Below, piece after piece: positions 1-64,000 of a stretch of DNA of 64,000 nucleotides. The stretch lies in contig AP019701.1 of assembly GCA_006738865.1 (NCBI GenBank), positions 4,847,974-4,911,973 of the forward strand, given 5' to 3'. The stretch is from Allostella sp. ATCC 35155. Its GTDB lineage: Bacteria; Pseudomonadota; Alphaproteobacteria; ATCC43930; Allostellaceae. Position 1 is the first letter of the stretch. Every line of letters starts with the position of its first letter. Under the pieces are notes generated by a model, which worked only from the letters and a program-made list of their open reading frames with translations, was not told the origin of the DNA and did not search any database. The translations under genes were made by a program, and so were the position numbers.

Positions 1-858
1 ACCGTCGACGATGGCGACCCGGAGGCGTTGGCGCGGTGGCAGCAGGCGCTGGCCGCGGCCGGGCTCGACGCGGGCCCCGCGGGTCGGCCGTGGATCGAGG
101 CAGCTCCCTTCGGGCCCTGGCGCCTGGTCGAGCGCCGGCAGCTCAACCCGAGCGATGCCGAGCACCCGGCCTTCCACGTCGCGTTCCGCCCGGAGAAGGG
201 CGAGCTGCGCTGGCAGGCCGGCGACCTCGCCCGCATCGCGGTGCCGGGCGAGCCGCCCTGCCACCGCGACTATTCGATCGCCTCGGTGCCGGAGGAAGGA
301 CGCCTCGTCCTGCTCGTGCGGCAGGCCCGGGCGCCGGACGGCACGCTCGGCCGCGGCTCCGGCTGGCTCACCGAAGGCCTGGCCGAGGGCGGCAGCGCCA
401 ACCTCCAGATCCGGCGAAATTCCGGCTTCCACGCCCCTGCCGGCGATCCGCCGCTGATCCTGATCGGCAACGGCACCGGCCTTGCCGGACTGCGCGCCCA
501 TCTGGCGGCACGCGCGGCGCGCGGCATCGGCGGCGCCTGGCTGCTGTTCGGCGAGCGGCGGCGGGCGGCCGACTGGTTCCACCGCGAGACGATCGAGGAC
601 TGGGTCGCCGCCGGCATCGTCGACCGGCTGGACCTCGCCTTTTCGCGCGATCAGCCCGAGCGCGTCTATGTCCAGCACCGGCTGCGCGCGGCCGCCGCCG
701 ACCTGGCCGCCCGCGTCGATGCCGGCGCCGCGATCCTCGTCTGCGGCAGCGCCGAGGGCATGGCGCCGGCCGTCCACGCCGTCCTGGCCGACGTGCTCGG
801 CGCGGACCGGCTGGAGCGGCTGGCCGAGGAAGGCCGCTACCGCCGGGACGTCTACTGA
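1..858 (+). CDS. NADPH-dependent diflavin reductase (sulfite/cytochrome P450 reductase family), 3' part
   Basis: The gene runs in from the left edge: the frame is open from base 1, so the N-terminal flavodoxin domain is missing and an internal TTG at 28 is not the true start. What remains is the FAD/NADP half of a CysJ/CPR-type reductase, which passes electrons from NADPH through FAD to FMN and then to a partner. Seen here are the FAD-binding RDYSIAS motif, the NADP-binding GNGTGLAG loop, the LLFGERRR segment, YVQHRLR, LVCGSAEGMAP and the aromatic C-terminus GRYRRDVY, all in family order. The true partner (sulfite reductase haemoprotein or another acceptor) is not visible, so the specific substrate is unknown. 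No other reductase subunit follows; the next gene has its own probable promoter. Confidence 0.82.
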   Translation, partial: TVDDGDPEALARWQQALAAAGLDAGPAGRPWIEAAPFGPWRLVERRQLNPSDAEHPAFHVAFRPEKGELRWQAGDLARIAVPGEPPCHRDYSIASVPEEGRLVLLVRQARAPDGTLGRGSGWLTEGLAEGGSANLQIRRNSGFHAPAGDPPLILIGNGTGLAGLRAHLAARAARGIGGAWLLFGERRRAADWFHRETIEDWVAAGIVDRLDLAFSRDQPERVYVQHRLRAAAADLAARVDAGAAILVCGSAEGMAPAVHAVLADVLGADRLERLAEEGRYRRDVY

Positions 859-867
859 GCATCCGAT

Positions 868-897
868 TTGCCGGGCCGCACCGGCCGGTCCTATCCT
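868..897 (+). promoter_or_regulatory. candidate sigma70 promoter of the PhyH-family gene
   Basis: TTGCCG and TATCCT are separated by 18 bases, starting ten bases after the reductase stop. They would start transcription about 28 bases before the ATG at 932. This is a pattern match only. Confidence 0.35.
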
Positions 898-931
898 TCG
901 CCCCGCACAAACAGAACCGGCGGAGGACGCG

Positions 932-1738
932 ATGGACGGAGCGGCACCGGGCCACGACTATCGGGAACGGGGATACTCTGCCCCGATCCCGGTGATGCCG
1001 CAGGACGAAGCGCTCGGCTGGCGCCGGCGCATGGAGGCGTCCGAAGCCGCCATCGGCCGGCCGCTCACCCGCGAGGAGCGGACCAAGCCCCACCTCCTGT
1101 TCGGCTGGGCCGCCGAACTGGCCCGCCACCCCGCCATCCTCGACCGCGTCGAGCCTCTGATCGGCCCGGACATCCTGTGCTGGGAGACGGTGCTCTTCAC
1201 CAAGGAGCCCGGCGGCCCGGAATACATCTCCTGGCACCAGGACCTGACCTACTGGGGACTGGAGCCGGGCGACCAGGTGGTGACGGCATGGCTGGCGCTG
1301 TCGCCGAGCACGGTCGAGAGCGGCTGCATGCGCGTCGTCCCGGGGTCGCACCGGCTGGATCTGGCGCCGCACCGCGACACCTGGAACCCCGACAACCTGC
1401 TGTCGCGCGGCCAGGAGATCGCGGTCGAGGTCCGCGACGGCGAGTGGGCCGACATCGTGCTGCAGCCGGGCGAGATGTCGCTGCACCATGTCAACATCGT
1501 CCACGGGTCGGACCGCAACCGTTCCGACGATCGCCGCATCGGCTTCGCCGCACGCTACTTCGCGACCGCGGTGCGCCAGAAGTCTCCCCGCCGCGACAGC
1601 GCCTTCCTGGTCCGCGGGCAGGATCGCCACGGGCATTTCGATCTCGAGCCGGAGCCGGCCCAGGATTATTCGGATGCGGCCCGCGCGCGGCATGCGGAAT
1701 ACCGCCGCCGGCGCCGCGAGCTGCAGGCCGCGCTATAG
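932..1738 (+). CDS. phytanoyl-CoA dioxygenase (PhyH) family oxygenase
   Basis: This 268-aa protein is a probable Fe(II)/2-oxoglutarate-dependent oxygenase. The iron triad is visible as H102-x-D104 (in WHQDLTYW) and H191 (in IVHGS). A conserved arginine region for 2-oxoglutarate (RRIGFAARY) follows, which is the PhyH order. The ATG at 932 is chosen because GGAGG lies 6 bases upstream; the reading frame stays open further upstream but overlaps the reductase gene. Substrate is unknown: PhyH relatives hydroxylate or halogenate small molecules, and nothing next door fixes the choice. It stands between a diflavin reductase and an EVE-domain gene, with no sign of translational coupling to either. 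Confidence 0.85.
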   Translation: MDGAAPGHDYRERGYSAPIPVMPQDEALGWRRRMEASEAAIGRPLTREERTKPHLLFGWAAELARHPAILDRVEPLIGPDILCWETVLFTKEPGGPEYISWHQDLTYWGLEPGDQVVTAWLALSPSTVESGCMRVVPGSHRLDLAPHRDTWNPDNLLSRGQEIAVEVRDGEWADIVLQPGEMSLHHVNIVHGSDRNRSDDRRIGFAARYFATAVRQKSPRRDSAFLVRGQDRHGHFDLEPEPAQDYSDAARARHAEYRRRRRELQAAL

Positions 1739-1820
1739 GCTGCGCGAACCGGTAGGCAGGGGCGCGCCGGTTGCGCTACCGTCGCCAGCCCCCGTATGCC
1801 CCACTCCAAGGTCGCCGCCG

Positions 1821-2234
1821 ATGGCCAAATGGCTGCTGAAGTCCGAGCCCTTCAAATATTCCTGGGAGCGCATGGTCGCCGACGGGCGCACCCACTGGGA
1901 CGGCATCCGCAACCATCAGGCGGCCAACAACCTGAAGGCCATGAAGGTCGGCGACAGGGCCTTCTTCTATCACTCGAACGAGGGGCTGGAGATTGTCGGA
2001 ATCGTCAAGATCGTGCGCGAGGCCTATCCCGATCCGGGTGACGAAGCCGGCCGCTTCGTCATGGTCGATGTCGCCGCGGACCGGCCGGTGAAGACGCCGG
2101 TGACGCTGGCCGCCATCAAGGCCGAGCCGGAACTGGCGAACCTGGCGCTGGTGCGCCAGTCGCGGCTGTCGGTCGTGCCGGTCGCCGACGAGGAGTGGAA
2201 AGTGATCTGCCGGATGGCGGGAGTCCGGGCATGA
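1821..2234 (+). CDS. EVE-domain protein
   Basis: The 137-aa protein is a single EVE (PUA-like) domain. It opens with the typical MAKWLLKSEP and contains WDGIRNHQAANNLKAMKVGD and FFYHSNEG, which line the modified-base pocket in the family. EVE proteins are thought to recognise modified bases in DNA or RNA; the ligand here is unknown. The start at 1821 matches the conserved N-terminus; longer versions of the frame add unrelated residues. Its TGA overlaps the ATG of the Rieske gene (ATGA at 2231), so the two are probably co-translated. Confidence 0.85.
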   Translation: MAKWLLKSEPFKYSWERMVADGRTHWDGIRNHQAANNLKAMKVGDRAFFYHSNEGLEIVGIVKIVREAYPDPGDEAGRFVMVDVAADRPVKTPVTLAAIKAEPELANLALVRQSRLSVVPVADEEWKVICRMAGVRA

Positions 2235-2650
2235 CCGCGGCCGAGGGGGAACTGGATCCGCCGCGCCGGGTGCTGTGCCGCGGCACCGACATCGCCGAGG
2301 CGGCCGGGAAGGGCTTCGTCCTGGGCGAGGGACGGCGCAAGCGCGAGGTCTTCGTGGTGCGCAAGGACGGGCGCATCTTCGGCTACGTCAATTCCTGCCC
2401 CCATGCCGGCACGCCGCTCGACTGGATGCCGGACCGCTTCTTCACCAACGACGGCCGGTTCCTCATCTGCGCCACCCACGGGGCCCTATTCGAGGTCGAG
2501 GACGGGATGTGCCTGCGCGGCCCGTGCCGCGGCCTCGCGCTCGAGCCGGTGGCGGTCGCCGAGGAGGGCGAGGAGATCTGGCTGCTGGAGCCCGACGAGG
2601 GCTTCGCGCCTACGCCGGCGGGCGCGGCCGGAGCCACATCCGGTTGTTGA
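2231..2650 (+). CDS. small Rieske [2Fe-2S] protein
   Basis: This 139-aa protein carries a full Rieske motif: C56-x-H58 (SCPHAG) and C80-x2-H83 (CATHG), ligating a [2Fe-2S] cluster. It is the size of a stand-alone ferredoxin-type Rieske protein, with no oxygenase domain, signal peptide or membrane anchor, so it probably acts in the cytoplasm as an electron carrier. The start overlaps the stop of the EVE gene by the ATGA arrangement. The 3' end overlaps the convergent glycosyltransferase-like gene by 41 bases. Its partner could be a nearby oxygenase, but that is inference. Confidence 0.85.
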   Translation: MTAAEGELDPPRRVLCRGTDIAEAAGKGFVLGEGRRKREVFVVRKDGRIFGYVNSCPHAGTPLDWMPDRFFTNDGRFLICATHGALFEVEDGMCLRGPCRGLALEPVAVAEEGEEIWLLEPDEGFAPTPAGAAGATSGC

Positions 2651-3533
2651 GGTGCTCCGCCTCCAGGAATGACGCGCTGTCCAGGGCGGGCTTGTAGATC
2701 CGGAACGTCCGCATGATGCCGAGGGTGGCCGCACTCTCGAGCGGCCCGATGAAGGATGGCCGGCGGGCGGAGAAATGGGACTGCGCCCGCCATCGCGCGA
2801 ACTGCCGCCGGCTGAGAAACCAGCAGCCGGCATGCGGGTTGGTCGGCCGCTCGACGGTCACGACCTCGGCCAGGTGGGGCATGGTCATCGACGAATGGCG
2901 GCCGACATCCTGCCAGCGCGCCGTCGCCTCGGGCGGCATCGGGCCGTCGACATAGAGCTTGGGAAAGCGCCCGGTCGGATCGGCCTCGAAGCGGTTGGGA
3001 AACAGCACTGCCTCCCCCTCGCTGCAATGCTCCAGCAGGGCGATCTTGCGCAGGAACCAGGGATCGCCGACGACGGTGTCGTCCTCGAAATAGCCGATCC
3101 AGTCGTACCCCGCCGCCCGCTCGCCCAGAAGGTCACGGCAGGCGAATCCCAGCATCCGTGGATCGCCCCCGAGCGCGTCGAGGCCGATCCGTTCGACCGT
3201 GAAGGCGCCGGCCGGCAGCGTGACGCGGTCGAGGGCATGGCGGTCGTCCACCACGACGACCACGATGTCGAGCACCTGCGGCAGGGCCCGGCGGTTCGCG
3301 CGCTCGAACCGCACCCGGCTGAGCCCCGGCGGCGGCGGCTCCTCGCCGGGCGGCGGCGGGCCGGCCCAGGCGACGCGCACCTGGACGGGCCCGAGATGGA
3401 CCCGGAGGCCGGCGATCGTGCGGGTCAGCGCCGCCGCCCGGGCGGGAGCGGCGTCCGGCTGCGAGGAGCCGTAGACCGCGCCGCCCGGCGCCGGTGGACC
3501 GACATAATGGGGGATCGCGACGAGGATGCGCAT
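2610..3533 (-). CDS. glycosyltransferase-like protein of unknown specificity
   Basis: The 307-aa product begins MRILVAIPHYVGPP and contains a GT-A-like acidic motif (YFEDDTVVGDPWFL) in mid-protein, followed by LFPNRFE and a C-terminal part ending KPALDSASFLEAEHLNN. This suggests a nucleotide-sugar-dependent transferase, but I cannot assign a family or a sugar. No membrane segments are seen. ATG at 3533 is chosen because the protein starts cleanly there; the frame extends upstream into non-conserved sequence overlapping the creatininase gene. It lies 19 bases downstream of the creatininase gene on the same strand and probably shares its transcript, although a functional link is not obvious. 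Confidence 0.6.
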   Translation of the reverse strand: MRILVAIPHYVGPPAPGGAVYGSSQPDAAPARAAALTRTIAGLRVHLGPVQVRVAWAGPPPPGEEPPPPGLSRVRFERANRRALPQVLDIVVVVVDDRHALDRVTLPAGAFTVERIGLDALGGDPRMLGFACRDLLGERAAGYDWIGYFEDDTVVGDPWFLRKIALLEHCSEGEAVLFPNRFEADPTGRFPKLYVDGPMPPEATARWQDVGRHSSMTMPHLAEVVTVERPTNPHAGCWFLSRRQFARWRAQSHFSARRPSFIGPLESAATLGIMRTFRIYKPALDSASFLEAEHLNNRMWLRPRPPA

Positions 3534-3552
3534 CGCCGCGCATTCCCCGAGG

Positions 3553-4293
3553 TCAGGAGGCCAGGAAGTCCCGGTAGGTGACGGAGAGATCGTTGACCGA
3601 GGCGGCGATGATGCGTTTGCCGTCCTCGACGGTGGCAAGGTTCGGGTTCGACCCGATGCGGCCGTCGGGGAAGCGACGGCGATAGTCGGCCGCGTCGGTG
3701 AAGCGGCCGGTCGGAGCGATCACGGGCTCCATGTCGACATACTTCACGCGGTCCGGATAGGCGGCCCAGGTCACCGCCACCTCGCTCGGCGTGGCGTGTG
3801 AGCCATGGCCCTCCGGATAGAGATCGGCGCAGAGCTTCTTCGTCTCCGGCCCTTCCCACCAGTTGGCGAGCAGGCACTTCACCTGCTGATTGTCCATGCC
3901 GGCCGACTGGCGGTGGCTGTAGATCTCGTAGAACGCGGCGTTGGTCGTGGCGATGTTGCCGCCATGGCCGTTGACGAACATCATCCGGGTGAAGCCGTGG
4001 CGGGCCAGCGACTGGACATAGTCGAAGATCACCGAGATCAGCGTCGACGGCCGGTAGGTCATGCTGCCGGTGAAGTCCATGTGGTGGACCGCCATGCCGA
4101 CCGAGATCGTCGGTGCGACGAGGCAGCCGGTCTTCTCGCCCAGCGCCCGGCCGATGATCTCGGCGGTCAGCGCATCGGTGCCGACCAGTCCGTTCGGGCC
4201 GTGCTGCTCGGTCGAGCCGATCGGGATGACGATGCCGGTCGACGTCTTGAGATACTCCTGCACCTCCTGCCAGGTGCTGAGCTGTAGCTGCAT
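3553..4293 (-). CDS. creatininase-family amidohydrolase
   Basis: The 246-aa protein matches the creatininase/MftE/ArfB-like metallohydrolase family. Metal ligands of the family are recognisable: E29 and H31 in GSTEQHGP, D40, H110 in VNGHGGN, and E171 in HATPSEVA. Members open creatinine or related cyclic or formamide bonds. The substrate here is undetermined, and no creatine or mycofactocin genes are nearby. Start ATG at 4293 gives the standard N-terminus and is preceded by GAGGAC. A good promoter (TTGAAG-17-TAGCGT) lies 32-60 bases upstream. The glycosyltransferase-like gene follows after 19 bases. Confidence 0.8.
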   Translation of the reverse strand: MQLQLSTWQEVQEYLKTSTGIVIPIGSTEQHGPNGLVGTDALTAEIIGRALGEKTGCLVAPTISVGMAVHHMDFTGSMTYRPSTLISVIFDYVQSLARHGFTRMMFVNGHGGNIATTNAAFYEIYSHRQSAGMDNQQVKCLLANWWEGPETKKLCADLYPEGHGSHATPSEVAVTWAAYPDRVKYVDMEPVIAPTGRFTDAADYRRRFPDGRIGSNPNLATVEDGKRIIAASVNDLSVTYRDFLAS

Positions 4294-4324
4294 CGTCCGC
4301 GTCCTCGTTCGGCTGGGGAATGCG

Positions 4325-4353
4325 ACGCTAGCTGCGGCCCCCGAGGCCTTCAA
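4325..4353 (-). promoter_or_regulatory. candidate sigma70 promoter of the creatininase-family gene
   Basis: On the minus strand TTGAAG (4353-4348) and TAGCGT (4330-4325) are 17 bases apart, 32 bases before the start codon. The same TAGCGT -10-like hexamer recurs upstream of the livK-type gene at 25636. Confidence 0.4.
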
Positions 4354-4424
4354 GAGCTTGTTTCGACCCGCGAACCCGCCCATCATCCCGGCCAATCAGC
4401 AAGCCCCCCAAGGGAGAGAAACGG

Positions 4425-6365
<1,941 letters not shown>

Positions 6366-6429
6366 TGCACAAAAATCGGGCAGCGAATTGTGAAGATTGC
6401 AACCGTTCTGCCCGAAACATGTTGTCGCA

Positions 6430-6458
6430 GGGGGCGAAGCGGCTCAAACTCCGCCCCC
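6430..6458 (+). terminator. possible stem-loop after acs
   Basis: GGGGGCG (6430-6436) and CGCCCCC (6452-6458) form a 7-bp GC stem 65 bases after the acs stop. No T-run follows, so it is at best a weak or Rho-assisted terminator, or an mRNA-stabilising hairpin. I see nothing else firm in the 200-base gap before the depolymerase gene. Confidence 0.3.
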
Positions 6459-6565
6459 TTGCGTACTGACGGGTAGGTTGCTGCCGCCCGACCGGAACGC
6501 CGATAGCGCAACCGAAGGCCGCCTTCCCCCCGACGGCCCGACCCCTCGGTTCGAGGCCGACGAGC

Positions 6566-7786
6566 ATGCTGTATCACGCCTACGAGACCGCCCACATGAT
6601 GGCGCTGCCCTTCCGCATGGCGGCCGATGCCATGCAGGCGACGCTGGAATATCCCTGGGCGCCCCATTCCGGCACGCGGCTCGCACGGGCCGTCGCCGCC
6701 CAGTGCGAACTCTTCAGCCGGCTGACGCGGCGCTACGACAAGCCGGCATTCGGCATCCAGTCCGTGGCGACGGCGGCCGGCGAGGCCGTCGTCACCGAAC
6801 GCGTGGTCGATCTCAAGCCCTTCTGCCGCCTGCTGCATTTCGCGAAGTCGACCGGCCCCATGGGCCCGCGCGTCCTCGTGGTGGCACCCGTCTCCGGCCA
6901 TCACGCCACGCTGCTGCGCGGCACCGTCCGCGACCTGCTGCCGGATCACGACGTCTACGTCACCGACTGGATCGACGCCCGCGAGGTGCCGCTGTTCGAG
7001 GGCGCGTTCGATTTCGAGGACTACATCACCTACATCCTGCAGATGGTCCGGTTCCTCGGCGGGGAGACGCACATCGTCGCCGTGTGCCAGCCGACCGTGC
7101 CGGTGATGGCCGCCGTCTCGATGCTGGCCCTGGCCGACGACCGCGACCAGCCGCGCTCGATGGTGCTGATGGGCGGCCCGATCGACACCCGGGAGAACCC
7201 GACCGCCGTCAACCAGCTCGCCAAGACGCGGCCGCTCTCCTGGTTCGAGAACAACGTCATCACCAGCGTGCCCGCGCCCTATCCGGCCATGGGTCGGCGG
7301 GTCTATCCCGGCTTCCTGCAACTCACCGGCTTCATGTCGATGAACCTCGACCGGCATGTCGGGGCCCATCTGGAGCTGTTCCGCCATCTCGTGAAGGGCG
7401 ACGGCGACAGCGCCGAGGCCCATCGCCGCTTCTACGACGAATATTTCGCGGTCATGGACCTGGCGGCCGAGTTCTATCTGCAGACGATCGACCTCGTCTT
7501 CCAGGAGCATGCGCTGCCGCGCGGGCGCATGCATTGGCACGGCCATCTCGTCGAGCCGGCTGCGATCACGCGGACGGCGATGATGACGGTCGAGGGCGAG
7601 CAGGACGACATCTCCGCCCCCGGCCAGACCGCGGCGGCCCATCGCCTGACGACGAACCTGCCGGACTCGCTGCGGGCCCACCATCTGCAGCCGCATGTCG
7701 GCCATTACGGGGTGTTCAACGGCCGCCGCTGGCGGACCGAGACCCTGCCGAAGGTCCGCGAGTTCATCCGGACGCACGACCGCTGA
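6566..7786 (+). CDS. phaZ: intracellular polyhydroxyalkanoate depolymerase
   Basis: The 406-aa protein matches the intracellular PHB depolymerase family, which mobilises native storage granules. It starts MLYHAYETAH and carries the family nucleophile as cysteine (C174 in AVCQPTVPV, replacing the usual lipase-box serine). The acid region GEQDDISAPGQ and the catalytic-histidine region HHLQPHVGHYGVFNGRRW are near the C-terminus. No signal peptide is present, consistent with cytoplasmic granules. It lies downstream of acs but is probably transcribed separately, with a 200-base gap. Its 3' end overlaps the convergent LysR gene by 23 bases. I see no clear Shine-Dalgarno sequence. Confidence 0.93.
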   Translation: MLYHAYETAHMMALPFRMAADAMQATLEYPWAPHSGTRLARAVAAQCELFSRLTRRYDKPAFGIQSVATAAGEAVVTERVVDLKPFCRLLHFAKSTGPMGPRVLVVAPVSGHHATLLRGTVRDLLPDHDVYVTDWIDAREVPLFEGAFDFEDYITYILQMVRFLGGETHIVAVCQPTVPVMAAVSMLALADDRDQPRSMVLMGGPIDTRENPTAVNQLAKTRPLSWFENNVITSVPAPYPAMGRRVYPGFLQLTGFMSMNLDRHVGAHLELFRHLVKGDGDSAEAHRRFYDEYFAVMDLAAEFYLQTIDLVFQEHALPRGRMHWHGHLVEPAAITRTAMMTVEGEQDDISAPGQTAAAHRLTTNLPDSLRAHHLQPHVGHYGVFNGRRWRTETLPKVREFIRTHDR

Positions 7787-8687
7787 TCAGGGCGGGCGCC
7801 AGCGCACGGCGCAGCCGCGGCGCCGCAAAATCGAGGAACGCCCGCACCTTCGCCGGTGCCAGCCGGCCCTCCGGACGGACGATGCTGACCGGCGCCGGCA
7901 GCGGCTCGAACGGGACCAGGATGCGCCGCAGCCGCCCGGCCTCGATCGCGCCCGCCGCCTGATAGGACAGGATGCGCGTGATGCCGAGACCGGCCTCGGC
8001 AGCGTCGACGGCAGCCTCCGCCGTCGAGACGATCAGCCGGGTGCGGACCGGCACCGCGACCATCCGGCCATGGACCGGAAACGCCCAGCCATCGACCGCC
8101 GAAGCCGCCGAGAACGCGATGCAGGCATGGGCGCCCAGGTCCGCCGGCGCCTGCGGCGTTCCGTGGCAGTCGAGATATGCAGGTGCCGCGCAGACATAGC
8201 TGCCGATCGTGCCGACCCGGGTGGCGATCATCCCCGATTCGGGCAGCGGGCCGATGCGGACGGCGAGATCCAGTCCCTCGTCGAGGAGGTCTACCACCCG
8301 GTCGAGCAGCAGCAGGCGCGCGTCGACCTCCGGCCAGGCTGCGAGGAAGGCATTGACCACCGGCAGGACGTGCACGCGGCCGAAGACGTAGGGCGCCGTC
8401 AGCCCGAGCCGGCCCCGTGGCGTCTCGACCATGCCGCCCACCGCGCGCTCGGCCGCATCCATCTCTGCCAGGATGCGGCGCCCCGCGTCGAGGTAGCGGC
8501 GGCCGGCCTCTGTCAATGCCAGCCGCCGGGTCGTCCGGGTCATGAGACGGGCCCCCAGATGCGCTTCGAGCGCCGCCAGCTTGCGGCTGACGGTCGCCAG
8601 CGGCAGTTCCAGCCGCTGTGCCGCCGCGGACAGGCTGCCGGCATCGGCTACGCCGACGAAAATGCGGGTCGCCTCCAGCCGATCCAT
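7764..8687 (-). CDS. LysR-family transcriptional regulator
   Basis: This 307-aa protein has an N-terminal winged helix-turn-helix (MDRLEATRIFVGVADAGSLSAAAQRLELPLATVSRKLAALE) and a C-terminal effector-binding domain of the usual length. The ATG at 8687 is preferred over an upstream start because AGAAGG sits 7 bases before it. It faces a PNPOx-like gene across a 106-base gap that contains a perfect dyad with the LysR T-N11-A arrangement. This fits the textbook layout of a LysR regulator controlling itself and its divergent neighbour. The inducer is unknown. Confidence 0.92.
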   Translation of the reverse strand: MDRLEATRIFVGVADAGSLSAAAQRLELPLATVSRKLAALEAHLGARLMTRTTRRLALTEAGRRYLDAGRRILAEMDAAERAVGGMVETPRGRLGLTAPYVFGRVHVLPVVNAFLAAWPEVDARLLLLDRVVDLLDEGLDLAVRIGPLPESGMIATRVGTIGSYVCAAPAYLDCHGTPQAPADLGAHACIAFSAASAVDGWAFPVHGRMVAVPVRTRLIVSTAEAAVDAAEAGLGITRILSYQAAGAIEAGRLRRILVPFEPLPAPVSIVRPEGRLAPAKVRAFLDFAAPRLRRALAPALISGRASG

Positions 8688-8695
8688 CACGAACC

Positions 8696-8714
8696 TTCTT
8701 GAAATCGACAAGAA
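8696..8714. promoter_or_regulatory. LysR-type binding-site candidate
   Basis: TTCTTG and CAAGAA form a perfect 6-bp dyad around a 7-base centre, and T8699/A8711 give the T-N11-A spacing of LysR boxes. It sits 9 bases upstream of the regulator start, overlapping its ribosome-binding region (autorepression geometry). It is 80 bases before the divergent gene at 8794. Confidence 0.5.
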
Positions 8715-8793
8715 TCCCTATCGGAAGCGGAGCTTTATACCAATCCATCGTCATGCGACATGACCGGCGATCCAACGGACAAGGACGCGCCCG

Positions 8794-9396
8794 ATGCTTC
8801 GCACCTCCGACGTCGCATTCTCCCCCTCGGTCAAGGCCGCGCAGGACCGCCGCGGATCGCGCGGCCATTTCGAGCGCCGCGGCGACTGGCCGTCCGAGAT
8901 CGGCGATGACCTTGCCGGCTTCCTGGCCGAGGCGACCACCGTCTATCTCGCCACCGCCAGCCTGGAAGGGCAGCCCTATGTCCAGCATCGCGGCGGGCCC
9001 AAGGGGTTCCTGCGCGTGGTCGACCCGCATACCGTCGCCTTCGCCGATTTCGCCGGCAACCGGCAGTACGTCACCATCGGCAATCTCGACGAGAACCCGC
9101 GCGCGATGCTGTTCGCGATGGATTACGAGACGCGGCGGCGGGTGAAGCTGTGGGGCACCGCCCGCTATGTCGAGGGGGACGACCAGCTTGTCGCCCGCCT
9201 CTTCCCGGAGGGCTATGCCGCGCGTCCCGAGCGCGCGATCCTCTTCGCCGTCTCGGCCTGGGACGTGAACTGCCGGCAGCACATCCCGCAGCTCTATCCG
9301 GCCGATGCGGTCACCGCCGCGATCGGTGCCCTCGAGGCGCGCATCCGCGAACTCGAAGCCGAGAACGCGTTGCTGCGTCGCCGGATTCCGGAATAG
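8794..9396 (+). CDS. pyridoxamine 5'-phosphate oxidase-family flavin protein
   Basis: The 200-aa protein has a PNPOx-like split-barrel fold signature: FLAEATTVYLATASLEGQPYVQHRGGPKGFLRVVD followed by GNLDENPRAMLFAMDY. The last ~30 residues form a short predicted coiled coil (ALEARIRELEAENALLRRR). Such proteins bind FMN or F420 and act as small-molecule reductases or oxidases. They are not the biosynthetic PdxH. It is divergent from a LysR regulator and likely its target. An AAGGA sequence lies upstream of the ATG. Substrate unknown. Confidence 0.8.
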   Translation: MLRTSDVAFSPSVKAAQDRRGSRGHFERRGDWPSEIGDDLAGFLAEATTVYLATASLEGQPYVQHRGGPKGFLRVVDPHTVAFADFAGNRQYVTIGNLDENPRAMLFAMDYETRRRVKLWGTARYVEGDDQLVARLFPEGYAARPERAILFAVSAWDVNCRQHIPQLYPADAVTAAIGALEARIRELEAENALLRRRIPE

Positions 9397-9399
9397 ACC

Positions 9400-9792
9400 C
9401 TACGCTGGACGGTGGCAGACGACGCAGAGCTTGTTGCCGTCGAGGTCGCGGAAATAGGCGCCGTAATAGTCCGGGTGATAGTGCGTCCGCAGCCCGGGCG
9501 CACCCTCGTCCTGCGCGCCGGCCGCCCGCGCGGCGGCATGGACCGCATCGACGGTGGCGCGGTCGGGCGCCTCGAAGGCGACCGTCACGCCGTTGCCGAC
9601 CGTCGCCGCCTGCCGGTCGAAGGGACGGACCAGCCAGAAGTGCGGTGCCCGGTCCGGATCGAGGGCCCAGCCGGCGGCCCCCTCCTCCGCACTGTCATGG
9701 ATGCAGCGAAGGCCGAGCGGGCCGAGCACCGCGTCATAGAAGCCCTTGGCGCGGGCATAGTCGTTGGTGCCGACGGTGACGTGACTGTACAT
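9400..9792 (-). CDS. VOC/glyoxalase-family protein
   Basis: This 130-aa single-domain protein of the vicinal-oxygen-chelate superfamily starts MYSHVTVGTNDYARAKGFYDAVLGPLGL. It has the paired beta-alpha-beta-beta-beta modules and the terminal YYGAYFRDLDGNKLCVVCH, where the family places a metal-ligand glutamate (here D/N) and aromatic residues. The size and missing glutamate make true glyoxalase I activity uncertain. ATG at 9792 follows AAGGGAAAGG. It is divergent from the long acyl-CoA dehydrogenase gene and ends 3 bases after the convergent PNPOx-like gene. Confidence 0.82.
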   Translation of the reverse strand: MYSHVTVGTNDYARAKGFYDAVLGPLGLRCIHDSAEEGAAGWALDPDRAPHFWLVRPFDRQAATVGNGVTVAFEAPDRATVDAVHAAARAAGAQDEGAPGLRTHYHPDYYGAYFRDLDGNKLCVVCHRPA

Positions 9793-9936
9793 GGCGGGTG
9801 CCTTTCCCTTGGCGCGATCCGATGGAAGGAATCCTAGACCGCAATCCTTTTGCCGCGCTTGCCATAGCGAGGCTGGACGCCGCGGCCACCGCCCGTGCAT
9901 ACGGGCGGCCATCGGCGACGAAGAGCGGGAACGGCC

Positions 9937-11592
9937 ATGGGCGGGACGGCGAGCGAGATCCTGGTGCGGGCGGAACGTGCGGCGGCAGCCGCGCAGGCGT
10001 TCCAGGCAGCTGCGAAGGCGGCCGCCGATCGGCATGTCGGCCGCGACGGCCGCGTCGATGCGGCAGCCGCCGACCGACACCAGCGGGTGCTGCACGGTTT
10101 CGCCTGGATCGCCACCACGGTCGAGGCGATCGCGGCCACGGCGGCATGGGCAGCCGGCCTCGCACGCGAGGGCCGGCTCGGACCGGCCGAGACGGCGGTG
10201 CTGGCGATCGGGCTGGGCGAGTACCTGCACCAGCTCCTGGGCGGCATCCCGATGAGCCAGAACGAGATGATCCGCCCCATCGAGATGGGCCTCTCCGGCG
10301 AGGCGGCGGCGCTCGCGGCGGACGCCTCCGTCGCCTGGTTCCTCGAGCACGGCAACACGGCCGACCGCCGCGCCGCCCTGGTGGAGCGGCTGGCCGACGG
10401 CGGCTTCGTCGACGAGCGGCTGGGCGACGAGACGCTCGACATGATCCGCGAGCAGTTCCGCCGCTTCGCCGACGAGCGCGTCCTGCCCGAGGCGCATGCC
10501 TGGCACCTCGCCGACCGGCTGATCCCCGACGAAATCGTCGGCGAGATGGCCGAACTCGGCGTCTTCGGCATCTGCATCGCGCCCGAGTTCGGCGGGCTCG
10601 GACTCGGCAAGCTCGCCATGTGCGTCGTCTCCGAGGAATTGAGCCGCGCCTGGATCGCCGCCGGCTCGCTCGGCACCCGCTCGGAGATCGCGGGCGAGCT
10701 GATCTCGGAATCGGGCACGCCGGAACAGAAGGCACATTGGCTGCCGCGCATCGCATCGGGCGAGGTGCTGCCGACCGCCGTCTTCACCGAGCCCGACACC
10801 GGCTCCGACCTCGGGCGCCTGCGCACCCGCGCGCGGCCGGCGGAGGATGGCGGCTGGCGCGTCGACGGCAACAAGACCTGGATCACCCACGCCGCGCGCA
10901 GCGACCTGATGACCCTGCTGGCGCGCACCGAGCCCGATACCGACGGCTATGAGGGCCTCAGCATGCTGCTGGCGCCCAAGCCCCGCGGCAGCGACGGCGA
11001 TCCGTTCCCGGCGCCCGGCATGAAGGGGGGCGAGATCGCCGTCCTCGGCTATCGCGGGATGAAGGAATACGAGATCTCGTTCGAAGGGTTCGCCGTCCCG
11101 GCCGGCAGCTTGCTCGGCGCCGCGCCCGGCCGCGGCTTCAAGCAGCTCATGCGGACCTTCGAGGGCGCGCGCATCCAGACCGCCGCCCGCGCGCTCGGCG
11201 TCGCGCGGCGCGCGTTCGAGCTCGGCCTGCGCTATGCGCTCGACCGCCGCCAGTTCGGCAAGCCGATCGTCGGGTTCCCCCGCGTCTCCGACAAGATCGC
11301 GCTGATGGCGGTCGAGTTCGTGCTGGCGCGCGAACTGACCTATGCCGCCGCCCGCCGGAAGGACAGCGGCAAGCGCTGCGACATCGAGGCGGGCATGGCG
11401 AAGCTGCTGGCCGCGCGCGTCGCCTGGAGCAACGCGGATACGGCCCTGCAGATCCACGGCGGCAACGGCTATGCGCTGGAATACGAAATCAGCCGCGTCC
11501 TCTGCGATGCCCGCATCCTCAACATCTTCGAGGGCGCCGCCGAGATCCAGGCCCAGGTGATCGGCCGGGGCCTGCTCTCGCAGCGCAACTGA
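9937..11592 (+). CDS. mcd: (2S)-methylsuccinyl-CoA dehydrogenase-type acyl-CoA dehydrogenase
   Basis: This 551-aa flavoprotein has a normal acyl-CoA dehydrogenase core ([56 protein letters not shown]) preceded by an alanine-rich N-terminal extension of about 150 residues. That extension and length are typical of methylsuccinyl-CoA dehydrogenase, which oxidises methylsuccinyl-CoA to mesaconyl-CoA in the ethylmalonyl-CoA pathway of acetate assimilation. The ATG at 9937 gives the conserved N-terminus. The other pathway genes (ccr, ecm, mch) are not in the window, so the specific call rests on architecture. It fits the nearby acs and phaZ. It ends 6 bases before the convergent alcohol dehydrogenase gene. 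Confidence 0.78.
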
Positions 11593-11598
11593 GGCCGG

Positions 11599-12780
11599 CT
11601 ACACCGTCCCGGCGAGCGCGCGCTCATAGAGGGCGCGCAGCTCGGCCGCGCCGACCTTGACGGGGTTGCCGCCGGCCGTCGGGTCGGCCGCCGCCATCTC
11701 GGACAGGGCGTCGAGGCGGCCCGGCTCGATCCCGAGGGCGACCGCCGTGTGCGGGATCTTCAGCTGCTCGCGCAGTTCCAGCACCCAGGCGAGAAGGCCG
11801 TCGAAACCGCCCGGGATGCCGAGATAGGCGGCCGCGCGCGCGAGCTTGGTCTCGACCGCCGGCCGGTTGAAGGCCAGCACATAGGGCATGAAGACGGCGT
11901 TGGTCAGGCCGTGGTGGGTGTCGTAGACGGCGCCCACCGGATGGCTCAGCGCGTGGATGCCGCCGAGGCCCTTCTGGAAGGCGATGGCGCCCATGCTGGC
12001 GGCGGCCAGCATGTGGGCCCGCGCCTCGAGGTCGCTGCCGTCGGCGACCGCCCGCGGCAGCCACTCCTTGACCAGCCGCATCCCCTCGACGGCGATGCCG
12101 TCGCCGAGCGGGTGGTGGTAGGTCGAGGAATAGGCCTCCAGGTTGTGGGCGAGCGCGTCCATGCCGGTCCAGGCGGTGATGTTGGCGGGCAGGCCCGCCG
12201 TCACCGCCGGGTCCGCGATGACGATCGCGGGCAGCATCTTGGGATGGAAGATGATCTTCTTGGTCCGCGTCGGCTCGTGGGTCACGACCGAGGCGCGGCC
12301 GACCTCCGAGCCGGTGCCGGCCGTGGTCGGCACGGCGACGATGGGTGCGATGGCGGCCGCGTCGGCGCGCGTCCACCAGTCGCCGACATCCTCGAAATCC
12401 CACAGGGGCCGCGTCTGCCCGGCCTGGAACGCGATCGCCTTGCCCGCGTCGAGCGCGCTGCCGCCGCCGATGGCGACGACGCCGTCATGGCCGCCCGCGC
12501 GGAAGGCGGCGACGCCGTCGTCGATGTTCCGTCCTTCCGGGTTCGGCTTGATCTGCGAGAAGAGCACCGCCGGCAGGCCGGCCTCCTTCAGAAGATCCAT
12601 CACCTCCGCCAGCAGCGGCAGCTTCGCCAGGCCGGGGTCGGTGACGACCAGCGGCCGGGCCATGCCGGCGGAGCGGCAGGCGTCGCCCAGCTCCTCGAGG
12701 CGGCCGACGCCGAAGCGCACGGCAGTCGGATAGCTCCAGTTGGCGCGAAGGTGACGATAGGCGTCGGCAGGGGCGGACAT
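11599..12780 (-). CDS. iron-containing alcohol dehydrogenase
   Basis: The 393-aa protein belongs to the group III (Fe-dependent) alcohol dehydrogenases. It has the NAD-binding GGGSALDAGKAIA, PTTAGTGSEVG, and metal-binding histidines in GMDALAHNLEAYSS and GIHALSHPVGAVYDTHHG. It should interconvert an alcohol and aldehyde with NAD(H). It is the last gene of a minus-strand cluster, 16 bases after the glutamine-synthetase-like gene. A role in oxidising or reducing an aldehyde released during amine breakdown is inference. ATG at 12780 is the first in-frame start after the upstream stop that keeps the conserved N-terminus. Confidence 0.88.
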   Translation of the reverse strand: MSAPADAYRHLRANWSYPTAVRFGVGRLEELGDACRSAGMARPLVVTDPGLAKLPLLAEVMDLLKEAGLPAVLFSQIKPNPEGRNIDDGVAAFRAGGHDGVVAIGGGSALDAGKAIAFQAGQTRPLWDFEDVGDWWTRADAAAIAPIVAVPTTAGTGSEVGRASVVTHEPTRTKKIIFHPKMLPAIVIADPAVTAGLPANITAWTGMDALAHNLEAYSSTYHHPLGDGIAVEGMRLVKEWLPRAVADGSDLEARAHMLAAASMGAIAFQKGLGGIHALSHPVGAVYDTHHGLTNAVFMPYVLAFNRPAVETKLARAAAYLGIPGGFDGLLAWVLELREQLKIPHTAVALGIEPGRLDALSEMAAADPTAGGNPVKVGAAELRALYERALAGTV

Positions 12781-12796
12781 CGGGGCGATCGCTCTC

Positions 12797-14164
12797 TCAG
12801 ATGATCTCGAAGTAGCGGGCGAGCTGCCAGTCGGTGATGGCGCGGCGGGATTCCCGCTCCTCCCAGTCGCGGGTGGCCGCGAAATGGTCGACGAAGGCGT
12901 CGCCATAGAGCGCGCGGGCCGCCTTCGACGCCTTGAGGTTGCGCGCCGCCTCGCCCAGCGTGGCCGGCAGGGCGAGGCGCCGCGGCGCCTTCTGCTCGTA
13001 GGCGTTGCCCTTGACGGCCGGGGTCGGCTCCAGCGCCTGCTCGATACCCCAGAGGCCGCTGCCGATCGCCGCCGCCAGCGCCAGGTACGGGTTCCCGTCC
13101 GCAGCCGCGATGCGGTACTCGACGCGCTGCGACTTCTCGCTGCCCGGGATGACGCGCAGTGCCGTCGTGCGGTTCTCGATGCCCCAGGTGGCGCTGGTCG
13201 GCGCCCAGAACCCGGGGATGAGGCGGGTGTAGGAATTGACCGTCGGCGCCACCATGCCCAGCACCTCCGGCAGGAGGGCCTGCTGCCCGGCGACGAAGTG
13301 GCGCATCGCCTTCGACATGCCGCCCTCGCCGGCTGCATCGTGGAAGACGGGCTTGCCGTCGGGGTCGGTCAGCGAGACGTGGATATGGCCCGACTGCCCC
13401 GGCCAGTCCGGCGACCATTTCGCCATGAAGGTGGCCATCAGGTTGCGGCGCTGCGCCACGACCTTGGCGAAGGTCTTGAACAGCGCCGCCTTGTCGGCCG
13501 CCGCGAGGGCGTCGTCGACCGTGAGCGCCGCCTCCAGCACGCCGGGACCGGTCTCGGTATGGAGGCCCTCGATGGGGAGGTCCATCCGCTCGCAGGTTTC
13601 GAGCAGGTCGCGATAGAAGTCGGACCAGACCGAGTTGCGCAGGACCGAATAGCCGAAATAGCCGGGGGTGATCGGCTTGAGGTTGCGGAAGCCCTTCTCG
13701 CGCACGGAATCCGGCGTCTCATCGAAGACGAAGAACTCGTACTCGACCGCCGCCTTGACCCCGAAGCCCATCGACTTCGCCCGGTCGAGGACGCGCCGCA
13801 GCGTGCCGCGCGGGCAGATCGTGTCGGCGGGCGGCGCGAACTCCGCCAGGAAGAACAGGCCCGGCGCCTCGAACGGAATCTCACGGCAGCTTTCGGGCAC
13901 GACGCGCACCGGTGCGTCGGGATAGGCCGTGTGCCAGCCGGTGTAGGTGACGTTGTCGTAGAGCTGGTCGTTGGAATCCCAGCCCAGCACCACGTCGCAG
14001 AAGCCGAACCCGCCTTCGAGCGCCGAGAAGAACTTCGCCCGCGACATGTACTTGCCGCGCAGGATGCCGTCGGCGTCGAACACCCCGACCTTGACGTGCG
14101 TGAGCCCCCTCGCCTCGACGATGGCCCTGGCATCGGCGACCGTGCGAACGTCCCTCGGCTGCAT
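12797..14164 (-). CDS. glutamine synthetase-family amine ligase (PuuA/GlnA3-like)
   Basis: The 455-aa protein has the glutamine synthetase catalytic fold. Metal and ATP ligands are E141 and E143 (AAVEYEFFVFDE), E204 and E211 (HTETGPGVLEAAL), H260 (SGHIHVS), and R332/R337 with E349 and R351 further on. Its N-terminal domain differs from GlnA, and it lacks the adenylylation-loop tyrosine region as far as I can see. This resembles gamma-glutamyl-amine ligases that attach glutamate to putrescine or other amines. It follows the enoyl-CoA hydratase gene by 80 bases within the cluster fed by a polyamine-type ABC transporter, which supports an amine substrate. It is unlikely to be the main ammonia-assimilating enzyme. 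Confidence 0.82.
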   Translation of the reverse strand: MQPRDVRTVADARAIVEARGLTHVKVGVFDADGILRGKYMSRAKFFSALEGGFGFCDVVLGWDSNDQLYDNVTYTGWHTAYPDAPVRVVPESCREIPFEAPGLFFLAEFAPPADTICPRGTLRRVLDRAKSMGFGVKAAVEYEFFVFDETPDSVREKGFRNLKPITPGYFGYSVLRNSVWSDFYRDLLETCERMDLPIEGLHTETGPGVLEAALTVDDALAAADKAALFKTFAKVVAQRRNLMATFMAKWSPDWPGQSGHIHVSLTDPDGKPVFHDAAGEGGMSKAMRHFVAGQQALLPEVLGMVAPTVNSYTRLIPGFWAPTSATWGIENRTTALRVIPGSEKSQRVEYRIAAADGNPYLALAAAIGSGLWGIEQALEPTPAVKGNAYEQKAPRRLALPATLGEAARNLKASKAARALYGDAFVDHFAATRDWEERESRRAITDWQLARYFEII

Positions 14165-14244
14165 TCCTGGTTCCCCCACTTCCCCGGATGCCGGCAACCC
14201 TACGGCCGCCGGCCGACCGTCACAATACGGACGCGGGGCGAAAC

Positions 14245-15054
14245 TCAGTCGGCGGCGTCTTTCTTGTAGAGGAAGCGGCCGACCTTCTCGCTGCCGCTGC
14301 CATGGGCCATCCGCTGCATCCGGTAGAGGTGCTTGGTGAAGGCGAGGGCGTCCAGTTTCGACTGATCCATCGACCGATAGTAGGCCTCCATCTCGATGCG
14401 GACGGCGAGCGGCGGGTGGCGCGCGATGCGGGCCGCGATCTCCTCCGCCTTGGCCATCACGTCCGGCCCCGGTACGACATGGTTGACGAGGTTGTAGCGC
14501 AGCGCGTCCGCCGCCGGCATCGGGTCGCCGGTCAGCAGCATCTCCATGGCGACGACGTGCGGCAGGTGGCGCGACAGCCGCGACGAGCCGCCGGCCCCGC
14601 CCATGCCGTAGGCGATCTCCGGGAAGCCGAGCATCGCCTCGTCGGAGGCGACGCGGATGTCGGTCAGGTGCAGGAGGTAGATCATCCCCTGGCCGAGGCA
14701 GTAGCCGCGGACGGCACCGATGATCGGCTTGAAGCGCTCCAGCGCCAGCACGTCGCGCGACCAGGCGAAGGTCGTCGGATCCTCCTCCTCGACCCGGTGG
14801 CGCGACCAGAGATGCGCGGACATCTCCTCGGCCGGTGTCCGGTAGCTCGTGTACTGCGTCTTGATGTCGTCGCCGGCCGAGAAGGCGCGCTCGCCCGCAC
14901 CGGTCATGATGCCGACCCGCACCTCCTCGTCGGCGAGGAAGTCCAGCATCGTCTGGTACATCTGCTTGTGCAGGCTGGGCGTCATCGGGTTCACCGACCC
15001 GTTGCGGATGGTGAAGTAGGCGACGTGCCCCTTCTTCTCGTAGTCCAGCGGCAT
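14245..15054 (-). CDS. enoyl-CoA hydratase/isomerase-family protein
   Basis: The 269-aa crotonase-fold protein has the oxyanion-hole regions AFSAGDDIK and GAVRGYCLGQG and the GFPEIAYGMGGAGG segment that carries the family's acidic residue. A short insert around residues 65-95 (TQYTSYRTPAEEMSAHLW) differs from simple fatty-acid hydratases. It should add water to, or rearrange, an enoyl-CoA made by the adjacent acyl-CoA ligase, whose gene ends 18 bases upstream. The precise CoA substrate is unknown. Confidence 0.85.
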   Translation of the reverse strand: MPLDYEKKGHVAYFTIRNGSVNPMTPSLHKQMYQTMLDFLADEEVRVGIMTGAGERAFSAGDDIKTQYTSYRTPAEEMSAHLWSRHRVEEEDPTTFAWSRDVLALERFKPIIGAVRGYCLGQGMIYLLHLTDIRVASDEAMLGFPEIAYGMGGAGGSSRLSRHLPHVVAMEMLLTGDPMPAADALRYNLVNHVVPGPDVMAKAEEIAARIARHPPLAVRIEMEAYYRSMDQSKLDALAFTKHLYRMQRMAHGSGSEKVGRFLYKKDAAD

Positions 15055-15072
15055 GGTCCGTCTCCCTCTGTC

Positions 15073-16701
15073 TCAGCGCCACACGGCGTCGACGCGGTCG
15101 TAGCTGTCGGCGCGCAGATCCGGCTTCTCGTCGACGAGGCGCTGCTTGGCGATCTTCTCCGACGGGGTCTTGGGCAGGCCCTCGCGGTACTCGAGATAGC
15201 GGGGCACCTTGAACCGCGCCAGCCGGGCCTCGCAGTGGGCGAAGAAGCGCTCGGGCGGCACCGCGGCGCGGTCGACGCCCGGCTTCAGCACGATATAGGC
15301 CTTCACCTCCTGGCCGCGGCGTTCGTCGGGCACGCCCACCGCCGCCGCCTCCGCGATCTCGTCGATCTCACGGATCACCGCCTCGACCTCGCGCGCCGCG
15401 ATGTTCTCGCCCGAGCGCCGGATCATGTCCTTCACGCGCCCGACGATGTAGTGGAAGCCGTTCTCGTCCCGGCGGAAGAGATCGCCGGTGCGGAACCAGC
15501 CGTCCCGGAAGCTGGCGGCGTTCGCCTCAGGCTTGCGGTAATAGCCGAGCAGGATGCCGGGCCCGCGGATGCAGAGCTCGCCGATTTCCCCGGTCGGCAC
15601 CACGTTGCCGTCCTCGTCGCAGACCTTGGCCTCGCGGAAGGGCGAGGGCACGCCGCAGGCCCCGGAGCCGACCATGTCGGTCGCCTCGCGCGGCATGAAG
15701 AGCGCCGAGCCGACCTCGGTCATGCCGAAGGATTCCCGCGCCACGACGCCGAAGCGCTGCTCCAGGTCGGCGTGCGCCTGCTTGGCGAGGCCGAAGACGG
15801 AGACGCGCTTCAGCTTGTGCGCACGGTCGAGCGGCGAGGGCGGCTCCTTCTGAACGACGCCCGGGAAGAGGCAGTATTCGATCCCATAGGCGCGCACCCA
15901 GTCCATGAAGCGGCTGGAACTGGCCTTGCGCGCGACGAAGAGCTGGCCGTCGCTGTACATCGCCATCAGCAACAGCCACTGCGGGTCCATGTAGTAGAAG
16001 GGCTGCGCGGCGAGGATGCGCCGGCACTCGTCCTCGCCGCGCATGGCCGCCACCTTGCCCAGCGTCAGCCAGTAGCGGTGGGTCAGCATGCAGCCCTTGG
16101 GAAAGCCCGTGGTGCCCGAGGTGTACTGGATGTTCATCAGGTCATCGAGCGTGGGCTCCGGCCAGGGGCCGCTCCAGCCGGGAGCGTCGCGCAGCAGCGC
16201 CTCGACGGAGCGTCCCGACGCACCGTCGCCGCCCAGGACCAGCACATGGTCGGGGTCCAGCACCGGCGTCTCGGCGTTCATCGCCTCCAGCGTCGGCAGG
16301 CAGGAGCGGTCGATGACGAGGAAGCTCGCCTCGGAGTCCGTCAGGACATAGTGAAGCTCGCGCGCCATGTAGCCGATGTTGATCGGCACCATGACCGCGC
16401 CCAGCCGGGCCAGCGCCAGCCACGTCGTCGGAAACTCCGGCACGTTCGGCAGCATGACGCCGACATGGCTGCCCTGGCGCACGCCGGCATGGGCCAGCGC
16501 CTCGGCCATCCGGTCGATCCTCGTCTTCGCCTCGGCGTAGGTCGCGCCGCGCCCGTCGTCGAAGAAGGTCCAGAGCGTGGCGTCGCCGTTGCGGGCCACG
16601 GCCTCGTCGACGAAGGCGCCGAGGTTGCGGGCGAACGGCGTCGCCTCGATGCGGGCGCGCAGGGCCGCGACGTGATCGAGCAGGGACTGGCTCAAGGTCA
16701 A
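15073..16701 (-). CDS. AMP-forming acyl-CoA ligase
   Basis: The 542-aa ANL-superfamily ligase activates a carboxylic acid with ATP and CoA. It has the P-loop YTSGTTGFPKGC, ESFGMTE, GWFRTGDLFRRDENGFHYIVGRVKDMIRRSGENIAAREVE and the C-terminal PKTPSEKIAKQ lysine motif. Overall it resembles carnitine/crotonobetaine or medium-chain acyl-CoA ligases, but this is a weak resemblance. The start is TTG: AGGAG precedes 16701, and a second TTG two codons on is also possible. It follows the ABC permease gene by 25 bases, so the imported compound, or a product of it, is a likely substrate. Confidence 0.85.
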   Translation of the reverse strand: MTLSQSLLDHVAALRARIEATPFARNLGAFVDEAVARNGDATLWTFFDDGRGATYAEAKTRIDRMAEALAHAGVRQGSHVGVMLPNVPEFPTTWLALARLGAVMVPINIGYMARELHYVLTDSEASFLVIDRSCLPTLEAMNAETPVLDPDHVLVLGGDGASGRSVEALLRDAPGWSGPWPEPTLDDLMNIQYTSGTTGFPKGCMLTHRYWLTLGKVAAMRGEDECRRILAAQPFYYMDPQWLLLMAMYSDGQLFVARKASSSRFMDWVRAYGIEYCLFPGVVQKEPPSPLDRAHKLKRVSVFGLAKQAHADLEQRFGVVARESFGMTEVGSALFMPREATDMVGSGACGVPSPFREAKVCDEDGNVVPTGEIGELCIRGPGILLGYYRKPEANAASFRDGWFRTGDLFRRDENGFHYIVGRVKDMIRRSGENIAAREVEAVIREIDEIAEAAAVGVPDERRGQEVKAYIVLKPGVDRAAVPPERFFAHCEARLARFKVPRYLEYREGLPKTPSEKIAKQRLVDEKPDLRADSYDRVDAVWR

Positions 16702-16726
16702 GCTCTCCTGGGGATGCCGCCCGGGG

Positions 16727-17509
16727 TCAGCCCCCGTAGCGGCGGACGTTGCGTTGGCGGAAATACTCGGCGATCGCCATGCCGATGACGCTGACGACGA
16801 TCAGCATGGTGGCGGCGGCCGCCACCGTCGGATCGAGGCGCAGCATGAGGTCGGTCCAGATGCGCACCGGCAGCGTCTGCAGGCCGCCCGACACGAAGAG
16901 CGTGATGATGAGCTCGTCGAACGAGGCGAAGAAGGCCAGCAGCGAGGAGGCGAACATGGAGGGACCGAGATAGGGCAGCGTGACGGCGAAGAAGGCGCGC
17001 ACGGGACTGGCGCCCAGCACCCGGGCCGCCCGCTCCAGCGTCGTGTCGAAGCTGCGCAATGCCGAGGAAACGATGAGGACGACGTAGGGCAGTGCCACGA
17101 CGGCGTGCGCGAAGATCAGCGCCGGCACGTTGTCGACCAGCTTCCAGCGCAGGAAGACGATGAAGAGCGCCAGCGCCAGGATGACCGTCGGGATGATCAG
17201 CGGCGCGACCAGGAGGGCGTGGATCAGCCGCCGGCCGGGGAAGCTGCCGCGGACGATCGCGACCGAGGCGAGCGTGCCGACGACGAGGGCCACGGCCGTC
17301 GCGCCGATGCCGACCTTGAAGCTGAGCAGGGTGGCGCCGACCCAGCTCTCGTCGACGAAGAACTCGCGATACCAGCGCAGCGAGATCTGCCGCGGCGGGA
17401 ACTCCAGGAACTGGCTGTCGGTCAGCGAGATCGGCACGAGCAGCACCAGCGGCATCACCAGGAAGGCGACGGCGATCGCGAAGTAGACGCCGAGCAGGAA
17501 GCGGGTCAT
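16727..17509 (-). CDS. ABC transporter permease, PotC-like
   Basis: The 260-aa inner-membrane protein has about six hydrophobic segments. Its EAA loop (RAARVLGASPVRAFFAVTLPYLGPSM) contacts the ATPase. It is the second permease of a spermidine/putrescine-type importer. Unlike the rest of the operon, it is separated from its partner permease by 192 bases containing a large inverted repeat. Substrate is not defined by sequence. Confidence 0.88.
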   Translation of the reverse strand: MTRFLLGVYFAIAVAFLVMPLVLLVPISLTDSQFLEFPPRQISLRWYREFFVDESWVGATLLSFKVGIGATAVALVVGTLASVAIVRGSFPGRRLIHALLVAPLIIPTVILALALFIVFLRWKLVDNVPALIFAHAVVALPYVVLIVSSALRSFDTTLERAARVLGASPVRAFFAVTLPYLGPSMFASSLLAFFASFDELIITLFVSGGLQTLPVRIWTDLMLRLDPTVAAAATMLIVVSVIGMAIAEYFRQRNVRRYGG

Positions 17510-17552
17510 CGCTGCCGCCCCGTCGCTCGCGCGGTCGGTTGCCGGCGCCGTC

Positions 17553-17673
17553 GCGTCCTTCGACTGCTTCGCTTCGCTTCGCCCTCAGGACGAAGACCGT
17601 TCTTGGAATGTAAAGGAAAGCCCTTGTCCTGAGCGCGGAGCGGAGCGGAGCGGAACGAGCAGTCGAAGGACGC
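17553..17673. repeat. 121-bp imperfect palindromic element between two permease genes
   Basis: Perfect 15-bp outer arms (17553-17567 and 17659-17673, GCGTCCTTCGACTGC and its complement) and perfect 8-bp inner arms (CTCAGGAC 17584-17591 and GTCCTGAG 17626-17633) frame a short centre. Between the arms are short tandem runs (CTTCG repeats on the left, CGGAG repeats on the right). The layout is that of a dispersed intergenic palindromic repeat rather than a transposon: I see no ORF and no obvious target duplication. It lies within the minus-strand transporter operon. Confidence 0.8.
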
Positions 17674-17701
17674 AACGTCGGCGGGCATGGGCTTCATCGT
17701 C

Positions 17702-18532
17702 TCACCCATGCAAGCGCCGCTCGGGCGCGACGAGGCGGAAAAGGGCCAGCAGGATCAGGGTCGCCGCCAGCAGGACCAGGGCCAGTGCCGAGGCGAAGCT
17801 CCAGTTCAGCGTCTGGTGCACCTCGAAGTCGATGAGGTTGGCGAGCATGATGTTGCGCCGCCCGCCGAGCAGCGCCGGCGTAACGTAGAAGCCGAGCGAC
17901 AGGATGAAGCAGATGATCGCCCCCGCGGCCGCGCCGCCGATGCTCATCGGGAAGAAGACCCGCGCGAACGCCTTGAAGGGCGAGGCGCCGAGTGTGCGCG
18001 CGGCGCGCACGAGCTGCGGGTCGATCTCCACCATCGCCGCGAAGCAGGTCAGGACCATGATCGGCAGCAGGATCTGCACCATGGCCAGATGGACGGCGAA
18101 GCCGGTGAAGAGCATCTGCACCGGCTGGTCGATGAGGCCGATGCCGACCAGCGCGTTGTTGACCAGCCCTTCGCGGCCGAGCAGCACCATCCAGGTGTAG
18201 GTGCGGATCAGCACGCTGATCCAGAAGGGCAGCAGGATCAGGTAGAGGAAGAAGGCGCGCCAGCGCTTCGACATCGTCGCCAGGTAGTAGGCGATCGGGT
18301 AGCCGAAGACGCAACAGAGCACGGTCACGGACAGGGCCAGCAGGAACGTCCGCCGCAGCACGATCGCCGCGACCGGCGATGTCGCCAGCTTCTCGAGGGA
18401 TTCGGTCGTGAAGCCGGGATTGAACAGGCTCTGCTTCATCACCCCGAGCAGCGGGAAGAGGAAGAGGAGCCCGATGAGCGCCACCGCCGGCCCGAGCAGC
18501 AGGGCGAGCTGGACCGATCGGCGGCGGCTCAT
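17702..18532 (-). CDS. ABC transporter permease, PotB-like
   Basis: The 276-aa inner-membrane protein has a first hydrophobic helix at about residues 8-28 and further segments. The EAA loop is RAARTLGASPFKAFARVFFPMSIGG. It is the first permease of the polyamine-type importer, placed 22 bases after the substrate-binding protein gene. Its stop is followed by the palindromic element. The final segment ends RLVAPERRLHG with no frame disturbance, so the insertion did not damage this gene. Confidence 0.88.
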   Translation of the reverse strand: MSRRRSVQLALLLGPAVALIGLLFLFPLLGVMKQSLFNPGFTTESLEKLATSPVAAIVLRRTFLLALSVTVLCCVFGYPIAYYLATMSKRWRAFFLYLILLPFWISVLIRTYTWMVLLGREGLVNNALVGIGLIDQPVQMLFTGFAVHLAMVQILLPIMVLTCFAAMVEIDPQLVRAARTLGASPFKAFARVFFPMSIGGAAAGAIICFILSLGFYVTPALLGGRRNIMLANLIDFEVHQTLNWSFASALALVLLAATLILLALFRLVAPERRLHG

Positions 18533-18554
18533 CGTCCGATTCCCGGCCGATCGC

Positions 18555-19595
18555 CTACTGGAGCAGCCAAGCGTTCCAGCGCTCGGTCAGCGGCGCGCGC
18601 TGGGCGGCCCACCATTCGGGGTCGAAGCGGAACTGCACCGCCACGTTGTCCGGATGGATCGGCAGGTCGCGCGCCACCTCGGGCGTGAGGCGCTCGATCA
18701 GGCCGGGAATGAAGCCGGGATAGGGCACGGCCGAGACGAACTGCTCGCCCTTGGCCGGATCGAGGCGGTTGCGCATGTACATCATCGCCTCCTTCGGGTG
18801 CTTCGCCCCCTTGGGAATGCCCCAGTAGGAGAGCTGCAGAGAGCCACCCTGGTAGGTGATCGCGACCGGGCGGCCTTCCTTGCGCAGGGGCGTGATGCGC
18901 CCGTTCCAGACCGAGGTCATGACGACCTCGCCGTCGATCAGGAGCTGGACGTGCTGGGCGCCGGTCGTCCACCAGACGGTGACCTTGTCCTTGATCTGGT
19001 CGAGCTTCTTGAAGGCGCGCTCGACGTCGAGCGGATAGAGCTTGTCCGGCGCGACGCCGTCCGCCAGCAGCGCGAACTCGAGATTGCCGACGGGCGAGTT
19101 CTGGAGAGCGCGCGGGCCGGGGAAATCCTTCACGTTCCAGAAATCGACCCAGCTCTTCGGCCCCTTGCCGGCGGGGAACTTGTCCGTGCGGTAGGCGAGC
19201 ACGGTCGAGAAGGTTGCCGTGACCATCGCGTTCGGCCGCTTGGCGATGTCGGGCAGCTTGTTGTCCGGATCGACGAACTTCCAGTCGACCGGCTGGAGCC
19301 AGCCATGCTTCGTCGCCTCGATCACGTCCGAACCGCCGAGTTCGGTCATGTCCCATTCGACATTGCCGGACTCCACCATCGCCTTCAGCTTCGGCAGACT
19401 GACCGGCGCCGTCGCGCGGACCTTGATGCCCGTCTCCTTCGTGAACGGCTCCTCGTAGATGCGCGTGATGGTCTGGGCGAGGCTGCCGCCCGACCCGTTG
19501 ACGGTGATCGTGACCTGGGCCGCGGCGGGCGCGGCCAGGACGGCCAGGGCCGCAGCGATGCCGGTCGTGAACCGGCGGCGGGACATCGTCGTCAT
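18555..19595 (-). CDS. ABC transporter substrate-binding protein, PotD/iron-type family
   Basis: The 346-aa protein starts MTTMSRRRFTTGIAAALAVLAAPAAAQ: a twin-arginine-like n-region, a hydrophobic core and an AxA cleavage site. It is exported to the periplasm, possibly folded via Tat. The mature part (ITVNGSGGSLAQ, WDMTELGGSD, WWTTGAQ) matches polyamine/opine-type extracellular solute-binding proteins. AGGAGG lies 10 bases before the ATG at 19595. It is the second gene of the operon, after the ATPase. The ligand is unknown; the downstream amine ligase gene suggests an amine or amino-acid derivative. Confidence 0.88.
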   Translation of the reverse strand: MTTMSRRRFTTGIAAALAVLAAPAAAQVTITVNGSGGSLAQTITRIYEEPFTKETGIKVRATAPVSLPKLKAMVESGNVEWDMTELGGSDVIEATKHGWLQPVDWKFVDPDNKLPDIAKRPNAMVTATFSTVLAYRTDKFPAGKGPKSWVDFWNVKDFPGPRALQNSPVGNLEFALLADGVAPDKLYPLDVERAFKKLDQIKDKVTVWWTTGAQHVQLLIDGEVVMTSVWNGRITPLRKEGRPVAITYQGGSLQLSYWGIPKGAKHPKEAMMYMRNRLDPAKGEQFVSAVPYPGFIPGLIERLTPEVARDLPIHPDNVAVQFRFDPEWWAAQRAPLTERWNAWLLQ

Positions 19596-19638
19596 GCTCG
19601 GGTGATCCTCCTGCGGAAGCGGTCGAACGGGGCCGGCG

Positions 19639-20703
19639 CTATTCGGCCAGGAACACGATGTCGGCGGGGTCGATCGGGAAGGCGACGCGCGCGCCGATCG
19701 CGTGCGCGGACCCGCCCGGCTCGCGCCGCTGCGAGAACACCAGCGTCGCACCGCGGTCGCAGCGCGCGGCGTAGCGGACGACGTCGCCGAGGAAGATGAC
19801 GTCGGTGATGGTGGCGGCGATCGGCCCCTCGCCCGGTGCGGCGCGCAGCACCTCCGGCCGGAGCGCCGCCCAGCGGGCGCCCGCGGGAACCGCGGCAGCG
19901 ACCGCACCCACCCCCTCCAGGACCGCCTCGCCGGCTGCGCCGCCGGCTACGGGCAACAAGTTGTTGACGCCGATGAACTCGGCGACGAAACGCGTGTGCG
20001 GCCGGTCGTAGATCTCCTTCGGCGTCCCGACCTGGAGCACGCGGCCCTTGTCCATGACGACGATGCGGTCGGACAGGGTCAGCGCCTCGCCCTGGTCGTG
20101 GGTGACATAGATGACGGTGCAGCCGATCTGCCGCTGGAACTGCTTGATCTCGAGCTGCATCGCCTCGCGGAGCTTGAGGTCGAGGGCACCGAGCGGCTCG
20201 TCCATCAGCAGGACGCGGGGCTCGAAGACGATCGCGCGGGCGAAGGCGACGCGCTGCTTCTGTCCGCCGGACAGCTGGTGCGGCATGCGCCGCCCATATT
20301 CGGGCAGGCGGACCAGATCCAGCGCCGCCTGTGCGCGCTCGCGCGCCGCCCGGCGCGGCACGCCGCGCATGCGCAGCGGGAAGGCGATGTTGTCGAGGAC
20401 GTCGAGATGGGGGAACAGCGAGTAGTTCTGGAACACCATGCCGATGTTCCGCTTCTCGGTCGGCAGGGCCGAGATCGGCACGCCGTCGATGGCGATGTGG
20501 CCGGACGTCATCTCGATGAAGCCGGCGAGTGCGTTGAGTGCCGTCGTCTTGCCCGAGCCCGAGGGGCCGAGCAGCGTCAGGAACTCGCCCGCTCCCACTT
20601 CGAGGCTGAATTCCTCGAGCGCGACGGTGGTGCCGTAGACCTGCCGCAAGCCCCGGAAGACGACCGCGGCACCCTTCGCCAGACCCTGAGCGGCCTGCTG
20701 CAT
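19639..20703 (-). CDS. ABC transporter ATP-binding protein, PotA-like
   Basis: The 354-aa ATPase has Walker A GPSGSGKTT, signature LSGGQKQR, Walker B LLMDEPLGALD and the H-loop VTHDQGEA, then a C-terminal TOBE domain. The ATG at 20703 is chosen over an upstream in-frame start because GGGAGGGA precedes it and the longer form would run into the operator region. It is the first gene of the eight-gene minus-strand cluster and divergent from a TetR regulator, which probably controls the cluster through the palindrome at 20736-20767. Confidence 0.9.
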   Translation of the reverse strand: MQQAAQGLAKGAAVVFRGLRQVYGTTVALEEFSLEVGAGEFLTLLGPSGSGKTTALNALAGFIEMTSGHIAIDGVPISALPTEKRNIGMVFQNYSLFPHLDVLDNIAFPLRMRGVPRRAARERAQAALDLVRLPEYGRRMPHQLSGGQKQRVAFARAIVFEPRVLLMDEPLGALDLKLREAMQLEIKQFQRQIGCTVIYVTHDQGEALTLSDRIVVMDKGRVLQVGTPKEIYDRPHTRFVAEFIGVNNLLPVAGGAAGEAVLEGVGAVAAAVPAGARWAALRPEVLRAAPGEGPIAATITDVIFLGDVVRYAARCDRGATLVFSQRREPGGSAHAIGARVAFPIDPADIVFLAE

Positions 20704-20735
20704 CGCGCCTTCGATCCCTCCCCGATCCGCCGATC

Positions 20736-20767
20736 GACAAAAAGTGACGATATTGTCATTTCTTGTC
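20736..20767. promoter_or_regulatory. 32-bp imperfect palindrome, TetR operator candidate
   Basis: The dyad is centred between 20751 and 20752; 13 of 16 base pairs match, with core TGACGATATTGTCA. It is strikingly AT-rich for this genome and lies midway between divergent starts (20703 minus, 20817 plus). A consensus -35 TTGACA for the minus-strand operon (20769-20764) overlaps its edge. That is the expected place for a repressor site controlling both genes. Confidence 0.6.
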
Positions 20768-20816
20768 AACGGGCCTTCGGCTGGTGCATTGGGGAGGGAC
20801 AAGAAAGGGAGGAACG

Positions 20817-21551
20817 ATGGCAGCCGTGGAATATGCCCGCCATCTGGCGCAGCAGCTGGCCGCCCTGCGCAGCGCCCGCAAGGTCGAGCGGACGCGCCTG
20901 CGGCTCGAGATCGCGACGGCCGAGCTGCTGGAGGAGACGAGCTACGGCCGGCTGACCGTCGACGAGATCACCGAGCGTGCCGGACTGGCCCACGGCACGT
21001 TCTATCGCTACTACGCCGGCAAGCACGAGATCGTCCTGGCGGTGCTGCAGGGCTTCCTGGCGGCCATCCGCGCCATGCGCCCCTCGCTCGCCCAAAGCCC
21101 GGATCCCTACGCCGCGATCCATGCCGCGAACCGTCACTATGTCGAGGTCTACCGCCACAATGTCGGGCTGATGCGCTGCCTCCTGACGCTGCGCAGCGAC
21201 GATCCGCTGGTGGCTGAACTCGGCAGCCGGGCCGACGCCGGGCTGGCGGCACGCGTGATGCGCAGCATCGCGCGCTTCGGCGCGCCGGCCGCGGCCCTGC
21301 CGGCAAGGCGCCAGGAACTGCTGATCCACGCCGTCATCGGCGCTGTCGACGCGCTGCTGCGCAAGGTTTACGGGGCGAGCGAACCGCCACTGCGGCGCTT
21401 TGCCGATGACCCCGACGCGATCGCCGCCATCCTCAGCGACATGTGGTACCGCGCCCTCTACGCGGCCGACCCCGCTGCAGCGCTCAGCGCGCGCGCCAAC
21501 GCTGGCTCCGCCGCAGCACCACGCGGGAGACGAGCGTCTCCACCAGCTTGA
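20817..21551 (+). CDS. TetR-family transcriptional regulator
   Basis: The 244-aa protein has a TetR helix-turn-helix at about residues 25-70 (LEETSYGRLTVDEITERAGLAHGTFYRYYAGKHEI) and an all-helical ligand domain. The ATG at 20817 is chosen because GGGAGGA lies 3 bases upstream. It is divergent from the polyamine-type transporter cluster, with a palindromic operator between them. Its end overlaps the convergent phosphonate-type permease gene by 68 bases. Regulation of the divergent cluster is the likely role; ligand unknown. Confidence 0.9.
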   Translation: MAAVEYARHLAQQLAALRSARKVERTRLRLEIATAELLEETSYGRLTVDEITERAGLAHGTFYRYYAGKHEIVLAVLQGFLAAIRAMRPSLAQSPDPYAAIHAANRHYVEVYRHNVGLMRCLLTLRSDDPLVAELGSRADAGLAARVMRSIARFGAPAAALPARRQELLIHAVIGAVDALLRKVYGASEPPLRRFADDPDAIAAILSDMWYRALYAADPAAALSARANAGSAAAPRGRRASPPA

Positions 21552-23175
21552 CGCCGGCCGACGTCGCCGTGATCACCACCGCCATCGCCGCCGCGGCCGC
21601 GATGGCGCCGCTGTCGTTCATGTTGACGATCGCGACCGACGCCAGCTTGGTGTGCGCGGTGTAGATGAAGATCACCGCCGAGACGGTCGTCATCGCGTTG
21701 ACGAAGAGATAGATCGCGATATTGACGATCGCCGGCAGGCAGACCGGCACCGTCACCCGCAGGAAGGTGCGCCAGAAGGGCACCTGCAGCGAGGCGGAAA
21801 CCGACTCGAACTCCGGGTCCATCTGCTTGAGTGCGGTCGTCGCGGTCAGGTGGGCGACCGTATAGAAATGCGCGACGGTGCAGATCGTGAGCAGCGCCAT
21901 GGTGCCGTAGAGCCCGCCCAGCGGGTTGTCCGGCGCGTTGAAGAAGAAGACGTAGGCGAGCCCCAGCACCAGGCCCGGCACCGCCAGCGGCACCATCGCC
22001 ACGAGGTGGAAGACCTGCCGGGCCCAGCCGGCGCCCTTGCCCTTCTCCACCAGATAGGCGCCGACGAAGACGAAGAGGGTTCCGAACACCGCCGTCGCCG
22101 CCGCCATCCGCAGGCTGTTGAAATAGGACGACCAGCCGTCCGAATCGAAATCTTCGAACACATAGTTGGACCAGCCGAGCGACAGGTTGTACGGCCACAG
22201 CCGGACCAGCGAGGCGAAGACCGCCGTCGCCAGGATGCCGAGGATGATCGCCCCGACCACGGCGCAGAATCCGAGCATCGCCCAGTCCCGCGCCGGCTGC
22301 GGCTGCGGGACGAGCGGCACGGAGCGGGCGCCGAGGAGCGCCACCTGCCGGCGCTGCACGACCCGGTCGACGACGAAGGAGGCGAGCGCCGGAATGATCA
22401 GGACCACGGCGACGACGGCGCCCATCTGGAAGTTCTGCTGGCCCATCACCTGCTTGTAGACGTCGATCGCCAGCACGTTGAACCGGCCGCCGATGACGAC
22501 GGGAATGCCGAAATCGGTCATCACCAGCGTGAAGACGACGAAGGCGGCGCTGACCAGCCCGTACTTGGCGCTCGGCAGGGTCACCGTCAGGAACACCCGG
22601 CGGCGCGGCGTGCCGAGGGCCGCGGCCGCCTCGTAGAGGCGGGCATCGGCCAGCGACAGCGCCGTCGTCAGGATCAGCATCGCATGGGGAAAGCAGTAGA
22701 AGACCTGCCCCATGACGATGCCGATCGGGCCGTAGATCGTCTCGCCGAACAGCAGCTCGCGGATCATGCCCTGGTTGCCGAACAGGTAGATCAGCGCGAT
22801 CGCCGGCAGCATCGAGGGGGACAGGATGGGAATGAGCGCGATGCCCGCCATCAGGCCCTTGGCCGGCATGCAGGTGCGCGTCAGCGCATAGGCGTAGACG
22901 AAGGCGAGCGGCACCACGATCAGGGTGGTCAGGCCGGCGACGAAGAGGCTGTTCGCGATCGACTGGGCGAGCGCCGGCGTTCCGAAGAACTGCGCATAGT
23001 TGGCGAGCCCGACGAAGGCGCCCGCCCGATCCTCGACGCTCTTGGACAGGATCGACCACAGCGGCAGCAGGATCGCCGCCGCCATGATCGCGAGCATCAG
23101 CGTCAGGGCGATGCGGAGCGCCCACGCCTCCCGGTCGACGGACCGGGTTCGGCCGCCGATGGCGATCGGGCTCAT
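21484..23175 (-). CDS. two-domain ABC permease, 2-aminoethylphosphonate-type
   Basis: The 563-aa inner-membrane protein is two permease units fused, each with an EAA loop (EAAAALGTPRRRVFLTVTLPS and ESVSASLQVPFWRTFLRVTVP). This architecture occurs in iron(III) importers and in the putative 2-aminoethylphosphonate importer (PhnU2 type). The partner substrate-binding protein resembles the latter. The start overlaps the ATPase stop as ATGA. Iron is an alternative substrate. Confidence 0.82.
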   Translation of the reverse strand: MSPIAIGGRTRSVDREAWALRIALTLMLAIMAAAILLPLWSILSKSVEDRAGAFVGLANYAQFFGTPALAQSIANSLFVAGLTTLIVVPLAFVYAYALTRTCMPAKGLMAGIALIPILSPSMLPAIALIYLFGNQGMIRELLFGETIYGPIGIVMGQVFYCFPHAMLILTTALSLADARLYEAAAALGTPRRRVFLTVTLPSAKYGLVSAAFVVFTLVMTDFGIPVVIGGRFNVLAIDVYKQVMGQQNFQMGAVVAVVLIIPALASFVVDRVVQRRQVALLGARSVPLVPQPQPARDWAMLGFCAVVGAIILGILATAVFASLVRLWPYNLSLGWSNYVFEDFDSDGWSSYFNSLRMAAATAVFGTLFVFVGAYLVEKGKGAGWARQVFHLVAMVPLAVPGLVLGLAYVFFFNAPDNPLGGLYGTMALLTICTVAHFYTVAHLTATTALKQMDPEFESVSASLQVPFWRTFLRVTVPVCLPAIVNIAIYLFVNAMTTVSAVIFIYTAHTKLASVAIVNMNDSGAIAAAAAMAVVITATSAGVKLVETLVSRVVLRRSQRWRAR

Positions 23176-24308
23176 TCCGGCAGGCCGGCGAAGATCCGCA
23201 CGCGTTCGGGCGGCAGCGCGACCGTGACCGCCCGCCCCCGCGCCAGATCGAGATCCGTCACGGCGTTCAGCGAGAAGTCCGCGACGAGCGGCAGGTCGGG
23301 CAGCTGCGGCGAGCCCAGGCGGGCGCGCACCACCGCGCCCAGGAACTCGACCGCCTCGATGGTGGCCTGGATCGCGTTCGGCGTATCCGGGCAGACGTTG
23401 CGGATGACGAAGTCTTCGGGCCGGACGCAGGCCGTGCAGACCTGTCCCGTGCCCATCGCATCGCCCGGCGTCACCTGCAGGTCGAAGCCGCCCACCCGCA
23501 CCCGGTCCGCCGCCGACCGCACGCCCGTCATGAAATTGGTGGTGCCGACGAAGCCGGCGACGAAGAGGCTGGCCGGCGTGCGGTAGATCGCCTCCGGCGC
23601 GGCGACCTGCTCGATCCGGCCATGGTTCATGACGACGATCCGGTCGGCGACGGAGATCGCCTCCTCCTGGTCGTGGGTGACCATGATCGTGGTCACGCCG
23701 AGGCGACGCTGCAGCTCCCGGATCTCGCCGCGCAGGCGCAGCCGGACGCGCGCGTCGAGTGCGGACAACGGCTCGTCGAGCAGCAGGAGGCCCGGCCGGG
23801 TCGCCAGGGCGCGGGCCAGCGCCACGCGCTGCTGCTGGCCGCCCGACAGCTGGGCCGGATACTTGTCGCCGCTGCCGACGAGGCCGATCATGCCGAGCAG
23901 CTCCTCGACGCGGGCAGCGATGGCCGCGCGGCCGAGGCGGCGATTGACGAGGCCGTAGCCGATGTTCTGCGCGACCGAGAGGTTGGGGAACAGCGCGTAG
24001 GACTGGAACACGATGCCGAAGTCGCGCCGCGACGGCGGCAGGTCCGAGATGTCGCGCCCGGCCTGGACGATGGTGCCGCTGCTCTGCCGGTCGAGCCCGG
24101 CGATCGCACGGAGCAGCGTGGTCTTGCCGCAGCCGGACGGCCCCAGGAAGCAGACGAACTCGCCCTCGGGAATCGCAAGATCGATTCCCGAGAGCGCGAC
24201 GAAGCTGCCGAACCGCTTTTCCAGCCCGGCGACGGTGAGATAGGGCGGGCGCCCGTCCGATCCGTTCGGACGGGCCCCGTGAACATCGATCACGCCAGCG
24301 ATGGTCAC
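23172..24308 (-). CDS. ABC ATPase, 2-aminoethylphosphonate-type importer
   Basis: The 378-aa ATPase has Walker A GPSGCGKTT, signature LSGGQQQR, Walker B LLLLDEPLSALDARVR and a C-terminal TOBE domain. Start is GTG at 24308, 13 bases after the binding-protein stop, with no clear Shine-Dalgarno. A second in-frame GTG five codons later is possible. It belongs to a three-gene importer operon and overlaps the permease gene by 4 bases. Confidence 0.85.
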   Translation of the reverse strand: MTIAGVIDVHGARPNGSDGRPPYLTVAGLEKRFGSFVALSGIDLAIPEGEFVCFLGPSGCGKTTLLRAIAGLDRQSSGTIVQAGRDISDLPPSRRDFGIVFQSYALFPNLSVAQNIGYGLVNRRLGRAAIAARVEELLGMIGLVGSGDKYPAQLSGGQQQRVALARALATRPGLLLLDEPLSALDARVRLRLRGEIRELQRRLGVTTIMVTHDQEEAISVADRIVVMNHGRIEQVAAPEAIYRTPASLFVAGFVGTTNFMTGVRSAADRVRVGGFDLQVTPGDAMGTGQVCTACVRPEDFVIRNVCPDTPNAIQATIEAVEFLGAVVRARLGSPQLPDLPLVADFSLNAVTDLDLARGRAVTVALPPERVRIFAGLPE

Positions 24309-24321
24309 GACCGTCGCGCCG

Positions 24322-25341
24322 CTACTTGCGCGGCGCCGACTTGCCGTCGTAGCGCTTGGTCCACTCCGCCAGGATCTTCTCGCGGTTCTTGGCCGAGAAG
24401 GCGAAGTCGTTCTTGATCATCTTCGCCTCGGCGTCCTTCGGATAGTTCGCGACTTCCTTGGTCACGCCGGGGTAGGCGACGACGCCGAAATAGTTGTTGA
24501 ACAGCGTGTTCGCTTCCTTGGTCACGACCCAGTCCATCAGCTTCTTCGCCGCGGCCAGATTCTTGGTCCCTTTGTGGATCGCCGCCGCCTCGAGGTCCCA
24601 GCCCACGCCTTCGCTGGGCAGGATCACCGAGATCGGGGCGCCCTTGGTCTTCTCCTGCGCGGCGCGATACTCGAACGAGATGCCGACGACATACTCGCCG
24701 CGTGCCGCCTGGACGCAGGGCGCCGACCCGGAATGGGTATAGACCGCCATGTTCTGGTGGAGGCCGTCCATGAACTTCCAGCCCTCGGCCTCACCCTTGG
24801 ACTGCAGCCAGCCGCTGACGGAGAGGAAGCCGGTGCCGGACGAGGCCGGATTCGGCATGACGACCTGGCCGCGATAGACGGGCTTCAGCAGGTCGGCCCA
24901 GCTCTTCGGCTCGGGGATGCCGCGCTTCTGCCCTTCGACCGTATTGTAACAGACGGCCGACATGTAGGCGTCCATGCCGACCCAGGCCGGCGGGTTCTTG
25001 CCATCCCGGAACGCCGGGCGCAGCGCCTCCACGCCCTTCGGGGCGTAGGGCTCGATCATGCCCTCGTTCTCGAACAGGATGAGGCTGGTGACCGCCACGC
25101 CCATGATGACGTCGGCCCGCGGGTTGGCCTTCTCCGCCAGGAGGCGGGCCGTGACGATGCCGGTCGAGTCGCGGACCCAGACGATCTCGACATCGGGATT
25201 GGCGGCCTCGAAGGCGCTCTTGTACGGCCGCAGCTGCTCGTTCTCCAGCGCCGTATAGACCGTGAGCTGCGTCTTCGCGAGTGCGCCCTGGGCCAGAGCG
25301 AGCACCGCCGCGGACACCAGACCTGCTGCCACCTTGTTCAT
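24322..25341 (-). CDS. periplasmic binding protein, putative 2-aminoethylphosphonate importer
   Basis: The 339-aa protein has a signal peptide (MNKVAAGLVSAAVLALAQGALA). The mature protein (KTQLTVYTALENEQLRPYK, GVAVTSLILFENEGMIEPYAP, YNTVEGQKRGIPEPKSWADLL) looks like the PhnS2 subfamily of the iron/phosphonate-type extracellular binding proteins. The phosphonate call is by family resemblance. No phnW/phnX or C-P lyase genes are in the window to support it. AGGG lies 6 bases before the ATG at 25341. A 15-bp palindrome is 40 bases upstream. Confidence 0.78.
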   Translation of the reverse strand: MNKVAAGLVSAAVLALAQGALAKTQLTVYTALENEQLRPYKSAFEAANPDVEIVWVRDSTGIVTARLLAEKANPRADVIMGVAVTSLILFENEGMIEPYAPKGVEALRPAFRDGKNPPAWVGMDAYMSAVCYNTVEGQKRGIPEPKSWADLLKPVYRGQVVMPNPASSGTGFLSVSGWLQSKGEAEGWKFMDGLHQNMAVYTHSGSAPCVQAARGEYVVGISFEYRAAQEKTKGAPISVILPSEGVGWDLEAAAIHKGTKNLAAAKKLMDWVVTKEANTLFNNYFGVVAYPGVTKEVANYPKDAEAKMIKNDFAFSAKNREKILAEWTKRYDGKSAPRK

Positions 25342-25380
25342 TGCACCCTGCCATTTCTGTTCGTTGACGCGATTTCGCGA

Positions 25381-25395
25381 GGCACGCGACGTGCC
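25381..25395. promoter_or_regulatory. perfect 15-bp palindrome upstream of the phosphonate-type importer
   Basis: GGCACG-CGA-CGTGCC is a perfect dyad 40 bases before the binding-protein start. A nearby TGCGAC direct repeat (25411-25416 and 25420-25425) lies in the only AT-rich stretch of this divergent region. It is an operator or 5' hairpin candidate. The 294-base intergenic region (25342-25635) holds this, the promoter at 25530-25559 and no gene that I can see. Confidence 0.4.
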
Positions 25396-25529
25396 AGCGG
25401 CCATGTCTATTGCGACATCTGCGACCAAATGATGAAACTAATCTTACATCCCGTCCACGGCTTCGCACGCCGGGGCTGTGCCGGTGCGAGCGCCGCCGGA
25501 GGCCCGCGAATATTCCCCTGCCGGACGCC

Positions 25530-25559
25530 TTGACGCCGGGAACGGTCGACCGCTAGCGT
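25530..25559 (+). promoter_or_regulatory. candidate sigma70 promoter of the branched-chain-type importer operon
   Basis: TTGACG and TAGCGT are separated by 18 bases, giving a leader of about 70 bases before the ATG at 25636. Confidence 0.45.
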
Positions 25560-25635
25560 CGGCGGCAATGCACAAGTTCGGCGGCCGTGCGCGCATAAGG
25601 CGCGGGACCGACCGGACAATCGAGGGAGGAAAGAC

Positions 25636-26919
25636 ATGCGCAGCCTGTTGCTGGCCGCGGCCGGCGTTGCCGTGGCCCTGTCCGGGGCATCCGCCCAGGA
25701 CATCCGGATCGGCGTCCTCTACGACCTGTCGGGCCCGCTCGCGGCGGCCGGGTCGATCGCCTCGTCGGTCGGCGCGAACATCGCCATCGAGATGGTCAAC
25801 GAGAAGGGCGGCGTCCTCGGCAAGCACAAGATCGTGCCGATCGCCGCCGACGCGCAGAGCAAGGCCGATGTCGCGATCAACGAGGCCGAACGGCTGCTGA
25901 GCCAGGAAAAGGCCGACATCCTGCTCGGCGTCTTCTCCTCGGCCCATGCGGTTCCGATCGCCCAGCGCGTCGACGCGCAGAAGAAGATCTTCTGGATCAC
26001 GACGGCGATCGCGACGGCGGTCTTCAAGGACCGGAACCTGCAATACACCTTCCGGGCGCAGGTCCATTCCGACCAGTTCGGCGACGCCTCGACGCAGTTC
26101 CTGGCCGAGGTCGCCAAGCCCAAGCTCGGCATGGAGCCCAAGGACATCAAGGTCGCCATCATCTACGAGGACGGGCCCTACGGCGTCGGCGTCGCCTCCT
26201 CCAACGAGACGGGCGCCAAGAAGCGCGGCATGCAGGTCGTCCTCAAGGAAGGCTATGCCGCGACCTCTCCCGACCTCTCCTCGCTCGTGACCAAGCTGCG
26301 CCGGGCCCGGCCGGACGTGATCCTGCATACCGGCTACAATCCCGACATCACCCTGCTGCTGCGCCAGGCGCGCGAGCAGGGCCTGCGCTTCAAGGCCCTG
26401 ATCGGCCACGGGGCCGGCTATGGCCAGATCGACAAGCTGGTCGAGACCTTCGGCAAGGACGTCGACCACATCTTCAATGTCGACCCGGTGGCCGCTCAGC
26501 TGCTCGATCCCAAGACCCTGAAGCCCGGCATCGGCGACCTCACGGCCGAGATGGTGAAGCGCTACAAGGCCAAGACCGGCGCCAAGGAAGTGCCGCCGCA
26601 CGCGAGCATGGGCTTCAACCAGACCTGGGTCCTGCTCGACACGGTTCTTCCCAGCGCGATCCAGAAGCATGGCGGTTTCGGGGCCGATGCCATCCGCAAG
26701 GCGGCGCTCGAGGTCGACATTCCCGAAGGCGGCACCGTCCAGGGCTACGGCGTCAAGTTCTACCCGCCGGGCCATCAGCTGGCCGGGCAGAACGAGCGGT
26801 CGAGCCCGGTCGTCATGCAGTATGTCGGCGGCCAGACGAAGATCGCCTGGCCGACCGGGTTGCGGACGATCGATCCCGTCATCCCGCTGCCCGCCTCCTC
26901 GCCCTACGCCGCGCGCTGA
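25636..26919 (+). CDS. branched-chain amino-acid-type ABC substrate-binding protein
   Basis: The 427-aa protein has a signal peptide ending GASAQ and a LivJ/LivK-type type-1 periplasmic fold (IRIGVLYDLSGPLAAAGS; NEKGGVLGKHKIVPIAADAQSK). GGGAGGAAAGAC precedes the ATG. It is the first gene of a livKGFHM-like operon, followed after 18 bases by the ATPase gene. That gap contains a small CCGGA/TCCGG stem-loop, which may let the binding protein be made in excess. Ligands of this family include branched and acidic amino acids, amides and aromatic acids. The linked aspartate dehydrogenase gene hints at an acidic amino acid. Confidence 0.88.
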   Translation: MRSLLLAAAGVAVALSGASAQDIRIGVLYDLSGPLAAAGSIASSVGANIAIEMVNEKGGVLGKHKIVPIAADAQSKADVAINEAERLLSQEKADILLGVFSSAHAVPIAQRVDAQKKIFWITTAIATAVFKDRNLQYTFRAQVHSDQFGDASTQFLAEVAKPKLGMEPKDIKVAIIYEDGPYGVGVASSNETGAKKRGMQVVLKEGYAATSPDLSSLVTKLRRARPDVILHTGYNPDITLLLRQAREQGLRFKALIGHGAGYGQIDKLVETFGKDVDHIFNVDPVAAQLLDPKTLKPGIGDLTAEMVKRYKAKTGAKEVPPHASMGFNQTWVLLDTVLPSAIQKHGGFGADAIRKAALEVDIPEGGTVQGYGVKFYPPGHQLAGQNERSSPVVMQYVGGQTKIAWPTGLRTIDPVIPLPASSPYAAR

Positions 26920-26937
26920 CCGGATCCTCCTCCGGCC

Positions 26938-27655
26938 ATGCTGCAAGTGGAGGGTCTGACACGAACCTTCGGTGGGTTCGTGGCGGTGGACAGCGTCTCG
27001 TTCTCGGTCGCCCGGGGAGAAATCCTCGGGCTGATCGGGCCCAACGGCTCGGGCAAGAGCACGACCTTCAACCTGATCTCGGGCGCGCTCGCGCCGACGC
27101 GCGGGTCGATCCGCTTCGAGGGCACCGAACTCGCCGGCCGGAAGGCGAGCGACATCGTCCATCGCGGCCTCGCCCGTACCTTCCAGATTCCGCGCCCGTT
27201 CCGGCGGCTCTCGATCCTGGAGAACGCCGTCGTCGCGGCGCATTTCGGCCGCGCCGGCAAGATCGACCGGGCGACGGCCGAGGAGCGGGCCCGCGCGTCC
27301 CTGCAGCTCGTCGGGCTGCCGACGGATCCCGATGCACGGGTCGACGGGCTGGGCGCTGCCGGGCTGAAGAAGCTGGAACTCGCCCGCGCGCTCGCAACCC
27401 AGCCGCAATTGCTTCTGGCCGACGAGAGCCTGGGCGGGCTCGATCACTCCGAGATGCAGCAGGCCGCCGACATGCTGCGCCGGGTGCGCGGCGAGATGGG
27501 CATCACCATCGTCTGGGTCGAGCACATCATGGGCGTGCTGATGAAGGTGGTCGACCGGGTGATGGTGCTGCATCACGGCCAGAAGGTGGCCGAGGGACTG
27601 CCGGCGGAGGTCGTGCGCGACCCGCGGGTCATCGAAGTCTATCTGGGCCGCGATC

Positions 27656-27669
<14 letters not shown>
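26938..27669 (+). CDS. livG: ABC ATPase LivG
   Basis: The 243-aa ATPase has Walker A GPNGSGKST, GAAGLKKLELARAL in place of the usual LSxGQ signature, Walker B LLLADESLGGLD and the H-loop WVEHIM. The signature AAGLKK and the DES variant of Walker B are both unusual and differ from livF in the same operon. No Shine-Dalgarno precedes the ATG, so translation may depend on coupling to the upstream gene. It overlaps livF by 14 bases if livF starts at 27656. Confidence 0.88.
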
Positions 27670-28393
<724 letters not shown>

Positions 28394-28407
28394 GGAGGGC
28401 CGGCAAC

Positions 28408-29268
28408 ATGGACATCTTCCTCCTCGAGGCTGTCGTCAACGGCATCCTGCTGGGCGGGGTCCTGGCGCTGCTGGCGCTCGGCCTCAACCTCATCTTCGGG
28501 GTCATCGACGTCGTCTGGATCGCCTATGCCGAACTCGTCATGTGCGGCATGTACGCGATCTACTGGCTCTATGCGGTCCACGGCGTGCCGCTCTTTCTCG
28601 CGGCGCCGATGGCCATCGTCTTCGTCGCCATTCTCGGGATGCTGGTCCACAAGCTGATCATCTCGCCGATCCTGGGGTCGGCGCCGATCAACCAGCTGCT
28701 GGCGACGGGCGGCCTGCTCTTCTTCCTGCAGAGCTTCGCCACGCTGCTGTTCGGGGCCGACTTCCGCAACATCGGCCTGCGGCTGCCGATCATCGAGATC
28801 GGCGACCTCTTCATCAGCTTCGCGCGGCTGATGGCCTTTTCGGTCGCGCTCCTCGGCATGGTCGTGCTGTGGCTCTTCCTCAAGCGCACCTATGTCGGAA
28901 CCGCAATCCGGGCGATCGCGCAGGACCGCGAGATCATGGTGCTGATGGGCGTCGACCCGAAGCGGGTCTATCTCATCACCTCGGCGCTGGGCGGCGGGCT
29001 GGCCGGGCTGGCCTCGGCGCTGCTGGTGCTGCAATACGACGTCCACCCGTTCATCGGTCTCTCGTTCGGCCCCATCACCTTCATGATCTGCGTGCTGGGT
29101 GGCCTCGGCAGCATGATCGGCGGCTTCGTCGCCGCCTTCATCATGAGCCAGATCATCTCGGTCGGCGGCTTCTACACCTCGATCGAGCTTTCCTACGTCC
29201 TCGCCTTCCTGCTCTTCATCGTCATGATCTTCGTCCGGCCCCAGGGCCTGTTCGGAGTGAAGTCGTGA
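28408..29268 (+). CDS. livH: branched-chain amino-acid-type ABC permease LivH
   Basis: The 286-aa inner-membrane protein has about eight hydrophobic segments starting ILLGGVLALLALGLNLIFGV. A conserved cytoplasmic loop (RAIAQDREIMVLMGVDPKRVYLITSALGGGLAGLA) contacts the ATPases. GAGGAGGG lies 7 bases before the ATG at 28408. The frame is open far upstream but overlaps livF. It overlaps livM by GTGA. Confidence 0.92.
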   Translation: MDIFLLEAVVNGILLGGVLALLALGLNLIFGVIDVVWIAYAELVMCGMYAIYWLYAVHGVPLFLAAPMAIVFVAILGMLVHKLIISPILGSAPINQLLATGGLLFFLQSFATLLFGADFRNIGLRLPIIEIGDLFISFARLMAFSVALLGMVVLWLFLKRTYVGTAIRAIAQDREIMVLMGVDPKRVYLITSALGGGLAGLASALLVLQYDVHPFIGLSFGPITFMICVLGGLGSMIGGFVAAFIMSQIISVGGFYTSIELSYVLAFLLFIVMIFVRPQGLFGVKS

Positions 29269-30215
29269 AGATCGCCTGGACCCTGCTGGGGGCGGCGCTG
29301 TTGCTGCCGCCCTTCCTGCCGATCTCGGAATACACGCTCCACATCCTGATCCTGGTGCTGCTCTGGGCCTTCGTCTACACGGCCTGGACGATCATGGGCC
29401 GGTTCGGGCTCGTCTCGCTCGGCCATGGCGCGTTTCTCGGCCTCGGCACCTATGCGACGGCACTGCTGTGGAACCACTGGGGTCTGACGCCCTGGCTGGG
29501 ACTGCCGCTCGGGATCGCCACCGCCGTGCTGGTGGCGCTGGTGATCGGCTATCCCTGTTCGCGGTTCAAGGTCGTCGGCCACTACTTCGCGTTGGTCACG
29601 CTCGCCCTCACCGAGGTCGTCCGGCTGTCGATCGTGGCGTGGCGCGACGTCACCGGCGGATCGCTCGGCATGACTCCCGACCTGGTGCCGGCCAACAGCC
29701 TGATGGCGCTGCAATTCACCCGGATCACCTGGTACTGGGTGGCCCTCGGCGTCTGGGCGGTCGGCCTCGTCATCTGGCACCGGGTCGACCGCAGCATGAC
29801 CCGGTCGGCGATGGACGCCATCTCCGACGACGAGACGGCCGCCGCCGCCGTCGGCATCGACGTCACGCGCCAGAAGCTGACCGTCACCATCATCAGCGCC
29901 GCGCTGACCGCGCTCGGCGGCGGCCTGATCGGCCAGTACCAGATGTACCTCAACCCCGAGACGATGGCCGGCGTCGGCGTCTCGCTGCAGATCGTCTTCG
30001 CCGCGATCTCGGGCGGCATGTACGTCATCCTCGGCCCGACCGTCGGCGCCGTGCTGACGATCGTGCTGCAGGAGTTCCTGCGCGTGCTGTTCGGCACCCA
30101 CTTCATCGGTGCCGCCCCCACCATCTACGGGATCATGCTGATCCTCTTCATCATCTTCATGCCGACCGGCATCTGCGGCGTCGTCGCAGAGCGGATGCGC
30201 CGGAAGCGCGCGTGA
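29265..30215 (+). CDS. livM: branched-chain amino-acid-type ABC permease LivM
   Basis: The 316-aa inner-membrane protein has the LivM pattern GRFGLVSLGHGAFLGLGTYATALL and AAVGIDVTRQKLTVTIISAALTALGGGLIGQ. Start is GTG at 29265, overlapping the livH stop by GTGA, so it is translationally coupled. It in turn overlaps the aspartate dehydrogenase gene by GTGA. Confidence 0.92.
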   Translation: MKIAWTLLGAALLLPPFLPISEYTLHILILVLLWAFVYTAWTIMGRFGLVSLGHGAFLGLGTYATALLWNHWGLTPWLGLPLGIATAVLVALVIGYPCSRFKVVGHYFALVTLALTEVVRLSIVAWRDVTGGSLGMTPDLVPANSLMALQFTRITWYWVALGVWAVGLVIWHRVDRSMTRSAMDAISDDETAAAAVGIDVTRQKLTVTIISAALTALGGGLIGQYQMYLNPETMAGVGVSLQIVFAAISGGMYVILGPTVGAVLTIVLQEFLRVLFGTHFIGAAPTIYGIMLILFIIFMPTGICGVVAERMRRKRA

Positions 30216-31015
30216 CCCCTCCCTACCGGATCGGCCTGATCGGCCTGGGTGCGATCGGCCGCGACCTCCTGACACGGATCGGCGACGGCGCGCTCGGAGC
30301 CGTCGTCTGCGCCGGCGTCCTGGTCCGGCGCCCGCGGGAGCCGGACGGCGTGCCCGGACTGACACACGATCCCGACCGCTTCTTCGCGACGGCGTACGAT
30401 ACGGTCGTCGAAGGCGCCGGCCATCAGGCGGTGCGCGACCATGGCGAGCGCGCGTTGCGCTCCGGCGCGAACCTGATGCTGACCTCCGTCGGCGCGCTGA
30501 CCGACGATGCGCTCTTCGACCGGCTGCGCGCGGCGGCCGAGCGGCACGGACGGCGGCTGATCCTGCCATCGGCCGGCATCGGCGCCCTCGACATCCTGGC
30601 GGCCGGCGCCGTCGGCGGCCTCGATCGCGTCACCGTCACCGTGCGCAAGGATCCGCTGTCCTGGAAGGGCACGGCGGCGGAGCGGCTGGTCGACCTCGAT
30701 GCGCTGACCGAGCCCGCGATCCTGCATGACGGGCCGGTCCGCGAAGGCGCCCGCGCCTATCCGCAGAACGTCAACATCTCGGCCGCGGCCGCGCTGGCCG
30801 GCATCGGCCTCGACCGCACGCGCCTGGTCATCGTCGCCGATCCCGCCATCACCGTGCATGTCGTCGAGATCGAGGCGGAGGGAACGTTCGGCCGCTTCAC
30901 CTTCCGCGAGGAGGTGATCCCGACCGACGAGAACCCGAAGACCGGCCGGCTGGTCGCCATGGCGATCGCCAAGACCGTGCAGCAGATGGCGAGCCCGGTC
31001 GTCATCGGGGCCTGA
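30212..31015 (+). CDS. aspartate dehydrogenase-family oxidoreductase
   Basis: The 267-aa protein has an N-terminal Rossmann motif (IGLIGLGAIGRDL) and the AspDH C-terminal domain (NVNISAAAALAGIGLDRTRLVIVADP, EVIPTDENPKTGRLVAMAIAKTVQQM). L-aspartate dehydrogenase makes iminoaspartate or oxaloacetate and ammonia with NAD(P). The start GTG overlaps the livM stop (GTGA), so it is the last gene of the importer operon. This suggests it acts on the imported amino acid rather than serving NAD biosynthesis (no nadA/nadC nearby). The exact substrate is inference. Confidence 0.82.
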   Translation: MTPPYRIGLIGLGAIGRDLLTRIGDGALGAVVCAGVLVRRPREPDGVPGLTHDPDRFFATAYDTVVEGAGHQAVRDHGERALRSGANLMLTSVGALTDDALFDRLRAAAERHGRRLILPSAGIGALDILAAGAVGGLDRVTVTVRKDPLSWKGTAAERLVDLDALTEPAILHDGPVREGARAYPQNVNISAAAALAGIGLDRTRLVIVADPAITVHVVEIEAEGTFGRFTFREEVIPTDENPKTGRLVAMAIAKTVQQMASPVVIGA

Positions 31016-31040
31016 CCGCCGGGGAAATACGGCGTAGCAT
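31012..31040 (+). promoter_or_regulatory. candidate promoter of the 45-aa basic protein gene
   Basis: CTGACC and TAGCAT are 17 bases apart and lie just after the aspartate dehydrogenase stop. The predicted start leaves a leader of about 60 bases. Confidence 0.35.
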
Positions 31041-31108
31041 CAGGCGAGGCGCGGCTTCCCCCCGGCGGATATCGCCGACCGGCGCCGACGCCCAATCCGG
31101 AGGGCCGC

Positions 31109-31246
31109 ATGGCCAAGAGTCAGCAGCGCAGCAACCGCGAAGCCAAGAAGCCGAAGCAGGACAAGGCCAAGTCCGCTCCTGCCCCCTCGCCCTTCTCGAT
31201 CCAGCCGCCAGGCAAGCCGACCGCCTCGAGCGGCAAGAAGAAGTAG
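31109..31246 (+). CDS. small basic protein of unknown function (45 aa)
   Basis: ATG at 31109 is preceded by GGAGG at 6 bases and opens MAKSQQRSNREAKKPKQDK. A proline-rich middle (APAPSPFSIQPPGKP) and a SSGKKK tail follow. About a quarter of the residues are lysine or arginine. It is too short for normal ORF calling. The good ribosome-binding site, own promoter candidate and MAKSxxRSNREAKKPK opening, which I recognise as recurring in alphaproteobacterial genomes, support a real gene. Function is unknown; nucleic-acid or ribosome association would suit its charge, but that is inference. It converges on the GMC oxidoreductase gene with 13 bases between. Confidence 0.72.
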   Translation: MAKSQQRSNREAKKPKQDKAKSAPAPSPFSIQPPGKPTASSGKKK

Positions 31247-31259
31247 GCGCTTCCCGCGC

Positions 31260-32837
31260 CTACCCCGGCATTCCTGCCAGCCGGTCGGCCATCTTCTCGC
31301 CGATCATCACCGTCGTCAGATGCGTGTTCGCGCGGCAGTCCGACGGCATGACCGCGGCGTCGACGATGTAGAGGCCCTCGACACCCCGCACCCGGCACTC
31401 GGGATCGACGACGCCGCGCGGATCCTCGTGCGCGGTCATGCGGCAGGTCGCGACCGGGTGCTGGGCATCGCCGCACTCGGCCAGCATGGCGGCGTCGAGC
31501 TCGTCGTCGGGCAGCGCCGCCGCCTCGGCGAAGGTCCGGTCCGCGAAGCCGAAGCCGATCCGCTCGCAGATGCCGGCGACCGCCGGCTGCGCCACGATCT
31601 GTGCCAGCCGGCGCACGCCCAGGCGCAGCCGGTCGCGGTCGCGCTCTTCGTCCAGCATGTTCGCCTCGACCAGCGGGTCGATCGCGGGGTCGCGGTCGCG
31701 CAGCACGATCTCGCCCTCCGAGAAGGACTGGAAGACCGCCGCGGCGATCGCGCCCTCGGCGGCACGCGCCGGATCGTCCTCCTCGAAGCCGCGATGGTTG
31801 AAGCCCATGAAGATCATGTCGTTGTGGCCGCCGCCCGGCCGGCCCGACGACCAGGTGACGCAGCAGTTGGTGTGGCGGAAGTCGACGTCTCGCGGACGGT
31901 GCTCCGGCTTCAGGCGCAGCAGCGCGCGGATCGTCGGATGCTCCAGCATGTGGCGCCCGACATGCGGGTTGGCATGGACGACCGGAATGCCGAAGCGGCC
32001 GAGCACCGCCGGGTCACCGATGCCCGAGCGCATCAGGATCGCAGGCGAGTGCACCGCCCCGGCGGAGAGCACGATCCGCGCACCCTCGAAACGCCGGGTT
32101 TCGCCGTCGATCCGGGCCTCGACCGCGACCGCTCGCCGCCCGTCGAAGAGGATGCGGTCGACCAGCGCGCCGCCCTGGACGGCGAAGTTCGGCCGCGCCC
32201 TGGCCGGCTCGACATAGGCGTCGTTGGTCGAGACGCGGCGGCCGTCGCGGCTGTTGATGGGGTAGCAGGCGACCCCGCTGGAGTCGGGAGCGTTGAGGTC
32301 GTCGTTCCAGGGATAGCCCAGCGCCAGCGCCGCCGCGGCGAGCGCCTGGTCGACCGGGCCCCAGCTTTCGCGCGGGGCGCGGTAGACCGGGATCGGGCCG
32401 TCGTGGCCATGCCAGCGGGCGGCGCCGTGGTCGCCATCGCTCTCCAGCCGGTTGAAGTAGGGCAGCACCTCGTCCCAGCCCCAGCCCTCGCAGCCGCGCT
32501 CGGCCCAGTCCTCGAATGCGTCGGGCACGCCGCGGATGGCGATCTGGGCGTTGACCGCCGAGGATCCGCCCATGCCGCGGCCGCGCCAGTAGAGCTTTGG
32601 CTCCTGCGCCCGGGTGCGGCGGCACATCAGACCCGGCCACTGCCACTCGGCCTGCAGCGCGGGCGGCAGGATGATGCGCAGCGGGTTGGCGCTCGCCATC
32701 GCCGGCGGCACCTCGGCCCGGCGGTAGTCGCGCCCCGCCTCGATCAGCAGCACCCGGTGGCCGGCATCCTCCGACAGCCGGGCGGCGACGACGGCCCCCG
32801 CCGAGCCGGCGCCGACGACGATCGTGTCCCAGCGCAT
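31260..32837 (-). CDS. GMC-family oxidoreductase (choline dehydrogenase-like)
   Basis: The 525-aa flavoprotein has the FAD-binding GAGSAG at residues 9-14, LLIEAGRDYRRAEVP, the GMC signature GMGGSSAVNAQIAIRG, and the C-terminal catalytic region GDAQHPVATCRM ... CRANTHLTTVMIGEKMADRL. It oxidises an alcohol to an aldehyde. There is no signal peptide. Its ATG overlaps the stop of the ThDP enzyme gene by one base (TGATG), so they are co-translated. The substrate is unknown. The betaine aldehyde dehydrogenase and betI genes expected for choline oxidation are absent. Confidence 0.9.
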   Translation of the reverse strand: MRWDTIVVGAGSAGAVVAARLSEDAGHRVLLIEAGRDYRRAEVPPAMASANPLRIILPPALQAEWQWPGLMCRRTRAQEPKLYWRGRGMGGSSAVNAQIAIRGVPDAFEDWAERGCEGWGWDEVLPYFNRLESDGDHGAARWHGHDGPIPVYRAPRESWGPVDQALAAAALALGYPWNDDLNAPDSSGVACYPINSRDGRRVSTNDAYVEPARARPNFAVQGGALVDRILFDGRRAVAVEARIDGETRRFEGARIVLSAGAVHSPAILMRSGIGDPAVLGRFGIPVVHANPHVGRHMLEHPTIRALLRLKPEHRPRDVDFRHTNCCVTWSSGRPGGGHNDMIFMGFNHRGFEEDDPARAAEGAIAAAVFQSFSEGEIVLRDRDPAIDPLVEANMLDEERDRDRLRLGVRRLAQIVAQPAVAGICERIGFGFADRTFAEAAALPDDELDAAMLAECGDAQHPVATCRMTAHEDPRGVVDPECRVRGVEGLYIVDAAVMPSDCRANTHLTTVMIGEKMADRLAGMPG

Positions 32838-34540
32838 CAGACGCCCCCCAGCTTGCCGTCGAACATGGTGACCGGCGGATAGGCCTCGGGATCGGTGACG
32901 ACATCGATCACCGTCGGGACGTCGGCCGCCAGCGCCGCCTCCAGCGCCGGGCCATAGTCGGCCGGATCCTCGATGCGCACGCCGGCGCAGCCGCAGGCGC
33001 GCGCGATGGCCGCATGGTCGACCGGCGCGAAGGCGACGGCGTCGGTATAGGCGCCCTGGGTCACCGTCTCGGCGTGCTTCTGGTAGCCGAGAATCTGGTT
33101 GTTGAGCACGGTGATCGGGATCGGCGTTCCCATGCGGCGCGCCGTTTCCAGCTCGGCCCAGACATGGGCGAAGCCGCCGTCGCCGGCGACGCAGAGGACG
33201 GGGCTGGCGGGCGCGGCGACCTTGGCGCCGATCGCCATCGGCAGGCCCCAGCCGAGCCCGGCGATGCCGCGCGGCGTCAGGAAGCGCTGCCCCGCGCGCC
33301 GAGCGTGCAGGTAGTTGTTGATCCAGATCGAGGCGTAGCTCGCGTCGGCGACGACGATCGTGTCCGGTGTCAGGCGGCGGTCGATCTCGGCCATGATCCG
33401 CTCCGGCCGCATCGGCCGGGCGCTCGAGCTGGTGACGGGCGCGGCCTCCTCGGCATGGGCGCGCCGGCCTTCGCGGATCGCCGCCTCGACGGCCGGCCGG
33501 CCGGCGCGGCGCTTGCCGAGGTCGCGCTCCGCCAGCGCCTGGGTGAGCGCCGCCAGCGTCGTCCGGGCGTCGCCCTGGAGGCGCATCGCCTCGTAGTTCC
33601 GGCCGATCTCCCCCCCGTCGATGTCGAGATGGACGAAGCGGGCGCCGGGTGGGAACAGTTTCCAGGAATCGGTGCCGTTCTGGTTGGTGCGGTTGCCGAT
33701 CAGCAGGACCAGGTCGGCCCGGTCGACGAGCGGGCGCATGAACTTGCCCATGCCGCGCCGGCCCATGAAGTAGCCGATGACGCCGACCGACAGCGGGTGC
33801 CCCTCGTCGACCGTGCCCTTGCCCATCGAGGTCGTGCCGACCGGCAGGTGCGCCTGCTCCTGGAGGGTCGCCAGCGCCGCCGCAGCGCCCGAGGAATGGA
33901 CGCCGCCGCCGGCCACCACCAGCGGATGCTCAGCCGCCGCCAGCAGGTCGGCCGCGGCAGCGATCGCCGCCGGGTCCGCCTGCGGCCGGTCGAGCGGAAA
34001 TGCGCCGAGGCTGGCGACGCGGCCGGAATCGCGCGGTGCCGCGTCCTGGAACAGGTCGATCGGCACGATCAGCACCGCCGGGCCCGGCCGCCCGCCGGCC
34101 GCCGCCGTGAAGGCCATGTCGACATAGTCGTCGATGCGATCGGCCTGGGCGACGCGGCGCACCCATTTGGCGACGCCGCGGAAGAGGTCGAGATGGTCGA
34201 GCTCCTGGAACGCGTTGCGGTCGGTCGCGCCGCGCGGCACGTCCTGGACGAGGGCGACGATCGGGATCGACGCCTTGAGGGCCTCGGCGAGGCCTGGCAC
34301 CAGGAGCGTCGCTGCGGGTCCGTTCTGGGCCGTCACCACCGCGACCCGGCCGGAGATGCGGGCATAGCCGTCCGCCATCGCCGCCCCGGCATTCTCGGTG
34401 CGGTAGGCGAACTGCCGGATGCCGTAGCCAGGGGCGGCGAGGTGGAAGGCGGTCGGGATGCTCTGTCCGAACGCGACCTCGACGCCGTGGCGGCGAAAGG
34501 CGCGGACGACGGTGTGGGCGGCGTTCTCGTTGGCGATCAT
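32837..34540 (-). CDS. thiamine-diphosphate enzyme (acetolactate synthase-like)
   Basis: The 567-aa protein has the three-domain ThDP-enzyme layout. It has an N-terminal Pyr domain with the catalytic glutamate E49 (YRTENAGAAMADGYAR), a central dinucleotide-fold domain, and a PP domain whose GDG...NN metal/ThDP motif is at residues 453-481. It resembles acetolactate synthase and related carboligases or decarboxylases. No small regulatory subunit (ilvH) follows, so it is probably catabolic and not a branched-chain amino-acid enzyme. It is coupled to a GMC oxidoreductase gene and preceded by an SDR gene. Start ATG at 34540 gives the family N-terminus. Confidence 0.85.
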   Translation of the reverse strand: MIANENAAHTVVRAFRRHGVEVAFGQSIPTAFHLAAPGYGIRQFAYRTENAGAAMADGYARISGRVAVVTAQNGPAATLLVPGLAEALKASIPIVALVQDVPRGATDRNAFQELDHLDLFRGVAKWVRRVAQADRIDDYVDMAFTAAAGGRPGPAVLIVPIDLFQDAAPRDSGRVASLGAFPLDRPQADPAAIAAAADLLAAAEHPLVVAGGGVHSSGAAAALATLQEQAHLPVGTTSMGKGTVDEGHPLSVGVIGYFMGRRGMGKFMRPLVDRADLVLLIGNRTNQNGTDSWKLFPPGARFVHLDIDGGEIGRNYEAMRLQGDARTTLAALTQALAERDLGKRRAGRPAVEAAIREGRRAHAEEAAPVTSSSARPMRPERIMAEIDRRLTPDTIVVADASYASIWINNYLHARRAGQRFLTPRGIAGLGWGLPMAIGAKVAAPASPVLCVAGDGGFAHVWAELETARRMGTPIPITVLNNQILGYQKHAETVTQGAYTDAVAFAPVDHAAIARACGCAGVRIEDPADYGPALEAALAADVPTVIDVVTDPEAYPPVTMFDGKLGGV

Positions 34541-34569
34541 CGGCGGAACTTCCGGGCGGAGGTTTCGGA

Positions 34570-35328
34570 TCAGGTCATCGACAGCCCGCCCGCGACGTCG
34601 AGCGTGACGCCGGTGACGAAACTGGCCGCGTCCGAGGTGAGGTAGGCGACGGCGTCGGCGCAGTCCGCGGCGGTGCCGAGGCGGCCGAGCGGCGTGGCCG
34701 CCAGGGCGGCGGCGTTCACGTCGGCGCCGACGGTGTGGATCATCGGGCTCTCGATGCGGCCGGGTGCGATCGCGTTGACGCGGATGCCATGCGGCCCGAG
34801 CTCGCCCGCGAGGTGGCGCGTCAGGCCGATGATCGCCGCCTTGGTCGCCGCGTAGTGGACGCCGACGATCGAGGAATAGTGCTTGCCGGCGACGGACGAG
34901 ACGCTGACGACGGCGCCGCCGCCGCCCGCGATCATGCCGGGCGCCACCAGGCGGACGCCGTGAAAGCAGCCGGTCAGGTTGACGTCGACGACCCGGCGCC
35001 ATTCGGCCGGGTCCATCTCGGCAGCCGGCACCCGGGCGCCGTCGCGCTTGGGTGAGATGCCGGCGTTGTTGACCAGGATGTCGAATGCGCCCAGTGCGGC
35101 CGCCGCCGCAGCATGGGCGGCGCGGAAGGATTCCCAGTCGGCGACGTCGCCGGCCACGGCGATGGCGTTCCGGCCGATGGCGGCGGCCGCCGCCGCGGCA
35201 TCGGCCAGCCGGAGGTCCATCACCGCCACCCGGGCCCCGCGCCGGGCCAGCCCCTCGGCCACGGCGCGACCGATTCCCCGCGCGGCGCCCGTCACCAGCG
35301 CCGTCCGCCCGCGATGCGTCTCCTCCAC
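34570..35328 (-). CDS. short-chain dehydrogenase/reductase
   Basis: The 252-aa classical SDR has the NAD(P)-binding TGAARGIG at residues 13-20, NNAG at 87-90 and a catalytic S144/Y159/K163 set (VSVSS ... YAATK). A D-rich beta2 end (VMDLR) suggests NAD rather than NADP. Start is GTG at 35328 with GGGAGGA 6 bases upstream. It is the first gene of the SDR-ThDP-GMC set, with 29 bases before the ThDP gene, and is divergent from the alpha/beta hydrolase gene. Confidence 0.88.
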   Translation of the reverse strand: MEETHRGRTALVTGAARGIGRAVAEGLARRGARVAVMDLRLADAAAAAAAIGRNAIAVAGDVADWESFRAAHAAAAAALGAFDILVNNAGISPKRDGARVPAAEMDPAEWRRVVDVNLTGCFHGVRLVAPGMIAGGGGAVVSVSSVAGKHYSSIVGVHYAATKAAIIGLTRHLAGELGPHGIRVNAIAPGRIESPMIHTVGADVNAAALAATPLGRLGTAADCADAVAYLTSDAASFVTGVTLDVAGGLSMT

Positions 35329-35426
35329 GGAATCCTCCCGAAAGGGCGATGAGCCGGGCCCGAGTTTGGGCTATCCCTGAAGGCCGATCAACGCCGGCCG
35401 CAGGGCCGGGAGGGAGGAGCGCCGCC

Positions 35427-36314
35427 ATGCCGCACGCAACCGTCAGCGACGGAGTGAAGCTCTACTACGAGGAGACCGGCACCGGCTTCCCGGTCCTCTT
35501 CATCCACGAGTTCGCCGGCGACCATTCGAGCTGGGAGCCGCAGGTGCGTGCGCTGTCGCGCCAGTACCGCTGCATCACCTACAACGCCCGCGGCTATCCG
35601 CCCTCCGACGTGCCGGAGGCGACGCGGATGTACTCCCAGGACCGTGCCGTCGCCGACGCGCACGACCTGCTGCGGGCGCTCGGCATCGACCGTGCCCATG
35701 TCGTCGGCCTGTCGATGGGTGGCTTCTGCACCGTCCATTTCGGCATGCGCCATCCCGATCTCGCCCGCTCGCTGGTGGTCGCCGGCTGCGGCCACGGCGC
35801 GGAGATCGAGCGGCAGCCGCAGTTCCGCGCGGATGCCAACGCCATGGCCGACAAGCTGCTGACGCTGGGCATGACCGTCGGTGCCGAGGGCTATGCCGTC
35901 GCGCCGACGCGCGTGCAGTACCAGAACAAGGATCCGCGCGGCTGGCGCGAGTTCGCGCGCAACCTCGCCGGCCATTCGGCAATCGGTTCGGCCAACACGC
36001 TGAAGGGCGTCCAGGCCGGGCGGCCGTCGATCTACGAGTTCGAGGCCGACCTCCGGAAGCTGACCGTGCCGACCCTGATCGCGACCGGCGACGAGGACGA
36101 GCCGACCCTGGTGCCCGGCATCTTCCTCAAACGCTGCATCCCGACCTCGGGCCTGTGGATCGCACCCAAGACCGGCCACGCCATCAACCTGGAGGAACCG
36201 GACCTCTTCAACCAGGCGATCCTGCGCTTCTTCCAGCAGGTCGAGAACGGCGCCTGGGGCAGCCGCGACCCACGCTCGCTGTCGAACCGGATGGCCGGCG
36301 GGGAGGAGCGCTGA
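35427..36314 (+). CDS. alpha/beta-fold hydrolase
   Basis: The 295-aa protein has nucleophile S96 in GLSMGGF, an acid at D222 or D224 (TGDEDEP) and H251 (KTGHAINLEEP). That is a complete triad of the 3-oxoadipate enol-lactonase/haloperoxidase-like group. GGGAGGGAGGAG precedes the ATG at 35427. It is divergent from the SDR gene, with 98 bases between, and could hydrolyse an ester or lactone linked to that pathway (inference). Confidence 0.85.
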   Translation: MPHATVSDGVKLYYEETGTGFPVLFIHEFAGDHSSWEPQVRALSRQYRCITYNARGYPPSDVPEATRMYSQDRAVADAHDLLRALGIDRAHVVGLSMGGFCTVHFGMRHPDLARSLVVAGCGHGAEIERQPQFRADANAMADKLLTLGMTVGAEGYAVAPTRVQYQNKDPRGWREFARNLAGHSAIGSANTLKGVQAGRPSIYEFEADLRKLTVPTLIATGDEDEPTLVPGIFLKRCIPTSGLWIAPKTGHAINLEEPDLFNQAILRFFQQVENGAWGSRDPRSLSNRMAGGEER

Positions 36315-36528
36315 CCGGACTGGGTCCTGTCCTGAGCCGGTGGCCGCCGCATCAGCGGGGAAGTCCGTCCTCGTCGTAGAGGAAGTCCTGGCTGCGCGCG
36401 GCCTCCGGACCCGCGGTTCTCTTCGCCGCGGCGGAGGCGCGGGCACGGGCCCCTCTTCAATGGCATCTCCCGTCGGCTGCATGGGCACGTCCCCATCGCT
36501 TCCTTTCACAGAGATAATCTGCCGCCAG

Positions 36529-36557
36529 TCGACGGCCCCCGTCGCAGACGCTACCTT
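36529..36557 (+). promoter_or_regulatory. candidate promoter of yejB
   Basis: TCGACG and TACCTT are 17 bases apart. The predicted start is within about 5 bases of the yejB ATG at 36569, which has no Shine-Dalgarno. The rest of the 254-base gap before yejB holds no supported gene and no binding-protein gene. Confidence 0.35.
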
Positions 36558-36568
36558 CCTCGGTACCG

Positions 36569-37684
36569 ATGCTGGCCTATCTCGTCCGCCGCCTGTTGCT
36601 GGTGATCCCGACCCTGTTCGGCATCATGGTGGTGAACTTCGTCATCATCCAGGCCGCGCCCGGCGGCCCGGTCGAGCAGATGATCGCGCGCATCAAGGGC
36701 ACGGCGGTCGACGCCACCGCGCGGGTCGGCGGCACCGGCGGCGACACCGCCGCGCCGCAGCCGGGAGAGCGGTCGGTGCCGGGATCGTCCGGCGAGGCGT
36801 CGAAGTACCGCGGCTCGCGCGGGCTCGACCCGACGCTGATCCGCGAGATCGAGAAGATGTACGGCTTCGACAAGCCGCCGCTCGAGCGCTTCGTCCAGAT
36901 GATGAAGAACTATGCCGTGTTCGACTTCGGCAACAGTTTCTTCCGGGACCGGCGGGTGGTCGACCTCGTCATCGACAAGATGCCCGTTTCCATCTCGCTC
37001 GGCCTGTGGACGACGCTCCTCGTCTACCTCATATCGATCCCGCTCGGCGTCGCGAAGGCCGTGCGGGACGGCAGCGCCTTCGACGTCTGGACGTCCGCCG
37101 TCATCATCGTCGGCTATGCCATCCCCGGCTTCCTCTTCGCCGTGCTCCTCGTCGTGCTCTTTGCCGGCGGCAGCTTCCTCGACTGGTTCCCCTTGCGCGG
37201 GCTGACGTCCGAGAATTGGAGCCAGCTCTCCTGGCCGGCGCGCATCCTCGACTATCTCTGGCACATCGCATTGCCGGTGACGGCCATGGTGATCGGCGGT
37301 TTCGCCAGCCTGACCATGCTGACCAAGAACTCGTTCCTGGAAGAGGTCAACAAGCAGTACGTCCTGACCGCGCGCGCCAAGGGGCTGCCGGAGCGGAAGA
37401 TCCTCTACGGCCATGTGTTCCGCAACGCGATGCTGATCGTCGTCGCCGGCTTCCCGGCCGCCTTCATCGGCGTCCTCTTCACGGGCTCGCTGCTGATCGA
37501 GGTCATCTTCTCGCTCGACGGGCTGGGGCTGCTCGGCTTCGAGGCCGCCATCAACCGCGACTATCCCGTCATGTTCGGCACCCTCTACTTCTTCACTCTC
37601 ATCGGCCTGCTGCTCGGCATCGTCGGCGACCTGATGTACGTCGTGATCGACCCGCGGATCGACTTCGAGGCGCGCCGGGCCTGA
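36569..37684 (+). CDS. yejB: YejB-type peptide ABC permease
   Basis: The 371-aa inner-membrane protein starts [24 protein letters not shown]. It has the YejB-specific long periplasmic insert (about residues 35-115, [15 protein letters not shown] ... [19 protein letters not shown]) and the EAA loop [22 protein letters not shown]. It is part of the Yej importer linked to peptide uptake and antimicrobial-peptide sensitivity in other bacteria. Its stop overlaps the yejE start (TGATG). No yejA precedes it. Confidence 0.9.
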
Positions 37685-38748
37685 TGACGACGACCGTCGC
37701 CGCAACGACGCCGACCTTTCTCGGACGGCGAATCTCGCCGCTGACGCAGCGGCGGCTCGCCTCGTTCCGGGCGAACCGGCGGGGCTTCTGGTCGCTCTGG
37801 ATCTTCCTCGCGCTCTTCCTCGTCTCGCTGTTCGCCGAGTTCGTCGCCAACGACCGGCCCTTCCTCGTCAAGTATGACGGAGCGCTCTACTGGCCGGTTT
37901 TCGCCGACTATCCCGAATCCACCTTCGGCGGCTTCCTGCCCCGAACCGACTACCGCGACCCGAACATCGCCGAGGAGATCCGGTCCAAGGGCTGGATGGT
38001 CTGGCCCCTGATCCCGTTCAGCTACGACACGATCAACTACGACCTGATGGTGCCCGCGCCGGCCCCGCCGTCGGCGATGAACTGGCTCGGCACGGACGAC
38101 CAGGGGCGCGACGTCGTCGCGCGCCTCATCTACGGCTTCCGCATCAGCGTGCTTTTCGGCCTGACGCTGACCATCGCCAGCTCGGTCATCGGCATCGCCG
38201 CCGGTGCGGTGCAGGGCTATTTCGGCGGGCTGGTCGACCTGCTGTTCCAGCGCTTCATCGAGGTGTGGTCCGGCCTGCCCGTCCTCTACCTGCTCATCAT
38301 CCTCGCCTCGATCGTCGAGCCCAACTTCTGGTGGCTGCTGTCGCTGATGCTGCTCTTCAGCTGGATGGCGCTGGTCGGAGTGGTGCGGGCGGAGTTCCTG
38401 CGCGCGCGCAACTTCGACTATGTGCGGGCGGCGCGCGCGCTGGGGGTGGGCGACACGGTGATCATGGTCCGCCATGTGCTGCCCAATGCGATGGTGGCGA
38501 CCCTGACCTTCATGCCGTTCATCCTCAACGGCTCGATCACGACGCTGACCAGCCTCGACTTCCTGGGGTTCGGCCTGCCGCCCGGCTCGGCCTCGCTGGG
38601 CGAACTGCTGTCGCAGGGCAAGGCGAACCTGCAGGCGCCCTGGCTGGGGCTGACCGCCTTCGCGACCTTGGCCCTGATGCTGAGCCTGCTGATCTTCGTC
38701 GGCGAGGCGGTGCGCGACGCCTTCGATCCGCGCCGGAACGCGCGCTGA
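37684..38748 (+). CDS. yejE: YejE-type peptide ABC permease
   Basis: The 354-aa inner-membrane protein has the YejE pattern: SPLTQRRLASFRANRRGFWSLWIF at the N-terminus, a long first periplasmic loop (residues ~60-135), LGTDDQGRDVVARLIYGFRIS and the EAA loop RAARALGVGDTVIMVRHVLPNAM. ATG at 37684 overlaps the yejB stop. The frame is open upstream but inside yejB. It is followed by yejF after one base. Confidence 0.92.
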   Translation: MTTTVAATTPTFLGRRISPLTQRRLASFRANRRGFWSLWIFLALFLVSLFAEFVANDRPFLVKYDGALYWPVFADYPESTFGGFLPRTDYRDPNIAEEIRSKGWMVWPLIPFSYDTINYDLMVPAPAPPSAMNWLGTDDQGRDVVARLIYGFRISVLFGLTLTIASSVIGIAAGAVQGYFGGLVDLLFQRFIEVWSGLPVLYLLIILASIVEPNFWWLLSLMLLFSWMALVGVVRAEFLRARNFDYVRAARALGVGDTVIMVRHVLPNAMVATLTFMPFILNGSITTLTSLDFLGFGLPPGSASLGELLSQGKANLQAPWLGLTAFATLALMLSLLIFVGEAVRDAFDPRRNAR

Positions 38749-38749
38749 G

Positions 38750-40375
38750 ATGGCGCTGCTCGAAGTCCGCGACCTGACCGTCACCTTCGGCGAGGGGGCG
38801 CGGGCGGTCGAGGCGGTCAAGGGCGTGTCGTTCGACCTGGAGCGCGGCGAGACGCTGGCGATCGTCGGCGAATCGGGCTCGGGCAAGTCCGTGACCGCGC
38901 TCTCCGTCCTGCAGCTCCTGCCCTATCCCCAGGCGCGCCACGGCGCCGCGAGCCGCATCCGTTTCGACGGCACCGACCTCGTGGGCGCGTCCCACGCCGT
39001 CCTCCAGAAGATCCGCGGCGGGCGCATCGCCATGGTCTTCCAGGAGCCGATGACCTCGCTCAACCCCCTGCACACCGTCGGCCGCCAGATCGGCGAGACG
39101 CTGCTGCTGCACAAGGGGCTGACCGGCGCCGCCGCCCATGCGCGGACGGTCGAGCTGCTGACGCTGGTCGGGCTCGCCGACGCGGCCGAACGGCTCGACG
39201 CCTATCCCCACCAGCTGTCCGGCGGCCAGCGCCAGCGGGTGATGATCGCCATGGCACTGGCGACCGAGCCCGACATCCTGATCGCCGACGAGCCGACGAC
39301 GGCCGTCGACGTCACCATCCAGGCCCAGCTCCTGAAGCTGCTGAAGGAGCTGCAGGCGCGGTTCGGCATGGCGATGCTGCTCATCACCCATGACCTCGGC
39401 ATCGTGCGGAACATGGCCCGCCGGGTGCTGGTGATGACCGAGGGGCAGGTCGTCGAGGAGGGGGCGATGGAGCAGGTCTTCACCGACCCGCAGCACCCCT
39501 ACACCCGCCGCCTGCTGGCGGCCGAGCCGAAAGGCGGCGCCCTGTCGGCGCCGACGGATGCCGCCGAGGTCATGCGCGGCGAGAACGTGAAGGTGTGGTT
39601 CCCGATCCGCCGCGGGGTGCTGCGGCGGACCGTCGGCCATGTGAAGGCGGTCGACGGCGTCTCGCTCGCCGTCCGCGAGGGACAGACGGTGGGCGTCGTC
39701 GGCGAGTCCGGCTCCGGCAAGACGACGCTGGGCCTGGCGCTGCTGCGCCTGCAGCGCAGCGAAGGCCGGATCGCCTTCGTCGGCCGGCCGATCGACCGGC
39801 TGGGCTGGCGGGAGTTGCGGCCGCTGCGGCGCGAAATGCAGATCGTGTTCCAGGATCCCTACGGCTCGCTCAGTCCGCGCCTGTCGATCATGGGCATCGT
39901 CGCCGAGGGACTGGGCGTCCACGGTCTCGCGCAGAGCGGCGCGGAGCGGCGGCAGATGGTCGAGGCCGCCCTGGCGGAGGTCGGGCTCGACCCCGCGACG
40001 GCCGACCGCTACCCGCACGAATTCTCCGGCGGTCAGCGCCAGCGCATCGCGATCGCACGGGCGCTGGTCCTGAAGCCGCGCTTCGTCGTGCTCGACGAGC
40101 CGACCTCGGCCCTGGACATGAGCGTCCAGGCCCAGATCGTCGACCTTCTGCGCGACCTTCAGTCGCGCCACCGGCTGGCCTACCTCTTCATCAGCCACGA
40201 CCTGAAGGTGGTAAGAGCCCTGGCCGACCAGGTCATCGTCATGCGCGACGGCAAGGTGGTGGAGGCCGGACCGTCGGCGGAGATCTTCGACCGCCCGCAG
40301 ATGGAATATACGAAGGCGCTGATGGCGGCGGCGCTCCGCCTGGAAGCGGTCGAATCGGGAGTGGTGAGGACCTGA
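38750..40375 (+). CDS. yejF: YejF-type two-domain ABC ATPase
   Basis: The 541-aa protein has two ATPase domains in tandem: Walker [10 protein letters not shown] then GESGSGKTT, signatures LSGGQRQR and FSGGQRQR, and Walker [10 protein letters not shown] and LDEPTSALD. Each domain ends in an oligopeptide-transporter C-terminal segment ([16 protein letters not shown]). It energises the YejBE pore. The ATG lies one base after the yejE stop, and the next gene starts one base after its own stop, so all are on one transcript. Confidence 0.93.
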
Positions 40376-40376
40376 G

Positions 40377-41309
40377 ATGGCATTGGTGATCGTGAGCCGC
40401 GTGCATCCTTCGAGCGACGTCTGGGCCCCGGAGATGCGCCGGCTGATGCCGGAGATCGACGTCCGCTACTGGCCGGACGTCGGCAATCCCGACGAGGTCG
40501 ACGCGGTCCTGATGTGGCAGGCGCCCGACGGGCTGTTCGATCGCCTGCCGAAGCTGAAGGCGATCTTCGCCACGGGCGCCGGCGTCGACGCCATCCTCGG
40601 CGATGCCTCCGTGCCGAAGCACCTGCCGCTGGCCCGCCTCGTCGATCCCTCGATGACGGCGGAGATGAGCGAGTACGTCACCCTCCAGGTGCTGCGCTTC
40701 CACCGGCAGGAGCCGACCTACGCCGCCCAGCAGCGCGACCGCGTCTGGAAGGTCCACCCCCAGCCGCATCCCGAGCAGCGCCGGATCGGCGTCATGGGCT
40801 TGGGCGAGCTGGGGCAGGACGCCCTCGGCAAGCTGGCGCCGTTCGGCTTCGCGCTCGGCGGCTGGAGCCGCACGCCCAAGGCGCTGGAGGGGGTCGAGAC
40901 CTTCTCGGGCAGCGACGGCTTCGCCCGTTTCCTTGCCCGCACCGACATCCTGGTCAACCTGCTGCCGCTGACCGCGGAGACCGAGAACATCATCGACGCC
41001 CGGCTGCTCGGCCAGCTCCCCGAGGGGGCCTTCCTCGTGAACTGCGCCCGCGGCCGGCATGTCGTCGATGACGACCTCCTGGCCGCGCTCGATTCCGGCC
41101 GTCTCGCCGGCGCGGCGCTCGACGTCTTCCGCGAGGAGCCGCTGCCGGCCGATCACCGCTTCTGGTCGCATCCCCGGGTGATCCTGACACCGCACGCGGC
41201 CGCGCTGACCAATCCGCTGACGGCGACGCCGCAGATCGTCGAGAACCTGCGCCGTGTCCAGGCGGGCCAGCCGCTCGTCAACCTGGTCGACCGCAGCCGC
41301 GGCTACTGA
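40377..41309 (+). CDS. ghrA: D-2-hydroxyacid dehydrogenase (glyoxylate/hydroxypyruvate reductase A-like)
   Basis: The 310-aa protein has the D-hydroxyacid dehydrogenase NAD domain (IGVMGLGELGQDALGKLAPFGFALGGWSR), the catalytic arginine in LVNCARGRHVV, the acidic residue in DVFREEPLP and the histidine in VILTPHAAA. Length and motifs fit GhrA, which reduces glyoxylate or hydroxypyruvate. It starts one base after the yejF stop, so it is co-transcribed with a peptide importer. Why is not clear. Confidence 0.85.
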   Translation: MALVIVSRVHPSSDVWAPEMRRLMPEIDVRYWPDVGNPDEVDAVLMWQAPDGLFDRLPKLKAIFATGAGVDAILGDASVPKHLPLARLVDPSMTAEMSEYVTLQVLRFHRQEPTYAAQQRDRVWKVHPQPHPEQRRIGVMGLGELGQDALGKLAPFGFALGGWSRTPKALEGVETFSGSDGFARFLARTDILVNLLPLTAETENIIDARLLGQLPEGAFLVNCARGRHVVDDDLLAALDSGRLAGAALDVFREEPLPADHRFWSHPRVILTPHAAALTNPLTATPQIVENLRRVQAGQPLVNLVDRSRGY

Positions 41310-41356
41310 TCGCAGTCGGCTGGCACGGCAGGCGGGCGCGGTCCATATAGGCAGCC

Positions 41357-41971
41357 ATGAGCCCTCCCGCCCGTCGTGCCCTCATTATTCTCGTCGTCGG
41401 TTTCGTCACGCTGGCCGCGACACTCGGAGCCCTCTGGTACCTGCGCCCCGGCCCGGTCGGCCGGCTCGTCGAGCAGGCGGGGCCGCAGATCGGCGGCGAG
41501 TTCCAGCTCGTCGACCATCAGGGCCGGCGCGTGACCGCCGCCAGCTATGCCGGGCGGCACATGCTGGTGTTCTTCGGTTTCACCCATTGCCCCGACGTCT
41601 GCCCCCTGGCGCTGGGGGAGGTTTCGGTGGCGCTCGACGCGCTGGGACCGGAAGCCGCCGCGAAGGTGCAGCCGCTCTTCGTCTCGGTCGACCCGGAGCG
41701 CGATACACCGGCCATCCTCAAGGACTATGTCGCGGCCTTCGACGACCGCATCACCGGTCTGACCGGCACGCCCGAGGAGATTGCCGCAGCCGCCCGCGCC
41801 TACCGCGTCTACTACAAGAAGGTGCCGGTCGAGGGAGCGCTGGGCTACACCATGGACCACAGCGCCTTCGTCTACCTGATGGGCCCGGACGGCCGGCTCG
41901 AAGCCTTCTTCACCCACGAGACCAAGGGTGAAGCGATGGCCAAGAAGATCCGGGGCTTCCTCGCCTCCTAA
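41357..41971 (+). CDS. SCO1/SenC copper chaperone for cytochrome oxidase
   Basis: The 204-aa protein has an N-terminal membrane anchor (residues ~8-28) and a periplasmic thioredoxin-like SCO domain. C78-x3-C82 (HCPDVC) and H168 (MDHSAF) form the copper site. It helps assemble the Cu(A) centre of cytochrome c oxidase. No oxidase genes are adjacent. A TATAGG sequence 5 bases before the ATG suggests a very short or absent leader. It overlaps comF tail to tail by 4 bases. Confidence 0.92.
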   Translation: MSPPARRALIILVVGFVTLAATLGALWYLRPGPVGRLVEQAGPQIGGEFQLVDHQGRRVTAASYAGRHMLVFFGFTHCPDVCPLALGEVSVALDALGPEAAAKVQPLFVSVDPERDTPAILKDYVAAFDDRITGLTGTPEEIAAAARAYRVYYKKVPVEGALGYTMDHSAFVYLMGPDGRLEAFFTHETKGEAMAKKIRGFLAS

Positions 41972-42747
41972 TCCTCCCGCACCACCCGGGCCAGCGTCAG
42001 CACGTCGACGGTCTTGGCACCGCCGGCACGCAGCGCCCGGATGCAGGCCTCGACCGTGGCGCCGGTCGTCAGCACGTCGTCGACGAGCAGGATGCGGCGG
42101 CCGGCGATACGGTCCGCCCGGCGTGGATGGACGGCGAATGCGCCCGCGACGTTGCGGAAGCGGCCGAGGCGGCGCATCTGCCCCTGGGAGGGCGTACGCC
42201 GGCGGCGGATCAGCGCGTCCGGAACGACGGCACGGTGTCCGATCCGCCCGATCGCAAGCGCGAGCAGCGCCGCCTGATTGTAGCGGCGGCGGACGAGGCG
42301 GGTCCAATGCAGCGGCACGGGAACGATCACCTCCGCCTCCGCCAGCAGCGGGCCAGCGGCACGGGCCATCCAGGCCGCAAAGGCCGGCGCGGCATGGGTC
42401 CGGTCGGCATGCTTGAAGCCCAGGATCAGCCCGCGGCTGGCGTCGTCGTAGCGCAGCGCGGCACGGGCGCGCTCGAAGGGCGGCGGACGGCGGGCACATT
42501 CGCCGCAGACGGCGCCGTCGCCGGGATCGAAGGCGAACGGGGTGCCGCACTGGCGACAGCAGGGCGGGCCGATGAAAGCGAGCGTCGACCAGCAGGCCGG
42601 GCAGAGGGCACCGTCCGCCGACACGATCTCGCCGCAGGCGAGGCAGCGCGGCGGCAGCAGCACGTCGATGACGCGGCGGCCGGCGGAATGCGCCGCCCGC
42701 ACCATCCGCCGTCCCAGACCCGTCGCTGACCGTGGCGTCTGCACCAT
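41968..42747 (-). CDS. comF: ComF-family phosphoribosyltransferase-like protein
   Basis: The 259-aa protein has an N-terminal double zinc-finger-like region (C35/C38/C49/C52 and C63-C67/C81/C84) and a C-terminal phosphoribosyltransferase domain with the PRPP loop LLVDDVLTTGAT at about residues 220-231. ComF proteins act in DNA uptake in competent bacteria; the role elsewhere is unclear. The ATG at 42747 has no Shine-Dalgarno and lies about 10 bases from a strong -10 (TAATAT). It is divergent from the methyltransferase gene with 20 bases between starts. Confidence 0.9.
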   Translation of the reverse strand: MVQTPRSATGLGRRMVRAAHSAGRRVIDVLLPPRCLACGEIVSADGALCPACWSTLAFIGPPCCRQCGTPFAFDPGDGAVCGECARRPPPFERARAALRYDDASRGLILGFKHADRTHAAPAFAAWMARAAGPLLAEAEVIVPVPLHWTRLVRRRYNQAALLALAIGRIGHRAVVPDALIRRRRTPSQGQMRRLGRFRNVAGAFAVHPRRADRIAGRRILLVDDVLTTGATVEACIRALRAGGAKTVDVLTLARVVRED

Positions 42748-42756
42748 GCGGCCGCC

Positions 42757-42785
42757 ATATTAGGCGCATGGCGTCCTCGACCCAA
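42757..42785 (-). promoter_or_regulatory. candidate promoter of comF, predicting a leaderless mRNA
   Basis: TTGGGT (42785-42780) and TAATAT (42762-42757) are 17 bases apart on the minus strand. Transcription would begin about 42750, within a few bases of the comF ATG. The promoter lies across the start of the divergent gene. Confidence 0.45.
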
Positions 42786-43688
42786 TCCATGCCGGCGACC
42801 CTGCCACCGGGCGCAAGCGTCTTCGACCGTACGGCCGTGCGTCGCCATCGCGATCGCGCCGCCGACCACTTCGACCGGCACGATTTCCTGTTCGCCGAGA
42901 TCGCCGCACGCCTTGCCGACCGGCTGGGCGACCTGCGTCGGATGTTCGATCGCATCCTCGACCTCGGCGCCCGCGGCGGCGTCATGGCCCGCGCGCTGGC
43001 CGGCCGCGGCGGCAATCCGTTCATCGTCCATGCCGACCTGTCCGAGCGCCAGGTTCGCGGCCTGCCGCGGGCGGTCGTGGCCGACATCGAGGCGCTGCCC
43101 TTCGCCGGCGGCTTCGACCTGGCGCTGAGCTGCCTCGACCTCCACTGGGTCAACGACCTGCCGGGCGCACTGGTCCAGGTGCGGCGGGCGCTGCGCCCCG
43201 ACGGGCTGTTCCTCGGGGCCTTCCTCGGCGGCGACACGCTGACGGAGCTGCGCGAGGCCTGGCTCGCCGCCGAGATCGAGATCGAGGGCGGCGCCGGCCC
43301 GCGCGTCTCCCCCTTCGCGGACGGCCGCGACGCGGGAGCGCTGCTGCAGCGGGCCGGCTTCGCCCTGCCGGTCGTCGACACCGACCGCATCACCGTCACC
43401 TATGGCGACCCGATCCGGCTGATGCACGACTTGCGCGGCATGGGCGAGACCAATGCGGTCGTGCTGCGCCGACGCGGCGGCACCCGGCGCGGCACCCTGC
43501 TGCGCGCAGCCGAACTCTATGCCGAGCGCTTCGCCGACGGCGAGGGACGCATCCGTGCCACCTTCGAGGTGATCACGATGACGGGCTGGGCCCCCCATGC
43601 CGTCCAGCAGCGCCCGCTGAAGCCGGGCAGCGCCGCCATGCGCCTGGCCGACGCGCTCGCCGCCGACACCCCGCGCGGTGCCGGCTGA
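42768..43688 (+). CDS. class I SAM-dependent methyltransferase (BioC/NDUFAF5-like)
   Basis: The 306-aa protein has a methyltransferase core (FDRILDLGARGGVMARAL, ADIEALPFAGGFDLALSCLDLHWVNDLPGALVQVRRALRPDGLFLGAFLGGDTLTELR). The sequence resembles BioC and the mitochondrial complex I assembly factor NDUFAF5, both common in alphaproteobacteria. The target is undetermined. ATG at 42768 is preferred over an upstream ATG at 42732 that would overlap comF. No Shine-Dalgarno is present. It ends 2 bases before the convergent ABC-F gene. Confidence 0.85.
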   Translation: MASSTQSMPATLPPGASVFDRTAVRRHRDRAADHFDRHDFLFAEIAARLADRLGDLRRMFDRILDLGARGGVMARALAGRGGNPFIVHADLSERQVRGLPRAVVADIEALPFAGGFDLALSCLDLHWVNDLPGALVQVRRALRPDGLFLGAFLGGDTLTELREAWLAAEIEIEGGAGPRVSPFADGRDAGALLQRAGFALPVVDTDRITVTYGDPIRLMHDLRGMGETNAVVLRRRGGTRRGTLLRAAELYAERFADGEGRIRATFEVITMTGWAPHAVQQRPLKPGSAAMRLADALAADTPRGAG

Positions 43689-43690
43689 AC

Positions 43691-45190
43691 TCAGCCGTCG
43701 TCCGAGGGCGGTTCGTCCAGTTCCACCAGCCGACCCCGCTCGATCCGCAGCCAGCGGCTGCCGATCGCGGCGACGAAGCTGCGATCGTGGGAGACGACGA
43801 GGGCCGTCGCCCCCTGGGCCAGGATCTCCGTCTCGAGCTGCTCGCGCCCCGGTATGTCGAGATGGTTCGTAGGCTCGTCCAGCACGAAGAAGTTCGGTTC
43901 CGCCAGCCGCAGCGCCAGCAGCCCGAGCCGTGCCCGCTGGCCGGGCGACAGCCGCCCGACCGGCTGACGCTGGCGATCGACCGGGAAGCCGGCACCGGCC
44001 AGCAGGCTGGTGATCCGCTGGTCGCCGAGCCGGGAGGTCGCGGCCAGCAGGTCGTGCGGTGAACCGCCGCCGTCGAGCTGCGACATCTGCTGATCGAGAT
44101 ACCCGAGCACGACCGACGGCTGGACGCGCAAACCCGCGGCGGCCTCTCCGCCGGCCGCGCGACGAACCAGCGCCACGAACTGCGACTTCCCGGCACCGTT
44201 GGGGCCGAGCAGCACCGCCCGGTCGCCCTGGCGCAGCTCCAGCTTGCCGGTGCGGAAGAGCGCACGCCCGTCGGGAGCGCGGACCGTCACATCGTCGGCC
44301 GCCAGCAGCACCCTGGCATGGGTATCCCGGCTGGCGAGCCGGATGTCCGCCGCCCGCAGCCGCTCGGGCGGGCGCAGGCTCCGCTCCAGCGCGTCGGCCC
44401 GCGCTGCCATCTGCATCGACTTCTTCTGGGCCGCATCGCTGCGGCTGTTGATGCCGACATTGCGTAGCTCCCCGGCGCTGCGCCGCAGGCGGGCCACCTC
44501 CCGCGCGTCCCGATCGAGGCGGGCCGCGGCCGCCGCATCGTCATCGGCCAACAGGCGCCGCGCCGTGCCGTAGGGATGGGCATAGAGCCGCGAATCCTCC
44601 GGCCGCAGGAAGAGCGTGCGGTTCGTCACCCGGTCGAGGAAGCGGCGGTCGTGGCTGGCGACGACCATCGGCACGCCGCGCAGCGGACTGGTGAGCCAGT
44701 CTTCGAGCAGGCGGATCTTCGCCAGGTCGAGATGGTTGGTCGGCTCGTCGAGCAGCAGCAGCTCGGGGTCGGCGATCCAGGCGCGCGCGAGGAGCGCGAA
44801 GCGCTGCCAGCCGCCGCTGAGGGTGCGTACCGGCTGCGTGCGCAGTTCGGCCGGAGTCGCGAACTCGTCGAGCACGAGGTCGACCCGCCATGCCGTCGCA
44901 GCCCGCTCGGGGGCCGGTATGGCACGACGCACGGCCTCCTCGAGCGAGAGGTCGAGCAGGGAAGACGGCATGTCCTGCTCGACCAGGGCGACGCGCAGGC
45001 CGCGCGATCGCACGATCTGGCCCGCGGTGGGTTCGCCGGCGCCGGCCATGCAGCGCAGCAGGGTGGACTTGCCCCCGCCATTGCCTGCGACGAGGCCGAC
45101 CCGGTCGCCGCCGGCGATCACGAGGTCGAGGTTGCGGAAGAGCGGGGTGGCGCCGGCGATGGTGACGGCGCGCAGGCTGATCTGGCCCAT
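43691..45190 (-). CDS. ABC-F family ATPase
   Basis: The 499-aa soluble protein has two ABC domains and no membrane segments. Walker A1 GNGGGKST is at residues 36-43, with LSGGWQRFALLARAW and LLLLDEPTNHLD. The second set is GPNGAGKSQ, LSPGQRARLGLLAL and VLDEPTNHLD. The linker is basic (RSAGELRNVGINSRSDAAQKKSMQMAARADALE), as in ribosome-acting ABC-F proteins. Some relatives give antibiotic resistance by ribosome protection; others are housekeeping. ATG at 45190 follows another ATG six bases upstream that could also be used. The gene has its own promoter, a 26-codon leader ORF and a structured leader, suggesting induced expression. Confidence 0.9.
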   Translation of the reverse strand: MGQISLRAVTIAGATPLFRNLDLVIAGGDRVGLVAGNGGGKSTLLRCMAGAGEPTAGQIVRSRGLRVALVEQDMPSSLLDLSLEEAVRRAIPAPERAATAWRVDLVLDEFATPAELRTQPVRTLSGGWQRFALLARAWIADPELLLLDEPTNHLDLAKIRLLEDWLTSPLRGVPMVVASHDRRFLDRVTNRTLFLRPEDSRLYAHPYGTARRLLADDDAAAAARLDRDAREVARLRRSAGELRNVGINSRSDAAQKKSMQMAARADALERSLRPPERLRAADIRLASRDTHARVLLAADDVTVRAPDGRALFRTGKLELRQGDRAVLLGPNGAGKSQFVALVRRAAGGEAAAGLRVQPSVVLGYLDQQMSQLDGGGSPHDLLAATSRLGDQRITSLLAGAGFPVDRQRQPVGRLSPGQRARLGLLALRLAEPNFFVLDEPTNHLDIPGREQLETEILAQGATALVVSHDRSFVAAIGSRWLRIERGRLVELDEPPSDDG

Positions 45191-45196
45191 GGGCAT

Positions 45197-45278
45197 CTCG
45201 CGAAGCGGGACCGCGGCGCAGGGCGGCGGTCCGGTTTCAGGTCGTGTCGAGACGCGGAGCGGCCCTGCAATTCGCGAG
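45197..45278 (-). promoter_or_regulatory. leader RNA structure occluding the ABC-F start
   Basis: TTCGCGAG (45271-45278 on plus) and CTCGCGAA (45197-45204) are perfect 8-base complements; the second abuts the upstream ATG at 45196. Within the loop, GGACCGC (45208-45214) and GCGGTCC (45226-45232) form a 7-bp hairpin. When folded, this would bury the ABC-F ribosome-binding region. The GC-rich background makes some such pairing expected by chance. Confidence 0.4.
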
Positions 45279-45327
45279 GGCACTGGCAGCGCGGGCGCGC
45301 CGCCGGGGGCAGACCGATGTCGATTGG

Positions 45328-45383
45328 CGCTGCGGAAGCGCCGCTTCAGCCTCGGGCCAGCCCCGCAACGGAACGCTGCGGGG
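45328..45383 (-). promoter_or_regulatory. alternative pairings in the ABC-F leader
   Basis: CCCCGCAACG (45361-45370) pairs with CGCTGCGGGG (45374-45383), a 10-bp stem with one wobble and a 3-base loop inside the leader ORF. The same arm can instead pair with a second CGCTGCGG copy at 45328-45335, just past the leader stop. GAAGC/GCTTC (45335-45339 and 45343-45347) forms a further stem across the stop codon. This is the layout of an attenuator whose choice depends on ribosome position. Confidence 0.4.
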
Positions 45384-45426
45384 CCCGGACAGGCTGTCGG
45401 GACTGGCGCTGGATGTAGCGGATCAT
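45346..45426 (-). CDS. 26-aa leader peptide upstream of the ABC-F gene
   Basis: ATG at 45426 is preceded by GGGAGGG at 4 bases, one of the strongest ribosome-binding sites in the window. The peptide starts MIRYIQRQSRQPVRAPQR and ends after 26 residues; six of its residues are arginine. The ORF is followed by 155 untranslated bases before the ABC-F start. It has no recognised domain. A regulatory role is inferred from position, strong initiation site and the overlapping RNA stems. Confidence 0.5.
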   Translation of the reverse strand: MIRYIQRQSRQPVRAPQRSVAGLARG

Positions 45427-45462
45427 GCAGCCCTCCCTTCGGCCTGCGGTTGAGACGGGCAT

Positions 45463-45491
45463 CGATTATCCGGCTTCGGCCGTGGATGCAA
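45463..45491 (-). promoter_or_regulatory. candidate promoter of the leader ORF/ABC-F unit
   Basis: TTGCAT (45491-45486) and TAATCG (45468-45463) are 17 bases apart on the minus strand, just after the stop of the GNAT-Nudix gene. Transcription would begin about 30 bases before the leader ATG. Confidence 0.45.
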
Positions 45492-45498
45492 GCGCGAC

Positions 45499-46434
45499 CT
45501 ACAGCAGATCGCGCAGCATCGCGACCAGCGGCTCGTCGGCGGGCGGCATGGGATAGTCGCGAAGCTGGTTGGGGCGGACCCAGGCGAGCCGCTGCCCCTC
45601 CATCGCGGTCGGCGTGCCGCGCCAGTTGCGACAGGCGAAGAGCGGCATCAGGAGATGGAACGTCTCGTAGCGGTGCGAGGCGAAGGTGAGCGGCGCGAGG
45701 CAGCGCTCGGCGGTGTCGATGCCGAGTTCCTCGGCCAGCTCGCGGACCAGCGCTGCCTCCGGCGTCTCGTCCGCATGGACCTTGCCGCCCGGGAACTCCC
45801 ACAGGCCGGCCATCGCCTTGCCGGGCGGGCGCTGGGCGAGCAGGACGCGGCCGTCGGCGTCGATCAGGGCGACCGCCGCCACCAGTAGCGTCGGCAGCGG
45901 CTGCGGCCGTGCGATCTCCAGCCGGATGGTCTCGACCGGAACGCCGCGCAGACGCCCCTGGACGCGCCCGGCCTCCCGCAGTCCCGCCTTCTCCAGCACG
46001 CGTCGGGACGCGACGTTGTCCGGGTGGATCTCGGCGAAGACGAGCTGCGCCTCGGGAAAGCCGAAGGCATGGCGGATGGCGGCGCGCACCGCCTCGGTCG
46101 CGTAGCCCGCCCCCCAATAGGGCCGGCCCAGCCAATAGCCGACCTCGACCTCGCCCGGCCGGTCCGCCTGCTCGAGCCCGATATTGCCGAGGAACGTGCC
46201 GTCGTCGCGGCGGGTGACGGCGAAGACCTCCGCATGCCCGTCGGCGCGGTCGGCGGCGACCTGGGCGATGAAGGCCTCGGCCGCGCCGTCGGGATAGGGG
46301 TGCGGGATGCGCTGGGTGTAGCGCGCCACCTCCCACTCCCCGGCCAGCGCCGCGACCGCCGGGGCGTCGGCGGGCGCGAGCGGGCGGAGGACGAGACGGG
46401 CGGTGGTCAGGACCTCAGCTGCGATAGCTGCCAT
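45499..46434 (-). CDS. GNAT acetyltransferase-Nudix (MutT-like) fusion
   Basis: The 311-aa protein joins an N-terminal GNAT acetyltransferase (residues ~8-175, with [23 protein letters not shown] as the acetyl-CoA loop) to a C-terminal Nudix hydrolase. The Nudix box G217-x5-E223-x7-R231-E-x2-E-E236-x-G is complete. The Nudix half resembles MutT, which removes 8-oxo-dGTP and protects against mutation. The GNAT half resembles ribosomal-protein acetyltransferases (RimJ-like). Its ATG lies inside the end of argJ (20-base overlap), so it is co-translated with argJ. Confidence 0.9.
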
Positions 46435-47647
46435 TGATGTCGATATAGGCGTGGGTCAGATCGCAGGTCCAGACGGTCGCCGAGGCCTTGCCGACGCCGA
46501 CATCGACGTCGATCTCGATCTTGCGGCCGGCCATGTGAGCCGCCACCGGCGCCTCGTCATAGCCGTCGACGCGCTGGCCGTCACGCGCCACCGCGACGCC
46601 GCCCATGGCGATGGCCAGCCGGTCGCGGTCGGCCTTCTCGCCCGACTTGCCGACCGCCATGACGATGCGGCCCCAGTTGGCGTCGCCGGCGGCAATGGCG
46701 GTCTTGACCAGCGGTGAGTTGGCGATGGCGAGGCCGATGCGCCGGGCGGCCTTCGCCGTCGCGGCGCCACCGACCCGGATCTCGACCAGCTTCTCGGCAC
46801 CTTCCCCGTCCTTCACGACGAGATGGGCCATCTCCATCAGGACGCCGTCCAGCGCGCGCCGGAAGCCGGCGAGGCGGCGGTCACCCGCCGTCTCGATGGC
46901 GGGGTTCCCGGCCTTGCCGGTCGCGAACAGCAGCACCGTGTCGCTGGTCGAGGTGTCGCTGTCGACGGTGATGCAGTTGAAGCTGCGGTCCGACCCGCGG
47001 GACAGCAGGGCCTGCATGACATCGGCCGGCAGCGCCGCGTCGGTGAAGACGAAGCCCAGCATCGTCGCCATGTCGGGCGCGATCATGCCCGAGCCCTTGA
47101 TGATGCCGTTGATCGTGACCGTGGTGCCGCCGATGTCGGCGGTGGCCGTCACGCCCTTGGGATATGTGTCGGTGGTCATGATCGCCCGCGCCGCCTCGGC
47201 CCAGCGGTCGGGTTGCAGGTCGGCCGACAGCGTGTCGAGCACGGCCGTGATGCGCTCGGCCGGCAGCGGCTCGCCGATGACGCCGGTCGAGGCGACGAAC
47301 ACTTCGTCGGCCCGGCAGCCGAGGCGGCCGGCGACGCCCTCGGCCGTGATCTCGACCGCCTGCAGGCCGGCCGTGCCGGTGAAGGCGTTGGCGTTGCCGG
47401 CGTTGACGATCAATGCCCGCGCCGAGCCGCCGGGCAGCGACCGCCGGCACCAGTCGACCGGTGCCGACGCCGTCTTGGAGCGGGTGAACACGCCGGCCAC
47501 GGTGGTCCCCGCCGCGAGTTCCGCCAGCATGACGTCGACGCGGCCCGCATATCGCACCCCAGCGGCGATCGTGCCGAGGCGGACACCCGCGATCGGCGGC
47601 AGGTCGGGGAAGCGTTCGGGTGCGAGCGGGGACACCTTGTGGGCCAT
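46415..47647 (-). CDS. argJ: bifunctional glutamate N-acetyltransferase/amino-acid acetyltransferase ArgJ
   Basis: The 410-aa protein catalyses ornithine acetyltransfer and, in many bacteria, N-acetylglutamate synthesis in arginine production. The self-cleavage site is visible: T195 in MATMLGF, the nucleophile released at the new beta-chain N-terminus. Other family segments are [18 protein letters not shown] and the C-terminal [15 protein letters not shown]. It is downstream of a parvulin gene by 41 bases and overlaps the GNAT-Nudix gene. Confidence 0.95.
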
Positions 47648-47688
47648 GTCTGCCTCTGGTTCTGCGGTTCGCTGGAGGGGGAGAAGGA

Positions 47689-48618
47689 TCAGCGTGCGGG
47701 GGTCAGGCCCTGCGGCGCGGCCGGAGCGAGCGCGGAGCCGTCGGCGTTGAAGACCTCGACCTTCGCCTCCTCGCGCAATGCCTTGACGTGGGCGTCGACC
47801 GCCTCGCGGGCCAGTTCCTCGCTCAGTTCCTCGCGCGCCGCCTCGAAGGTCGGCGCCGCCGTGGCGCGGCGATCCGTCACGCGGATGACGTGCCAGCCGA
47901 ACTGGCTCTTCACCGGCGCCTTGCTGGTCTCGCCCTTCTTCATCGCGAAGGCGGCACCCGAGAACTCGGGCACCATCTGCTCCTTCTGGAAGAAGCCGAG
48001 GTCCCCGCCATTCTCGCGGCCGGACGGATCGATCGACTTCTCGCGGGCGATGCGGGCGAAATCGCCGCCCTTCTCGAGGTCGGCGATGATGCGCTTGGCG
48101 TCATCCTCCTTCTCCAGGAGAATGTGGCTCGCCTTGACCTCCTCGCCGGCCGGCTGCTTCTTCACGAACTCCGAATAGCGCGCCCGCAGCTTGTCCTCGG
48201 TCACCGCCTTCTCGACCACGCGGGTGAGGTAGAGGCGCTCGATCACACGGTCCTCGAGGCGCGCCATCTGGGTCTTCACCTCCGGGTCGTTCTGCAGGTT
48301 CTGGCCGCGCCCCGCCTCGCTCAGCAGACGCGAGCTGACGACCTGGTCGACGACCAGCGGAAAGATCATCTCCAGCGGCATCTGCTGCACCTGGGCCGGC
48401 AGCTGGCGATGGGCGGCCATGACGTCGCTGCGCAGGATGGGCTTGCCGTTGACCCGGGCCACCACGGGGTCGGCTTCCGCCGCCTGGGCCGGTGCGGCCG
48501 TCCCCGGAGCAGTCTGGCCGGGAGCGGTCTGGCCGGCCGCGGTCTGGGCTCCGGCAGCCTGGGCGAACAGCAGGGGAGCCGCCAGGGCGGCAAGGGCGAG
48601 GTAGGCGGATCGGCTCAT
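47689..48618 (-). CDS. periplasmic parvulin-type peptidyl-prolyl isomerase
   Basis: The 309-aa protein has a signal peptide ([25 protein letters not shown]). A low-complexity Ala/Gln/Thr/Pro stretch ([18 protein letters not shown]), a SurA-like N-domain and one parvulin domain follow ([50 protein letters not shown]). It would help fold envelope proteins. ATG at 48618 follows GGAAAG. It is divergent from secA, which suits a protein-export neighbourhood. Confidence 0.9.
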
Positions 48619-48729
48619 CGGGGGGCTTTCCTTTCGCCGGCCGCCATGGGCCGGCAGGGTTCGGCGGCGGAACATACACGAAGGCGGTTACGCACGGAAT
48701 GTGGCGAGAAATGGGGCCGGGAGGTCGCG

Positions 48730-48758
48730 TTGACAGGGGTGGAGCTTACTCCTATGTC
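48730..48758 (+). promoter_or_regulatory. probable secA promoter
   Basis: A perfect -35 TTGACA (48730-48735) and TATGTC (48753-48758) are 17 bases apart. This is the best sigma70 match seen in the window and gives a leader of about 50 bases to the secA ATG. The divergent gap 48619-48815 holds no ORF. Confidence 0.6.
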
Positions 48759-48815
48759 TTGGGAGGTCGTGCCCGTGCGGCCCCGCCATCCCATCCCGTC
48801 CCCATCGAGGTTCTG

Positions 48816-51536
48816 ATGATCGGCGCTCTCGCCCGCCGCTTCTTTGGCTCAGCCAACGACCGCTACATCAAGGGCCTTGCCAGCGTCGTCCGGGACGTGA
48901 ACGCGCTCGAGCCGGCCCTGCAGGCACTGTCGGACGAGGAACTCCGCGCCCGCACCCCGGCGCTGCGCGAGCGTCTCGAAAAGGGGGCCGCCCTCGACGA
49001 GATCCTGCCCGACGCCTTCGCCACCGTCCGCGAAGCGGCCAAGCGTGTCCTCGGGCAGCGCCATTTCGACGTCCAGCTGATGGGCGGCACGGTGCTGCAC
49101 CGCGGCATGGTGGCGGAGATGAAGACCGGCGAAGGCAAGACGCTGGTCGGCACGCTGCCGGTCTATCTCAACGCCCTGAGCGGCAAGGGCGTGCACGTCG
49201 TCACGGTGAACGACTACCTGGCCCAGCGCGATTCCGAGTGGATGGGCGCCATCTACCGCTTCCTCGGGCTGGAGGTCGGATGCATCGTCCACGGCCTCGA
49301 CGACGCCGAGCGCCGGGTCGCCTATGCCGCCGACGTCACCTACGGCACGAACAACGAATTCGGCTTCGACTATCTCCGCGACAATATGAAGTACCGGCTG
49401 GAGGACATGGTCCAGCGGCCCTTCAACTACGCGATCGTGGACGAGGTCGACAGCATCCTGATCGACGAGGCGCGCACGCCCCTCATCATCTCGGGCCCGG
49501 CCGAGGATTCCTCCGAACTCTATGCGCGCGCCGACGCGCTGATGTCCCGGCTGGATCCTGCCGACTACGAGAAGGACGAGAAGCAGCGCACGGTGACGCT
49601 GACCGAGGCCGGCCTGGAGAAGATCGAGCAGCTGCTGATCGAGGCGGGGCTCCTCAAGGAGGGCGGGCTCTACGACGTCCACAACGTCTCGCTGGTCCAC
49701 CACGTCAACCAGGCGCTGCGCGCCCACAAGCTGTTCGCCCGCGATACCGACTACATCGTCAAGGACGACAAGGTCATCATCATCGACGAGTTCACCGGCC
49801 GCATGATGGAAGGCCGGCGGTACTCGGAGGGGCTGCACCAGGCGCTGGAGGCGAAGGAGCACGTCACCATCCAGGTCGAGAACCAGACGCTGGCCTCGAT
49901 CACCTTCCAGAACTATTTCCGCCTCTATCCGAAGCTGGCCGGCATGACCGGCACGGCGATGACCGAGGCCCAGGAGCTGTCGGACATCTACCGTCTCGAC
50001 GTCGTCGAGATGCCGACCAACGTGCCCTGCATCCGCAAGGACAATGACGACGAGGTCTACCGTTCCGCGCGCGAGAAGGTCAACGCGATCGTTGACCAGA
50101 TCGAGGAGTGCCGGAAGAAGCAGCAGCCGGTCCTGGTGGGCACCGTCAGCATCGAGAAGTCGGAGCAGCTGGCCGAGATCCTGCAGCAGCGCGGCATCCC
50201 GCATCAGGTGCTGAACGCCCGCCACCACGAGCAGGAGGCCTACATCATCGCCCAGGCCGGGCGGCCGGGCGCGGTGACCATCGCGACCAACATGGCCGGC
50301 CGCGGCACCGACATCCAGCTCGGCGGCAACGTCGACCTGCGGCTGCGCCGCGAACTGGCCGACGTGTCCGATCCGGACGAGCGGGCCCATCGCGAGGCGC
50401 TGATCCGCGGCGAGATGGCCGAAGCCAAGAAGGCGGCGCTCGCCGCCGGCGGCCTCTACGTCATCGGCAGCGAGCGGCACGAGAGCCGGCGCATCGACAA
50501 CCAGCTGCGCGGCCGGTCGGGTCGCCAGGGCGACCCCGGCGGCTCGAAGTTCTTCGTTTCGCTGGAAGACGACCTGATGCGCATCTTCGGGTCGGAGCGC
50601 ATGGACACCATGCTGCGCCGCCTCGGGATCAAGGAGGGCGAGGCGATCGTCCATTCCTGGATCAACAAGGCGCTGGAGAAGGCGCAGCAGAAGGTCGAGG
50701 CGCGGAACTACGAGGTCCGCAAGCAGCTGCTGCGGTACGACGACGTGATGAACGACCAGCGCAAGGTCGTCTACGAGCAGCGTCGCGAGATCATGCAGGC
50801 CGAGGATGTCGAGGCGATGATCGCCGACATGCGGGCCGAGGTGATCGAAGCGCAGGTGACCCGCTGCATCCCGCCCAACGCCTATGCCGAGCAGTGGGAC
50901 GCGGCCGGCCTGCACGAAGCCTGCCTGCGCCTCTTCGGGCTCGACCTGCCGGTCGCCGACTGGGTGCGCGAGGAAGGCATCGCCGACGTCGAGATCCGGG
51001 AGCGGATCACCCGTGCGCTCGACGAGAAGATGGCGGGCAAGACCGAGGCCTACGGGCCGGACCTGATGCGGATGGCCGAGCGCAGCATCCTGCTCCAGGT
51101 CCTCGATCAGGTGTGGAAGGACCACCTGCTCTCGCTCGACCATCTGCGCCAGGGCATCAGCCTCAGGGCCTATGCCCAGCGCGACCCGCTCAACGAGTAC
51201 AAGCGGGAAGCCTTCGAACTCTTCGAGGAGATGCTTGTCCATCTGCGCGAGGCGGTGATCCAGCTGCTCAGCCACATCGAAGTGCGCATGCAGGAACCCG
51301 AGCCGGAGCTGCCGCCGTTCCCGGCCGGGATGCAGGAGACCCGCTTCGACCCGGCCCTGGCCGAGATTGGTGCCGAGGGCGGCGCGGACCCGCGCGCCCT
51401 GTCGCGCCACACCGCCGTCGCCGCGGTGGCCAGCATCGACCCGGCCGACCCCACCACCTGGGGCAAGGTGAACCGCAATGCCGCATGTCCCTGCGGCAGC
51501 GGCAAGAAGTACAAGCACTGTCACGGCCGGCTCTGA
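48816..51536 (+). CDS. secA: preprotein translocase ATPase SecA
   Basis: The 906-aa motor drives proteins through SecYEG. It has Walker A MKTGEGKT (residues ~102-109), [32 protein letters not shown], the second nucleotide-binding-domain motifs [15 protein letters not shown] and [19 protein letters not shown], and the C-terminal zinc tail [16 protein letters not shown] (C891, C893, C902, H903), which binds SecB and lipids. GAGG precedes the ATG at 48816; an upstream open frame is not conserved. Full length and intact. Confidence 0.98.
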
Positions 51537-51621
51537 CCGGCAGCGACGCGGCAAGAGTTCGGCCCGGGCGCGGCAGGACGCTCCGCCCGGGGCCGACCCA
51601 CCACCCGGAGGAGACGTTCCC

Positions 51622-52707
51622 TTGATCATCGCCCATGCGCCGCTGGTGCGGCTGGTGGCCGACATTTTCGCGGCCGCCGGCTGCGATGCGGCCGAAGCCG
51701 GACGAATCGCCACCATGCTGGCCGGCGCCAACTTGGCCGGACACGACAGCCACGGCGTCATCCGGGTTCCGCGCTACGTCGAGACGATGCAGGCGGGCCG
51801 CGTCCATGCCGGCCGGTCGCTGACGACGGTGATCGATGGCGGCGCCTTCGCCCTGGTCGACGGCAATTACGGCTTCGGCCAGACGGTGGGGCCGCTCGCC
51901 GTCGAACTCGGCATCGCCCGCGCCAGGGCCCACGGCATCGCCATCGTCGGCCTGCGGCATGCCGGCCATCTCGGCCGGATCGGCGACTATCCCGAAATGG
52001 CGGCAGCCGAAGGCCAAGTTTCCCTGCACTTCGTCAACGTCGCGGGCAGCGAGCTCGTGGCGCCCTTCGGCGGCGTCGACCGCCGCTTCTCGACCGCACC
52101 CATCGCGATCGGGCTGCCGGTCGCGGGCGGCGAGCCAGTCATCCTCGATTTCGCCACCTCCCTGGTCGCCGAAGGCAAGGCGCTGGTCGCCCAGTCCGGC
52201 GGCAAGCCGCTGCCCGAGGGCGCGCTGATCGAGCCGGACGGTCGCCTCTCCAGCGATCCCGCCACCCTCTACGGCGAGGTGCCGCCGGGTGCCGTGCCGG
52301 ATCCGCGCAAGGGCCCCGGGGCGCTGCGCGCCTTCGGCGAGCACAAGGGCTCGGGCCTGGCGTTGATGTGCGAGCTGCTCGGCGGCGCCTTCACCGGCTC
52401 CGGCTGCTCCGGCCCCGGGCCGCGCCAGATCGCGAACGGCATGCTGTCGATCTACATGGCCGTCGACCGCTTCCATTCCGACGACGGCTTCGCCCGCGAG
52501 CTGGCGCAGTATGTCGACTATGTGAAGGCGTCCCGGCCGGCCGTGCCGGGCGGCGAGGTGCTGGTGCCGGGCGAACCGGAGCGCCGGACCCGCGCCAAGC
52601 GGCTGGCCGAGGGCATCCCGTTGGCCGACCGTGCCTGGAACGACATCCTCGCCACCGCGCGGCGGCTCGGCCTGCCGGAAGAGCGGCTGCGGGCCATCGC
52701 CAACTGA
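51622..52707 (+). CDS. malate/L-lactate dehydrogenase-family protein (ComC/YlbC type)
   Basis: The 361-aa protein is of the Ldh2/YlbC family of NAD(P)-dependent 2-ketoacid reductases. It shows HDSHGVIRVPRYVE, GYGFGQ-like NYGFGQTVGPLAVE, AHGIAIVGLRHAGHLGRIGDY, APIAIGLP and EHKGSGLALMCELLGGAFTG. Start is TTG at 51622 with GGAGGAG 8 bases upstream, a better-placed site than any ATG. Members act on malate, ureidoglycolate, sulfolactate or N-substituted amino acids; this one is unassigned. It follows secA by 85 bases without visible promoter or terminator. Confidence 0.85.
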   Translation: MIIAHAPLVRLVADIFAAAGCDAAEAGRIATMLAGANLAGHDSHGVIRVPRYVETMQAGRVHAGRSLTTVIDGGAFALVDGNYGFGQTVGPLAVELGIARARAHGIAIVGLRHAGHLGRIGDYPEMAAAEGQVSLHFVNVAGSELVAPFGGVDRRFSTAPIAIGLPVAGGEPVILDFATSLVAEGKALVAQSGGKPLPEGALIEPDGRLSSDPATLYGEVPPGAVPDPRKGPGALRAFGEHKGSGLALMCELLGGAFTGSGCSGPGPRQIANGMLSIYMAVDRFHSDDGFARELAQYVDYVKASRPAVPGGEVLVPGEPERRTRAKRLAEGIPLADRAWNDILATARRLGLPEERLRAIAN

Positions 52708-52724
52708 GGCCGGGGCGCCAGACG

Positions 52725-52765
52725 GGCTCAGGCCCTCAGCGGCTCAGGCCCTCAGCAGCTCAGGG
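52725..52765. repeat. 16-bp tandem repeat at the 3' end of the antiporter gene
   Basis: GGCTCAGGCCCTCAGC occurs twice head to tail (52725-52740, 52741-52756). A partial third copy (AGCTCAGGG) carries the antiporter stop codon, so the stop context is duplicated. It lies between convergent genes and looks like slippage. Confidence 0.7.
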
Positions 52766-54499
52766 TCTGGACCGGCCCGACCACGCGTCGCGGAGTACCG
52801 CCACCCGCTCCGCGACCGCATCCTCGCGCATTCCCGTCCCCGCCATGACCCGGCCGGCGAGCTGCAGGCTGGGCTCCAGCGCCTCGGGGATCACCTCCGT
52901 CGCGCCAAGCTCGGCGAGGTGGCGGGCATGCGCGGCGTCGCGGGCGCGGGCATAGATCGGCAGGTCGGGCCAGCGCCGGCGCGCCACCTGCACGGCGCGC
53001 TCGGCGGCGCGGCCATCGTCGAGCGTGACGACCAGCGCCTGGCAGGTGTCGGCGCCGGCATGGCGCAGCACCTCGCCACGCCCGGCATCGCCGAACTGGA
53101 CCGGCTGCCCTTCCCGCCGTGCCGCCTCGGAGATGGCGGGATCGAGGTCGATCGCGACATAGGGGATCCGCTCAGCCTCGAGCGCACTCGCCAGCGTGCG
53201 GCCGACCCGGCCGAAGCCGGCGATGATCACATGCCCCTCGACCGGCGGATCCACGTCGTCGCCTGCCTCCTGGCTCTTCGCCAGGCGCCCCGCGAGACGC
53301 CTCGCCAGGCGTCTCGCGCCGATCGCGACCACCGGCGTCGCCAGCAGCGACAGCCCGACAACGAGCAGGATGCCCTGGGCCGCAGCGCCATCGAGTATGC
53401 GCGCGTCGGCGGCCAGCCCGACCGCCACCAGGGCGAACTCGCCGGCCTGGCCGAGCAGTAGCCCCGCCTCGATCGCGACCGCCCAGGTCTGGCCGAACGC
53501 CCGGACCAGGATCGCGATCAGCACGGCCTTGACCGCGAACAGCGCGACCACGGCGAGGAGGATCGGAACCGGATGCAGGAGCAGCGCGCGGCCGTCGATC
53601 CCCATTCCGACGCCGATGAAGAAGAGGCCGAGGAACAGGCCCTTGAAGGGCTCGATATCGACCTCGACCTCGTGCCGGAACTCGCTCTCGGCGATGAGCA
53701 GGCCGGCGAGGAAAGCGCCGAGGGCCATCGAGAGCCCGATTGCGGCGGTCGCCATCGCGGTGCCGAGCGCCACCAGCAGCACGACGGCCATGAACAGCTC
53801 CGGGCTGCGGGCGCGGGCCGCCTGCCGCAGCGCCGGACGCAGCGCGAAACGGCCGATGAGGCCGATCGCGGCCACCATCAGCACCGCCTCGGCGAGCGCG
53901 CGGAGCACGGCCATGCCGGATGCCGGTGACCCCTCGCCGCCCAGCACCGAGATCAGCACCAGGATCGGCACGACCGCCAGGTCCTGGAACAGCAGGATCG
54001 CGAAGACCGACCGGCCGAGGACGCCGGTCGCCGCCCGCCGCTCGGCCAGCAGGGGCATAACGATGGCGGTCGAGGAGAGGGCGAGCGCGAGCCCGAGCAC
54101 GGCGGCGGCTGCCGGCGGCTGGCCCGCGCCCCATGCGCCGAGGCCGAGGGCCGCCGCGCACAGCACGACCGCCAGGGTGCCCATCCCGAAGACGGCCGTC
54201 CGCATCGCGAAAAGCCGCCGCGGGGAAAGCTCGAGTCCGATCGTGAAGAGCAGGAACACGATGCCCAGCTCGGCGATCGATCGCACCCCTTCGAGATCGG
54301 CGATGACGATGTTGCCGAGCCACGGCACCTCGCCGACGAGGCCGCCCGCCCCGTGCGGCCCGATCGCGACGCCGACCAGCAGGAAGCCGAGGACGGGGCT
54401 GATGCGCAGGCGGTGGAAGATCGGCACGACGATGCCGGCCGCGGCGAGGAAGACGAGAACCTCGCGCAGGTAGGGAATGCCGTGGGCGGCCTCGCTCAC
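52760..54499 (-). CDS. Kef-type monovalent cation:proton antiporter with TrkA-N domain
   Basis: The 579-aa CPA2-family membrane protein has about 12 hydrophobic segments (residues ~12-405) followed by a cytoplasmic NAD-binding TrkA-N/RCK domain (GHVIIAGFGRVGRTLA from about residue 422). It resembles KefB/KefC potassium-efflux systems, which are gated by glutathione adducts. The soluble activator KefF/KefG is not adjacent. Start is GTG at 54499, 13 bases after the accA stop, with no good Shine-Dalgarno, so translation may be coupled to accA. Confidence 0.88.
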   Translation of the reverse strand: MSEAAHGIPYLREVLVFLAAAGIVVPIFHRLRISPVLGFLLVGVAIGPHGAGGLVGEVPWLGNIVIADLEGVRSIAELGIVFLLFTIGLELSPRRLFAMRTAVFGMGTLAVVLCAAALGLGAWGAGQPPAAAAVLGLALALSSTAIVMPLLAERRAATGVLGRSVFAILLFQDLAVVPILVLISVLGGEGSPASGMAVLRALAEAVLMVAAIGLIGRFALRPALRQAARARSPELFMAVVLLVALGTAMATAAIGLSMALGAFLAGLLIAESEFRHEVEVDIEPFKGLFLGLFFIGVGMGIDGRALLLHPVPILLAVVALFAVKAVLIAILVRAFGQTWAVAIEAGLLLGQAGEFALVAVGLAADARILDGAAAQGILLVVGLSLLATPVVAIGARRLARRLAGRLAKSQEAGDDVDPPVEGHVIIAGFGRVGRTLASALEAERIPYVAIDLDPAISEAARREGQPVQFGDAGRGEVLRHAGADTCQALVVTLDDGRAAERAVQVARRRWPDLPIYARARDAAHARHLAELGATEVIPEALEPSLQLAGRVMAGTGMREDAVAERVAVLRDAWSGRSRP

Positions 54500-54512
54500 G
54501 GCCGGCCCCGGA

Positions 54513-55466
54513 TCATGCTCCGTTCTGGCCGATCGCCAGGAATTTCTCGCGCCGCTGCAGGCGCAGGGTCGCACCGTCCATGCCCGCGAGCGAGGAGAAG
54601 GCGGACGCGATCGCATCGCCGACGGTCGCCACGGTGGCCGCATGGTCGCGGTGCGCTCCGCCCAGCGGCTCGGGAATGATGGTGTCCGCGACACCCAGCC
54701 GCAGCAGATCCTGGGCCGTCAGCTTCAGCGCCTCGGCCGCCTGCTGCGCATGCTCGCCGCTGCGCCAGAGAATGGAGGCGCAGCCTTCGGGCGAGATCAC
54801 CGAATAGACCGCATGCTCCAGCATCAGCACGCGGTTGGCGGTGGCGAGCGCAATGGCGCCGCCCGACCCGCCCTCGCCGATGATGACCGAGACGAAGGGG
54901 ACGCCGACCGCGAGGCCAGCCTCGATCGCGCGCGCGATCGCCTCCGCCTGGCCGCGCTCTTCCGCCCCGATGCCGGGATAGGCGCCGGCGGTGTCGACCA
55001 TCGTCAGGATCGGCAGGCCGAAACGATCCGCCAGTTCCATCAGCCGGCGCGCCTTGCGGTACCCCTCCGGCTTGGCCATGCCGAAATTGTGCCGCACCCG
55101 GCTTTCCGTATCCGCGCCCTTCTCCTGGCCGAGAACCATCACCGGCGTGTCGCGGAACCGGCCGAGGCCACCGATGATGGCCCGGTCCTCCGCAAAGGTG
55201 CGGTCGCCAGCGAGCGGCGTGAAGTCGGTGATGAGGCCGGCCAGATAGTCCGTGAGGTGCGGCCGATCGGGATGGCGCGCCACCAGCACCTTCTGCCATG
55301 GCGTCAGCTTGGCGTAGGTCTGCCGCAACAGCCGCTCGGCCTTGGCCTGCAGCTTGGAGACCTCGTCGGCGATGTTGATGTCGGCGGCACCGGGCAGGTG
55401 CCGGAGCTCTTCGATCTTGCTTTCCAGCTCGGCGATCGGCTGCTCGAAATCGAGGAAACTGCGCAT
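54513..55466 (-). CDS. accA: acetyl-CoA carboxylase carboxyltransferase subunit alpha
   Basis: The 317-aa subunit transfers the carboxyl group from biotin to acetyl-CoA, giving malonyl-CoA for fatty-acid synthesis. It starts [22 protein letters not shown] and has [43 protein letters not shown] and [12 protein letters not shown]. Its partner AccD is encoded elsewhere. It follows xerD by 46 bases, an order common in related alphaproteobacteria. Confidence 0.97.
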
Positions 55467-55512
55467 GGGCGCCTAGTAGCACAGGCCGGAGGAGCGGGGA
55501 ACCGAGCGCCCT

Positions 55513-56463
55513 TCAGCCTTCGTCGCGACGTCCGCGGCCGCGCGCCAGCGGATGGTGCGAACGGACCAGGCGATGAAGGCGCTCGTCGGCGACATGGGTG
55601 TAGATCTGGGTGGTCGCGATATCGGCGTGGCCCAGCATCCGCTGCACGCTGCGCAGGTCGGCGCCGCCCTCGACGAGGTGCGTCGCGAACGCGTGCCGCA
55701 GGACGTGCGGCGAGAGTCGCCCGGGATCGAGGCCGGCCGCCAGCGCCAGATCCTTCAGCATCTGTCCGACTCGCCGGCGGGTCAGGCGTGCGCCGGCCCC
55801 GCGCGAGGGAAAGAGCCAGCGTTCGGCTGCCGCCCGGGCCGACCCCTTGGGCAGGAACGAGGGCCGGACCGCCATGTAGGCCGCCACCGCGGCCACCGCC
55901 GAGGCGGCGAGCGGAACCACCCGCTCGCGGTCGCCCTTGCCACGCACGAGGAGAGTCGTGGAACCCCGCGCGGCCGCGTTGACGGGCAGGTCCACCAGCT
56001 CGGACACGCGCAGGCCGCCGGCATAGAGAAGCTCGATGATGGCGACGAGCCGCGGCCCGTCCGGCGCCGGGCGCGTCGCAGCGGCGGCGAGCAGCGCCTC
56101 GCACTCGTCGACGGCGACGATCTTGGGCAGCGGCCGGCCGAGGCGCGGGGAATCGAGGCGGCTGGTCGGATCGTCGGCGCGCACGCCTTCGGCATAGAGG
56201 AAGCGGTGGAACTGGCGGATCGCCGACAGGCGCCGCGCCTGGGTCCGCGCGGCCATGCCGGCGTCATCGAGATGGGAGAGATAGGCGCGCAGCCCCTCCT
56301 CGCTGGCCGCAGCCAGCGGCTCGCCCCGTGGCTTCAGAAAGCCGGCGAGATCGAGCAGATCCCGGCGGTAGGCGTCCTGGGTGTTGCGTGCTGCCCCGCG
56401 CTCGGCCGCCAGCATCTCGAGAAACGCTTCGAGATGCCGATCGGCGATTGCGGCGGACGCCAT
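55513..56463 (-). CDS. xerD: tyrosine recombinase XerD
   Basis: The 316-aa site-specific recombinase acts with XerC at dif to resolve chromosome dimers. The catalytic set R152 (GLRVSEL), K176, H253, R256 (HVLRHAFATHL), H279 (LGHAD) and Y288 (TTQIYTHV) is complete, and a SAM-like N-terminal core-binding domain is present. Length and the accA neighbour favour the housekeeping XerD over an integrase. ATG at 56463 starts 5 bases after the stop of the upstream exported protein gene. Confidence 0.93.
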   Translation of the reverse strand: MASAAIADRHLEAFLEMLAAERGAARNTQDAYRRDLLDLAGFLKPRGEPLAAASEEGLRAYLSHLDDAGMAARTQARRLSAIRQFHRFLYAEGVRADDPTSRLDSPRLGRPLPKIVAVDECEALLAAAATRPAPDGPRLVAIIELLYAGGLRVSELVDLPVNAAARGSTTLLVRGKGDRERVVPLAASAVAAVAAYMAVRPSFLPKGSARAAAERWLFPSRGAGARLTRRRVGQMLKDLALAAGLDPGRLSPHVLRHAFATHLVEGGADLRSVQRMLGHADIATTQIYTHVADERLHRLVRSHHPLARGRGRRDEG

Positions 56464-56468
56464 CGCGT

Positions 56469-58229
56469 CTAGAGGCCGGCCAGCAGTGCGATTTCGACGG
56501 CGACGGCGCGTGCGCTCGCCATCTCCTCCGCCAGACGCAGTCCGTTGAGCGCGGAGAAGGCTGCGAGCGGATGCGGCACCGCCTCGGAGCCGAGGGCGAT
56601 CAGCGCCAGTGCGACCTGTTCGCCCAGCCGCCCTTCGCGCGCCGCAGCCTCCTGCGCGAACCATATCGCCGCCGCCGATCCGGGAAGGGCGGTCGGCGGC
56701 CGGTCGTCCGACAGGGCGATCCACGCATCGCTCGCGGCGAGATCGCCGAGTGCGGCCAGCAAGGCGAACCCGATCACGGTGCGCGGCGATTCGGGGCCGC
56801 CCATCCCGGCCGCCCAGCGGCGCGTCGCGTCCAGGTTCCAGACCGGCCCGTCCTCGCCCAGCGCCAGACGGACCAGCGGCGCCGCCGCGGCATGCGCGGC
56901 CATGGCGCGCTCGTCGCCGGGGCGCTGCCCGATCATGGCCAGCCAGCGCATGGCGGTCGCCGCGTCGCCGCCCGCCAGCGCGATCCGGATCGCCGCGCCG
57001 GCATGGGGCGCCAAATCGAGCGACGGCGTCATCTCCCGCACCAGCGGCGCCGCGGCCGCGCCGAAGGCAAGGGCCGCGCCATGGGCGTGGGCGTGGCGCC
57101 AGCCCGCCGCCAGACGCTCCAGGCGGCGGATCGGCACGATCTCCAGCCGGGCCGCCTGATACAGCAGGGCACGCCCCTCGGCGCCGGGCTGCCCATCGGC
57201 GGCAGCGACGGGCGCGGCGAGGCGCTCGGGTGGAATCGGCAGCTCCGCATAGAGCCGGGCCAGCAATTCCGGCTCGACGAGCCCGTGCCGGGCGGCCCGC
57301 TCGGCAGCGGCGAGACGCCGGTCCGGCGACACGCGGTCGGAGCGGGCGAACGCGGCAGCCGTCGCCGGCGGCCCGGACAGAAGCACACCGGGCGCAGGCG
57401 GAATGCCGGCGTGGATCGCCAGCGCCACCGCGACCGGATCGGTACCTTCCGATGTCTCCGGCGCTTCGCCGCGGCCGGCCACCGCCTCGACCAGGCGGAC
57501 GAAGCCTTCGTCCAGAGCGTGACCCTGCTCGCGCAGCAGGTCGAGGCCGAGCCGCACCTGTTCGCCGCGTCCGTCGACGGCATCGCAGGCGAGCAGCAGG
57601 CGGCGCCAGAAGAGATCGCTGAGCTCGACCTCGGCACGCCGGGCGCGTTTGCACGCGTCGCTGGTCGCGCCGCTCAGCAAGGCCGCTTCGACGGCGGGCC
57701 GGGTTCGCGGCCCGTCCAGGCGGGCATCGGGCACCGCACGCGCCAGGGCCGCGCCGGCCGGCGCATCGCCCATGGACAGCAGGCGGACGAGGCGTTCCTC
57801 GAGATAGGCACCGGCGGGCGCGCCGTCCGGCTTGGCGGCGGCCGACATCAGCAGCCGGCGCGCCAGGCGATGCCGCGCCGGGGTCGCGGAGGGACGGGGA
57901 AGGCGTTCGAGCAGCCGCGCGGCCCCGGCCCAGGAACTGCCCTGCCACATGGTGGGAGAAAGCCCGCCTTCCGCCGGGCTCCAGCCGGCGGATTCATAGT
58001 CCAGCGCCGCCAGCGGTCGCGCCGTCACCGCCGCCGCCGGCGGCCGGCGTGTGCGTTCCTGCGGCAGCGGGGTGGGCTGGGCGCCGATGGCGGGCGGAAT
58101 GCGGACGGGGGCGCCCGGCGCAGCGTCGCGCTGGGTCGGCGGGGCGAGCAGCGGCGTCGGCGGGGCCTGGGCGGCGGCCGGCACCGTCAGCGCCAGCAGG
58201 ACGGACGCACTAGCGAGCCAGGTTCGCAT
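56469..58229 (-). CDS. exported protein of unknown function (586 aa)
   Basis: The protein has a signal peptide (MRTWLASASVLLALTVPAAAQA), a proline-rich segment (residues ~22-70) and a long all-alpha, alanine-rich body that looks like helical repeats, though no repeat unit is clear to me. I do not recognise a domain. It overlaps the upstream 47-aa membrane-peptide gene by 20 bases and is followed by xerD, so the three are probably co-transcribed. A periplasmic helical scaffold is a guess. Confidence 0.7.
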   Translation of the reverse strand: MRTWLASASVLLALTVPAAAQAPPTPLLAPPTQRDAAPGAPVRIPPAIGAQPTPLPQERTRRPPAAAVTARPLAALDYESAGWSPAEGGLSPTMWQGSSWAGAARLLERLPRPSATPARHRLARRLLMSAAAKPDGAPAGAYLEERLVRLLSMGDAPAGAALARAVPDARLDGPRTRPAVEAALLSGATSDACKRARRAEVELSDLFWRRLLLACDAVDGRGEQVRLGLDLLREQGHALDEGFVRLVEAVAGRGEAPETSEGTDPVAVALAIHAGIPPAPGVLLSGPPATAAAFARSDRVSPDRRLAAAERAARHGLVEPELLARLYAELPIPPERLAAPVAAADGQPGAEGRALLYQAARLEIVPIRRLERLAAGWRHAHAHGAALAFGAAAAPLVREMTPSLDLAPHAGAAIRIALAGGDAATAMRWLAMIGQRPGDERAMAAHAAAAPLVRLALGEDGPVWNLDATRRWAAGMGGPESPRTVIGFALLAALGDLAASDAWIALSDDRPPTALPGSAAAIWFAQEAAAREGRLGEQVALALIALGSEAVPHPLAAFSALNGLRLAEEMASARAVAVEIALLAGL

Positions 58230-58353
58230 CCGGAATCACCTTCTCGATGCGCTTGGTCGGCGCCGGCATGTCGACCAGCAGGAGGACGCCGACGGCAGCG
58301 ACGAAGAGAACCAGGAGCACCGAAGCGGCGATCCATAAGAGCGTGCGGGCCAT
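58210..58353 (-). CDS. 47-aa single-pass membrane peptide
   Basis: ATG at 58353 with GGAG about 10 bases upstream begins MARTLLWIAASVLLVLFVAA. It continues with a hydrophobic run to about residue 28 and then a short charged tail (PTKRIEKVIPDANLAR). The stop overlaps the start of the 586-aa exported protein gene by 20 bases. That overlap, the ribosome-binding site and the membrane-helix composition support a real small gene, too short for ordinary ORF calling. Its function is unknown. It may be an assembly partner of the exported protein. Confidence 0.72.
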   Translation of the reverse strand: MARTLLWIAASVLLVLFVAAVGVLLLVDMPAPTKRIEKVIPDANLAR

Positions 58354-58393
58354 GGTATCGAACTCCGGGGCGATGCCGTATGCGCCCGCGTGC

Positions 58394-58424
58394 TTGACGA
58401 CTTCCGGCGGGCGTTGTGTTAACT
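58394..58424 (+). promoter_or_regulatory. candidate aroK promoter, predicting a leaderless mRNA
   Basis: TTGACG (58394-58399) is followed by TGTTAA at 17 bases or TTAACT at 19 bases. Either places the transcription start at or within about 3 bases of the aroK ATG at 58432, which has no Shine-Dalgarno. Confidence 0.45.
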
Positions 58425-58431
58425 AGCGTCG

Positions 58432-59109
58432 ATGGCGGCCGAAGGGCAGAATATCGGCGGCGCGGAGGCGATACAACGCCACGAGGCCGGCGACCACCAG
58501 TCGGGACGGCGCACCCGGGCTGCGTCGCAGTCGGCCGGCGACCGGCCGGCGCTGCCGCGCACGCTGGTGCTGGTGGGGTTGATGGGCGCCGGGAAGACCA
58601 GCGTCGGCCGCCGCATCGCGCAGCGATTGGGCCTGGGTTTTCGCGACGCCGACGCCGAGATCGAGGCCGCCGCCGGCTGCACCATCGCGGAGATCTTCGC
58701 CCGGCACGGCGAAGCCGCCTTCCGCGACGGCGAGCGGCGGGTGATCCAGCGCCTGCTGGAGGAGCCGGTGCATGTGCTGGCGACCGGTGGCGGCGCCTTC
58801 ATGGATCCCGCGACCCGGGCGGCGATCCACGACCGCGGCATATCGCTCTGGCTGCGGGCCGAACTCGACGTCCTGGTGCGCCGGGTGGCCCGCCGGACCC
58901 ATCGGCCGCTGCTGAACCAGGGCGACCCCAAGGAAATCCTGACCAACCTCATGTCGTTGCGCTACCCCGTCTATGCCGAGGCCGACATCGTCGTCGACAG
59001 CCTCGATGCCCCGACCGAGACCACCGTCGACCGTTGCATGAGCGCCATCCTCGCGCATGTCGGGCAATTTCCGACCGAAGCACGGCAGGCCGCCGGGCAA
59101 CCGACGTGA
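58432..59109 (+). CDS. aroK: shikimate kinase AroK
   Basis: The 225-aa enzyme phosphorylates shikimate in aromatic amino-acid synthesis. The P-loop GLMGAGKT is at residues 49-56, the shikimate-binding region FRDADAEIE follows, then GGGAF and [13 protein letters not shown]. About 40 residues precede the kinase fold, more than in the E. coli enzyme. No other start codon lies between 58432 and the P-loop, so the extension appears real. It overlaps aroB by GTGA. Confidence 0.95.
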
Positions 59110-60221
59110 GCGCCGTCGGCACCGTTCGCGTCGGCCTGGGCGAACGCAGCTACGACATCCTGGTCGGGTCCGGGCTTCTGGCCGAGGCCGGCGCCCGCAT
59201 GCGTCCCCTGCTGCCGTCGGCGCGCGTCGTCGTCGTCACCGACGAGACGGTCGCCGCGCTGCACCTCGACCGTCTGCGCTCCGGGCTCGACGCGGCGGGC
59301 GTCCGGCACGACGCGGTGATCCTGCCGCCGGGCGAGACGACGAAGGATTTCGCCCATCTGCAGCATCTCTGCGAGCGCGTCCTGGAACTCGGCATCGACC
59401 GCGGGTCGACCCTGGTGGCGCTCGGCGGCGGCGTGATCGGCGATATCACCGGCTTTGCCGCCAGCATCCTTCTGCGCGGCATCGGCTTCGTCCAGCTGCC
59501 GACGACCCTGTTGTCGCAGGTCGACAGCGCGGTCGGCGGCAAGACCGCCATCGACATGCCGACCGGCAAGAACCTCGTCGGCAGCTTCCACCAGCCGCGA
59601 CTCGTGCTGGCGGACATGGACGCGCTCTCGACCCTGCCGCGACGGGAGCTGCTGGCGGGCTATGCCGAGGTGGTGAAGTACGGCCTGCTCGGCGATGCGG
59701 ATTTCTTCGACTGGTGCGAAGCGAACGGGGCGGCGCTGGTCGCCGGCGACCGCGACGCGGCCCGCCATGCCGTGGTCGCCAGTTGCGAGGCCAAGGCCGC
59801 CATCGTCGCACGCGACGAGCGGGAAACGGGCGACCGGGCCCTCCTCAACCTCGGCCACACCTTCGGGCATGCGCTCGAAGTGGAGAGCGGCTTCGACGGC
59901 GGCCTGCTGCATGGCGAGGCGGTGGCGATCGGCACCATCATGGCCTTCGATCTGTCGGCCCAGCTGGGCCTGTGCCCCGGCCAGGACGCGGTGCGCGTGC
60001 GGCGCCATTTCTCCGCGGTCGGCCTGCCGACCGGCCTTGCCGGCATCCGTGCAGTGGGCTGGACCGCCGACCGGCTCGTCGCCCACATGGCCAAGGACAA
60101 GAAGGCGAAGAACGGGCGGATCACCTTCATCCTGGCGCGGGGAATCGGCCAGGCCTTCATCGCGGCCGACGTCGAGATCGGCGCGGTGACGGCAATGCTG
60201 ACGGACGCGATCGCCGCCTGA
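59106..60221 (+). CDS. aroB: 3-dehydroquinate synthase AroB
   Basis: The 371-aa NAD- and metal-dependent enzyme converts DAHP to 3-dehydroquinate. It has [64 protein letters not shown] and [12 protein letters not shown], with the metal ligands E, H and H of the family in the last two. Start is GTG at 59106, overlapping the aroK stop, so the pair is translationally coupled. Confidence 0.96.
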
Positions 60222-60260
60222 CCGGGGCCCCGGAGCTTCCGGCCGGGATTCGTCTTTCCG

Positions 60261-60289
60261 TTGACGGCGGAGGCGCATCGTCCTACCTC
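60261..60289 (+). promoter_or_regulatory. candidate promoter of the DUF2889 gene
   Basis: TTGACG and TACCTC are 17 bases apart in the 123-base gap after aroB. The TTG at 60261, which could be read as a start codon, is better explained as this -35 box. Confidence 0.45.
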
Positions 60290-60344
60290 CGTTTCGCTGC
60301 GCCGCAACATGGCGCGTTCCGTGCTGTCTCTCCGGAAACCGAAG

Positions 60345-60929
60345 ATGCCTCTCTCCGAGCCGGCCCCGCGCGCTCACCTCCACACCCGAACCGTCGAATG
60401 CCGCGGCTATCGCCGCGAGGACGGGCTGTGGGACATCGAGGGCCACCTCGTCGACACCAAGACCTATCCCTTCGACAGCAACGCGCGCGGGCCGATGCCG
60501 CCCGGCACGCCCGTGCACGACATGTGGATCCGGCTGACGATGGACGACGAACTGGTGGTGCGCGGCGTCGAGGCGGTGACCGACGCGAGCCCATTCCCCG
60601 TCTGCCCCGAGATCACGCCTAACTTCCAGCGTCTGGTGGGCCTTTCGATCAAGAGCGGCTGGACGCAGCAGGTGCGCAGCCTTCTCGGCGGAACCCAGGG
60701 CTGCACCCATCTCGTCGAGTTGCTCGGCCCCGTCGCCACCACCGCCTTCCAGACCATCTTCTCCTGGCGCGAACGGCAGCGCCGCGCCCAGACCACGGCC
60801 GGCGCCGCCAGCGGCCCGCAACGCCGCCCACCCCATCTCGACACCTGCCACGCGCTCGCTTCGGACGGCCCCGAGGTGGCACGGGTATGGCCGGCGTTCT
60901 ACACGGGCCCCCGCCGGGAGAGCGCCTGA
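60345..60929 (+). CDS. DUF2889 protein
   Basis: The 194-aa protein matches DUF2889: HTRTVECRGYRREDGLWDIEGHLVDTKTYPFD, GVEAVTDASPFPVCPEI, GCTHLVELLGPVATTAFQT. The pattern of conserved C/H/D residues hints at an enzyme or metal site, but the function is unknown. ATG at 60345 is chosen because it falls just before the conserved region and lies downstream of the promoter; longer versions would start at or before the -35 box. It converges on bolA. Confidence 0.82.
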   Translation: MPLSEPAPRAHLHTRTVECRGYRREDGLWDIEGHLVDTKTYPFDSNARGPMPPGTPVHDMWIRLTMDDELVVRGVEAVTDASPFPVCPEITPNFQRLVGLSIKSGWTQQVRSLLGGTQGCTHLVELLGPVATTAFQTIFSWRERQRRAQTTAGAASGPQRRPPHLDTCHALASDGPEVARVWPAFYTGPRRESA

Positions 60930-61016
60930 CGCATCAGGCGGCACCGGAGCGGCCCGCCAAGTCGCGGCCGGGGCCCGCATCCTGGGAAGGGCTGATCGCC
61001 CGCACCGGCCGCCGGC

Positions 61017-61289
61017 TCAACCTTGCTCGCCCGGCGCCAGGGTCCGCAGCTGGAGGGCGTGGACGCTGCCCGCCATCTCGGCCGCCAGCGCCTCATAGAC
61101 CATGCGCTGGCGCTCGACCCGCGAACGGCCGGCGAAGGCCGCCGAGACGATCTCGACCCGGAAGTGGGTCTCGCCGCCGGGTCTGGCCCCCGCATGGCCG
61201 GCGTGGCGGTGAGAATCGTCGTCGATCGTGAGCGCGAGCGGCCGGAAGGCCTGCGTCAGCTTGTCGCGGATGGTGTCCTGCATCGTCAT
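61017..61289 (-). CDS. BolA/IbaG-family protein
   Basis: The 90-aa protein has the BolA-family FxGxxRVxRHRxVY-type core as AFAGRSRVERQRMVYEAL, after a HFRVEIVS strand. BolA-like proteins work with monothiol glutaredoxins in Fe-S handling; some bind DNA. GAAGGGA precedes ATG 61289. It is divergent from the J-domain gene, with 84 bases between. Confidence 0.88.
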   Translation of the reverse strand: MTMQDTIRDKLTQAFRPLALTIDDDSHRHAGHAGARPGGETHFRVEIVSAAFAGRSRVERQRMVYEALAAEMAGSVHALQLRTLAPGEQG

Positions 61290-61337
61290 CGGCGTCCCTT
61301 CTCCATCCATCGCGCCCGGAATCCCCGTCGCCTCGCC

Positions 61338-61366
61338 TTGTCTGGCTCATGCCACCTGACCATACT
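61338..61366 (+). promoter_or_regulatory. candidate promoter of the J-domain gene, predicting a leaderless mRNA
   Basis: TTGTCT and CATACT are 17 bases apart. Transcription would begin about 61373, at the ATG at 61374, which has no Shine-Dalgarno. Confidence 0.45.
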
Positions 61367-61373
61367 CCGTCGG

Positions 61374-61940
61374 ATGAGACGACGGTTCGAGCGCGTCGCC
61401 CTCGCCCCCGAGTTCGAGGAGGCGCGGAGCCGGCGCATGTGCGAGTGGCCCGGATGCGCTGGTGAAGGCGAGCACCGGGCGCCGCTGGCGCGCGACCGTC
61501 TCGACCAGTATCGCTGGTTCTGCCTCGACCATGTGCGCGAATACAACCGCAACTGGGACTATTACCGCGGCATGACCCAGGCCGAGATCGAGGCCGACCT
61601 CCGGCGCGACACGGTGTGGCAGCGACCGACCTGGCCGCTCGGCGGCGGGCGCCCGCGCCGGCCGAACTGGCGCATCCATGACGGCTTCGGATTCTTCACC
61701 GACGAACCCGACCAGAAGGGGCGCGAGAACGCCCGGTCGGCGACCGAGGCGGCCCACGTCCGGGCGCTGGCGGTCTTCGATCTGGAGCCGCCGGTGACCT
61801 TCGAACGGCTGCGCTCGCGCTACCTGACGCTGGTCAAGCAGAACCACCCGGATGCGAATGGGGGCGACAAGGCCGCGGAGGAACGTCTAAAATCCATCAA
61901 CGAAGCATACGCGACCCTCAAGAACGGCTATTTCGCATAG
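61374..61940 (+). CDS. J-domain protein with N-terminal Cys motif
   Basis: The 188-aa protein has a C-terminal J domain (residues ~135-188) with the HPD motif at 158-160, needed to stimulate Hsp70 ATPase. The N-terminal part has C23-x4-C28 and C50-x2-H53, a possible zinc or Fe-S site. It is smaller than DnaJ and lacks the G/F and zinc-finger regions. It lies 46 bases upstream of cobS, an arrangement I recognise from other alphaproteobacteria. A chaperone role for cobaltochelatase assembly is possible but unproven. Confidence 0.85.
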
Positions 61941-61986
61941 CTGGCTCTTCCTTCTGTTGTCTTCCAAACAACGAGATTCGACCCCG

Positions 61987-62991
61987 ATGGCCACCGCCAC
62001 GTCACCCCGCGCCGCAGAGGCGGCGCCGAACGGCCTGCCCGACACCACGGTTTCCGTCCGCGAACTGTTCGGGATCGAGAGCGATCTCGCCGTGCCGGCC
62101 TTCTCGACCGCGACCGAGCACGTTCCCGAAGTCGACCCGGCCTACCGCTTCGACCACGACACCACGCTCGCGATCCTGGCCGGCTTCGCCTACAACCGCC
62201 GTGTGATGATCCAGGGCTATCATGGCACCGGAAAGTCGACGCATATCGAGCAGGTCGCGGCGCGCCTCAAATGGCCCTGCATCCGGATCAACCTCGATAG
62301 CCACATCAGCCGCATCGACCTCGTCGGCAAGGACGCGATCGTGCTGCGCGACGGCAAGCAGGTGACGGAATATCGCGAGGGCCTGCTGCCCTGGGCATTG
62401 CAGCACGCGACCGCGATCGTCTTCGACGAGTACGATGCCGGCCGGCCGGACGTCATGTTCGTGATCCAGCGCGTGCTGGAGGTCGAGGGCAAGCTCACCC
62501 TGCTCGACCAGAACAAGGTGATCCGCCCGCACCCGTCCTTCCGCCTGTTCGCGACCGCCAACACGGTCGGCCTCGGCGACACGACCGGCCTCTATCACGG
62601 CACGCAGCAGATCAATCAGGGCCAGATGGACCGCTGGAACATCGTGGCGACCCTGAACTATCTGCCGCACGACGACGAGGTCGAGATCGTCCTGGCCAAG
62701 ATGCCGAGCTACCAGACGGCCGAAGGCAAGAAGGTCATCTCGCAGATGGTCGCCTGCGCCGACCTGACCCGCGCCGGCTTCATCAACGGCGACATCTCGA
62801 CCGTCATGTCGCCGCGCACGGTCATCACCTGGGCGGAAAATGCGCGCATCTTCGGCGATGTCGGCTTCGCCTTCCGGCTGACCTTCCTCAACAAGTGCGA
62901 CGAGGTCGAGCGCGCGTCCGTCGCCGAGTACTATCAGCGCTGCTTCGGCACCGAACTCAAGGAAACCGGTGTCCGCGCGAAGCTGATGTGA
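61987..62991 (+). CDS. cobS: aerobic cobaltochelatase subunit CobS
   Basis: The 334-aa AAA+ ATPase powers cobalt insertion into hydrogenobyrinate a,c-diamide with CobT and CobN. Walker [10 protein letters not shown] is at residues 77-85, Walker B AIVFDEYD follows, then [30 protein letters not shown] at 61987 is preferred over a TTG at 61957 because the conserved CobS N-terminus begins there. A GTTGT/ACAAC stem and a pyrimidine-rich stretch lie just upstream. No cobalamin riboswitch is visible. Confidence 0.95.
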
Positions 62992-62998
62992 GACGGCG

Positions 62999-64000
62999 AT
63001 GACCCAGGGCAAGGCAGAGACTCCGCTCGAGGCGTTCAAGCGGTCGACGACGGCGGCGTTGCGGGCGATCGCCGAGCGCGACGACGTCAACGTCGTCTTC
63101 AGCTCCGACCCGCCCGGGGCGGCCGGCACCCGCGCCCGCGTGCCCCTGCCCTCGCGCGACCTGCCGCCCGAAGAGGCGGCCCAGGTGCGCGGAGCGGCGG
63201 ACGCCATCGGCCTGCGGTATCGCCATCACGATGCCCGCCTGCATGCCCGGCGCGCGCCCCCCAGCGAACTCGCCCGCACGATCTTCGACGCCGTCGAGCA
63301 GGCGCGCGTCGAGGCCATCGGCGCGCGGCGGATGAAGGGCGTGGCGGACAATCTGGCCGCGGCGCTCGACGAGCGCTACCGGCGCCAGGGCTTCGACCGC
63401 ATCACCGAGCGCACCGACGTCACCATGGCGGACGCCGTCCGCCTGCTGGCCCGCGAGCAGATGACGGGCGAGGCGCCGCCGGAATCGGCGCGCCGCGTCG
63501 TCGAGATGTGGCGCCCCTGGGTCGAGGCCAAGGGCGGCGCCGATCTCGGCGATCTGGTCGAGCACATCAACGACCAGGAAGCCTTCGGCCAGGCCGTCCG
63601 CAAGCTCATCTCGGACCTCGACCTCGACCTCGGCGACACCGAGGCGGACGGATCGGAAGGCGACGGCGAGAGCGACCAGAACGACGCGGCCGACGCCGAC
63701 GGGGAGAGCGAGCAGGGCGAGGGCGCGGCGAGCGGCACCCAGTCGACTATGGAAGCCGCCCCGGGCGATCCGCGCGAGGACGATTCCGGCGCCGCCGCCG
63801 AAGAGCAGGACGGCGAGATGATGCCCGGCACCGGGGACGACGACCCGAACCGGCCAGGCCGCCCGGGACAGGTGCCGCGCCCGGCCTGGGGCGAGGGCGC
63901 CGACGCCTCCTACAAGGCCTACACCCGGCGCTTCGACGAGACCGTGCCGGCCGACGCGCTGTGCGACGCCGACGAGCTGTCGCGCCTGCGCGGCCTGCTC
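62999..64000 (+). CDS. cobT: aerobic cobaltochelatase subunit CobT (5' part)
   Basis: The frame is open from ATG 62999 to the end of the window: 334 codons with no stop. The N-terminal domain (PLEAFKRSTTAALRAIAERDDVNVVFS, DAVEQARVEAIGARRMKGVADNL) and the long acidic linker (about residues 200-280, rich in D, E, G and S) are those of CobT. The C-terminal metal-binding (MIDAS) domain lies beyond the window. It begins 7 bases after the cobS stop, forming the cobST unit. Confidence 0.92.
   Translation, partial: MTQGKAETPLEAFKRSTTAALRAIAERDDVNVVFSSDPPGAAGTRARVPLPSRDLPPEEAAQVRGAADAIGLRYRHHDARLHARRAPPSELARTIFDAVEQARVEAIGARRMKGVADNLAAALDERYRRQGFDRITERTDVTMADAVRLLAREQMTGEAPPESARRVVEMWRPWVEAKGGADLGDLVEHINDQEAFGQAVRKLISDLDLDLGDTEADGSEGDGESDQNDAADADGESEQGEGAASGTQSTMEAAPGDPREDDSGAAAEEQDGEMMPGTGDDDPNRPGRPGQVPRPAWGEGADASYKAYTRRFDETVPADALCDADELSRLRGLL

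Follow-up and report, generated by a model that had tools for sequence, protein, structure and literature searches.

The window analysed here is a stretch of 64,000 nucleotides from the genome of Allostella sp. ATCC 35155, and all the features described below lie on its minus strand. The main gene of the locus (43691-45190) encodes an ABC-F ATPase of 499 aa, and an additional in-frame ATG is found at 45196. As expected of an ABC-F, the protein presents two ABC_tran stretches and predicted long linker helices (residues 207-249 and 252-272), and its structure model is of moderate quality (pLDDT 75.6, pTM 0.50). The best NCBIfam match is NF000355 (ribosomal-protection-like ABC-F) with 268.5 bits, under the cut-off of 380; no other family was matched at E<=1e-60 by every one of the 11 members scanned. 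The nearest NCBIfam family of this ABC-F is the ribosomal-protection-like one, and the protein may have a role in resistance. Moreover, the clade to which the protein belongs shares the linker-tip motif NIGINSGSDLLxxKxKQL with variants, that of the window being NVGINSRSDAAQKKSMQM. Upstream of the ABC-F region, a 311-aa ORF (45499-46434) encodes a fusion of GNAT acetyltransferase and NUDIX/MutT domains, and the end of this GNAT-NUDIX gene was also seen by eye upstream of the ABC-F gene in both sister genomes.

Ahead of the ABC-F gene, a leader ORF of 26 codons (45346-45426) encodes the peptide MIRYIQRQSRQPVRAPQRSVAGLARG, as read from the sequence and the orthologous leaders. It is preceded by the Shine-Dalgarno (SD) sequence GGGAGGG (45431-45437), located 4 nt from the ATG at 45426, as a previous sequence-only reading had noted. 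The codons R-Q-P-V (45388-45399) are the counterpart of an arrest-like R-G-P-V motif conserved in the alignment of 27 leaders described below. Alignment and fold also define a leader hairpin, H1, formed by a 5' arm (arm 1, 45374-45384), whose GCC codon begins 12 nt after the point where the Gly-equivalent codon begins, and a 3' arm (45360-45370). This is the stem that had been reported inside the ORF, and in the window it has 11 bp including one G-U (45384-45374 / 45370-45360). Arm 2 (GGGGCTGGCC, 45355-45364) overlaps the end of the 3' arm of H1. Arm 3 (GGTCTGCCCC, 45306-45315) has two possible partners, arm 2 and arm 4 (45179-45188), the latter of which corresponds to the first ABC-F codons (GGG..CAGATC) and is its partner in the ribosome-free fold. 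Between arms 2 and 3, a local hairpin (45326-45342) is predicted by folding, its conservation being judged by eye in the sisters. Furthermore, the minimum-energy fold without a ribosome contains a predicted helix over the ABC-F start, with its upstream strand at 45248-45255 and its partner at 45200-45193.

The sequence-only reading had taken a second copy of one stem arm, just after the leader stop, as the alternative partner of the switch. This copy exists (CCGCAGCG at 45335-45328), but it overlaps the local hairpin in the predicted fold and is not the family-wide partner. By eye, the sister species present only near-copies at this site (CCGTAGCG and CCGTCGCG), with which partial pairing is still possible, and the distant members have no second arm copy, which makes it a feature of the genus at best. 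The second copy was rejected as the switch, the family-wide partner being GGTCTGCCCC at 45315-45306. An alternative pairing does exist, but its family-wide form opposes arm 2:arm 3 to arm 3:ABC-F start region.

Concerning the promoter, a -35-like hexamer TTGCAT (45486-45491) and, after a 17-nt spacer, a -10-like hexamer TAATCG (45463-45468) were read from the sequence. They had been described as a good promoter, which is too generous since a generic sigma-70 scan of window positions 43500-46500 found no site. Nevertheless, 20 of the 27 orthologous upstreams contain the form TTGN3-N17-TA, which only 3.8% of shuffles do, ending 29-66 nt before the leader start, and in 23/27 against 10.3% when spacers of 16-18 are allowed. 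This recurrence supports a predicted promoter. The perfect 8-bp helix said to cover the ABC-F start (45278-45271 / 45204-45197) is likewise real, but it is not the family-wide switch and on its own it is not significant, as the 401-nt stretch contains four perfect helices of at least 8 bp (the leader stem included) where base shuffling gives an expectation of 3.1. Folding of the 301-nt leader region gives an energy that is only mildly unusual (z -2.05, for the window alone). Because these window-only statistics (fold z, helix count and sigma-70 scan) are weak, the question was decided by the relatives.

ABC-F orthologues were collected from 61 genomes (that of the window included), a genome collection and plasmids (12 records), and further ones from 385 same-class genomes (20 at E<=1e-110) and from one family (11/23 with E<=1e-150); Rhizobiaceae were not sampled as a whole family. 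The class was taken to be Alphaproteobacteria on the basis of the orthologues that carry names. From their upstream regions 28 were chosen and 27 were used. The one that dropped out, L120, was lost because the pattern required [RHCY]GP while its leader, which reads RQLGPV, has LGP. Also outside the 27 are two near-copies (L119 and L146), two duplicates of the window (L001 and L123) and one upstream cut by a contig end (L149). The leader starts of L127 and L132 and arm 3 of L117 were placed by hand.

The 27 leaders have 15-29 residues, with the Gly of the motif at codon 10-16. The motif residues are found in 23 (R), 26 (G), 26 (P) and 23 (V) of them, the loose form of the motif in 27/27 leaders against 25/2700 shuffles, and the strict form RGPVxA together with an SD in 18/27 real upstreams against 0/2700 shuffles, although the selection of the 27 with a GP/QP/GS pattern inflates the Gly, Pro and motif counts. 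Among 91 other ABC-F upstreams, the strict form with an SD appeared only in L119 and L146, which are near-copies or of the same clade. Changes in the RGPV codons are mainly synonymous, keeping the peptide, with a pN/pS of 0.21 versus 1.05 in the hairpin codons, which are thus free of constraint on the peptide. The window leader, with RQPV, is the sole one of the 27 that has Gln for Gly and represents a natural variant of the motif; the leaders of the sister genomes of the same genus are MIDRIQQHTRGPAAAPQRSVAGLAEGRN and MIAYIQHHSRGPVRAPQRSVAGLASARN. By eye, a G-rich SD lies ahead of 25/27 leaders, the exceptions being L127 and L132. These data describe a leader ORF with a ribosome-binding site, conserved far beyond chance and apparently under selection at the peptide level, as in an erm-type attenuator. 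As a separate observation, two genomes of one genus (L127 and L195) keep RGPV and the hairpin and miss the GGAGG-like SD before the leader.

The conservation of the hairpin within the leader likewise goes far beyond chance. All 27 leaders have GCC as the fourth codon following Gly, at a fixed distance of 12 nt from the Gly codon, and the base of H1 is GCCC/GGGC in all 27. Over nine aligned pairs in the 27 sequences, 98.4% of the cells are paired. Two-sided changes were found in 19 cells versus 5.4 and the covariation was 0.294 versus 0.168, values that none of 500 shuffles reached, while the number of pairs with a two-sided change (4) was ordinary, since it was reached by 59/500 shuffles. When 50-nt pieces are folded singly, the helix often runs beyond GCC or shifts its register slightly, in the window too, and the fixed position given for H1 is based on the GCC codon and the aligned pairs.

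Arm 3, with the consensus GGTCTGCCCT, pairs with the 3' arm of H1 and the bases following it. In the 27 sequences, 91.4% of the arm 2:arm 3 cells are paired, with two-sided changes in 18 cells versus 7.3 and a covariation of 0.261 versus 0.171 (0/500 shuffles each), and with four pairs showing two-sided change, a number reached by 163/500 shuffles; these tests, and the 2:3 comparison of own and swapped arms below, are favoured by the fact that arm 3 was located from its match to arm 2. A test in which arm 3 was not fixed beforehand gave p=5e-5 for arm 2:arm 3. When own arms were compared with swapped arms (centred energies), the own arms were better by 2.0 kcal/mol for 2:3 and by 3.7 kcal/mol for 3:4 (p<=5e-5 each), and arm 3 showed no co-evolution with three control regions (p 0.78, 0.12 and 0.78). 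Using 18 de-duplicated sequences, which removes relatedness only partly, the values were p 0.00025 (2:3) and 5e-5 (3:4). The arm 3:arm 4 helix uses different bases depending on the species, such as GTCTCATC with GATGAGAC in L125 and L114, or TTCTCT..GGTCTG with CAGACCAGAGAA in L032. In the window this helix beats only 1% of shuffles, the mean over the 27 being 82%. These results point to mutually exclusive helices with compensatory changes, another feature of erm-type attenuators. Thus, the check that had been proposed, namely conserved leader codons and compensatory stem changes in relatives, gave a positive outcome for RGPV, for the covarying H1 and for the alternative helix.

The ribosome covers about 15 nt past the first P-site base, and if it halted with Pro in the P site it would extend over roughly six bases of arm 1. 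Constrained folding of the 27 leaders with a ribosome footprint on the G, P or V codon raised the mean predicted 2:3 pairing from 0.055 to 0.43-0.47 and lowered 3:4 from 9.0 to 5.2-5.7 bp, and a footprint at the leader start or stop gave neither 2:3 gain nor 3:4 loss. With the ribosome on Val, 3:4 was lost in 14/27 leaders, gained in 2/27 and little changed in the rest. The mean predicted exposure of the ABC-F start hardly moved (from 0.393 to 0.411-0.419), increasing in 9/27 and decreasing in 6/27 with the ribosome on Val. Regarding the window, arm 3 (45315-45307) pairs with the ABC-F start codons (45188-45179) in the ribosome-free fold and with arm 2 when the ribosome is on Pro; placing Pro in the P site takes 2:3 from 0.00 to 0.77 and 3:4 from 8.5 to 0.1. 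For a ribosome on Val, the best fold of the window lacks the 2:3 helix, and its ABC-F start exposure is 0.26 free versus 0.21-0.27 stalled.

The 5' module is present upstream of most same-class orthologues of the ABC-F gene. It was found in Aminobacter, Rhizobium, Sinorhizobium, Pararhizobium, Shinella and Brucella pseudintermedia, and also in Ketogulonicigenium, Gemmobacter and a Rhodospirillales MAG. In the third other genome of the window's genus (G002) there are only weak ABC-F matches (best 7.6e-47), so the gene seems to be missing from this genome or from its assembly. A covariance model built from the 27 leaders gave 12 strong matches (E<=6.7e-12) in the 385 genomes, all of them before this ABC-F; 11 of the 12 are members of the model and the twelfth (G314) is new and also precedes an ABC-F start. 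In a second family (that of G148) with 36 genomes, the same six hold the module and the gene, on the same strand and 41-127 nt apart, and 30 hold neither; four of the six are new. The five leaders outside the model (G314 and the four of the second family; L195 was translated by eye) all carry RGPV, having been found by a model that was itself built from pattern-chosen leaders.

Other gene targets were considered among the weaker model matches (E 1.2e-4 and up; seven inspected by eye). Five of them (L163, L165, L166, L180 and L182) are ordinary reading frames, and at the other two (L162 and L164) no leader preceding an ABC-F was seen. As no more than eight candidates were scored per genome and seven weak matches were inspected, rare copies before other genes may exist.

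In the ABC-F tree of 43 rows, the leader label needs two changes. By the selection pattern, such a leader was not detected in one genus within the clade, with six ABC-F rows (L122 and L141-L145), nor in L133, which is basal, or in eight rows that lie further away. In the simplest history, the leader was gained once, at the base of a clade of 34 rows, and lost once, in the 6-row genus. The six rows without the leader keep the linker tip of the clade. It should be noted as well that in Rhizobium ruizarguesonis (L037) the end of an apparent second ABC-F gene, about 370-500 nt before the ABC-F start, lies just upstream of the leader, suggesting a tandem.

The alignments show a leader ORF, an RGPV peptide, H1 and an arm 3 that, judging from the sequence comparisons, co-evolves with both arm 2 and the ABC-F start region. 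Considering the conservation of RGPV, the covarying helices and the association with this ABC-F in the relatives, the leader-peptide attenuator suggested by the sequence-only reading gains support and is the best reading of the locus. We consider it likely that the module is a ribosome-mediated attenuator controlling an ABC-F ribosome factor, probably at the translation level. Without a stall, H1 would form and arm 3 would pair with the ABC-F start region, so that translation would be low. A ribosome halting at the RGP-V junction would invade arm 1 and free arm 2, which could then pair with arm 3 and release the ABC-F start. The halt would most likely come from a ligand, either an antibiotic or some other natural product of the soil, in the peptidyl-transferase centre or the exit tunnel, and would then be cleared by the ABC-F. 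With the same arms but RQPV, the window may differ in its sensitivity or have lost it.

The same leader could act on transcription instead, if the leader ribosome exposed or hid a Rho-dependent or intrinsic termination site before the ABC-F gene. The described ABC-F attenuators work by transcription or in a mixed mode, according to the accessible text of PMC10314930 and PMC10201436, and the uORF attenuator of a DUF1127 gene in S. meliloti, presumably dependent on Rho, offers a precedent (PMC12218461, in the text available). However, an intrinsic terminator was not found in window positions 43500-46500, a T-rich stretch between the hairpin and the ABC-F is absent in 20/27 leaders and present in 7/27, and the co-evolution of arm 3 is with the translation start region; we regard control by transcription as rather unlikely. 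A comparably low likelihood is given to RGPV being an intrinsic arrest sequence relieved by the ABC-F itself, where the leader would be a drug-free sensor of ABC-F activity (autoregulation). This would agree with the leader and the ABC-F clade arising together on the tree, with the conserved linker tip of that clade, found in the leaderless genus too, with the strong intrinsic arrest at RGPP in other peptides (accessible text of PMC12992588) and with the suppression by ectopic MsrD of induction via its own leader (accessible text of PMC10314930). Nevertheless, the reported arrest motif has Pro after RGP (RAPP/RGPP), whereas Val follows in 23/27 leaders here, and the SecM P166A variant is counted as arrest-defective in the available part of PMC12992588.

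That the leader ORF is incidental and only the RNA hairpin matters, for instance for mRNA stability or protein binding, seems very improbable. The hairpin is the best conserved RNA element, but the low pN/pS of RGPV (0.21), with synonymous changes and little amino-acid change, the SD kept in 25/27 (by eye) and the fixed spacing from the Gly codon to the hairpin argue against it. Chance features of a G+C-rich intergenic region could account for the perfect 8-bp helices, which are no commoner than in shuffled sequence, but they are contradicted by the conservation, the covariation and the ABC-F association, and the likelihood of this explanation is practically negligible. Finally, RGPV might be a new nascent-chain arrest code, with arrest at the RGP-V junction occurring alone or with a natural ligand and being released by the distinctive tip of the ABC-F, in such a way that the leader gauges ABC-F sufficiency. 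We put this forward as a speculative possibility, more doubtful than probable.

Returning to the attenuator reading, the constant distance from RGPV to the hairpin singles out a predicted stall codon, which makes the stall motif, the inducer and the ABC-F specificity directly testable. In this regard, the available text of PMC10201436 calls for comparing the uORF consensus with inducibility.

Concerning known systems, Rfam covariance models gave no match at the leader in the window or in 7 relatives, and a search of the open-licence PubMed Central literature found no paper on this leader or on RGPV as a leader-peptide motif. In Sinorhizobium meliloti, C-rich codons at the beginning of a uORF bring about the transcription attenuation of a DUF1127 gene, presumably via Rho (PMC12218461, in the text available). 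Like the module proposed here, this is an alphaproteobacterial uORF attenuator, and it responds to a ribosome drug; it differs in its gene and in acting on transcription, and RGPV was not met with in the accessible part of that paper. The nascent-chain arrest peptides RAPP/RGPP and SecM (RAGP) resemble the leader in that the nascent chain containing R-G-P is encoded ahead of a regulated gene, and alphaproteobacterial proteomes are among those analysed, according to the available parts of PMC12992588. Unlike the present leaders of 15-29 residues with Val, the RAPP/RGPP peptides have a second Pro and belong to small proteins often with localization signals, as that text describes them, and its main text, as far as available, does not contain 'RGPV'. 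The RAPP/RGPP motif was rejected for the 27 leaders, in which the second Pro is absent.

An erm-type translation attenuator consists of a short leader ORF and mutually exclusive RNA arms, with the downstream start covered when uninduced. The locus is alike in its short leader ORF and its exclusive arms; its downstream start region is covered in the predicted uninduced fold, with a predicted mean exposure that changes little on stalling. It is unlike in that the downstream gene encodes an ABC-F instead of a methyltransferase and in the presence of RGPV with its Gly at codon 10-16. This type is also described in the accessible text of PMC11264731. A parallel in terms of the gene regulated is given by the antibiotic-resistance ABC-F genes under uORF control, whose leader peptides are MR[I/M] for cplR, MIN for vmlR, MK[L/Q] for vmlR2 and MAGN for lsaA (PMC10201436, in the text available), and MYLIFM for msrD, where half of a hairpin lies under the stalled ribosome (PMC10314930, likewise). 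As given in those texts, these peptides have a consensus of 3-6 residues and are not shared by the RGPV leaders, which have 15-29 residues with an internal motif, and cplR and msrD have an intrinsic terminator, whereas none was found in window positions 43500-46500. Leader-controlled ABC-F genes in the literature found, as far as its text was accessible, are Gram-positive with very short leaders, whereas here one inherited module, whose leader is longer and has an arrest-like motif inside it, extends over several alphaproteobacterial families, including rhizobial plasmids.
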